The notes beneath the pieces are model-generated. The model was not told where the DNA came from and made no database searches. It saw only the letters and a program-made list of their open reading frames with translations. From Candidatus Bathyarchaeota archaeon (GTDB lineage: Archaea > Thermoproteota > Bathyarchaeia > Bathyarchaeales > Bathycorpusculaceae), in NCBI GenBank assembly GCA_026014545.1, contig JAOZIH010000013.1:1-34807 (forward strand): a stretch of DNA of 34,807 bases, written 5' to 3'. A program made the position numbers and the translations under genes. This document shows positions 1 through 34,807 of the stretch, piece after piece (position 1 is the stretch's first letter; each line of letters begins with the position of its first letter).

Positions 1-1290
1 CGCGGAGGAACCCACAGAACGAAAGCAATCATAGTGCAGCGGCGGCTAAGCCATGAACCCTCAAGTTTGGAAGAACTCAGAAGACTTGCAGAAGCAGCTG
101 GATACACAGTTGTCGCAGAAATAGAGCAAACACGCGCGCCTGACGCCCGTTACCAGATAGGCGCAGGAAAAGTGGAAGAACTCGCTCGGCTTGTCAAGGA
201 AACTGGCGCCGAGAAAATAATTTTTGACAATACACTTAGAACTGTCCAAGCCTACAACTTGGCGAAGGCCACGGGCGTCGAAGCCATCGACCGCTTCAAG
301 CTTATCCTTGAAATCTTCACGAAAAGAGCCACCACCACCGAAGCGAAGCTGCAGATTCAGCTGGCAACGCTGCAGTATGAGCTTGCACATGCTAAGGAAC
401 GCGTAAGATTAGCCAAGCTGAAAGAGCAGCCTGGATTCATGGGGCTCGGCGCATATGAAGCCGACGTCTACTACGAAGCCGTGAAAAGACAAGTGCACAC
501 CATCCAGCGTAAACTCCGGAAAATTCGCGAGAAACGGCTTCTGCACCGTGAGAGACGAGCAGAATTAGGTTTTTCCACAATCTCCTTAGCTGGATACACA
601 AACGCTGGAAAAAGCTCGCTGTTCAACGCACTAACCGAAGAAACAACGCAGGTAGACAACGCGCTGTTCACGACACTTTCAACAACAACCAGGCTTGTTG
701 AAATCTCGAAAAGAAAGTTCCTGCTCACAGACACCGTCGGCTTCATAGACCGATTACCCTTGACATTAATAGAAGCTTTCCACTCCACTCTTGAGGAAAC
801 CATCTACGCTGACCTCATAATACTGGTGCTGGACATAAGCGAGCCATTAGAGGCTATTGAAAAGAAAAACCGCATCTGCATAGAAACAATCGACCACATA
901 GGCGCAACGGGCATACCCATCATAACCGCGCTAAACAAAATCGACCTGCTAAGTGAAGCGGAAGCAAAACAAAAATTTGACGCTTTAAAAGAAAAAACAA
1001 AAAATCCCGTTCTTGTGTCGGCGCTGCACCGAACAAATCTTGAATTACTAAAGAAGTCGATACTAGAAAAACTGGAAGATTATGTTCAAGCATCCTTTTC
1101 TGTGTCGCTAACTCCCCAAACCATGCCCCTTGTTTCTTGGGTGCATGAAAAAGCAGATGTAAAAAAAGCAAACTTCATGAACGATTCTGTGCAAGTCATC
1201 TTTGAGGCGAAACCAATATTCGTTGAAAAAGTGAAAAAACGAGTGGAAGCGCTTAATGGCAGATTCGAGCAATTCTACAAAAATCAATAA
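1..1290 (+). CDS. hflX: HflX-family GTPase, 5' end cut by window
   Basis: Ribosome-associated GTPase; in bacteria HflX splits stalled or stressed ribosomes in the cytoplasm. Numbering from the GTG at 34, an N-terminal HflX domain (about 1-120) with IGAGK near 42-46 is followed by a charged helical linker (120-175) and a G domain. The P-loop GYTNAGKSS lies at 187-195, the switch region ends in DTVG at 233-236, and NKID is in the G4 position. The reading frame is open to base 1, and the residues before 34 (TKAIIVQRR) look like the normal HflX first strand. The real start is therefore probably just outside the window, because the GTG at 34 has no SD at useful distance. The 3' end overlaps trm56 by 35 bases, suggesting one transcript for two translation-related genes. 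Confidence 0.9.
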   Translation, partial: RGGTHRTKAIIVQRRLSHEPSSLEELRRLAEAAGYTVVAEIEQTRAPDARYQIGAGKVEELARLVKETGAEKIIFDNTLRTVQAYNLAKATGVEAIDRFKLILEIFTKRATTTEAKLQIQLATLQYELAHAKERVRLAKLKEQPGFMGLGAYEADVYYEAVKRQVHTIQRKLRKIREKRLLHRERRAELGFSTISLAGYTNAGKSSLFNALTEETTQVDNALFTTLSTTTRLVEISKRKFLLTDTVGFIDRLPLTLIEAFHSTLEETIYADLIILVLDISEPLEAIEKKNRICIETIDHIGATGIPIITALNKIDLLSEAEAKQKFDALKEKTKNPVLVSALHRTNLELLKKSILEKLEDYVQASFSVSLTPQTMPLVSWVHEKADVKKANFMNDSVQVIFEAKPIFVEKVKKRVEALNGRFEQFYKNQ

Positions 1291-1846
1291 TAAAATTTAC
1301 GACCAAGAAATTGTCGTGTTAAGATGGGGGCATAGACCACAGAGGGATGCCCGCCTTACAACGCATGTTGCTCTAACAGCGCGGGCACTGGGTGCTTCGG
1401 GATTTCTCCTTTCAGACATAGTGGACGAGAAAATAAAGGTGACAATAGAGAAAGTTACAAGGAACTGGGGTGGAAAATTCTTTTTTGAAATGGGCACACC
1501 ATGGAAAAAAGCAGTGAGTTCTTGGAAAGCCAAAGGCGGCATCGTTGTTCACTTAACAGTCTACGGCGAAAACATACAAACAAGCGATGTTCTTGAAAGA
1601 ATTAGAAATCTGAGGAAACCAATTATGGTACTGGTTGGAAGCCAAAAAGTTCCCAAAGAATTTTATTCCAAAGAAATTTCTGACTTCAACGTAGCCATCG
1701 GAAATCAACCGCACTCTGAATGTGCAGCCCTCGCCGTTTTCTTAGACCGCTTTTTTGAAGGAACAGAACTCGCCAAAGATTTCACAAAAGCTAACATAAC
1801 GGTCATCCCTCAAAAAAGGGGTAAAAAAACAATAGTTAAACGTTGA
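1256..1846 (+). CDS. trm56: tRNA (cytidine(56)-2'-O)-methyltransferase, Trm56
   Basis: Archaeal SPOUT-class enzyme that 2'-O-methylates C56 in the T-loop of tRNAs using S-adenosylmethionine. The family start signature VVLRWGHRPQRDARLTTHVA is at about 20-39, and the C-terminal SPOUT knot region contains IGNQPHSECAAL near 148-159. The length, 196 residues, is slightly longer than usual because the ATG at 1256 adds about 19 polar residues ahead of the conserved strand. That ATG lies inside hflX in another frame. A later start, such as the GTG at 1316, would leave the core truncated, so 1256 is kept with some doubt. Family identity is clear; the start is the uncertain part. Confidence 0.88.
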   Translation: MADSSNSTKINNKIYDQEIVVLRWGHRPQRDARLTTHVALTARALGASGFLLSDIVDEKIKVTIEKVTRNWGGKFFFEMGTPWKKAVSSWKAKGGIVVHLTVYGENIQTSDVLERIRNLRKPIMVLVGSQKVPKEFYSKEISDFNVAIGNQPHSECAALAVFLDRFFEGTELAKDFTKANITVIPQKRGKKTIVKR

Positions 1847-1916
1847 TTATTGCTTAAAACGTGAATAAGAGTTTTATTGAAGCATCGTACTAATTATAGT
1901 AATAGGAAAATAGACT

Positions 1917-2429
1917 ATGTTATCAACCATTGATGACGCTATGCTAATAAAAGTTGCAACAGCACTGGGCGACGAAGACGCCGTAAAACTAATTGAACAT
2001 CTAAAAAGCGTAGAGGAGATTACAGACGATGAAATCGCTAACAAAACAGGCATCCGATTAAACATCGTTCGCAAGATTCTCTACAAACTCTATGATCACT
2101 CGCTCGTGAGCTTAAGAAGAACACGCGACCCCAAAACAGGCTGGTTTATATTCCACTGGAAACTCCAACCAGACCAGCTTGAAGGCTTCATTCTAAGCCA
2201 AAAACGCCGCGTTCTAGAGAAACTTACCATTCGGTTGGAGTACGAGAAAAACCATGACTTTTATTACTGTAACACTAATGGGTGCAAAAGAATTCCGTTC
2301 GAGGAAGCCGTAGAACTAGTTTTTCACTGCCCCACCTGCGGCAAACCATTAGCGCACTACGCAAATGAAAAACTTGTTCAAAAACTCTCAGAGAAAGTTG
2401 AGCAGCTGAGGAAGGAACTGGGTGAGTGA
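1917..2429 (+). CDS. tfe: Transcription initiation factor E subunit alpha (TFE)
   Basis: Archaeal homologue of the N-terminal half of TFIIE-alpha; it stabilises promoter melting by RNA polymerase with TBP and TFB. A winged-helix domain occupies about 1-100 (helix-turn-helix around DDEIANKTGIRLNIVRKIL). It is followed by a zinc ribbon with Cys118, Cys123, Cys138 and Cys141, and a short coiled C-terminal tail. The 170-residue length is normal for the family. No strong SD precedes the ATG at 1917, and the 70-base gap after trm56 has T-rich TATA-like stretches (about 1871-1880), so it may start its own transcript. The stop overlaps the next gene by 8 bases, so tfe and the HD protein are co-translated. 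Confidence 0.93.
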   Translation: MLSTIDDAMLIKVATALGDEDAVKLIEHLKSVEEITDDEIANKTGIRLNIVRKILYKLYDHSLVSLRRTRDPKTGWFIFHWKLQPDQLEGFILSQKRRVLEKLTIRLEYEKNHDFYYCNTNGCKRIPFEEAVELVFHCPTCGKPLAHYANEKLVQKLSEKVEQLRKELGE

Positions 2430-2952
2430 AAAGCTTCCAACAAGGGAGCAAGCACTGCAGATTCTCAGGGAATATAACTGTTCCGCAGAAGTCATAGCGC
2501 ACTGCGAAGCAGTCTCAAAGCTTGCGTTAAAAACAGCCTCTACTCTCAAGAACAAAGGCTTCAATATTGATATGGCGCTGGTGGAAGTCGGCGCTCTTCT
2601 CCATGACCTCGGCCGTTCAGTAACCCACACAGTCCACCACGCAGTCATTGGCGCTACCCTCGCAAAAAAAGCAAATTTGCCTAACGCGGTGATTTCCATA
2701 ATTAAACGGCATGTAGGTGGCGGCATCACCGCAGACGAGGCAGAAGCATTAGGATGGCCAAAGGACGTTTATGTGCCCGTCTCCCTCGAAGAAAAGATTA
2801 TTGCATACGCCGACAAGCTAATTGAAAAAGCTGATGTTGCACCCATAGACGTAACCATAGAGAAACTTCGCAGAGAAAAGAAATATGAAGCAGCTGAAAG
2901 AGTTCGCAAACTATACGAGGAAATAACAAACCTCATAGGCGACGATCCATGA
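2422..2952 (+). CDS. HD-domain hydrolase (archaeal HDIG-type, TIGR00295-like)
   Basis: Metal-dependent phosphohydrolase of the HD superfamily; the substrate is unknown. The metal-binding series is visible: His27, the HD pair His61-Asp62 in LLHDLGRS, His72/73, His97 in IKRHVGGG and Asp131 in IAYADKL. The start is GTG at 2422, inside the last codons of tfe. The stop overlaps the ATG of the next gene, so tfe, this gene and the DUF2110 gene form a tight cluster. Placement with a basal transcription factor is suggestive but gives no direct function. Length (176) fits the archaeal stand-alone family. Confidence 0.8.
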   Translation: MSEKLPTREQALQILREYNCSAEVIAHCEAVSKLALKTASTLKNKGFNIDMALVEVGALLHDLGRSVTHTVHHAVIGATLAKKANLPNAVISIIKRHVGGGITADEAEALGWPKDVYVPVSLEEKIIAYADKLIEKADVAPIDVTIEKLRREKKYEAAERVRKLYEEITNLIGDDP

Positions 2953-3713
2953 CTCTGCTAACACTGCTGGCAAAGGCATACGGAGCTAGCCAGTTGCAAC
3001 AAATTGATGAAGCCCTTAAGCTAGCGTTTGAGGGCGTAGCGGTGGAAGCAAAAATTTTGGGCACCATAGCTGACGGCTGGGTCCAAATAGCGGTTGCAGG
3101 TGAAGACGAGAAAATCGCCACAAACTACCTAATCAGGGAAATAGGCGTTTGCCCACGCAGCTTCGGGGGGATGAAAAAATTTTCGACGCAAAAAGGTTAC
3201 ATATCAAACTTTGCTGTGGATGGCAAAGAGTTATTGGTGGACATTGGAGTTTTTGAGCCGACAGCTATTCATGCAGCCATACCACTGCCGCGTCTGCAGG
3301 CGCAGCTCACGGGCGGAAGACAAGTTGCTCTTGGAAAAATAGCTGAACTCTTCGGTTTCTGTAAAGGCTTGCCTGTACATATCAAGGTAATTCAGTTGAG
3401 CGAAGAGGGTAATTACATTGAAGCTGAATTGTCAAGCAAACAAGTTAGCAATTACGAGCTTTGGCGAGAATCCCTGCTTGATAGGCTAATCACTCTAGGC
3501 GCCTCTTTCAACGAAGTAAAGATAGCTCTGGCGCATGCAAAAATGTATAGAGACGTCATCGATGTTGAGTCCTTAGGGCTGCTTGAGCATGTACTAACAT
3601 GCAAGCTTGGAACGGACGCAGCAGGATTAATACCTGTGCTCGGTAGAAATTTGACGCAAGCATCATTCGCTATTTTCGACGCAAAAAAGAATTATGAACT
3701 TTTAAAAAGCTAA
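2949..3713 (+). CDS. DUF2110 family archaeal protein
   Basis: Conserved archaeal protein of unknown function, 254 residues. It resembles DUF2110, whose members begin with TLLTKAYG-like strands and a GWVQIAVAGEDE segment; here the equivalent is at about 38-50. No catalytic motif, signal peptide or membrane segment is visible. The middle (residues 80-165) reads as an OB-like or S1-like beta-rich RNA-binding fold, but that is only an impression. The ATG at 2949 overlaps the preceding HD stop by 4 bases (ATGA), so translation is coupled to the tfe-HD pair. The family call rests on memory of its conserved N-terminus and its linkage to tfe. Confidence 0.65.
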   Translation: MTLLTLLAKAYGASQLQQIDEALKLAFEGVAVEAKILGTIADGWVQIAVAGEDEKIATNYLIREIGVCPRSFGGMKKFSTQKGYISNFAVDGKELLVDIGVFEPTAIHAAIPLPRLQAQLTGGRQVALGKIAELFGFCKGLPVHIKVIQLSEEGNYIEAELSSKQVSNYELWRESLLDRLITLGASFNEVKIALAHAKMYRDVIDVESLGLLEHVLTCKLGTDAAGLIPVLGRNLTQASFAIFDAKKNYELLKS

Positions 3714-3883
3714 AAACACACGCTTGCCATCTGTCCGCCAATAAAATAAAACACATATTCTTCAAATCGTTTTATTAACCAAAAATGCTGTGAGCAGTGC
3801 TTGCCGCTTTCATATAGTTTCCAGCGACCGCCGCCTTTATGAGACTGTTAGCTGCTGGTAATAATCGAGTGTGCCAAAAAAGC

Positions 3884-4474
3884 ATGTCGAACAGCGCAAA
3901 CCCGACTAAACTCAAGGTCATTGCCCTCGACTTTGACGGCGTAATCACAAACCTTAATGTTGATTGGGACGCGGCACTACGTTTGGCATCCACCGCCGCA
4001 GGCTACAATATTGAAAACCTTATTCCTTTTTACGAAGCTACCTATGGAACACTAATTTTTCAAAAAGCCAGCAAACTAATCGAACAACTTGAATTGGAAG
4101 CACTAAAAGACGCTGAACTTGCACCTTACACAATGGAGTTTCTGGAAAAGCTTGCTGAATTAAAGGTTTCCGTCTACATAGTTTCAATGCAAAGCAGGCA
4201 TGTAGTATTAAAGTTTCTCAGCAAACACGGCTTGTCAGCTTACATTAGCGATGTAGTAACTCGCGATAAATGTCCAAGCAAAAAAGCCCAAGTTCTCTAT
4301 GTGCTGGAAAAATCGCATGTCCGCCCTGAACAAGTTCTACTAGTCGATGACTCCGCTGGAAACATCACCAGCTGCAAAGAGTTAGGAATAAACTGTTTCT
4401 ACTTCGAGAAACAACAAGATCCACAAAAAACAAAGGAAATGTGGGATACGATACTGAAACGCGTAAGAGGCTAA
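3884..4474 (+). CDS. HAD-superfamily phosphatase-like hydrolase
   Basis: Small soluble hydrolase of the haloacid-dehalogenase fold, probably a phosphatase. All four HAD motifs are present when counted from the ATG at 3884: motif I DFDGVIT with nucleophile Asp16 and acid Asp18, motif II Ser101 in YIVSMQS, motif III Lys133 in CPSKKAQ, and motif IV Asp155-Asp156 in LLVDDS. A short helical cap lies between motifs I and II. Phosphoglycolate phosphatase-like enzymes look similar, but the substrate cannot be read from sequence. An in-frame GTG at 3869 would add five residues. The 170-base gap upstream contains a TATA-like TTTTATTAA near 3770, so it probably has its own promoter. Confidence 0.75.
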   Translation: MSNSANPTKLKVIALDFDGVITNLNVDWDAALRLASTAAGYNIENLIPFYEATYGTLIFQKASKLIEQLELEALKDAELAPYTMEFLEKLAELKVSVYIVSMQSRHVVLKFLSKHGLSAYISDVVTRDKCPSKKAQVLYVLEKSHVRPEQVLLVDDSAGNITSCKELGINCFYFEKQQDPQKTKEMWDTILKRVRG

Positions 4475-4537
4475 CAGACCTCCAACCATTGAAAAATAAT
4501 GTTGCGTTTAATGGCGTGGCCCTCAAAACTGCAAAGG

Positions 4538-4612
4538 TGGGCCGGGCCGGAGTTGAACCGGCGACCTCAGCCTCGTAAGGGCTGCGTCCTAACCAAACTA
4601 GACGACCGGCCC
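4538..4612 (-). tRNA. tRNA-Val, anticodon TAC
   Basis: A complete cloverleaf can be folded on the minus strand. Acceptor arms GGGCCGG/CCGGCCC pair at 4606-4612 and 4539-4545, with discriminator A at 4538. The D arm GTCT/GGAC encloses a loop with GG. The anticodon stem CAGCC/GGCTG encloses loop CTTACGA, giving anticodon TAC for valine. The T arm GCCGG/CCGGC encloses TTCAACT. There is no encoded CCA and no intron. It stands between convergent and divergent protein genes; no att-like duplication of its 3' end was noticed in the window. Confidence 0.95.
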
Positions 4613-4640
4613 CATTTCTTTTCCAACTCTTATTAGGATT

Positions 4641-4654
4641 GCTTAAATAAGTTT
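4641..4654 (-). promoter_or_regulatory. TATA-type promoter of tRNA-Val
   Basis: The minus strand reads AAACTTATTTAAGC, an archaeal BRE/TATA-like element 29-42 bases upstream of the tRNA 5' end at 4612. That distance suits transcription starting a few bases before the mature tRNA. Confidence 0.55.
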
Positions 4655-4670
4655 TGAGCGTGGCAAATAA

Positions 4671-4682
4671 ATATTTTATAAT
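4671..4682 (+). promoter_or_regulatory. TATA box for the ATP-grasp/DUF354 pair
   Basis: ATATTTTATAAT on the plus strand lies about 50 bases before the start codon. A transcript start near 4702 would leave a short leader that includes the AGGTGAT SD at 4721-4727. Confidence 0.5.
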
Positions 4683-4730
4683 AAGTTGTAGCTTTAGTAG
4701 CTAAACCAAGCCAAATAAAAAGGTGATGTG

Positions 4731-5807
4731 TTGAAAAGAGTTGTCGTTACTGGCGCCGGCGGACCTGCGGGAATAAATTTCATTATGTCGCTTCGCATTG
4801 CGCCGGAAAAAATCTTCATTTTAGGAACAGAAGCCAATGAATATTTCATTCACTTGTCACCCGCCGATAAGAAATATCTAGTTCCAAAGGCCAAAGACTC
4901 TGGATACATTGACAAGTTGAACGAGATCCTACGAAAAGAGAAAGCCGACTTCTTGCATGCTCAACCGGATGTTGAGGTGGAGGTTGTTTCGGAAAATCGT
5001 GAAAAACTAGAGGCAAACACGTTTTTGCCTTCGAAAGAAGCCGTCAAAACATGCCAAGACAAACTTAAATCCGCTGAGGTTTGGATGAAAAAGGATGTGC
5101 CAGTAGCAAAAACCTTAGAGATAAAGACAGAGCACGATATTGAGCGGGCGTTTGAAGAGCTTGGAAGCCCCTTGTGGATTAGAGCCCGTCATGGCGCCGG
5201 CGGCATAGGAAGCACCCCCGCGTACAATAAAGAAACAGCCCTTGCGTGGATAAAATATTGGAGAGCGCGAAACGCCGGCTGGGGTTTCATTGCACAGGAG
5301 ACTCTTCCGGGAAGAAATGTGGCTTTTCACAGTATTTGGAAAGACGGTGAGCTTGTGACGTCCATGGCAAGAGAACGCTTAGAATATATATACCCCCACC
5401 TCGCTCCCTCTGGCATAACGGGCACGCCTGCTGTTCAAAGAACCATACACGATGAAAAAGTGAACAAAATTGCGACAGAAGCTGTGCTTGCCATAGACCC
5501 AAGCTTTAATGGATTAGCGTGCGTGGACTTGAAAGAAAACAAGGCTGGGATTCCATGCGCTACTGAAATTAACGCTGCACGCATGTTCACAACTTCCTTC
5601 TTCTTCTCTTATGCCAGCAAAATTCTAAGAAAAGATCCATATGCAAACTTTCCCTATCTCTGCGTCAAACTCGCATGCAACGAGCACATACCAGAAATGC
5701 CCAAATATAATATACTGCCCGAAGGCGTTTACTGGATCCGGCATATAGATGCACCAGCCAAGCTTGTTAAAGACGGCTGCGTCCTCGGAGAAATGTATCA
5801 CTGGTGA
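4731..5807 (+). CDS. ATP-grasp carboxylate-amine ligase (CarB-like)
   Basis: ATP-dependent ligase of the carbamoyl-phosphate-synthase large-chain-like ATP-grasp group; such enzymes join a carboxylate to an amine through an acyl phosphate. A Rossmann-like N-terminal domain begins KRVVVTGAGGPAGINF. The ATP-grasp core follows, with a glycine-rich loop RARHGAGGIGS near 152-162, GTPAVQRTIHD, and the metal-binding segment ATEINAARMFTT near 278-289. The TTG at 4731 is preferred because AGGTGAT (4721-4727) lies three bases upstream; the GTG at 4728 would abut the SD. The substrate is unknown. The DUF354 gene follows after 4 bases, so the two probably act in one pathway, most likely on a surface glycan or a cofactor. 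The product has about 358 residues. Confidence 0.8.
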   Translation: MKRVVVTGAGGPAGINFIMSLRIAPEKIFILGTEANEYFIHLSPADKKYLVPKAKDSGYIDKLNEILRKEKADFLHAQPDVEVEVVSENREKLEANTFLPSKEAVKTCQDKLKSAEVWMKKDVPVAKTLEIKTEHDIERAFEELGSPLWIRARHGAGGIGSTPAYNKETALAWIKYWRARNAGWGFIAQETLPGRNVAFHSIWKDGELVTSMARERLEYIYPHLAPSGITGTPAVQRTIHDEKVNKIATEAVLAIDPSFNGLACVDLKENKAGIPCATEINAARMFTTSFFFSYASKILRKDPYANFPYLCVKLACNEHIPEMPKYNILPEGVYWIRHIDAPAKLVKDGCVLGEMYHW

Positions 5808-5811
5808 AACC

Positions 5812-6804
5812 ATGCAAATATGGTATGATGCTTGCACAGGCAAACACATGCGCTATGGCGCTGCAATAGCGAAAAAGCTTAGGGACCACGGGCACGAAGT
5901 AATATTGACCACGCGGCAACATCCCGACACATTGCAAGTCGCAAACTTTCTAAACGAAAAACCCATTGTCATAGGAAAATACGACCCAAAATCCTTAGCG
6001 TCTAGGCTTAAAGCGGGGCTTCGCCGCCAACTTTTATTCTGCAAATTTTTCGGTAAAAACCCGCCTGACATTGCTATTTCCCATGGCTCCGTTGACCAAA
6101 TAAGGGTGGCTTTCGGCTTAGGCATTCCAGTAATCACAACTATCGATACGGCATACGCTGAAGCAGTGAATAGGCTTACTCTTCCCCTTGCAAGCTTCAT
6201 AGTTGCCTCGAAGGCTATTCCCGAAGAAATTCTAAAAACCTACAGTGCAAAAGGCGAGATCATTAGTTTTAACGGCGTGGACGAAGTTGCCTGGATCAAG
6301 GATTTCAAGCCTTCAGTTAGCTACGCCTTCAAGAAACCGTTGATTGTTGTGCGGGAAGTTGAAGAAAAAGCCGCTTACACCGAGAAAAAATTCTCCCTAA
6401 TGCCTATAACAAAAAAGCTGGCCAATCTCGGAAATGTTGTTTATCTGTCAAGATACCGCCGAAAAACAATTAAAGGCTTGACTGTTCCGAGAGAGTTTGT
6501 TGATTCTGCAAGTTTAGCTGCGCAGGCAGATCTATTCGTCGGAGTCGGCGGAACAATCACACGCGAAGCAGCGCTGCAGGGAACACCTGCAATAATCGTT
6601 GACTTCTTTCAGAAGCAGCACGTAAATGATTATTTAATGGAAAGGGGTTTCCCAATTTTCAAGGCCGCGCCTACAGAAGCCTATAGATTAGCTGAAAAGC
6701 TAATAGGTAAAAAGTGGGATGTTAGCTGCAAACTCCGTGAGCTTGAAAATCCAGTAGATACAATTGAGCATGTAATCAGCCAGAAAATTAGAAAAAGTAC
6801 GTAA
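5812..6804 (+). CDS. DUF354 family glycosyltransferase-like protein
   Basis: Archaeal DUF354 protein, distantly related to GT-B enzymes such as MurG and UDP-GlcNAc 2-epimerase; the donor and acceptor are unknown. The start region MQIWYDACTGKHMRYG and the following GHEVILTTR match the family's MKIWxD...GHEVxxTxR pattern. The C-terminal nucleotide-sugar half has FVGVGGTITREAALQGTP at about 240-257, which resembles the GGxGTxxxEA loop of GT-B enzymes. No membrane segment is seen. The ATG at 5812 lies 4 bases after the ATP-grasp stop, giving a two-gene operon. The 330-residue length is normal for DUF354. Confidence 0.75.
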   Translation: MQIWYDACTGKHMRYGAAIAKKLRDHGHEVILTTRQHPDTLQVANFLNEKPIVIGKYDPKSLASRLKAGLRRQLLFCKFFGKNPPDIAISHGSVDQIRVAFGLGIPVITTIDTAYAEAVNRLTLPLASFIVASKAIPEEILKTYSAKGEIISFNGVDEVAWIKDFKPSVSYAFKKPLIVVREVEEKAAYTEKKFSLMPITKKLANLGNVVYLSRYRRKTIKGLTVPREFVDSASLAAQADLFVGVGGTITREAALQGTPAIIVDFFQKQHVNDYLMERGFPIFKAAPTEAYRLAEKLIGKKWDVSCKLRELENPVDTIEHVISQKIRKST

Positions 6805-6960
6805 TTGCTATAGCCAGAAAGATTTTTCAGCCCTGCTCTCTCATGTTAGCATTGGCAATGCAATAGTTGAAGAAATCCTACCTGGTTATTGCAAAATTCA
6901 GAACAGTGGCAAACTAAACCGGGAGTTTAAAATATATGATTTAAGCTTTCGTGATTTTAA

Positions 6961-6972
6961 ACTTAAAATAGC
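6961..6972 (+). promoter_or_regulatory. Possible TATA box for the dehydrogenase-like gene
   Basis: ACTTAAAATAGC lies about 40 bases before the ATG at 7009, with a weak AGAGGTT SD at 6998-7004. A second AT-rich stretch (TTTAAAATATATG, about 6926-6938) is an alternative. Confidence 0.35.
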
Positions 6973-7008
6973 TCTATTATGGTTAGTTGTGTTCCTAGAG
7001 GTTAAAAC

Positions 7009-7881
7009 ATGCGCAAGCAGAAGGTACTTGTAGTTGGATTAGGCGAAGTTGGCAGAGCGTTATATGAGCTACTTGAGGAAAGCGGGAAAGTTGATGTTTA
7101 TGGTTTTGATTTAAGCGAGGATAAAATGCGCGATGTCGCTGGTAAAGTCAAGTTGCCTAGCGCTTTTGATATTATGCATATTTGTTATCCATGCGTAGAT
7201 GTGGAAAATTTTGTTACCGCAACTTTGGATTATATGCGAAAATTTAATCCTCAACTGACAATTATTGATAGTACTGTGCCTCCTGGCACTACCCAGAGAA
7301 TCTGTAACCGCACAAAATCTCTGGTAGTTCATTCTCCAATAAGAGGCATGCATAAAAATTTGGAGACAATGAAAAGGGACATTATGTTTTGGAGCAAGTA
7401 TGTTGGTGGTGCAACGCGGGAGGCAGCAGAATTAGCGCGGAAACATTTTGAGCAGATAGGGCTGAAAGTAAAGGTCTTGAGCAGTCCAGTTGAAACTGAG
7501 CTGGCGAAACTGTTTGAAACAACTTATAGAGCTTGGATGATCGCTTGTTTTCAAGAAATGCACCGTATTTCAAGGCATTTTGGAGCTAATTTCGACGAGG
7601 TTGTGGACATGATCGAAGACATTCACCGAGTGCACTTTAATAAGCCCCTTCACTATCCAGGAGTTATAGGCGGGCATTGTTTAATCCCAAATACTAAACT
7701 GCTTTTGAAGGTTTGGGATTCTGAATTTCTACATCTGATTTTAAAATCTAATGATAAACGAAAGGAGGAAATAAAAGACAAAAACGTGTACGAGGAAGTG
7801 GAGCAAATTCGACGGAGAGCTGAAGTTCTTCAGAAAGATTTAATGAACCTCCTAGAAAACAGTCAAAGCCAACATACATGA
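7009..7881 (+). CDS. UDP-sugar dehydrogenase-like protein lacking the C-terminal domain
   Basis: Member of the UDP-glucose/GDP-mannose dehydrogenase superfamily, whose normal enzymes oxidise a sugar C6 alcohol to a uronate with NAD+. The NAD Rossmann motif GLGEVG is at 10-15 and IDSTVPPGTT at 86-95. The family lysine region ETELAKLFETTYR contains Lys167, and PGVIGGHCLIPN contains the catalytic-position Cys224. The usual aspartate after the cysteine loop (GGHCIPVDP in WecC-type enzymes) is replaced by Asn. The protein ends at 290 residues in a charged coiled tail, so the usual C-terminal UDP-binding domain of about 120 residues is missing. It stands alone between the ATP-grasp pair and the glycosyltransferase operon. 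It may have altered activity or bind a different substrate. Confidence 0.75.
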   Translation: MRKQKVLVVGLGEVGRALYELLEESGKVDVYGFDLSEDKMRDVAGKVKLPSAFDIMHICYPCVDVENFVTATLDYMRKFNPQLTIIDSTVPPGTTQRICNRTKSLVVHSPIRGMHKNLETMKRDIMFWSKYVGGATREAAELARKHFEQIGLKVKVLSSPVETELAKLFETTYRAWMIACFQEMHRISRHFGANFDEVVDMIEDIHRVHFNKPLHYPGVIGGHCLIPNTKLLLKVWDSEFLHLILKSNDKRKEEIKDKNVYEEVEQIRRRAEVLQKDLMNLLENSQSQHT

Positions 7882-8035
7882 ATTTTCGGCAACAACAATA
7901 TCTAATCGCTAAACTACCCCCCCTTCTGATATGAGGTCGAACAAAATTCTTTATCCCTTAATCTATGATACGCATTCTAGGCATGTGATGAAAAATATTT
8001 TCCTACCACTTGTTATGAACATATATAAAAATTAT

Positions 8036-8860
8036 TTAAGCATAAGCGCTTTTAGCTGCAGAAATGAACCCTTTAAGAAATGTTACCGTCCGTATTATTA
8101 TAAAAGGTATTAAAGGCGGATATCTATATCGTATTGCTAATCTAAATGCAAAAAATGGGCTGTAAAATAATGATTTTACTGCTTGATATAATGTCCTTGT
8201 TTTACTGATTGCTGCTCTTTTTCCGCCGTAATACCACTTTCGCTTTAAAGATTTTAAATCTACAGCAAATACATGCTTAGCTGTTAAAGGTAGCGTCACA
8301 ACCTTTAAATGAAGTCTTCTCACATCTCTGCTAAATAATGTGTCCTCATCAGAAAACGTATCGCTCCTGAACTTTACTTTATTAAAAACTTCTCTTTTAA
8401 CTAGCATGCATCCACAACTAAGCCACCATTTATTCGGTCTAGTTTCATTGTATTTCCAATACAGTTCTTCACATTTAGCCCAAACACTTTGAATGTAGCT
8501 TTCAACAAAACTTACACAAGCAATATCTGCTCCTTTCTTCAATGCGGCAATAAAAGCTTCTATCAAACGGTTTGAAATGATTATGTCTGAGTCTAATACG
8601 AGGATATATGGCTGCGTAGCTTTTGTGACCCCAAAGTTTCTGGCGTATCCAACACCGTGGTGCGCTATGGAATAGTAACGAATTTTCGGCGATTTGGCAA
8701 TGTTGACATCAAAAGGACTTCCATCGTCGATTAAGATTATTTCTTTTATTTGTGCGTGCTCTACTAATGGTTGCAGACACAATGGCAAACTAAATCTTAC
8801 GTGAGTGTGTAGTTTGGGGTTGGCGTAAAAAGGGACAACAGCACTTATCATAATTTTCAA
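8036..8860 (-). CDS. Family 2 glycosyltransferase (GT-A)
   Basis: Inverting GT2 enzyme that adds a sugar from a nucleotide-sugar donor on the cytoplasmic face. IILIDDGSP is at about 41-49, the DXD-type metal motif LDSD at 89-92, and the acceptor-side ED motif FSDEDTLF near 169-176. The C-terminal 60 residues are hydrophobic and basic (FYSPFFAFRLAIRY onwards) and may lie on the membrane. The start is TTG at 8860, overlapping the TGA of the upstream methyltransferase (TTGA); an ATG at 8851 would be three codons shorter. It is the last gene of a five-gene minus-strand operon, so it may add the last or a branching sugar. Confidence 0.85.
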   Translation of the reverse strand: MKIMISAVVPFYANPKLHTHVRFSLPLCLQPLVEHAQIKEIILIDDGSPFDVNIAKSPKIRYYSIAHHGVGYARNFGVTKATQPYILVLDSDIIISNRLIEAFIAALKKGADIACVSFVESYIQSVWAKCEELYWKYNETRPNKWWLSCGCMLVKREVFNKVKFRSDTFSDEDTLFSRDVRRLHLKVVTLPLTAKHVFAVDLKSLKRKWYYGGKRAAISKTRTLYQAVKSLFYSPFFAFRLAIRYRYPPLIPFIIIRTVTFLKGFISAAKSAYA

Positions 8861-9378
8861 CTCTTAATAGCAGTAACAATAACATTTTTTTCACTTATTG
8901 CTGAAGGCAAGAAGAGCCTTGCAATTTTATCCAAAATCTTATGTGGACTAAAAACTAAAGGCAACGTCGTATATTTGAAACAAATGTTGGAAAAACCAGT
9001 GTTCAGCAGAATATTCTGCAGTTCTGCCATGCTCCAACAAGCTATATGCCCTGTGTCGCTTAGAACTTGCGGCATCCCTCTTATTTGCCTGAGTATTATT
9101 CTCCAGTGAAAAATATTTGGAGTACTTAATTCCAGGATTCCTTTCCTCTTTAAAACTCTTTTTACTTCCTTTAAACATAAAAGGGGGCTTTCTACATGCT
9201 CTATTACTTCGTAAAAGCATATTTTATCAAATATTTCTGGTTTAAATGGAAGAAAATGGGCGTCCGCACGAATAAAATTTTTAGGCTTATTTTTTGGGCG
9301 TCTACATAAGTCTATGCAAACGTCACCTCTTGCAATGTCACATTCATCTGTACCGGAACCCACATCCAATATCAACAT
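8857..9378 (-). CDS. Small class I SAM-dependent methyltransferase
   Basis: S-adenosylmethionine methyltransferase of the Methyltransf_11 type. Motif I, LDVGSGT, is at 4-10, followed by acidic Asp23 at the end of strand 2, DAHFLPF at 39-45, FYEVIEHVESP at 55-65 and LSTPN at 84-88. The protein begins almost at motif I, with no N-terminal substrate domain. Its broken paralogue at 10547-11075 has the same compact start, so this is a family trait rather than truncation. It sits 6 bases after the upstream GT4 gene and overlaps the GT2 start. The context suggests methylation of a sugar or glycan end. Confidence 0.8.
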   Translation of the reverse strand: MLILDVGSGTDECDIARGDVCIDLCRRPKNKPKNFIRADAHFLPFKPEIFDKICFYEVIEHVESPLLCLKEVKRVLKRKGILELSTPNIFHWRIILRQIRGMPQVLSDTGHIACWSMAELQNILLNTGFSNICFKYTTLPLVFSPHKILDKIARLFLPSAISEKNVIVTAIKS

Positions 9379-9384
9379 TTATCC

Positions 9385-10566
9385 TTACCTATCCCTCAGT
9401 AAGGTATTATATATGTTGTAAACTTTTCTGGCGTGGGCTACGAATGAGTGATTTTCCAAAACGTATTCTCTAGCTTTATTCCCTATCTCAGTCATCAAAT
9501 TTTTATTTGTAAGGGTAAATTCAATAGTTTTCGCAATCATTTCTGAATCCTTTTCTTTGATTAGAATACCATTTTTCATGTGCTGAATAATTTCCCCCAT
9601 GCCACCAATGTTTGAGCATATTGTAACCTTGCCACAAGCCATTCCTTCCAACATTGCAAGTGAAGTGGCTTCTTGAATTCCATGAGAGGTTATTGAAGGT
9701 ATAAGAATAATATCCGCCATCAAGTAATAAGGTGTTATTTTGCTGTGAGGAATTATTCCAACCAACTGGATTCTATTATCTCCACGTTTTTCCTTAACTA
9801 TTTTTTCTCTCTCTGGCCCGTCTCCCGCAATGACCATTTTTACTTTTTCATTTTTTATATGTTTCATGGCTTGTACTGCATAAATTACACCGTTTTTTTC
9901 TACAAGTCTTCTAGGTACTAAGATGATGATGTCATCTTCTCCGAATCCAAATTTTTTTTTCAACCTCTTTTGTTTTTCTTCTGAAACTGGTTTGAATTGA
10001 TTTGTGTCGATGGCATTATGCATTACGCTGATCTTCTCGGCAGGGTAGTTAAATTCTGAAATGACATACTCCTTTATTCGCTGGTCAACGGCGATCACAT
10101 AATCTGCTTTTTCTATTCCTTCCTTCTCAAGCTGTAAAAGGTAAGGATATATCTGTTTACGCACTTTTTCATTTTTTATAAATTCTATGTTTTCCCTTGC
10201 AAAGTAACCGTGAAGAGTTAATACCTTTTTTTCAGGCCTTCCCACTGCACTTATTAATGACAAGACATCATGGGCATGAATCATTTCAAAAGCGTTTTTC
10301 GGAATATGCTTTCTTAAGTATTTTATCATCCAATTAAGTTTGAGCTTGTAACCATACTTTCCTCCTAAAAGAAGCCTCGTGCTTCGCTTGATTATTTCCC
10401 CTAAACTCTTTGGGTTGTAATAAACCGTAACGACTTTAACCCCTAATTCCTTTAATCCTTTTTCAAGTAACAATAGATGAACGTGCTTTCCCCCTAATTT
10501 TGTCATGTACGGATTATCTGTGGACATAATAAGTATGTGCAAAGTTTCATTCCTGCTTTTGAGCAA
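9385..10566 (-). CDS. Family 4 glycosyltransferase (GT-B)
   Basis: Retaining GT4 enzyme with two Rossmann domains. The N-terminal acceptor domain has a GGKHVHLLLLEKGL segment, and the C-terminal donor domain has VPRRLVEKNG, VIAGDGPEREKI and the E-x7-E motif in EATSLAMLEGMACGK. No transmembrane helix is visible. The longest start is TTG at 10566, which overlaps the end of the preceding methyltransferase. TTG at 10542 or ATG at 10527 would begin closer to the first conserved strand (LHILIMSTDN) and follow an AGGAATG SD-like stretch. It is the third gene of the operon and probably extends a surface glycan. Confidence 0.88.
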   Translation of the reverse strand: MLKSRNETLHILIMSTDNPYMTKLGGKHVHLLLLEKGLKELGVKVVTVYYNPKSLGEIIKRSTRLLLGGKYGYKLKLNWMIKYLRKHIPKNAFEMIHAHDVLSLISAVGRPEKKVLTLHGYFARENIEFIKNEKVRKQIYPYLLQLEKEGIEKADYVIAVDQRIKEYVISEFNYPAEKISVMHNAIDTNQFKPVSEEKQKRLKKKFGFGEDDIIILVPRRLVEKNGVIYAVQAMKHIKNEKVKMVIAGDGPEREKIVKEKRGDNRIQLVGIIPHSKITPYYLMADIILIPSITSHGIQEATSLAMLEGMACGKVTICSNIGGMGEIIQHMKNGILIKEKDSEMIAKTIEFTLTNKNLMTEIGNKAREYVLENHSFVAHARKVYNIYNTLLRDR

Positions 10567-11075
10567 TAATAATCATGTTTCGACCAGTTATTGGCGAAGG
10601 AAAAATTCTATGCATAAACTTGTCTAGAATAATATGCTTGCGGCTATCCGTCCTTTCAGTAGCAGGTAGAATTGTGTAATATATGAAAATATTCTTAAAA
10701 TTAACATTTTCAAGCAAAATTTCCATTTCTATATGTGTCCAAGTTGCGATGTGTTCCTTTCCACTAAGTTGCAATTTTCTACCTCTTGCTACACGGAGAG
10801 ATTCTCCAATGCAAAGGATTAGGTGTGGATATTTCGACTTTTCCACCATTTTTTAAAACACGATATATTTCTCGCAAGCATTTTGTAGGATTTTCCACAT
10901 GTTCTATTACGTCGTAAAAATATACTTTCTCAAAAATTTTATCTAAAAACGGCAAATAGTGTGCATCAGCCAAAACAAAATTCTCTGGTACTTTAAATGG
11001 TTTGCAAATGTCTATATTCACGTTTGCTCTCGATAAGTGGCTACTTAAATGACCACAACCCACATCAAGCATCAT
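10547..11075 (-). pseudogene. Frameshifted SAM methyltransferase, paralogue of 8857-9378
   Basis: The first part, from the ATG at 11075, reads MMLDVGCGH (motif I), ADAHYLPF, YFYDVIEHVENP and EISTPNPLHWRI, then runs into a stop at 10779. The second part continues in another frame as SLRVARGRKLQLSGKEHIATW to a TGA at 10547. Joining them aligns with the intact paralogue (HWRIILRQIRG against HWRI-SLRVARG) without any length difference if two bases are restored. The break falls in GAGAGA at 10796-10801, TCTCTC on the coding strand, so loss of one TC unit explains it. It could be a true pseudogene, a slippery-repeat switch or an assembly error. Confidence 0.8.
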
Positions 11076-11081
11076 TAGGCA

Positions 11082-12032
11082 TCACCGGAAAAGGTGGTCG
11101 TAGATTTTTAAAAGTTTTTTTATAACAACACTTACCTTGTGCTCTTTTAACAAATAAGCGTATTCTCTTTCCCACAACTCCCATAATCTAGTATCTGTTT
11201 CCATTATAATGTTAACAATATTCTCTTCTGTATTAACATTTTTTAAAGGAAAGTTACTATATTCCTGAAAAGTAGATGATACATATGAGATCACGGGCCT
11301 GCCACATGCTATTGCTTCTAATGAAACAACTCCTAACGAACCGAGTTTAAACCTATCAATGACAACATCCGCGTACCAATAGTACTGTTTTAGTTTTTCA
11401 TGGGAGACTCTTGGCAGTATATTTAAATGCAAACCGAGTGAAGAGGCTAGAGATAATGTTTTATTAAAATCGGTGCCATACTTAATGATGCTTACCTCCA
11501 CTTCATCTCTAATTTTGCTTAAAGCCCTTATTGCCACATCTGTACCTTTAACCTTCCAATTTGAATCGCTTGCAATAAGCACTTTTTTCTTTCCATCATG
11601 CTTAGCTACCGGTTTTGGATAGAAAAGTTCTGTGTCAACAGGGTTAGGTAAGTATTCCGCATCCTCCCTAAACTTTTTAGCTATACCCAAAATGTCTGGT
11701 GTGCTAACCAAAACCTTGTCACACTTTCTCAGATTATACCTAACAATTCTGCCCCACAAGGGATGGTTGAGGCTTGAGCGTAAATCGCTTCCATGTGCAT
11801 GACCAATTAACGGCTTTTTTCCAAGTTTAGCCGCAATGTAGCAGTCTTGAAGAAGATAGTGTACATGGTAAATGTCTGCCTTAATCCTCATGATATTATA
11901 GGCTAAACCTAAGGTTTTGCTCCATAAGTTGCGGCTTCTTTTAACATGTTTTCCCTTGACGCTTGCTGGCAGATACTTAAGTAAAGTCTCGCCTACATAA
12001 GCGCAATCATTAATCATAGCAATTTCAAACAT
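11082..12032 (-). CDS. Family 4-like glycosyltransferase (GT-B)
   Basis: GT4-type glycosyltransferase, first gene of the minus-strand glycan operon. From the ATG at 12032 the protein has about 316 residues. IYHVHYLLQDC and IGHAHGSDLRS mark the N-terminal domain and LPNPVDTELFYP the interdomain hinge. A donor-binding loop GSLGVVSLEAIACGRPVIS contains the conserved glutamate. The frame is open to a TTG at 12086, but the extra 18 residues are hydrophobic-aromatic and poorly matched, so 12032 is preferred. The frameshifted methyltransferase starts 6 bases downstream. The protein is more divergent from the GT4 at 9385-10566 than a recent duplicate would be. Confidence 0.82.
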   Translation of the reverse strand: MFEIAMINDCAYVGETLLKYLPASVKGKHVKRSRNLWSKTLGLAYNIMRIKADIYHVHYLLQDCYIAAKLGKKPLIGHAHGSDLRSSLNHPLWGRIVRYNLRKCDKVLVSTPDILGIAKKFREDAEYLPNPVDTELFYPKPVAKHDGKKKVLIASDSNWKVKGTDVAIRALSKIRDEVEVSIIKYGTDFNKTLSLASSLGLHLNILPRVSHEKLKQYYWYADVVIDRFKLGSLGVVSLEAIACGRPVISYVSSTFQEYSNFPLKNVNTEENIVNIIMETDTRLWELWEREYAYLLKEHKVSVVIKKLLKIYDHLFR

Positions 12033-12469
12033 TTTCCATTTCAACCATGATAGTTTAAAATAAACTCTGAAGTAGACATATATCAATATTACATTTAAGA
12101 CGAAAAAACCGTGAGATTTAGCATAGACTTAGTATACAGCTAGTTGGAAGCAGAATTAGATCCAATTATTTGACTAAGTCCTACCTAAACTGCTTTATAT
12201 GGCCCAAAGAAACATTTCTATTTCATAATTGTATGTTCATGAATGTATGGAAACAAAGAAATTTTTAATATAAATTTTTGTAAATAATAGATTTAAATGG
12301 TTACTTTTTTCATTTAAAATCAACAGCTCATCAAATGTAAAGAATGAATCTTTTATGGGCAAACTTCGACTATTCATCAAAACCTTTAAGAAAAGCATAA
12401 CTTGCACATATATTTAATATATTTTCATTACAATTCGTTTCGTAAAAATACATAAGATAAGGAGACAAA
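12033..12469. promoter_or_regulatory. Divergent AT-rich intergenic region
   Basis: These 437 bases separate the glycan operon (leftward) from the deacetylase/FemAB-like gene (rightward). Several TATA-like stretches are visible: CTTAAATGTAAT on the minus strand near 12092-12103 for the operon, TTTTTAATATAAATTTTT near 12262-12279, and ATATATTTAATATAT near 12408-12422 for the rightward gene. No convincing open reading frame, RNA gene or repeat was found. Confidence 0.5.
12408..12422 (+). promoter_or_regulatory. TATA box for the deacetylase/FemAB-like gene
   Basis: ATATATTTAATATAT lies about 55 bases before the TTG start at 12470. The SD AAGGAGA (12459-12465) falls inside the leader this would produce. 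Confidence 0.45.
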
Positions 12470-13951
12470 TTGCTAACTCTAAGAATCGATGTTGACTATC
12501 CTTACCCTTCGAGGCTTAGAAGCTTCATCTACACAGCCTTCGGCATCCGCTTCGGCAAAGACTACCTCAAAAACTCCAAGATACTCGCGAGGATGATTAA
12601 TGAATCGCCACGGCGTGTTAAAGCCTATTGGTTTTTTACTCCCAAAACAATTCCTGACATGGAACTGTTAAAGCTGCTTAACCCAGAGCGCCATGAGGTT
12701 GCGCTTCATATAGCAAACAATCCGTGTAAGGAGTTGCGGCTTCTTGAGGAAAGAACGGGGCGAAAGATACGCTATTACACGGTTCACGGCACCTCACGTT
12801 TTCTCGCCAGATTAATGTGGAAGCGATGGCGATACAAGTCGCCACCAATCCCCCAAGGCTTCCCACCACAATCATTTTATCAATTTACTTCATTCAGTCT
12901 AGACGTTATATGCCACATTTACCCTGCAGGCTACGCTGCGAAAATCGCTGAAAAAGCCGCTGCAAGCGGGCAAATTCTCCATATTCATCCAATCTGGCTT
13001 TTCCAAAGAGGAAAAATAAATCATAGAGGCCCATTCTATGAGGCGTTAAGGAGAATTTTGGCTGTGGATAATGAACTTGAGACGCTGGCTCTGCGGCGGA
13101 AAGCGTTCTTCACGATGGCGAGAGATAATGACGAGTACGAGCGGGACATTTTTCCCACGGACGCGTTTTTGGAAAAGCTAAAGCAGAGAGGCATCGACGT
13201 ATTCACGTTCATAGAGCGAAGCTGGTGTTCAAAATTGCCTAATCTGCCAAGCCGCTGGGTGCGTGAAGAAGATAATGTTGCGACTTTGCGGATTACAACG
13301 TTTGAGGATTGGTGGAAAGCCATAGATAAGAAGACTCGCAACATGGTTCGTAAGGCAGAAAAAAGCGGAATAGAAACGAGAGAAGCGGAGGTTAATGACA
13401 AGTTCGCTGAGGGCGTATGGAGGATTTATAATGAAACGCCTATACGGCAGGATCGAGGTTTTCCACATTATGGAATCTCTCTGAAAGCGGTTCAGCAGGG
13501 CGTATTTTCAGCTGTAAACTGTGTCTTTATAGGCGCGTATTTGCGGGATGAGTTAGTTGGGTTTGCGCAGCTGGTTCAAGGCGATAACATTGCCATTTTG
13601 TCTCAGTTGCTTTCGATGCAGAAGCACTTTGATAAAGCCGTGAACAACGCGTTAATCGCTAAGACCGTAGAAGTTTGTGTAAAAAAAGGGGTAGGGTGGC
13701 TTATGTATGGTCGAATTGAAACTGCGCATCCGTCGCTTGACCGCTTTAAGAAAAGTAACGGTTTCTTCAAGTTTCCGATAACAAGGTTTTATGTTCCTTT
13801 GACAAGAAAAGGTAGGCTTGCTGTTAAGCTGGGATTGCATAAGGATTTGAAGGATGCTCTTCCCAAATCCATACGGTACACGCTTTTGCCATTATACTGT
13901 TGGGCAAGCAGAGTAAAAGTGAGAATTAAATTAATGCTAAAAGAGAAGTAA
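12470..13951 (+). CDS. Fusion: polysaccharide-deacetylase-like domain plus FemAB/GNAT-like acyltransferase
   Basis: Two regions are visible. Residues 1-250 resemble a NodB-type carbohydrate esterase: DVDYP (Asp7, Asp9) at the first strand, EVALHIANN (His80), YYTVHGTS (His106) and LHIHPIW (His171, His173). Residues 255-493 resemble FemAB or GNAT acyltransferases, with KTRNMVRKAEKSGIETREA at 288-306, VFIGAYLRDELVGFAQLV as the central beta strands and RFKKSNGF near the end. FemAB proteins transfer amino acids to peptidoglycan precursors, whereas GNAT relatives acetylate sugars. The start TTG at 12470 follows a strong SD, AAGGAGA. One polypeptide could deacetylate an amino sugar and then re-acylate it. 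The substrate is inferred only from the glycan locus. Confidence 0.65.
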   Translation: MLTLRIDVDYPYPSRLRSFIYTAFGIRFGKDYLKNSKILARMINESPRRVKAYWFFTPKTIPDMELLKLLNPERHEVALHIANNPCKELRLLEERTGRKIRYYTVHGTSRFLARLMWKRWRYKSPPIPQGFPPQSFYQFTSFSLDVICHIYPAGYAAKIAEKAAASGQILHIHPIWLFQRGKINHRGPFYEALRRILAVDNELETLALRRKAFFTMARDNDEYERDIFPTDAFLEKLKQRGIDVFTFIERSWCSKLPNLPSRWVREEDNVATLRITTFEDWWKAIDKKTRNMVRKAEKSGIETREAEVNDKFAEGVWRIYNETPIRQDRGFPHYGISLKAVQQGVFSAVNCVFIGAYLRDELVGFAQLVQGDNIAILSQLLSMQKHFDKAVNNALIAKTVEVCVKKGVGWLMYGRIETAHPSLDRFKKSNGFFKFPITRFYVPLTRKGRLAVKLGLHKDLKDALPKSIRYTLLPLYCWASRVKVRIKLMLKEK

Positions 13952-13955
13952 ATGT

Positions 13956-14623
13956 ATGAGTGCGCTAGAAGAAACCTATTGGGAGCACGTTAACAGAGCA
14001 ACTAAGATGGGTGTTTACCTAACAAGCGTTGAAATGCAGTTTATCTTGGTTCCCAGAGTTTAAAAGCAGAGGGTCTGCTTGTTGACATTGGCGCTAATGC
14101 CGGACGCTTTTCTCTTCCTGCTGCCGAAATTATGCATGTGGTTGCTATGGACTTGGATTTATATGCGCTTAAGAGATTAAGGTTGAAAAATCAAGATGTT
14201 GATGTCATAGTGGCAGATGCAAGGTTTATTCCGCTGAAAAATGGTGTGGCCGATGATGTTATAATAATTGAATTATTAGATTATATTGAAAACTCAGCCG
14301 AGGCAATAGCTGAATGCGCCCGTGTTCTCAAAGTTGGCGGCGTAATTTTCCTTTCGTTTGGAAACAAATCCAGTTTGAAAGGGACACTTAAAAGTTTTCT
14401 TGGAAAAACATATTCTTTTTCTTATGGAGAAATTTTGTGTGTTATGAAGGCTTAAAAGTTTAGGATTGTGAGAAAAATGGGTTTCAATTGGTTGCCCTTT
14501 GGACGTAATTCCAATAATCCTACAATTTCTTTGTTTGCTGCGGTGGAAAGAATTTTTGGGTTAAGGAAGCTTGTGCGTTTTAGTCCTTGGGTGATAATTC
14601 AAGCAATTAAGGTTGCTGAATGA
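13956..14623 (+). pseudogene. Decayed SAM methyltransferase (frameshift plus stop)
   Basis: Translation from the ATG at 13956 gives MSALEETYWEHVNRATKMGV and onward, then stops at 14061. In the next frame the protein continues GSQSLKAEGLLVDIGANAGR (motif I) and VIVADARFIPLKNG, up to a TAA at 14453. That same frame then continues FRIVRKMGFNWLPFG to a TGA at 14621. One base lost from the GG at 14048-14049 and one nonsense change at 14453-14455 restore a single protein of about 222 residues. Two independent lesions make a real pseudogene more likely than a sequencing error. It follows the fusion gene after 4 bases and was presumably its operon partner. ATG 14132 could still give a partial, probably inactive, product. 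Confidence 0.8.
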
Positions 14624-14754
14624 AAACATTTGCCTTTTGGCAAAGTTTACTCTGTCTGTTTGTAAGAAATTCTGAAGCATATACACCTGACAAAATGGTA
14701 ATCTATGGCTTTACGCTATTATAATTGGCTCGTGGCAAGAGCGGCATCCATAAT

Positions 14755-15786
14755 TTACTTTTCTTGGGTTTTGGCAACAATGAGTGGGAAGTAATCATAG
14801 AATTCGGTTTCATTTTCTTTGTAAATCAGGTAGGGTGTGTCGCCTATGCCGTCGCCGTCCGCGTCTGTGCCATTGTAATCGCTCCAGTAATTGCCCTCTC
14901 TACCATTATCCCACACGTTTGGCAAATCTCCTGATACGTGGCCCGATGGCATGTTATCTATGAAGCTGTTATGGTAAAGGACGTTATTAGTGGATTGGTA
15001 GAGGAAGATGCCCATGTTGTTGTTTTTTATGTAATTCTTTGTTATGGTGGTTTTGTTTGCGTATCGCATGTAGATGGTGTAGTTGGCGTGGCGCGTAAAT
15101 GTGTTCTCAGAAATGATGTTTTCTATGGATTCTTTCAGCCAGATGGCATACATCTTGTTCTTTGTCAGATTGTTTTCGTAGATTATGTTGCCGTTTGAGG
15201 ATGCTTCAATCCAGATGCCGCAGTGATTGTTTGTTAACGTGTTTTTGTAAATCGTGTTGTTTGACGCGGCGCTTAGGTAGATGCCGAAATCAAAATTTTG
15301 GATTTTAATGTTCGTTACTGTCACGTTCTTTCTTCCAGTTAGATCTATGCCTCTAGAGAGATATTCTTCTGTGCCATTGAGTGTGTATCCGTTTCCGTCG
15401 ATTATAATGCTGTCTCTTCCGACTATCATTGGGTTGGAGATGTCCGCGGTGAAAGTGTAACGGTTGTTGCCGTCATATAAAATTGGGGCGTTAGATGGGT
15501 TAATGGTTCCGTCGGGCATGATAATGATGTAGCCGCTTACAGGCGTTATCGGTGTCGTGTCATCAGTAGAAGCGGGCGGAGTTGTAAGCTGCCATAATCC
15601 ATAAACTCCTAGAATTACAATGAGCGCAAGAACTGCCAGAAGTATTTTACCTTTAGGCACTTTCCGCGGCTTTCTCTTGGCTTCTCGTTCCATCTGGATT
15701 TTGAAGGCTTCTTCAGCGCGTTGCTGCCTTTTCTGCCTCTCGCGCTGTATTTCTCGCCAGCTTTTCTTTTTTTCTTTTTCAGGCAT
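14755..15786 (-). CDS. Membrane-anchored NosD-like beta-helix protein
   Basis: Surface protein of 343 residues with three parts. Residues 1-45 are extremely basic and charged (cytoplasmic), 47-66 form one transmembrane helix (KILLAVLALIVILGVYGLW), and the rest is outside. The outer part carries right-handed beta-helix (PbH1) repeats of the NNTIYKNTLTNN type from about 145 to 290. It ends with GNYWSDYNGTDADGDGIGD, a motif common at the end of NosD-like domains, plus many N-glycosylation sequons. Such domains bind or process carbohydrates; no catalytic residues can be named. The ATG at 15786 is used, with only a weak SD. It shares an N-terminal beta-helix entry module with the protein at 27892-28839. 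Confidence 0.8.
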   Translation of the reverse strand: MPEKEKKKSWREIQRERQKRQQRAEEAFKIQMEREAKRKPRKVPKGKILLAVLALIVILGVYGLWQLTTPPASTDDTTPITPVSGYIIIMPDGTINPSNAPILYDGNNRYTFTADISNPMIVGRDSIIIDGNGYTLNGTEEYLSRGIDLTGRKNVTVTNIKIQNFDFGIYLSAASNNTIYKNTLTNNHCGIWIEASSNGNIIYENNLTKNKMYAIWLKESIENIISENTFTRHANYTIYMRYANKTTITKNYIKNNNMGIFLYQSTNNVLYHNSFIDNMPSGHVSGDLPNVWDNGREGNYWSDYNGTDADGDGIGDTPYLIYKENETEFYDYFPLIVAKTQEK

Positions 15787-15928
15787 ACTTTTCTCTCTTG
15801 CAACCTTTCAAACTGGTCTCTTTATGCCTTCTCGATGGAGGCATTGCCTATTAAAGATTTTTCGAAATTAAGCCCGCATCTCTAAAAAACAGCACATGGT
15901 TCAGCAAGGACACAATCTGCAAGCCGTG

Positions 15929-17197
15929 CTAGCCTTGCATTTTGAATCGTAGAATCGCTGCTATGCCGCCAAATGCGTTCTTCAGCATTTGTCCTTCTTC
16001 GGTTTCTGTTGAGATAATTTCTACATCTGCGTTGGCTTGCTGTGCTAGCTCTGCTAGCTCGTCAATTATATCCTGCTTGTCCGCGATAAACAGGGATGGC
16101 GCCTGACACTTTGGACAAGCTTTCCCGATCAAACTCTGTTCAAACTCCATTAGCGATTGCGTTTTAACTGTGTGCTTCTCTTCGTAGCCGCATGCGCTGC
16201 ACTTAACTGTAACGCGTAAAAGATCAACTTTCTCAGAGATAAGTAGTGTTCGGACGGCGGTTGCGGCAAGGGCATTGCGGACTTCAGCTTCGCCGTAGGT
16301 AATCATTCCTGTGTCGTGGCCGACTTCGTAAAGGAACTGCTGCATAATCTGCTTCTCCTCGATATAGCGGACTTTCCGCATTATTTCAGGCGCTTTCTCC
16401 ACAACTTCCTTAACGCCCTGCTCTTCCACGTAAGCCGTGTCAATTGTGTCGATAATCTTGTTCTTTAACTGATAATTTAGGTAATCGCCCTTTACAAAAT
16501 CGTACTTTGTCGGTCCAGGACCAGCAATAATTATTCCCTTCAACGTGTCTATGGGCAAGAACACCTCATTTGCGTGTTGGCCAACACGCGTAAAATACTC
16601 ATTGAGCTGCATCTCCCGCAAACGTTCATATCTCCGCGCCGACTGTCCACCTGCACGTGTCTTTCCGCCAACGCCTGAATACATCTGCCTGACTATCTCA
16701 AGCCGTTTACCCTGAAGAGTAGCGATAGTAGCGCCTGTAGCGTCGATGAGAAGAATTCCATAAGTCTCTTTTTCCTTAAGCAATTCCTGCAAATGTTCGG
16801 TGTGAAAACGTGAGTCGCAGCGGTAAAGATAAATCCTAATTGGCTCAGGCGGTATAATAACGTAGGTCTCCATTCTTTCGCTGCCTGGGCCTCCGCCTTC
16901 CTGCGGAATGGCGCCGCAGAAAATAACAAGGCCATTTTCTCCAGAATCCTTAAACAGCTTAAGTCGCTGCTGCACCTTCACGATTGCTTCCTGCACATTC
17001 TTGCGTGTAGTAGTTGACTTAATGTTCGATGCTGTTCCATACTCGTCACGCAGCATATTGATGACATCGCTGATCTGCTTTCCAGGAGGAATATAAAGTG
17101 AAATTAACTCTGTGTGACTGCCTGTTTTGCTGGCTAGAATATTCAGCATTTTCCGTAGTCTGAACAGTTCCAGCGAAGATTTTTTTGCGGTGCTCAC
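15929..17197 (-). CDS. prf1: Peptide chain release factor aRF1
   Basis: Archaeal/eukaryotic type class-1 release factor that reads all three stop codons and triggers peptide release. Domain 1 has the stop-codon-recognition NIKS at 58-61 and domain 2 has the catalytic GGQ at 183-185 (AGGQSARRYERLRE). Domain 3 binds aRF3-like/ABCE1 partners and contains a zinc-ribbon insert with Cys333, Cys336, Cys361 and Cys364. The 422-residue length is normal. The start is a GTG at 17197. It lies downstream of ftr on the same strand with an 82-base gap that contains its own TATA-like element, so it is probably transcribed separately. Confidence 0.96.
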   Translation of the reverse strand: MSTAKKSSLELFRLRKMLNILASKTGSHTELISLYIPPGKQISDVINMLRDEYGTASNIKSTTTRKNVQEAIVKVQQRLKLFKDSGENGLVIFCGAIPQEGGGPGSERMETYVIIPPEPIRIYLYRCDSRFHTEHLQELLKEKETYGILLIDATGATIATLQGKRLEIVRQMYSGVGGKTRAGGQSARRYERLREMQLNEYFTRVGQHANEVFLPIDTLKGIIIAGPGPTKYDFVKGDYLNYQLKNKIIDTIDTAYVEEQGVKEVVEKAPEIMRKVRYIEEKQIMQQFLYEVGHDTGMITYGEAEVRNALAATAVRTLLISEKVDLLRVTVKCSACGYEEKHTVKTQSLMEFEQSLIGKACPKCQAPSLFIADKQDIIDELAELAQQANADVEIISTETEEGQMLKNAFGGIAAILRFKMQG

Positions 17198-17240
17198 GAA
17201 TTTTCACTCATTATGCTATAAACCATATGTACGTTCTTAA

Positions 17241-17276
17241 CGGTTAAAATAAAAGTTGCTACCCTAAAAAGGGAGG
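17241..17276 (-). promoter_or_regulatory. prf1 promoter with an adjacent small dyad
   Basis: On the minus strand, ACTTTTATTTTAACC (about 17242-17256) is a TATA-like element roughly 50 bases before the GTG of prf1. Just upstream, 17260-17276 holds a nested dyad, ACC/GGT around CCCTAAAAAGGG, which could be a weak hairpin after ftr or a regulator site. Confidence 0.35.
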
Positions 17277-17279
17277 TAG

Positions 17280-18260
17280 TTATGGAGCCTGAAGCACTTC
17301 CTTCAGAAAAGCCTTGTAAGGCCCTAGCTTGCCGCCATAGTTTCCTGATGAAATCTTTACCACGCCATGCACGCTTGCCGCTGCAGTTACACCTTGCCTC
17401 ATTGCGTTCTTTACGGCATCAAGCGTTAAGCCGTTAATGACGATCTCGTAAACACAATTTACGTTTTCTGGAACAACCGAATCCGGCACTACTGACCGCA
17501 GCGTTGGACAGTAAGGATGATTCGTTGAAGCCTTCATCTTGTACTTAAGCGACCCCGCCTTGCTGCCTGCACGGCATATACCGCCCGGAAACGGCATAAT
17601 AACATCAGGTGCCTTTGCGCGTATGGCATCCGCGGCGGCTTCAGCTGCTTTAAGCCCAGACGCTTGGTTCTCAGCGAATATCATGAAGTTGCCGCCTGCC
17701 ACTGCCTCCTGCGCGCCAAAGCCGTCTTCAACTATAAAGTTCCCTTCCATAACTGGGATCTTCCAGCATCTTCGTTCGCCTACCATGGTCTTTTTCTGGA
17801 AACCATCGCCAAAGTAACGTAGGCTACTGCCGACTCTTAGGACACGCTTCGCAGTCGTCAAGCCGTTGAAAGCAGCGGTTGTTGGGCAAGTCATTACACA
17901 TTGGCCTATGCGCTCCATAAGCTGATGCTTAAGCTCAAAGCGATCACGATTGTAAATTTGAACGAGCACACCTGGGCGCTTGTCTGGTGTTTGATCCGCT
18001 GGTATCATCCGCTCGATGGCTGCTTCTGCCGGCGCCATAATAACGCTGGTAGCAAAACCCGTAGTCACATTAGCAGCTATTAACGTCCACTTCTCATTTT
18101 CCGCTGTAATAAGCACTCGACTAGCCCATAAGGGAAACATCTCCGCAAAGGTGTCAACAATAGTGCAAGTGTGTTCCGTCTTTGTGGATCTCGTAGTGAA
18201 TGTTTTTGTTTTTTCATCATAATTGAGTATTTCCAGTTTATTTTCAGTTGTGGAAGCCAT
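17280..18260 (-). CDS. ftr: Formylmethanofuran:tetrahydromethanopterin formyltransferase
   Basis: Ftr moves the formyl group between formylmethanofuran and tetrahydromethanopterin, the second step of the archaeal C1 (methyl-branch Wood-Ljungdahl) pathway in the cytoplasm. Family signatures include DTFAEMFPLWASRVLITA, TGFATSVIMAPAEAAIER, GQCVMTCPTTAAFNG and FPGGICRAGSKAGS. The N-terminus has about 25 more polar residues before DTFAE than methanogen enzymes. The ATG at 18260 follows AAGGATGA by 8 bases; an ATG at 18272 overlaps that SD, so 18260 is preferred (326 residues). A TATA-like CTTAAATG lies near 18321-18328. No other C1-pathway gene is visible in the window. Confidence 0.93.
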   Translation of the reverse strand: MASTTENKLEILNYDEKTKTFTTRSTKTEHTCTIVDTFAEMFPLWASRVLITAENEKWTLIAANVTTGFATSVIMAPAEAAIERMIPADQTPDKRPGVLVQIYNRDRFELKHQLMERIGQCVMTCPTTAAFNGLTTAKRVLRVGSSLRYFGDGFQKKTMVGERRCWKIPVMEGNFIVEDGFGAQEAVAGGNFMIFAENQASGLKAAEAAADAIRAKAPDVIMPFPGGICRAGSKAGSLKYKMKASTNHPYCPTLRSVVPDSVVPENVNCVYEIVINGLTLDAVKNAMRQGVTAAASVHGVVKISSGNYGGKLGPYKAFLKEVLQAP

Positions 18261-18320
18261 TTTCCAATTCATCCTTGTCTGTTAATATGCTCAAGTCGTG
18301 ATTCAGTTATTTCTCGCTCT

Positions 18321-18336
18321 CATTTAAGAGTTTTCG
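18321..18336 (-). promoter_or_regulatory. BRE/TATA-type promoter of ftr
   Basis: The minus strand reads CGAAAACTCTTAAATG, a BRE-like CGAAAA followed by a TATA-like core, about 60 bases before the chosen start. A second candidate, GGTTTAAATAAG, lies further upstream near 18391-18402. Confidence 0.45.
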
Positions 18337-18483
18337 TGGCAAATCCACCATTTTTCTGTACACTACGTGCATTTTCAGACCTAATCGCTCCTTATTTAAA
18401 CCATGAAAATTACATTAGCGCGGCTATATCTTTCAAGCCTCAAGAAAAGGATACACTTGACAATAGTGTGTCCCATTGTTTTA

Positions 18484-18498
18484 GGAAAAAGTTATAGA
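18484..18498 (+). promoter_or_regulatory. BRE/TATA-type promoter of the inositol phosphate synthase gene
   Basis: GGAAAAAGTTATAGA on the plus strand lies about 45-58 bases before the TTG start and fits an archaeal BRE plus TATA arrangement. Confidence 0.4.
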
Positions 18499-18541
18499 GC
18501 AGACAAACATTAAGCCTTCTTCACTAAGAGGGTTAAAAGGT

Positions 18542-19621
18542 TTGCCGGAAATACGCGTAGCACTCGTTGGTGTAGGCAACAGCGCGTCCGCCCTAATTCA
18601 AGGGACTCAATACTATAAAGACGCAAAAGAAGGCACCACCGTGCCAGGTCTCATGCACGTGAACTTCGGCGGATATCACATAAGAGACATCAAGTTTGTC
18701 GCCGCATTTGACGTGAACAAAAACAAAATTGGAAAGGACCTATCTGAGGCAATATTCACTGAGCCTAACTGTTGTCCAAAATTTGCCTCTGTCCCGAATC
18801 TGGGAGTTAAAGTTTCTAGAGGCCCAATTTTAGACGGTGTAGCGGAACATATGAAAAAAGTCTTCCATGTTTATGATGAAAAAACACACCATAGCGACGA
18901 TGTGGTTAAAGTTTTAAAAGAAGCAAAAGCCGAAGTGCTAGTAAACTATCTTCCCGTTGGAAGCCGCGAAGCTACCCGCTTTTACGCTCAAGCAGCCATC
19001 GACGCAGGATGCGCCTTCGTAAATTGCATGCCCGAATTCATCGCCTCAGACCAGGAGTGGAGCCGAAAGTTCGAGAAAGCTGGGCTTCCTGTAGCAGGAG
19101 ATGATATTAAAAGCCAAGTGGGCGCAACAATACTGCATCGAAATCTCGTGCGTCTGTGCCTAGATCGCGGTGTTATAGTTGATGAAACTTATCAGCTGAA
19201 TCTCGGCGGGGACACAGACTTCTTGAACATGACAGTTGAAAATAGGCTGAAGACCAAACGAATAAGTAAAACAGAAGCTGTTACAAGCCTCGTTCCTTAT
19301 GAACTGCCTACTAGAATAGGCCCATCAGACTATGTTCCATTCCTGCAGAATAAGAAAATATGTTACATAACGCTTAAGGGCCGAAAGTTCGGCGACCGCC
19401 CAATAACCATAAACGTTAAACTAGAAGTTGAAGATTCACCGAACAGCGCAGGCGTTGTCATCGACCTGATAAGAGCTGTGAAAATAGCTCTAGAGCGAAA
19501 AATCAAAGGAGCACTCATAAGCGTCTCTGCATACGCGTTTAAGCATCCACCAATTCAAGTGCCTGATTCCACCGCTAAGCAATGGGTCGAAGACTACATT
19601 GCAGGTATACGAGAACGCTGA
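18542..19621 (+). CDS. ino1: Myo-inositol-1-phosphate synthase
   Basis: NAD-dependent isomerase that converts glucose 6-phosphate to L-myo-inositol 1-phosphate, the precursor of inositol phospholipid head groups and of di-myo-inositol phosphate in archaea. VALVGVGNSAS at 6-16 is the NAD-binding loop. GGDTDFLNMT and GDDIKSQVGAT are active-site signatures, the latter with the conserved lysine. The 359-residue length is typical of archaeal enzymes. The start is TTG at 18542, directly after a purine-rich GAGGGTTAAAAGG. It is divergent from ftr and has its own TATA-like element. Confidence 0.93.
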   Translation: MPEIRVALVGVGNSASALIQGTQYYKDAKEGTTVPGLMHVNFGGYHIRDIKFVAAFDVNKNKIGKDLSEAIFTEPNCCPKFASVPNLGVKVSRGPILDGVAEHMKKVFHVYDEKTHHSDDVVKVLKEAKAEVLVNYLPVGSREATRFYAQAAIDAGCAFVNCMPEFIASDQEWSRKFEKAGLPVAGDDIKSQVGATILHRNLVRLCLDRGVIVDETYQLNLGGDTDFLNMTVENRLKTKRISKTEAVTSLVPYELPTRIGPSDYVPFLQNKKICYITLKGRKFGDRPITINVKLEVEDSPNSAGVVIDLIRAVKIALERKIKGALISVSAYAFKHPPIQVPDSTAKQWVEDYIAGIRER

Positions 19622-19709
19622 GTCTTTCTGCTTTTGCACTTAAAAAGGGGAATTTATGAAAGCTTTTAAGGGTTGAAAACTCAAATACGTCTAAAGAGGT
19701 GCAATTTGC

Positions 19710-20120
19710 ATGGTGAAAGTAGACGGATATGAGGTTCCTGAAGGACTTTACTATTCAAAAGATTTTGCCTGGGTAAAAATCGAAGGCGACAAAGTGCGCA
19801 TGGGCATAACTGATTACGCACAGAAGCAATTGCGCGAGATAGTATACGCCGATTTGCCAGAGGTAGGCGCCGAAGTGAAGCAGAATGAGCCTTATGGTAC
19901 ACTTGAATCAGTGAAGGCAGTTTCTGTCGTGGTTGCCGCTATAAGCGGAACAGTGGAGGAAGTTAACACAGAAGTTCTGTCGAAACCTGAGCTTCTAAAT
20001 GAAGATCCTTACGTGAAAGGCTGGTTGATTGTTGTGAAGCCTTCGAATCTGCAGGCAGAATTGCCCAATTTAATGGACTTCGACAAAGCGGTGGAATGGC
20101 ACAAGAGCCAGATAAAATGA
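19710..20120 (+). CDS. gcvH: Glycine cleavage system H-like lipoyl protein
   Basis: Small carrier protein whose lipoyl-lysine arm shuttles aminomethyl groups in the glycine cleavage system. The lipoylation site is TLESVKAVS with Lys69, in the expected beta-hairpin. YSKDFAWVKIEGDKVRMGIT and GYVKGW-like PYVKGWLIVVKP are family features, and the 136-residue length is normal. The ATG at 19710 follows AAGAGGT by 9 bases. GcvT and GcvP are absent from the window. The next gene, 12 bases on, encodes a flavoprotein disulfide reductase, so the pair may form a lipoyl redox unit. Confidence 0.9.
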   Translation: MVKVDGYEVPEGLYYSKDFAWVKIEGDKVRMGITDYAQKQLREIVYADLPEVGAEVKQNEPYGTLESVKAVSVVVAAISGTVEEVNTEVLSKPELLNEDPYVKGWLIVVKPSNLQAELPNLMDFDKAVEWHKSQIK

Positions 20121-20132
20121 AGGAACCTCAGG

Positions 20133-21479
20133 ATGGCTAAACGAATAATCATTATCGGTGCTAACGCCGCGGGTGTGGAAGCGGCTTCAGCAGCGCGTAA
20201 AAAAGACCACACCGCAGAAATCACGCTAATAACCGAGGAGAAAACTGCGGGATATTCCCGTTGCGGCTTGCCCTTCGTGATAGGTGAGCAGATCCCAAGT
20301 TTTAAAGATCTAATTGTTTACTCGCAAGCTTACTTCCAGATGATGAAACTGAACCTGAAAACCGAAACCAAAGCCACTGCCATAAACACGAAAGATAAGA
20401 CAGTTACTGCCGTCGACAAGACAGGCGCCACAGATACACTGCAATACGATAGTCTCGTAATAGCCACAGGCGCCAACGCTTTTACGCCTCCAATTAAGGG
20501 CTCAGAAAAGCAGGGAATCCACAGTCTCCGCACTTTGGAAGACGGCGAAAGAATTCTCCAAGCAGTGCAGAATGGCGCTAAATCAGCAGTTGTAATGGGC
20601 GCTGGGCTAATCGGGCTGGAAACAGGCGTAGCGTTAACTGAGCGCGGCTTAAAGGTTACGGTTGTGGAGATGTTGCCCCAGATATTACCACAGATGCTTG
20701 ACGCTGACATGGCGAAGCTTGTTCAGGAGCATCTGCAAGAGCATGGCATGCGTATTCTCACAGAGAAGGCCGTGGAAGAGTTTCTCGGCGGCGATAAAGT
20801 GACGGCGATCATGGCTGGAGGCGAAAAGATAGAAGCTGATCTCTTCCTAAGCGCTTTTGGCGTCCGTGCAAACACAAAACTTGCAGCCGAGGCTGGAATA
20901 CCCTTAGGTGAGACAAGAGGGATTAAAACAAATGCGCGGATGGAAACGGAGGTCAAAGATGTTTACGCTGTTGGAGACTGCGCAGAAACACCGCACTTAA
21001 TCACCCACAAGCCTGTGTGCCAACAATTAGGCACAGTTGCCGTCAAACAAGGCAAGGTTGCTGGGATAAATGCTGGAGGCGGTTACGCCCTCTTTCCCGG
21101 AGTTTTGGGTTCAGCTGTAACGCGGCTTTTCAACATTGAAGCAGGAGTAACTGGGCTGACTGAAGCAGCAGCGAAAAGAGCTGGAATCGAAGTGATCACT
21201 GGCGCCATAAGTTCAAAGACAAGAGCTGATTACTACCCTAATGCGCTGCCCATAAAGATTAAGCTGATCGTTGAAAAAGAGTCGCAACGTATCATAGGCG
21301 CGCAGATAGTTGGCGGTGAAGAAGTCACGCAACGCATAAACGCCTTGTCCTTCGCAATTCAGAAGGGTATGACTGTGCGTGAGTTAGCTAAGGCAGATAC
21401 GGCGTATGCGCCGCCGCTGAATGAAACTTGGGAGCCTATGATTTTAGCTGCAGAAATGGTGCTGATGAAACTTCGTTAA
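20133..21479 (+). CDS. FAD/NAD(P)-dependent disulfide reductase, CoA-disulfide reductase/NADH oxidase type
   Basis: Pyridine nucleotide-disulfide oxidoreductase of the single-cysteine group (CoADR, NADH oxidase, NADH:polysulfide reductase). IIIIGANAAGVEAASAAR at 5-22 is the FAD-binding fold and YSRCGLPF carries the redox Cys44. VVMGAGLIGLETG is the NAD(P)-binding loop and VYAVGDCAE the second FAD contact. The C-terminal dimerisation domain runs from about 325 to the end, and no rhodanese domain is attached. True dihydrolipoyl dehydrogenases have a CxxxxC pair, which is absent. Its position 12 bases after gcvH hints at lipoyl or CoA thiol reduction, but the substrate is unproven. Confidence 0.85.
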   Translation: MAKRIIIIGANAAGVEAASAARKKDHTAEITLITEEKTAGYSRCGLPFVIGEQIPSFKDLIVYSQAYFQMMKLNLKTETKATAINTKDKTVTAVDKTGATDTLQYDSLVIATGANAFTPPIKGSEKQGIHSLRTLEDGERILQAVQNGAKSAVVMGAGLIGLETGVALTERGLKVTVVEMLPQILPQMLDADMAKLVQEHLQEHGMRILTEKAVEEFLGGDKVTAIMAGGEKIEADLFLSAFGVRANTKLAAEAGIPLGETRGIKTNARMETEVKDVYAVGDCAETPHLITHKPVCQQLGTVAVKQGKVAGINAGGGYALFPGVLGSAVTRLFNIEAGVTGLTEAAAKRAGIEVITGAISSKTRADYYPNALPIKIKLIVEKESQRIIGAQIVGGEEVTQRINALSFAIQKGMTVRELAKADTAYAPPLNETWEPMILAAEMVLMKLR

Positions 21480-21594
21480 AGCTCCTTCTCTTTTTAAGCC
21501 TTCAGTCCCGTGAAGCCTTTTCGAGTTTTTCTATCAAAAAAAGGGAATAATGATAAATTAAAGAATATTGTTTTACCTCACAGAAGTGGTTTCA

Positions 21595-22620
21595 ATGTCT
21601 AAAACTTATAATATTGCTGTGTTAAAAGGCGATGGAATAGGCCCAGAAGTCACGGATGCAACCATAAAAGTCTTAGAGGCTGTTCAAGAATCAGCGCAGT
21701 TCAAGCTTAATTTTCTCTATGGCGAAGCAGGCTATTACTGCATAGAAAAGTATGGCACTAATCTGCCTGAAGAGACAGTTGCGCTGCTGAAAAAGACCGA
21801 TGCTTGCCTTAAGGGTCCAATGACTACGCCTGAAACGCCCGGCGCGCCTGTCAGCGTGGCAGTGAAAATCAGGAAAATGTTCAATCTCTATGCCAATGTG
21901 AGACCTTGCCGCTCGTTCCCAAATGTGGAGGCGTTAAAGCCGAACATTGACTTGGTTGTGGTTCGCGAGAACACCGAGGGCTTGTACTCTGGTATCGAGT
22001 ATGAAGTTTCTCCGGGTGTTGGCGTAGCCTTGAGGATAATCACTAAAGAAGCTTCTTTGCGTGTCGCGGAATTCGCCTTTAAGCTTGCCGCTAAACGCAA
22101 AAAACACTTAACTTACGTGCACAAGGGCAATATTCTGAGAATAACTGACGGCATCTTCAAAGACGCAGTGCAGGAAGTATCCGCTAAGTACCCTGATGTG
22201 GCAGTGGACGATGTTCACATAGACGCCATGACAATGCATCTGGTTAAAAAGCCTGAAACCTTCGACGTCATAGTCACCACTAACCTCTTTGGCGATGTAA
22301 TTTCCGATGAAGCAGCACAAGTTACGGGAAGTTTAGGCTTAGCTGCTGGCGCAAACATAGGCGACGCATACGGCATGTTCGAGCCTGTCCACGGTTCCGC
22401 GCCAAAGTATGCGGGACAGAATATTGTTAATCCAATAGCCACTATAATGGCGGCGCAGATGATGCTGGATTACTTGGGCGAAAAAGAAGCTGCAGCTAAA
22501 ATTGAAAAAGCGGTTATGCAAGTGCTCAGCGAAGGGAAAGTGCGCACAAAAGACTTAGGCGGTTCGTCCACTACAAGCGAAATGAGCGAAGCGGTAGCAT
22601 CAAAAATTAGGATGCTCTAA
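21595..22620 (+). CDS. Isocitrate/3-isopropylmalate dehydrogenase family enzyme
   Basis: Metal-dependent beta-decarboxylating dehydrogenase of the IDH/IPMDH/homoisocitrate family. LKGDGIGPEV opens the protein, and NLYANVRPCRSFP contains a substrate-binding arginine (103). VVRENTEGLYSG, YVHKGNILR (Lys177), DAM with Asp210 and TTNLFGDVISDEA with metal ligands Asp234/Asp238 complete the active site. HGSAPKYAGQNIVNP (266-280) places Lys271, Tyr272 and Val278 where E. coli IDH has its NADP-contacting K344/Y345/V351. The C-terminal end (TKDLGGSSTTSEMSEAV) is instead of the NAD/IPMDH kind. ATG 21595 begins the conserved sequence; an upstream TTG-type extension adds only nine residues. Substrate assignment among isocitrate, isopropylmalate and homoisocitrate is open. 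Confidence 0.82.
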   Translation: MSKTYNIAVLKGDGIGPEVTDATIKVLEAVQESAQFKLNFLYGEAGYYCIEKYGTNLPEETVALLKKTDACLKGPMTTPETPGAPVSVAVKIRKMFNLYANVRPCRSFPNVEALKPNIDLVVVRENTEGLYSGIEYEVSPGVGVALRIITKEASLRVAEFAFKLAAKRKKHLTYVHKGNILRITDGIFKDAVQEVSAKYPDVAVDDVHIDAMTMHLVKKPETFDVIVTTNLFGDVISDEAAQVTGSLGLAAGANIGDAYGMFEPVHGSAPKYAGQNIVNPIATIMAAQMMLDYLGEKEAAAKIEKAVMQVLSEGKVRTKDLGGSSTTSEMSEAVASKIRML

Positions 22621-23448
22621 AACCTGCACATACGTAGCAGCGTCAATATGCACTTCAAGTTTGCCATTTGCGTTTTCCTTTATCTTCCCGTTTACCACCT
22701 GTAAACGCGCATTTATTTTCAGAATTTTCGTAAGCTCCTCTGCCTTTTCGTTCCAAGCTACGACTGGCACTTCTCCAGTTTCATCCGCAAGCGTAAATCG
22801 CAGCACGGTTCCCTCGCTCATGTCATTTCTTGTGAACTTGGACGCTGAAAGTAGAGTTTTAACAGTACCTACAAGATGAATTTCCTTGAGTGTTTTGTTT
22901 ATATTGCCTATTTTTGTGGCAAATTTGCCGATAAAAGGAAAATCCTCTGCCTTCGCATCTTCGGGTTCAATTTCAATTTGGCTTTTGCTGCCAAGATGTA
23001 ATTCCACTTTGCCTCTGCGGTCTTCGCGGGTATATCCATGAAGTAACCGAACTATCTGCCCTGCTTTAAGCTCACCTTTTTCTACTAGTTTGGCATGATC
23101 ATTCCATAACATAACGCGTATGGTGGAGGCTTTGTCGGCGATAACTATGCTTGCAAACTTGCCAGATTTTTCACCCTCAAAGTTTCTTGAAGGATAAACT
23201 GCGATCACACGGCCTGTTACTGTAACATCATTTAATCCTGAAACTAAATGGCTTACCTGTAATCCGCCTTGAGCCTGGTCTCTCGGGATGTCAACGCCAT
23301 ATCTGGCAGCAATTAAACGTAGCAGCGTCTCCTCTGCTATTAGCCCGCCTGTTTTGTTTTTCTCAACTTTTAAGCTTTCAAGAATTTGGTTTCGGCTGAG
23401 TTCTGGATGTTTAGACAGAATCTGCTGGATTACCTCTTCAATAGACAT
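22600..23448 (-). CDS. RPA-like single-stranded DNA-binding protein with two OB folds
   Basis: Archaeal replication protein A/SSB-like protein, expected to coat single-stranded DNA during replication and repair. From the ATG at 23448 it has 282 residues. A helical N-terminal region MSIEEVIQQILSKHPELSR is followed by OB fold 1 from about residue 75 (DVTVTGRVIAVYPSR, ending HLG) and OB fold 2 from about 190 (HLVGTVKTLLSAS, FTLADETGEVPVVAW). No zinc finger is seen. The frame is open to 23514, but the extra residues overlap a TATA-like element at 23483-23494, so 23448 is preferred. Its 3' end overlaps the convergent dehydrogenase gene by 21 bases. Confidence 0.82.
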   Translation of the reverse strand: MSIEEVIQQILSKHPELSRNQILESLKVEKNKTGGLIAEETLLRLIAARYGVDIPRDQAQGGLQVSHLVSGLNDVTVTGRVIAVYPSRNFEGEKSGKFASIVIADKASTIRVMLWNDHAKLVEKGELKAGQIVRLLHGYTREDRRGKVELHLGSKSQIEIEPEDAKAEDFPFIGKFATKIGNINKTLKEIHLVGTVKTLLSASKFTRNDMSEGTVLRFTLADETGEVPVVAWNEKAEELTKILKINARLQVVNGKIKENANGKLEVHIDAATYVQVLEHPNF

Positions 23449-23482
23449 TTTTTCTGCTTCAGCACGATAAAGTGTTAAGTCT

Positions 23483-23494
23483 GTTTTAAATTTT
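23483..23494 (-). promoter_or_regulatory. TATA box of the RPA-like gene
   Basis: The minus strand reads AAAATTTAAAAC, about 35-46 bases before the ATG at 23448. It supports the shorter protein. Confidence 0.45.
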
Positions 23495-23528
23495 CTGTAT
23501 TGGTTTACGTTCATGTGGGTTCGGCTAA

Positions 23529-23540
23529 GTTTATTAAAAC
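23529..23540 (+). promoter_or_regulatory. TATA box of the DUF131 pair
   Basis: GTTTATTAAAAC lies about 40 bases before the GTG starts at 23573/23576, leaving a short leader that contains the GGGAG SD at 23565-23569. Confidence 0.45.
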
Positions 23541-23575
23541 GGTCCGTATTTTCAAGATTGGGCAGGGAGAGAGTG

Positions 23576-23836
23576 GTGGACTCTGCGTCTCTTTACGCTC
23601 TTGGCGTAACGCTGGTTTTCATTGGCGTACTAATTATAATAGTTACTCTCGTTTTGTTCTCTGTTTCAAGTGCCAAAGCTGCGAAGTTCCGTGGCGGCGG
23701 AGCTGTCATAATCGGGCCTATTCCGATAATTTTTGGAACAGACCGAAAATCGCTTAAAACTGTTTTGCTGCTTTCCTTGACACTTACAGTTATGCTTATT
23801 GTCTTGGTTATTGTGCAGTACCTGTTGCTTAAGTAG
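23576..23836 (+). CDS. DUF131 (TIGR00304) family membrane protein
   Basis: Archaeal two-helix membrane protein of unknown role. Helix 1 is ALGVTLVFIGVLIIIVTLVLF and helix 2 TVLLLSLTLTVMLIVLVIV. The loop between them has the family signature GGGAVIIGPIPIIFGTDRKS. SD GGGAG at 23565-23569 selects the GTG at 23576 (or the adjacent GTG at 23573), giving about 86 residues. A second, divergent member of the same family follows after 11 bases, so the two may form a heteromer. Its divergent neighbour is the RPA-like gene. Confidence 0.8.
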   Translation: MDSASLYALGVTLVFIGVLIIIVTLVLFSVSSAKAAKFRGGGAVIIGPIPIIFGTDRKSLKTVLLLSLTLTVMLIVLVIVQYLLLK

Positions 23837-23847
23837 AGGGAGGCTAA

Positions 23848-24153
23848 TTGGCGATGGTTGATGAAGAAAACCTAGAAGCCCTCGAGGAAGAAATAACATT
23901 ATCTAGCAAGTTCCTTTCATTTTTAATTATAGGTCTCACTCTGATAATCGTGGGTATAATGGTTATTGCGTTTGCGACCGCCTTTAATGGCCACGGCTGG
24001 AGTGCTGGCGCAGTTATTTTCATCGGTCCGTTTCCGATAGTAATTGGCGCTGGCCCAGATGCCACTTTACTGGTATCATTCAGCATAATTCTCGCTGTTC
24101 TAAGTATTGTAATATTTTTTATTATGAATAGAAAGCTAAAGTTTAATGGCTAA
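23848..24153 (+). CDS. Second DUF131 family membrane protein
   Basis: Paralogue of the preceding protein, 101 residues, with an acidic N-terminal tail (MVDEENLEALEEEI) on one side of the membrane. Helix 1 is FLSFLIIGLTLIIVGIMVIAF and the loop AGAVIFIGPFPIVIGAGPD keeps the GGxxxIGPxPIxxG pattern. Helix 2 is LLVSFSIILAVLSIVIFFI, ending in a basic tail. TTG at 23848 lies 5 bases after GGAGG (23838-23842) and is preferred over the ATG at 23854. Function is unknown. Its 3' end overlaps by 4 bases the stop of a tiny convergent membrane-protein gene. Confidence 0.78.
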   Translation: MAMVDEENLEALEEEITLSSKFLSFLIIGLTLIIVGIMVIAFATAFNGHGWSAGAVIFIGPFPIVIGAGPDATLLVSFSIILAVLSIVIFFIMNRKLKFNG

Positions 24154-24278
24154 CTTTTCTCGCTTGTTTGTTCTTCTTCCTTACCGTAATATGAATACAA
24201 GAATATTAGCAGTAAGGCGACAAAAGTTGATGCCATAAGGATGTACTCTAACGTCAGGAAGTATGCGCTTAAATCCAT
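24150..24278 (-). CDS. Predicted 42-residue single-pass membrane protein
   Basis: A short gene that is easily missed. The ATG at 24278 is preceded by GGAG on the coding strand (24287-24290) at 8 bases. It encodes MDLSAYFLTLEY, then a hydrophobic helix ILMASTFVALLLIFLYSYY and a charged tail GKEEEQTSEKS before TAG. TATA-like stretches lie upstream near 24300-24330 (GTTAAATATAAG on the minus strand). It is convergent with, and overlaps by 4 bases, the second DUF131 gene. No family is recognised. The helix-plus-charged-tail shape resembles small regulatory subunits of membrane complexes. Confidence 0.55.
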   Translation of the reverse strand: MDLSAYFLTLEYILMASTFVALLLIFLYSYYGKEEEQTSEKS

Positions 24279-24429
24279 AGGTGATTCTCCATCTCTCGCT
24301 TATATTTAACGTTTTAATATTTAAACAGTTAGCCTTGTCAGGGCTTTTGCCTGTTTATCCATGATACTTTTTGCTTATTATCCTTAATTTTCTGAGGCCC
24401 TTTTACATGAAAATTTGCCTTTCATTTTT

Positions 24430-26691
24430 TTAGCTGTTTAGTTTGTAGCCTACTTTACCATCTTTAGTTATTTTTGGAATAGTTATGGTGAATTGGGCGC
24501 ATTCGCCTTCCTTACCTGTTTCTTCTATTGCCCAACCGTAAGCTTGGCATATCTTTTTTATCAGATAAAGTCCATAACCCGTACCGGTTCCGTAGCCTTC
24601 TTGGAAAAGGTGCTTCTTAATGTTTTCCGGTATTCCTATACCATCGTCTTCATAGACGAGTTTCAGATGGTTTTCTTCTTCCTTGTAATATACTCGGATT
24701 TTGCTAGTTTTCTTGCCGTATTTCAATGTGTTATCTATTAAATTATAGAATAATTGCCGCAGCACCGAGTCAGCAAGAACAATTAGTCCTCGACATTCGT
24801 TAACCAGCGTAGCACCTTTTAAATCTGAAAAAAGAGACGCTGCTTCGTTAATATACCTCTCAACGTCAACGTAAGAAAGTTCTTCTGAACCTACTTGCAC
24901 GTAAGTTTTCTCGAAAGCAATAATCCGCAGTATTTGCTGCGATATTAACTCTGCATCTTTTAACTGCTGCAAGATTTCTGGTTTGTCGCCGAGCCGTTTT
25001 TTCAAAATGTAGATGTAGCCATTTAACGCAGAAAGTTTATTTCGTATATCATGCCGCGTTAAGCTTTCAACTACATGCAGCTTTTCATTAAGTTCTACGA
25101 CTTTTTGGAGTGCTTCATTAGTAACTTGTTGCATCCACTTCTGCTCAGATATATCAGTTGCAACACAGATAGTTCCAATGATCTTCTTTCTGTCGTCAAC
25201 AATTGGCGAATAGGTCATGATTGTTGGAAAATTATTTCCATCACGTTTTTTAGCGATAAACTCTCCTGACCAGTGTTCTCCTTTAAGCAGCTGATCCATA
25301 ACACTTTTTGCCTGCTCTTTTGCTGATTCCGCAGAAATGACGTCATTGATATACCGCCATAGAACCTCTGTTTCTTTCCAGCCATAGAGTTTCTCTGCAC
25401 CGCGGTTCCAATATACGATTCTGCCTTTAACATCAGTTGCGATAATAGCTTGACCAACAGCATTCAGTAACCGTGCTTGCAAACGGTTCCTCTCAGAAAC
25501 TCTCTTGACATCTGTGATGTCTCTGAAAACTCCAAAAAGCAGTTTTTTGCTGCCAACTTCTATGAGGTTGGCTTTTATTGAAACATCCCTAATTTCGCCT
25601 GTTTTGGTAATAATCTGCTCTTCAACTGAGAAGCCTCCACACTCTTTGCAATGACGCATAAAACTTTTGCTGAATTTTCCGTCAATAGATTCTGGAGGAT
25701 GAAGAAAGCATTGATGCATGCCTATTAATTCTGATTTTGATCTTCCAACCAACTCTGTTGCGGCGCGGTTGCAGTCAACAAGAATTCCTGTTTCGGCGTC
25801 AGCAACAAAAATGGCGTCTAAGGCTTCTTCAAAAAGTGCTCTGTATTTTTCCTCAGACTCTTTTAGAGCTTGCTCAATTCTTTTCTGTTCGGTAATATCG
25901 TGAGCAGTAATTATAATGCCCGCAACTTTGCCGTCACCCATTAAAACTTTTGATGCTCCATCCATTAACGCGTAGCTTCCATCAGCATTTTTGCAGCAAA
26001 GTTCAAGTTTTCCTCCAGAGCAATCCATGAAAACTTTTTCTATAGCACTCAACACTGTTGGCAGGTCATCTGGGTGAATGAACTCGGTAATGGATTTTCC
26101 TACTATCTTGTCTGGTTCATAACCTAAAACCCATTTAACCGATGCACTCGCATAAGTAATTACCAAATCTCTATCAACTAATAGCAATATTTCTTGGATG
26201 TTCTCCGTGATCAAGCGGAGACGATTTTCAGCTTCGCGCAAAAGCTTTTCAGCCCTCTGCCCCTTCGCTGCCTCACAGATGCTTCGTTTCAGTTCAGCGT
26301 ATGTGGCTTCAGGGTGCCCTTCCTTTCTAACGTAGCGAAATACTCCAGAATTCAAGGCTTCAATAGCGATTTCTTCTTTACCCTTACATGTAAATAATAT
26401 GAAAGGAATATTGTTTCCGTTTCGCCGTAGCTCTCTTAGAAGTTCCAACCCTGTTTTCCCGGGCATCTTGTAATCGGCAACGATTACATCATATTCGGCG
26501 TCTCTTAACTTACTAAGCGCTTCTTCCGCAGATAATGCTGTTTCAACCTCGAATAATCCTGGCTCCTCTAAGCATTGCTTCGCAACGGCTAAGAAGTCTG
26601 CGTCATCATCTACGTGCAGCACCCTGATTACCTTTTCTCTACAGAGATTCACGTATGCTCCACTTATTGACGCAAACTCAGCCTTAGTCAT
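24430..26691 (-). CDS. Receiver-PAS-PAS-PAS histidine kinase
   Basis: Cytoplasmic hybrid sensor kinase of 753 residues with no transmembrane segment. A receiver domain (about 22-137, phospho-acceptor Asp73 in VADYKMPG) comes first. Three PAS domains follow at about 155-270, 280-395 and 405-520; each of the three ends in a DIT or DIS motif. A dimerisation helix carries the phospho-histidine, His547, in LTRHDIRNKL. The HATPase domain has N-box DNTLKYGKK (653-661), DDGIGIP (682-688) and GTGTGYGLYL (701-710). The second PAS has four cysteines or histidines (HCKECGG and nearby) that could bind a metal or sense redox state. The kinase has no adjacent response regulator, so its own receiver or a distant partner must receive the signal. 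Confidence 0.92.
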   Translation of the reverse strand: MTKAEFASISGAYVNLCREKVIRVLHVDDDADFLAVAKQCLEEPGLFEVETALSAEEALSKLRDAEYDVIVADYKMPGKTGLELLRELRRNGNNIPFILFTCKGKEEIAIEALNSGVFRYVRKEGHPEATYAELKRSICEAAKGQRAEKLLREAENRLRLITENIQEILLLVDRDLVITYASASVKWVLGYEPDKIVGKSITEFIHPDDLPTVLSAIEKVFMDCSGGKLELCCKNADGSYALMDGASKVLMGDGKVAGIIITAHDITEQKRIEQALKESEEKYRALFEEALDAIFVADAETGILVDCNRAATELVGRSKSELIGMHQCFLHPPESIDGKFSKSFMRHCKECGGFSVEEQIITKTGEIRDVSIKANLIEVGSKKLLFGVFRDITDVKRVSERNRLQARLLNAVGQAIIATDVKGRIVYWNRGAEKLYGWKETEVLWRYINDVISAESAKEQAKSVMDQLLKGEHWSGEFIAKKRDGNNFPTIMTYSPIVDDRKKIIGTICVATDISEQKWMQQVTNEALQKVVELNEKLHVVESLTRHDIRNKLSALNGYIYILKKRLGDKPEILQQLKDAELISQQILRIIAFEKTYVQVGSEELSYVDVERYINEAASLFSDLKGATLVNECRGLIVLADSVLRQLFYNLIDNTLKYGKKTSKIRVYYKEEENHLKLVYEDDGIGIPENIKKHLFQEGYGTGTGYGLYLIKKICQAYGWAIEETGKEGECAQFTITIPKITKDGKVGYKLNS

Positions 26692-26848
26692 TTAGATCAG
26701 CAGTGCTCATTTCTATTGCGATTTAGATTACAGAGATTAAAATTGATTATGAATTAGCCGTATGAAATTAAAATTCAAAATAATAGGCATAAACCCAAGG
26801 GTAGTTACGGCTGAACACGCGTGGTTACTATTAGCTTGGATAAATGCT

Positions 26849-26860
26849 TTAATATAAAAG
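26849..26860 (+). promoter_or_regulatory. TATA box of the DUF6512 gene
   Basis: TTAATATAAAAG is centred about 33 bases before the ATG at 26888, so the transcript probably has a very short leader. Confidence 0.5.
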
Positions 26861-26887
26861 CACTGTTAAACCTAAACTTGGTTAGCC

Positions 26888-27427
26888 ATGAGCAATAGGC
26901 GTACTCTCTTTTATGAGTTAGCTGGAATCATTTTCATAATTGCCTTCGGGAGCGTATTGCACTTTACTTTCGAGTGGTCTGGCCGTCAGGTTGCCGTCGG
27001 AGTGTTTTCGGCGATCAATGAAAGCGTGTGGGAACACTTGAAACTCGGTTTCTGGCCGGCCATAGTCTTCGCACTTTTCGAGTTCACGCAGTTGCGAAAG
27101 ACTGTTAACAACTTTCTGCTGGCCAAGACTGTCAGCATCTACCTAATTCCCACGGTGATTATCATTATCTTCTATTCTTATACTGCAATTCTCGGCGAGA
27201 GCATACTCGCCATAGACATTCTCACGTTCATCATAGCCGTTATTGCCGGTCAAATAGTAAGCTACAAACTATTAACTGGAAAAAAGTTAGCACCCAAATT
27301 AAGCGTAGTTTGCTTAATTGCCCTGCTCCTCTTGGCTCTCGCCTTTGTGCTTTTCACTTTTTATCCGCCGAGGTTGTCGCTCTTTCAGGATCCAGTAACA
27401 GGCGAATACGGCATCATTGTTCATTAA
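26888..27427 (+). CDS. DUF6512-like integral membrane protein
   Basis: A 179-residue membrane protein with about five hydrophobic helices. Residues 8-27 are the first, and others lie near 54-65, 78-97, 105-124 and 138-160. The strip FSAINESVWEHLKLGFWPA is the family-like signature, typical of DUF6512; its role is unknown. A short soluble tail (LFQDPVTGEYGIIVH) ends the protein. The ATG at 26888 follows the TATA element closely. It is divergent from the kinase, and the next gene begins 19 bases after its stop, so they may share a transcript. Confidence 0.65.
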   Translation: MSNRRTLFYELAGIIFIIAFGSVLHFTFEWSGRQVAVGVFSAINESVWEHLKLGFWPAIVFALFEFTQLRKTVNNFLLAKTVSIYLIPTVIIIIFYSYTAILGESILAIDILTFIIAVIAGQIVSYKLLTGKKLAPKLSVVCLIALLLLALAFVLFTFYPPRLSLFQDPVTGEYGIIVH

Positions 27428-27446
27428 ATTTCTACATGTGATTCCT

Positions 27447-27794
27447 ATGCGTATGTGGATGGTTGACCCAAGAATTATGTGTAGGAATCATCTGCTCGGA
27501 GAGCATTCTGAAATACACTTGTTTGTTTGGAACATCGATGCTGGGCATTCAGTTAGGGGTTACATAGACAAGGGTTTACTTGAAATCCATAACTTATACG
27601 ATCGCCATGAAGACCTCGCCCGAGAATTGCGCAGGCGAGGGTATAGGCATAATTCTGAATTGGATGCAAAATGGAAAATGGCAAAGAAGGAAGGTTCCAT
27701 AGACAGGCAGAAAAGCCTAAGAGCCCTCATCGGAAGATGCGCAAAATGCCGGGAAAGATACAAAAGATTCGCTGTAACAAGGAATGTAGTTTAA
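27447..27794 (+). CDS. Possible pyrimidine-dimer DNA glycosylase (endonuclease V-like)
   Basis: A small basic protein of 115 residues starting MRMWMVDPRIMCRNHLLGEH, with SEIHLFVW, LYDRHEDLARELRRRGYRHN and a C-terminal CAKCRERY. This pattern resembles archaeal and bacterial proteins annotated as pyrimidine dimer DNA glycosylase/endonuclease V, which cut at UV-induced dimers. T4 endonuclease V uses the amino group of Thr2, and no threonine follows the start here, so the catalytic mechanism would have to differ. The two cysteines near the end might bind metal. The ATG at 27447 begins the conserved block; a TTG at 27417 inside the previous gene is less likely. Confidence 0.5.
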   Translation: MRMWMVDPRIMCRNHLLGEHSEIHLFVWNIDAGHSVRGYIDKGLLEIHNLYDRHEDLARELRRRGYRHNSELDAKWKMAKKEGSIDRQKSLRALIGRCAKCRERYKRFAVTRNVV

Positions 27795-27891
27795 TTAACC
27801 ACAGAATCCGGCTGTGTTATCGCGGGTCTTTGCAACAAAAAGACTAATTTGCTGTTTCAGTATAGAGTAGAATTTACCAATTTAATGAACA

Positions 27892-28839
27892 TTAGTTGTT
27901 TGGCAAGTTTTTCGCTTTACTCTTGTTTTTTAAGTAAGCGAGCGCTCCTATAGCAAAGGCCACCACCGCAATGATGACTGAAGCAACAAGCAAAAATAGC
28001 GTGATAGAAAACTGCTGAGGTGACGTTATTGTGGGTAAGGTTAATGCGAAATTTGGAATTGATACTGGGTTTACCAGCGGATGATTGTCTTGGAATACTC
28101 GATTCTCAAAGCCAGTAGAATCTGCGATGGAATGAGGTGTATCCCACACTCCTGAAGAATCAACTTCAGAGGCGTTCGGATACCTCTGTAAATAATCTCT
28201 CCAATAGTTTCTTTCAAATGTTTCGATTCCGCTAATAGCCAAATGTGCACCAAAAATGATGTTGTTCTCGACTACAAAATTGTTGCTGACAGCAAAGTGC
28301 ATGTAGATTGCAGGTGAACCTCCGATAGTGCAGTGAGTGATGTTGTTGCCTGTGCTGCCCCAGAGCGCTATGCCGAGGCTTTCCCATGTGAAACCGCCTG
28401 TTCCGTTGTGGCTTATAAAATCGTTTGAGATGTAATTGCCATAAAAGGTGTGGTTTCCTCCGAATTCACATTTTATCCCTATGTGGAAATTTGTTATCCT
28501 CAAGTTCCTTACCGTTACGTTCCACACGTCAAGCTCAGAAGGGTGTCTGGTTGCTTCGCTTGCTATTTCTATTCCTGTTCCATTATCGGCGTTAAGTGTG
28601 AGACCTGCACCGTCAATTATGATGTTGCCTTTTCGGACTTTAATGTTGCCCGAAACATTGCCAGTGAAAACGTAAACATCGCCGGTACGCTGAATTTTGT
28701 CCGTGCCCTCGATGCTTCCGTCGGCCCTGATAATTATGGTTGTATAATCCTGAGCAGTAGCAAAATTAGCTAATCGAAAACTAAGCATGGTAGATGCAAA
28801 CAAAACTGCCAACGCAAGTATTAACGCTGCTTGCCTCAT
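27892..28839 (-). CDS. Secreted, C-terminally anchored beta-helix protein
   Basis: Surface protein of 315 residues. A signal peptide occupies 1-29 (LILALAVLFASTMLSF, cleavage near ATAQD). The beta-helix domain (about 35-215) has parallel-strand repeats such as NNITHCTIGG and NNFVVENNIIFG. A tail ends in one transmembrane helix at about 280-304 followed by KNKSKAKN. The entry module TTIIIRADGSI...IIIDGAGLTLN parallels that of the 14755-15786 protein, whose anchor is at the other end. Several N-glycosylation sequons are present. A catalytic role cannot be assigned; related NosD-like domains bind carbohydrates. Two inverted repeats lie 50-85 bases upstream of its start. Confidence 0.78.
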   Translation of the reverse strand: MRQAALILALAVLFASTMLSFRLANFATAQDYTTIIIRADGSIEGTDKIQRTGDVYVFTGNVSGNIKVRKGNIIIDGAGLTLNADNGTGIEIASEATRHPSELDVWNVTVRNLRITNFHIGIKCEFGGNHTFYGNYISNDFISHNGTGGFTWESLGIALWGSTGNNITHCTIGGSPAIYMHFAVSNNFVVENNIIFGAHLAISGIETFERNYWRDYLQRYPNASEVDSSGVWDTPHSIADSTGFENRVFQDNHPLVNPVSIPNFALTLPTITSPQQFSITLFLLVASVIIAVVAFAIGALAYLKNKSKAKNLPNN

Positions 28840-28888
28840 GGCAAAATCACAATTATTCCAATGCCCAAGCAGATATTTAGCTCTCCCT

Positions 28889-28907
28889 AAAGAACAAATT
28901 GTTCTTT
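28889..28907. promoter_or_regulatory. Perfect palindrome, candidate operator
   Basis: AAAGAACAA-A-TTGTTCTTT, 9-base arms around one base, centred about 59 bases upstream of the beta-helix gene start. A second GAAC/GTTC pair follows at 28913-28924, about two helical turns away. This is the arrangement expected for a dimeric regulator bound to two adjacent sites. Confidence 0.45.
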
Positions 28908-29150
28908 TAGAGGAACAGCAGTTCTAATTATGCCGTTGTGATTTTTGCGAACACATGACCTTCTACTTAATTGAAGATAAACAAGTCTTTGCGGAGCTTA
29001 TGATGAATACTGAGTTCTTGAAAAGCCGTCGGCATAAGTGATTCTGCTTTCTTTACGGCAATCACTCCTTATATAATGCTATGTTCACAATTTTTGATAT
29101 ATTTAGCATTGAGGGCAAAACTGCTTTTTGCGTAAGAGTGTGTTCGTCAA

Positions 29151-29177
29151 TTTTATTGTTTAGTCCAAACAATAAAA
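29151..29177. repeat. AT-rich inverted repeat (11-base arms)
   Basis: TTTTATTGTTT and AAACAATAAAA pair perfectly around the five-base loop AGTCC. It lies about 105 bases before lemA and about 310 bases upstream of the divergent beta-helix gene. No gene runs toward it closely enough to call it a terminator, so an operator or a remnant is equally possible. Confidence 0.5.
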
Positions 29178-29230
29178 ATCTCGAGAATCACTTGAAGTTT
29201 GCAGAAGACAACTGATGTCCTTAGTTTTAC

Positions 29231-29243
29231 GTAATTTTTAAAT
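29231..29243 (+). promoter_or_regulatory. TATA box of the LemA-TPM operon
   Basis: GTAATTTTTAAAT lies about 45 bases before the lemA ATG. The AAAAGGTG SD (29268-29275) falls inside the predicted leader. Confidence 0.45.
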
Positions 29244-29281
29244 CAAGGTGTTTTCATTATAGCCCAAAAAAGGTGCCTTTA

Positions 29282-29863
29282 ATGAAGGGGAAAATCGTAG
29301 TTGCAATAGTAGCCATAATCGCCGTTATAGTGGTTGCAAGTTTTGCGGTAATGTATTTTTCAACTTATAACCGCCTTGTGGCTTTAAGCGCTTCTGTTGA
29401 TGAAAAGTGGGCTCAAGTGGAGCAGGAGCTTCAGCGGAGATACGATTTGATACCTAACATTGTTAGCGCCGCCAAAGCTTATATGACCTATGAAGGTTCG
29501 ATGCTGCAAAATGTTACTGCTTTGCGCAGCCAATGGATGAATGCGTTACAAAGCGGCAATATGGATGCCATTAACAATGCGACTGCCCAAATGGAGTCAG
29601 GTATTACCGGTTTAATGGTTACTTTTGAAGCTTACCCTGATCTTCGCTCCTCAGAAGTGATTCAATCGTTGATGATAACTCTTGAAGGCACAGAAAACCG
29701 CATATCCACCGAGCGTATGCGCTTCAACGAAGCAGTCCGTGACTACAACACTGCCATCCAATCTTTTCCTGCAAACTTGTGGGCTGCAGGCTGGGGGTTC
29801 ACTGCCAAATCTTACTTCGAAGCGCAGATTGGCTCAACTGAAGTGCCCTCTTTGAACTTCTAA
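29282..29863 (+). CDS. lemA: LemA family membrane protein
   Basis: LemA-type protein: one N-terminal helix (about 5-24, IVVAIVAIIAVIVVASFAV) followed by an extracytoplasmic bundle of long helices. The family signature YNRLVALSASVDEKWAQVEQ with LQRRYDLIPN is at about 26-57. The ATG at 29282 is preferred because AAGGTG lies 6 bases upstream; a GTG at 29273 would overlap the SD. The molecular function of LemA is not established. The TPM-domain gene follows after 13 bases, a pairing widely seen in bacteria. Confidence 0.88.
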   Translation: MKGKIVVAIVAIIAVIVVASFAVMYFSTYNRLVALSASVDEKWAQVEQELQRRYDLIPNIVSAAKAYMTYEGSMLQNVTALRSQWMNALQSGNMDAINNATAQMESGITGLMVTFEAYPDLRSSEVIQSLMITLEGTENRISTERMRFNEAVRDYNTAIQSFPANLWAAGWGFTAKSYFEAQIGSTEVPSLNF

Positions 29864-29876
29864 GCTGGCAAGAACC

Positions 29877-30629
29877 TTGTTCAGAGGAAGCATCGCCATA
29901 TTTTTTCTTGCATTAATATTAGCATATAGTTTCTTCGTGATCCAGTCAGCTAGCTGTTACATTATTGAAGACGAATGGGTTGAAAAAATCGAAAGCTACG
30001 CGCGCGCCATTGACGCTAACACAACAGCTGAAATCGTAGTCTGTGTTTTCCCATCACTTTATGGGCACAGCATAAAAGACTCTTCAGGCGCTGAAATCCA
30101 CGACATAGTGAAGCTGGGGGTTCACATCTTCAACGAAGAACCACTGGAAGTATATGATGGCATCCAAACAGGCATCGGCAAGAAGGGCAAAGACAACGGC
30201 GTCCTCATTTTAATTGCGATGGAAGAGCAGCAGTGGCGCATCGAAGTTGGCTATGGCTTAGAAGGCGACATAACCGATATAGAAGCTAACCTCATTGCCC
30301 AGAACTATCTTGTTCCAGCTTTTCAGCAGGGCAACTACGGCGAAGGCCTCTACTACACAGTAGTCGCGCTGAGTCAACAGATTCCCGCGAGCAATGAATC
30401 GAACAATCTCGCGCTTAGAGGCTACTACTATTATGAAAGTGTCAATACTTCTGAATCGTCTTCAACTCCTTTTTGGGAGTGGGAAATCTTCGGCATCCCG
30501 TTATGGGTCGTAATCATCTTCATTCTCTTTGGTGTTTTCCTTCCAGTTTTCAGGCGAGGCTCAAGCAGAGGCAGTGGACGCTGGAGCGGTGGCCGTTCTG
30601 GCGGCGGCGGCGTAGGCGGACGATGGTAA
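29877..30629 (+). CDS. TPM-domain membrane protein (YgcG-like)
   Basis: TPM (YgcG-like) protein with an N-terminal signal or anchor helix (about 5-26). The TPM domain spans about 35-175, including TAEIVVCVFPSL, GKKGKDNGVLILIA, QQWRIEVGYGLEGDITD and a helix LYYTVVAL. A second transmembrane helix lies at about 205-222 (FGIPLWVVIIFILFGVFLP). The tail is a short Gly/Ser/Arg stretch ending in GGGGVGGRW, typical of the family. TTG at 29877 is the first usable start and has no clear SD; it may depend on translation from lemA. TPM proteins are proposed to act in membrane protein quality control or as phosphatases; here only the family is supported. Confidence 0.85.
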   Translation: MFRGSIAIFFLALILAYSFFVIQSASCYIIEDEWVEKIESYARAIDANTTAEIVVCVFPSLYGHSIKDSSGAEIHDIVKLGVHIFNEEPLEVYDGIQTGIGKKGKDNGVLILIAMEEQQWRIEVGYGLEGDITDIEANLIAQNYLVPAFQQGNYGEGLYYTVVALSQQIPASNESNNLALRGYYYYESVNTSESSSTPFWEWEIFGIPLWVVIIFILFGVFLPVFRRGSSRGSGRWSGGRSGGGGVGGRW

Positions 30630-30808
30630 ATAAAGACTCAAATGAAGGATCAAGCGTTAATCATGAGTTTAGCCATGCTGATTTTTGGTCTCATGGCTAT
30701 ACGCCCATTAATGAAGTAAAGGTGGGGTTCATAAGGAGGTTTGAGTGGCCGAATACTGTTTATGCAAGTTTTAAGAGCTTTATCTTGCGAAGTCTATTTA
30801 AATAAACT
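30630..30808 (+). other. Short gap with a strong but orphan SD
   Basis: AAGGAGGT at 30733-30740 is a near-perfect SD, but the frames it could serve are tiny: TTG at 30741 gives about 22 residues, and GTG at 30745 gives 8. A 25-residue hydrophobic frame (30642-30719) has no SD. A TATA-like TCTATTTAAATAAAC follows at 30792-30806. The stretch looks like the remains of a lost gene start. Confidence 0.35.
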
Positions 30809-31265
30809 ATAGAAGAAAACTATCACGAAAAACTCGAAACAAAGCTAAAAGCATCAAACTCGCCGTGTTCAAGTGCAGAAGAGCCAACACCTCCATCTTC
30901 GAGATTCCCGCCAAAGAAAACTCCCAAACCATAAAGCAACTCCTCAAACAAGTAACCAGATACCCAGGATTAGAGGAAACCTACTACGCAAGCCTAACCA
31001 AACGCCTGCACGCGCTAAAAGAAGCAGGCTACATAAAAGAAACCAAAACAACCCGAGAAAGCGCAAAAATTCAAACATTCTACGAGCTGAAACCTAAAAA
31101 GCCTACCTCGCTATGCTGCTCAAAGAAAACAGCATGCAGGACATACTTGACAAAGCCACAGACATACAGACAGCCTCAATCCTGCTATCACTGCTAAACG
31201 TGCTGCTCTCAGAAAAAACCAAAATAATGAGGTTAAGCCTTAAGCCCGCCCAGCCTTCCGCATAA
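30809..31265 (+). pseudogene. Decayed winged-helix DNA-binding protein
   Basis: Three frame segments form one winged-helix protein. The first reads EENYHEKLETKLKA from an ATA codon at 30809, where ATG would be expected. The second, open from GTG 30865, reads SIFEIPAKENSQTIKQLLKQ, then YYASLTKRLHALKEAGYIKE (recognition helix and wing). The third reads KAYLAMLLKENSMQDILDKA to a TAA at 31263. One base is missing near 30851-30853 and one A from the run at 31096-31100. The GTG at 30865 could still give a truncated DNA-binding product. The 3' end overlaps the MazF-like toxin gene on the other strand. Confidence 0.7.
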
Positions 31266-31547
31266 TTCGTCATATATAAGCTGCTTTTTCTCTTTGCTCA
31301 AGTGAAACAGAACTTTGTAAACCATTTCAGCCGAAATAGTGAAAATATAGTTCAGCTTAATGACGCTGTCTTTAACTGCGCCCTCGCTCTTGGACAGTGG
31401 GATTCCCTTCATTTTGAGATTGCTGGTTACGCCCGCTACAACCACATTTCCCAACTCTTCAAAAAGAACCACCGCGGGTCTAATCTTTACTTCGGAGGTG
31501 TCCGTAAACTGTACGGCTGTGAGTATGACGTCTCCAGCTTTAAGCAT
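31233..31547 (-). CDS. MazF/PemK-like toxin
   Basis: Type II toxin of the MazF family, usually a sequence-specific RNase that halts translation. The start MLKAGDVILTAVQFTDTSEV and KIRPAVVLFE (Lys21, Arg23, Pro24) match the catalytic loop of the family. DSVIKLNYIFTIS and the C-terminal helix KKQLIYDELCGRL complete the fold, at the normal length of 104 residues. The ATG at 31547 overlaps the antitoxin stop by 8 bases, the usual order of antitoxin then toxin with coupled translation. An ATG at 31562 is possible. Its 3' end overlaps the decayed winged-helix gene. Confidence 0.8.
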   Translation of the reverse strand: MLKAGDVILTAVQFTDTSEVKIRPAVVLFEELGNVVVAGVTSNLKMKGIPLSKSEGAVKDSVIKLNYIFTISAEMVYKVLFHLSKEKKQLIYDELCGRLGGLKA

Positions 31548-31785
31548 GCTCCCAAGCCTCATCCTCAGCGTTATCCCATAACTCGCGCATCTTAGCCTGC
31601 TGAACCATATGAAGGAACTCATCATACTGCCTGCGAACTCGGGATTCCTTCGCCAGCCTTATCAAGTTGGAAATGGTCTCGTTGTAGGTTTCTCTGGGAT
31701 ACCGCCTGAGGCTCTTCAACTCCTTAACTACAGCCTTCTTAAGCTGTATCGTCGTAACTTCATCTTCTGTCACTATAGCCACCAC
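31540..31785 (-). CDS. Ribbon-helix-helix antitoxin of the MazF-like toxin
   Basis: Antitoxin-like protein of about 81 residues. The N-terminal ribbon-helix-helix VTTIQLKKAVVKELKSL, then PRETYNETISNLIRL, would bind operator DNA as a dimer. A C-terminal helical tail (YDEFLHMVQQAKMRELWDNA), rich in charge, would wrap the toxin. Start GTG at 31785 (or 31782) lies about 26 bases after a TATA element at 31803-31815, so the transcript may be leaderless. The stop overlaps the toxin start. The RHH and MazF combination is a known type II arrangement. Confidence 0.72.
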   Translation of the reverse strand: MVAIVTEDEVTTIQLKKAVVKELKSLRRYPRETYNETISNLIRLAKESRVRRQYDEFLHMVQQAKMRELWDNAEDEAWEHA

Positions 31786-31802
31786 ATAGTTACCATATAA
31801 CC

Positions 31803-31815
31803 CACTATAATAAAC
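31803..31815 (-). promoter_or_regulatory. TATA box of the RHH-MazF pair
   Basis: The minus strand reads GTTTATTATAGTG with a purine-rich BRE-like GCGGAAAG just upstream. Its distance to GTG 31785 predicts a leaderless or nearly leaderless message. Confidence 0.45.
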
Positions 31816-31896
31816 CTTTCCGCAAAAACCTAAAATCAAGCAGACAACAACTTAAAAGCCAATTATAAACAAAAACAAACCTGAGGGCGTCTAAAA

Positions 31897-32880
31897 GTGA
31901 CATTTCAAATACTAGATGCAACAAAAACGGCAGAAGCTATTCTCGAGTTAATTGATAATTCTGAGGAAGTCAAAATAGCCGCTTACTGCATTAGTAAAAG
32001 CGCACTTTCTTATTATGAAGAAGCACTTACTTCTTTTTTGAAAAACGGTGGAAAACTAAGCATACTTTTCGGTTTAAGAACACTTCCCGACGTATTATCA
32101 GAAATAGAAAAATTCGAAGCTAACTCAAAACAGAAAATAAGAACTGGACTAATAATAAGCCCAACTTTCCACCCGAAAATTTACCTTTTTAGAATGCGCG
32201 CAGGGAAAACAGTTGCAATCGTAGGGTCCTCTAACTTCACAGAATCAGCCTTCACCGAAAACATTGAAATGAATATCAAAATACAAAACGCGCAAAACAT
32301 AGACAAACAATATGAATTCTACTTCCTGTCTGAAGACATTATAAATGATAGAAAGGAAATTGCAAAGGAATTAAAGGCTATGGAAAAGATTAATCGCCGC
32401 TTTGATGCCAAAATGCAGAAAAAACAGCAAATTTGCCGAAGCAAAAAAAGCGTAAAAAGGATTTACGAAAAGATAAAACCTGAGGATTATGAAAAAATAG
32501 AAGATACCAAACTAAGAAAAAAATTGCAAGAAATACAAGACAAATATGAAGAAGAAATAAGAAATAACACCGCTTTTGAAGAAAACACAAGAAGAGGAAA
32601 AATAGCCTGGCTCAGAGCCAGATTAAATTTCGCCATAGAAACGATAAAGAAACATTCAAACAAATTAAATGATAAAGAGAAATTGTACTTTTTTGATGCC
32701 GTTGGTAAGTATACGTTAATGGATGAAGAACACAGTGAGTTTTTAGATGCACCATACTTCAAAGAACTAAGACACTTTATCATCCGAAAGAAAATGGACT
32801 CTGACGTGAAAGAAGCGCATTGGTCGAAAGAGCACGCCCTGTTTGGAGTGTTGAAACGAACTCTGAGTGATCGTTTCTAG
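31897..32880 (+). CDS. Phospholipase-D-like (single HKD) protein with helical C-terminus
   Basis: A 327-residue protein in two parts. Residues 1-135 form a PLD-like domain with HPKIYLF (His92, Lys94), VGSSNFTESAF (Ser111, Ser112, Asn113) and Glu122. This is the HxK...GSxN...E variant of the phosphodiesterase motif used by nucleases that work as dimers. Residues 140-327 are very charged and helical, with a coiled-coil-like stretch near 190-240 (EKIKPEDYEKIEDTKLRKKL). No signal peptide is present. The GTG at 31897 has GAGGG nine bases upstream. It sits between two toxin-antitoxin pairs, so a defence or DNA-processing nuclease is the best guess, not a lipase. Confidence 0.65.
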   Translation: MTFQILDATKTAEAILELIDNSEEVKIAAYCISKSALSYYEEALTSFLKNGGKLSILFGLRTLPDVLSEIEKFEANSKQKIRTGLIISPTFHPKIYLFRMRAGKTVAIVGSSNFTESAFTENIEMNIKIQNAQNIDKQYEFYFLSEDIINDRKEIAKELKAMEKINRRFDAKMQKKQQICRSKKSVKRIYEKIKPEDYEKIEDTKLRKKLQEIQDKYEEEIRNNTAFEENTRRGKIAWLRARLNFAIETIKKHSNKLNDKEKLYFFDAVGKYTLMDEEHSEFLDAPYFKELRHFIIRKKMDSDVKEAHWSKEHALFGVLKRTLSDRF

Positions 32881-33034
32881 CCTTTTTTCTGAACTTGCGC
32901 TCCATTTAACACCAACCACAAAACATTGCGAACAACCGACCCCCCACAATTAGGCATGATCTACTATCGCTATTAAATGGAATAACGCATGGGAAAGAAT
33001 AAAACCATTTATCGCAATTCAAAACTCATTCAGG

Positions 33035-33448
33035 CTAAAGGCATTGAAGAAACTCGCTTACCATTGATATCCGAGTTTTCTGATAACTGCCTATTTTGAG
33101 CAGGTGCATATCTCCGCTGACTATGTAATCTGCGCTTGCCGCCAAGGCGCACTCGATAAACTTGTCATCTGCCGGATGCTCCATAACAACATTAACGCGC
33201 TTAGACACTTCAACGAACCTGACAAGTTTGAGCACAGCCTCAACAAGGTCTTTATGACGCAAACCAGCAGCCTGATACACCCTTCTAAGCTTAGGATAAT
33301 TCAAAACCTGGCTAATTTCCCCAACAATCTCCTCGGACGTAAAAATGACAACTTTACCGCCTTCAGCGGCCTTTACGATTTCAGCAGGTTTCCCGCCCCA
33401 GAGCAAAGCGGAAACCCAAACATTAACGTCAAGAACTGCTTTGGGCAC
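33035..33448 (-). CDS. PIN-domain toxin (VapC-like, COG1569 type)
   Basis: Putative ribonuclease toxin with the PIN fold. Acidic metal ligands can be seen: Asp7 in VLDVNVWVSALLW, Glu44 in EEIVGEISQVL, Asp94/Asp95 and Glu99 in HPADDKFIEC, and Asp113 in VSGDMHLL. The GTG at 33448 gives MPKAVLDVNV, the usual start of this family, and follows GAGGA by about 5 bases. An ATG at 33469 would add seven basic residues. It overlaps the AbrB-like antitoxin by 20 bases. The 137-residue length is normal. Confidence 0.83.
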   Translation of the reverse strand: MPKAVLDVNVWVSALLWGGKPAEIVKAAEGGKVVIFTSEEIVGEISQVLNYPKLRRVYQAAGLRHKDLVEAVLKLVRFVEVSKRVNVVMEHPADDKFIECALAASADYIVSGDMHLLKIGSYQKTRISMVSEFLQCL

Positions 33449-33689
33449 GCGCTTCCTCGATGAAGGCACCGATGTCTTCCTCCGAAAGCCCCAGCTGCCT
33501 AACTTTGCTCCAAACTGGCTTCATGGTTTCTTCAAAAGACTTGTCCACAATCTTCTTGAGGACTACTGTGTCGTCGATGGCTATGGCTAAGATTTTTTCG
33601 CCCTTCTTTAGGCTGGCGGCTTTGCGCACGTTAGCGGGTATGACTACTTGGCCTTTGGAGGAAACCTTGGTTGTTGACGCTTCAACCAC
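33429..33689 (-). CDS. AbrB/SpoVT-type antitoxin
   Basis: Swapped-hairpin AbrB antitoxin of 86 residues. TTKVSSKGQVVIPANVRKAA and GEKILAIAIDDTVVLKK form the DNA-binding domain, and the C-terminal helices (SFEETMKPVWSKV, SEEDIGAFIEEARA) would inhibit the PIN toxin. GTG at 33689 lies 4 bases after GGTGAG. The frame runs open to 33716, but that extension covers the operator and is unlikely to be translated. It is the first gene of a two-gene operon and is probably autoregulated through the palindrome at 33706-33723. Confidence 0.82.
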   Translation of the reverse strand: MVEASTTKVSSKGQVVIPANVRKAASLKKGEKILAIAIDDTVVLKKIVDKSFEETMKPVWSKVRQLGLSEEDIGAFIEEARAQSSS

Positions 33690-33705
33690 ACTCTCACCGC
33701 AAAAT

Positions 33706-33729
33706 AGTAAGAACATTCTTACTTATAAC
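33706..33729 (-). promoter_or_regulatory. TATA box and overlapping palindromic operator of the AbrB-PIN pair
   Basis: A perfect palindrome, AGTAAGAA-CA-TTCTTACT (33706-33723), touches the TATA-like GGTTATAAGT of the minus strand (33722-33730). It lies between that TATA and the predicted transcript start near 33700. A dimer bound here would block RNA polymerase, which fits antitoxin autoregulation. Confidence 0.6.
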
Positions 33730-34073
33730 CATACCGCAAACAATCCCCGCCTAACCTAAACAAAAAATAGTGAAAACCTGCAAACAACACTTTTTACAAA
33801 AAACAAGCAAATTCCAACAACAACACCAAGAAACACTCTTCTAAATTTGACATTTTCAGACAGTTACCATGAGACCCCCTCACAAGGAAACTCCGTCAAA
33901 GATAGCTGCAGGGAGTTTCCGTGAAAGCGCTAGATAGTTTTTGAATTCAGGCTTCACCACAATTTCAGGTGAACATAAATTGGTAAGGTTAATGCAAGAC
34001 CGGAAATCTGCCGAAAATTTTGTGGCAGCACCTCTCACAGCGCATTTTCCACGCAATAAGGAGGCATTAGCGT
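33730..34073. other. Intergenic region with a GC-containing hairpin, no gene seen
   Basis: About 340 bases. 33735-33845 is very poor in G on the plus strand. An inverted repeat, GGAAACTCC (33886-33894) and GGAGTTTCC (33912-33920), has perfect nine-base arms around a 17-base loop. A weaker TTCACC/GGTGAA pair lies near 33952-33973. No open frame with an SD was found until the AAGGAGG at 34057-34063. Confidence 0.5.
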
Positions 34074-34229
34074 ATGTCTGACGCAGAAGGCATCAATCGC
34101 AAAGAGCTCTCTCGCCTGATGCGGTCCATCGCCAGAGATGTCGCCTACGAAGTCCTCGACGAACACTTAGAGGACTACGTGCACACTGCCAAGAAACCAG
34201 CTTTAGCTGAGCTGGAAGGTGACGCTTAA
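34074..34229 (+). CDS. Small helical protein of unknown function (51 residues)
   Basis: The ATG at 34074 follows the strong SD AAGGAGG by about 10 bases. The protein is acidic, helical and soluble, with NRKELSRLMRSIARDVAYEV and LDEHLEDYVHTAKK. No family is recognised. Its TAA shares its last base with the ATG of the next gene (TAATG), so the two are translationally coupled. Small, tightly packed unknown genes with strong SDs are typical of archaeal plasmids, viruses and integrated elements. Confidence 0.65.
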   Translation: MSDAEGINRKELSRLMRSIARDVAYEVLDEHLEDYVHTAKKPALAELEGDA

Positions 34230-34600
34230 TGGACAAGCAAATCGAGTTTCTCATCAAACTACGGGACGCTGGCCAAATGATAGCCGACGCAGCAAACGAG
34301 TACCTTGACGCTTTCGCGCCGCCAGAGGCAAAAGACGCAAAGCAGTCGGTAGCTGTTCAAGAAGCAACTTTTAGCATATTGCGTTTTGAGCCTCAGCAAG
34401 GCGCCAAACTAGGCGAATACGAGATCGCCTATAGGGCAGGCAACTTGGAAGACAAGTGGCGTTCAGCCTACAACATACTGTGCAACAGCAACGCAACCAT
34501 GCAAAACCGATACCATGGCGAAGGCTACCAGTACAGTTACTGGCTTTATGGCGAAGACAGAATCTACCGCCAAAAACTCAAACCTAAACCATCCAGCTAG
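34229..34600 (+). CDS. Unknown protein, second gene of the element-like operon
   Basis: A 123-residue soluble protein with a helical N-terminus (IEFLIKLRDAGQMIADAANE) and a central region rich in Gln and Ala. The C-terminus is aromatic and tyrosine-rich (RYHGEGYQYSYWLYGEDRIY). No motif or family is recognised. Its start overlaps the previous stop by one base. The aromatic C-terminal part may be a small beta domain. Context suggests a mobile or viral element. Confidence 0.65.
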   Translation: MDKQIEFLIKLRDAGQMIADAANEYLDAFAPPEAKDAKQSVAVQEATFSILRFEPQQGAKLGEYEIAYRAGNLEDKWRSAYNILCNSNATMQNRYHGEGYQYSYWLYGEDRIYRQKLKPKPSS

Positions 34601-34617
34601 CAGGGGAGCCTGTCTAC

Positions 34618-34803
34618 ATGAGGAAATACGCCACTTGGGCTAGCCTGAACGAGGAAGGAGAAAGACAATGGGGAGAAATCTTCCACGACGGCACCGTCCC
34701 AATCAAAAGCATCATCCAGATACCCGCTAAACTCAAAGGCGTAAACGGCACCGAATACGTCACTGATATGGATGGGCTTAAGCTCTTTAGGAAGCGTAAG
34801 TGA
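34618..34803 (+). CDS. Unknown 61-residue protein
   Basis: The ATG at 34618 follows AGGGGAG by about 10 bases. The protein reads as a small basic beta-rich domain (WGEIFHDGTVPIKSI, NGTEYVTDMDGLKLF) ending in RKRK, and could bind nucleic acid. No family is recognised. It is the third gene in a row on the plus strand with 17 bases between it and its neighbour. The operon may continue beyond the window. Confidence 0.6.
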   Translation: MRKYATWASLNEEGERQWGEIFHDGTVPIKSIIQIPAKLKGVNGTEYVTDMDGLKLFRKRK

Positions 34804-34807
34804 GTAT

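Follow-up and report, generated by a model that had tools for sequence, protein, structure and literature searches.

The fused gene and its conservation

The window (the whole stretch of DNA that was analysed, 34,807 nucleotides) is a contig of a 1.86-Mb archaeal MAG. Its forward strand carries a gene for a two-domain protein preceded by a ribosome-binding-like site.

12459..12464, + strand: AAGGAG ribosome-binding-like site, 5 nt upstream of the TTG (sequence inspection)
12470..13951, + strand: coding sequence of the fused protein, 493 aa, TTG start, stop codon at 13949-13951 (list of open reading frames and 46 full-length orthologues)

A class-wide search matched the fused gene in 62 of 251 genomes, 47 of them (the window's genome included) over essentially the full length; therefore, 12470-13951 is not a chance open reading frame. 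The 46 full-length orthologues besides the window are 51-67% identical to it. The sequence-only reading of this DNA had described two domains fused in one archaeal protein. The 47 full-length genomes bear this out, and a search for homologues with the same domain order places every one of them in the window's own family-level group (f1) of Bathyarchaeia. Named relatives carry the label Candidatus Bathyarchaeota and include Ca. Bathycorpusculum soli, whose genus is placed in class Bathyarchaeia (NCBI). That many full-length orthologues in a single family-level group rule out an assembly error as the source of the fusion. The two halves are also similarly conserved, with a mean pairwise identity of 56% for the N-terminal and 60% for the C-terminal half (33 aligned sequences). 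This similarity and the confinement of the full-length matches to f1 indicate that the fusion is an old, maintained architecture within one family. In a tree of the C-terminal domain the fused forms group together, except that a very long branch (L064), whose position the program flags as unreliable, falls inside them; a single fusion event is likely on this tree.

A search of a plasmid collection for the fused gene gave no match. A genome-wide pattern scan, in which the coverage of distant bacteria was not exhaustive, returned archaeal loci only, all from close relatives. An open-access literature search gave no paper describing the pairing of a deacetylase-like and a FemAB domain in one protein. 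Two relatives (L065 and L131) have copies in two frames near the domain boundary. These were considered as natural splits but look equally likely to be frameshifts, and so were given no weight. A 3.2-kb contig labelled as an Asgard group archaeon (L043, JAHPYV010000256.1) has a frame-disrupted copy that is 57% identical to the window gene and is possibly misbinned.

Gene neighbourhood and cellular setting

Next to the fused gene, the window has GT2, GT4 and methyltransferase genes; genes for ATP-grasp, DUF354 and UDP-sugar dehydrogenase proteins lie further out and recur near the fused gene in relatives.

4728..5807, + strand: ATP-grasp with PylC-like N-terminus (cluster c8; Pfam of the counterpart in L046)
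5749..6804, + strand: DUF354, GT-B-like (cluster c4; Pfam of the counterpart in L046)
7009..7881, + strand: UDP-sugar dehydrogenase-like (cluster c5; Pfam of the counterpart in L046)
8036..8860, - strand: GT2 glycosyltransferase (Pfam)
9385..10566, - strand: GT4 glycosyltransferase (Pfam)
11082..12086, - strand: GT4 glycosyltransferase, divergent from the fused gene (Pfam)

Within 8 kb of 16 fused loci, GT4 genes were found at 10, DUF354 at 8, UDP-sugar dehydrogenase and GT2 at 7 each, and a flippase-like gene at 6; L048 and L053 have none of the listed glycan gene classes in this range. The flippase-like gene, with 8-12 predicted spans and no Pfam match, lies directly 3' of the fused gene on the same strand in five of the 16 loci. 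The window's genome has a homologue on another contig. A glycan setting had been proposed earlier and is supported by these glycosyltransferase, sugar-nucleotide and flippase-like neighbours. The fused protein has no predicted membrane span, hydrophobic signal stretch or signal peptide which, together with the glycan gene neighbourhood, points to a cytoplasmic step before export, with a glycan precursor as the presumed substrate.

Several other genes were observed around these loci. A methyltransferase related to 8857-9378 is split into two short overlapping same-strand ORFs of 98 and 100 aa at 10547-11075 (-), as if frameshifted. Just 3' of the fused gene is a short methyltransferase-domain ORF (14132-14455, +, 107 aa) with a start that looks truncated. 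The window also encodes two paralogous proteins that cluster together (14755-15786 and 27892-28839, -). The 14755-15786 protein looks like a surface protein of parallel beta-helix repeats that has a membrane span at its N-terminus. In many relatives (L051, L052, L054-L059, L065), genes for a class-V aminotransferase and a NifU-like protein are found repeatedly a few kb from the fused gene.

The C-terminal half

13070..13948, + strand: C-terminal domain, residues 201-493, FemAB-type double-GNAT transferase by predicted fold and motifs (TIGR03019 in 33 of 33, Foldseek, hhalign)
13643..13648, + strand: N392-N393, FemAB-type 'PN[ND]' helix start (invariant in 33 of 33; aligns with FemAB 'PNN/PND')
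13745..13750, + strand: F426-K427, [FY]K motif (invariant in 33 of 33; aligns with archaeal FemAB [FY]K)

Judged by predicted fold and motifs, the C-terminal half is securely placed as a FemAB-type double-GNAT transferase. TIGR03019 matches this half in all 33 members, although the window protein scores 34.9 bits, far below the curated equivalog cut-off of 260.35. It is just below the Pfam cut-off for PF02388 (FemAB; 21.1 bits vs 24) and, in a single-sequence search, just under that for Acetyltransf_6. The AF2 model of the full protein (pLDDT 87, pTM 0.77) has Sbb17/Sba18, FemX and MprF as its top PDB folds in Foldseek, with a probability of 1.00 (Sbb17 E 4.6e-11, FemX E 3.6e-9). Sbb17 and Sba18 are aminoacyl-tRNA-dependent synthases whose structures were solved with the amino-sugar acceptor streptothrisamine. 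Comparison of the C-terminal half with an archaeal FemAB set in hhalign gives 99.3% (E 4e-20, 223 columns). The suggestion that this half resembles an aminoacyl or acetyl transferase is therefore confirmed as FemAB/GNAT by profile and by fold.

A390-V-N392-N393 occupies the place of the Gly-rich pyrophosphate loop of acetyl-CoA GNATs (compared with RimI and 3d8p). The catalytic lysine of the [FY]K motif is Lys305 in FemXWv and Lys329 in DhpH-C (PMC12945691), and K427 corresponds to these residues by alignment. As aligned, N392-N393 and F426-K427 favour the FemAB type over acetyl-CoA GNATs.

The N-terminal half

12470..13069, + strand: N-terminal domain, residues 1-200, predicted alpha/beta barrel, remote NodB/PF01522 relative (AF2, hhalign, separate-gene homologues)
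12488..12496, + strand: D7-V8-D9, motif-1 Asp pair, end of strand 1 (invariant in 33 of 33 and in all remote homologues)
12707..12709, + strand: H80, first motif-2 His, predicted metal ligand, C-terminal end of strand 3 (invariant including remote homologues; profile register)
12719..12721, + strand: residue 84, place of the second canonical metal His, N in the window (column count and register)
12785..12790, + strand: H106-G107, end of strand 4, replaces the Arg-x-Pro motif 3 (invariant in 33 of 33; one remote homologue lacks the His)
12902..12904, + strand: D145, end of strand 5 (invariant in 33 of 33)
12986..12991, + strand: H173-P174, motif-5-like His, predicted catalytic acid, end of strand 6 (invariant including remote homologues)

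The N-terminal domain alone is predicted by AF2 as a confident alpha/beta barrel (pLDDT 93.6, pTM 0.90). Foldseek gives weak matches for this half, none at E <= 0.001 and none to a carbohydrate esterase; the best is GH57 (1k1w, E = 0.02), followed by generic TIM barrels. GH57 is a fold superfamily mate of NodB. Direct sequence searches of Pfam, NCBIfam and the PDB gave no usable match, and a profile of this half searched against the PDB by sequence found no deacetylase. None of the 33 members passes the PF01522 Pfam cut-off; one matches at E 0.045 and the window protein has no match.

The kinship appears through intermediate sequences. A profile built from the fused N-terminal halves alone finds separate-gene relatives in G122 (1e-9) and G196 (8e-5), and with these added it finds L208 (3e-4) and L209 (1e-3). 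PF01522 is in turn touched by L208 at E 0.021 and by the L061 gene at E 0.0019. The combined profile (A8) compared in hhalign with a TIGR03006-like deacetylase set gives 94.9% (P 4e-8), against P 0.6 for an unrelated control profile. When the more distant intermediates are left out the match is weak (12%, P 0.0025), and comparison with a mixed PF01522 set is uninformative (8.6%); the link needed both a coherent TIGR03006-like set and the added intermediates. These profile comparisons show the N-terminal half to be a remote but demonstrable relative of NodB/PF01522-type deacetylases. The sequence-only reading of this half as NodB-like is upheld through this indirect route, but not by the direct searches.

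A deacetylase-like family with no Pfam coverage above the cut-offs was observed in L208 (5624-6358), L209 (6579-7292), L061 (8706-9476), L125 (5685-6230) and L060 (7943-8491). Its members have D-V-D, a single motif-2 His and H-P, with His-Gly replacing motif 3 in all but L061.

D7, D9, H75, H80, H106 and H173 are invariant in the 33 fused sequences. Across fused and remote homologues R5, D7, V8, D9, P62, H80, G107, H173 and P174 are constant; at H106 a single remote homologue differs, with Cys. In the AF2 model of the domain, D7, D9, H80, H106, D145 and H173 are all located at C-terminal strand ends. Motif 1 is D-x-D (D7/D9) and not D-D. The profile register aligns 'RHEVALHIANN' on 'GHEIASHGYAH', and therefore H80 corresponds to the first metal His of motif 2 and residue 84 to the place of the second. 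The canonical H-[ST]-x-x-H with its two metal histidines is thus retained in H80 but not at position 84, which is not conserved (D in 15 of the 33 sequences, N in 8, K in 4, H in 3, and others including F and R). H106-G107-T108 is found in place of the Arg-x-Pro of motif 3. The motif-5 His is present as the invariant H173-P174, with 'YxHPWE' as its counterpart in the TIGR03006-like set. Since the second motif-2 His is absent and His-Gly stands at motif 3, the N-terminal half is not a standard CE4 enzyme.

H106 is a candidate substitute metal ligand because the invariant H106-Gly sits where canonical enzymes have Arg-x-Pro. H75 was considered as a ligand and rejected: it is at the start of strand 3 (the wrong end), is lost in stand-alone relatives and corresponds to the non-ligand His of 'GHEIGNH'. 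The earlier claim that Asp and His positions like those of NodB are kept is right in outline, as D7, D9, H80 and H173 are present, with two corrections: H75 is a non-ligand His and residue 84 is not conserved. It was too generous on the metal site: structure prediction places D7, D9, H80, H106 and H173 at the C-terminal strand ends, but the canonical triad is incomplete.

Separate-gene counterparts in relatives

Homologues of the two halves are encoded as neighbouring genes in relatives of the fused group. In L060 (G196) a C-terminal-half homologue of 272 aa is followed 11 nt later by an N-terminal-half homologue of 182 aa. In L061 (G226) a PF01522-like gene starts 123 nt after a C-terminal-half homologue of 280 aa. 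L203 (G081), from another family of the same order, has a deacetylase with PF01522 and DUF3473, a GNAT and a TIGR03019-like FemAB in one same-strand run (7069-13995, -) that also includes a second PF01522 deacetylase and a second FemAB. This gene run corresponds to the fusion with its parts in separate genes. G090 has a FemAB homologue as a gene of its own, on the same strand as a gene for a 499-aa PF01522 protein two genes away. The motif set of the N-terminal half is also present in separate-gene forms.

As separate proteins, deacetylases and FemAB/GNAT transferases are known from shared glycan pathways. Their natural fusion here, together with the adjacency of the two corresponding genes in sister lineages, is evidence that the halves act in sequence.

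Proposed function and alternatives

The fused protein may be a cytoplasmic two-domain enzyme of surface-glycan synthesis, an amino-sugar N-deacylase and N-(amino)acyltransferase on one chain, to which we give a probability of roughly 0.55. On a glycan intermediate linked to a nucleotide or lipid, the barrel domain would hydrolyse the N-acyl group, most likely N-acetyl, of an amino sugar. A new acyl group would then be moved onto the freed amine by the FemAB-type domain, and an amino acid from aminoacyl-tRNA seems a more likely donor than acetyl from CoA. Both steps would precede outward flipping of the glycan. In this proposal both halves are taken to be catalytic and to work on a single amine; which step comes first, which sugar is the substrate and what serves as donor are likewise inferred. 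A tentative, more specific form of this proposal is that the polypeptide deacetylates a surface-glycan amino sugar and joins to it an amino acid delivered by aminoacyl-tRNA; D9, H80 and H106 would form a rebuilt metal site that stands in for the standard Asp-His-His triad. The earlier interpretation agrees in part with these results: its domain pairing and glycan setting are supported, also by the split neighbouring genes of sister lineages, but a complete canonical metal site is not seen, as one of the two motif-2 His residues is missing.

The same two-step enzyme could instead have an acyl-CoA-dependent N-acyltransferase as its C-terminal domain, so that acetyl is swapped for another acyl group and not for an amino acid. 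Pfam Acetyltransf_1 matches 28 of the 33 members (best E 1.5e-6), PDB sequence matches are to acetyltransferases only (e.g., 3d8p, E 0.002), and in Caulobacter the GNAT protein HfsK, of the deacetylase/acyltransferase pathway, is described as an N-acyltransferase (PMC5362036). However, the replacement of the Gly-rich pyrophosphate loop, the invariant FemAB-type NN and FK motifs, and the best folds, which are aminoacyl-tRNA-dependent enzymes, make an acyl-CoA donor rather unlikely.

It is unlikely that the N-terminal domain is hydrolytically dead and serves the FemAB-type transferase only by binding or positioning the glycan. The missing second motif-2 His, the changed motif 3 and the weak fold matches would fit such a role; however, D7, D9, H80, H106 and H173 do not vary in any of the 33 sequences, and the same motif set is found in the separate-gene forms. 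Unless D7, D9, H80 and H173 have a catalytic or metal role, it is difficult to see why remote homologues at ~20% identity should keep them.

The N-terminal domain may also remove a group other than acetyl, or act on a different molecule from the C-terminal domain. The NodB superfamily includes deformylases and other amidohydrolases, of which ArnD removes formyl from a formylated amino sugar, and the motifs of the N-terminal half deviate from CE4 deacetylases. Nothing in the neighbourhood points to a sugar formyltransferase, however, and the closest profile relatives found are TIGR03006/PF01522 deacetylase-like, so this alternative is improbable. An assembly or annotation artefact, for which the two-frame copies of L065 and L131 might speak, is refuted by the orthologues, as the same open frame is found in 47 independent MAGs at 51-100% identity (the window's own copy counted).

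If the two-step enzyme uses an aminoacyl-tRNA donor, an uncultured archaeal group would aminoacylate a surface glycan in a tRNA-dependent way. The fusion offers one soluble protein for testing sequential action and, with a metal His missing, could serve to examine how the NodB fold can rebuild its active site.

Comparison with known systems

Rhizobial NodB and NodA carry out a cytoplasmic deacetylation of the terminal GlcNAc followed by N-acylation of the same amine in Nod factor synthesis. These are separate bacterial proteins, and NodA belongs to a different acyltransferase family. In the Caulobacter holdfast, HfsH (a PF01522-type deacetylase) and HfsK (described as a GNAT N-acyltransferase) are proposed to form one polysaccharide-modifying pathway (PMC5362036, PMC8449245). 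They differ from the fused protein in being encoded by two separate genes, with hfsK outside the hfs locus, and HfsH has all five CE4 motifs. By its motifs 2 and 3 and its place below the PF01522 cut-off, the fused protein falls outside CE4 proper.

In NDST1 a single polypeptide combines a deacetylase barrel of the (beta/alpha)7 type with a transferase acting on the GlcNAc amine thus freed (PMC10864358). By analogy, this is the arrangement proposed here, with a barrel deacetylase and a transferase for the freed amine on one chain. NDST1 differs in using sulfate from PAPS, in being Golgi-bound and in having a complete Asp-His-His triad. Its sulfotransferase domain is unrelated to the FemAB/GNAT C-terminal half and is absent from the fused protein.

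The nearest named families of the N- and C-terminal halves are the PEP-CTERM/XrtA families TIGR03006 (deacetylase) and TIGR03019 (FemAB), respectively. TIGR03006-like and TIGR03019-like genes lie near each other in G081, whereas in the window protein they are fused and the motifs of the N-terminal half have diverged. FemX, Sbb17, Sba18 and DhpH-C share with the fused protein the double-GNAT fold, the catalytic lysine motif [FY]K and the NN helix start (PMC12945691). In comparison with these enzymes, the fused protein has a short first GNAT subdomain and a fused barrel domain; it is below the curated cut-offs of PF02388 and TIGR03019, yet has the FemAB fold and motifs.
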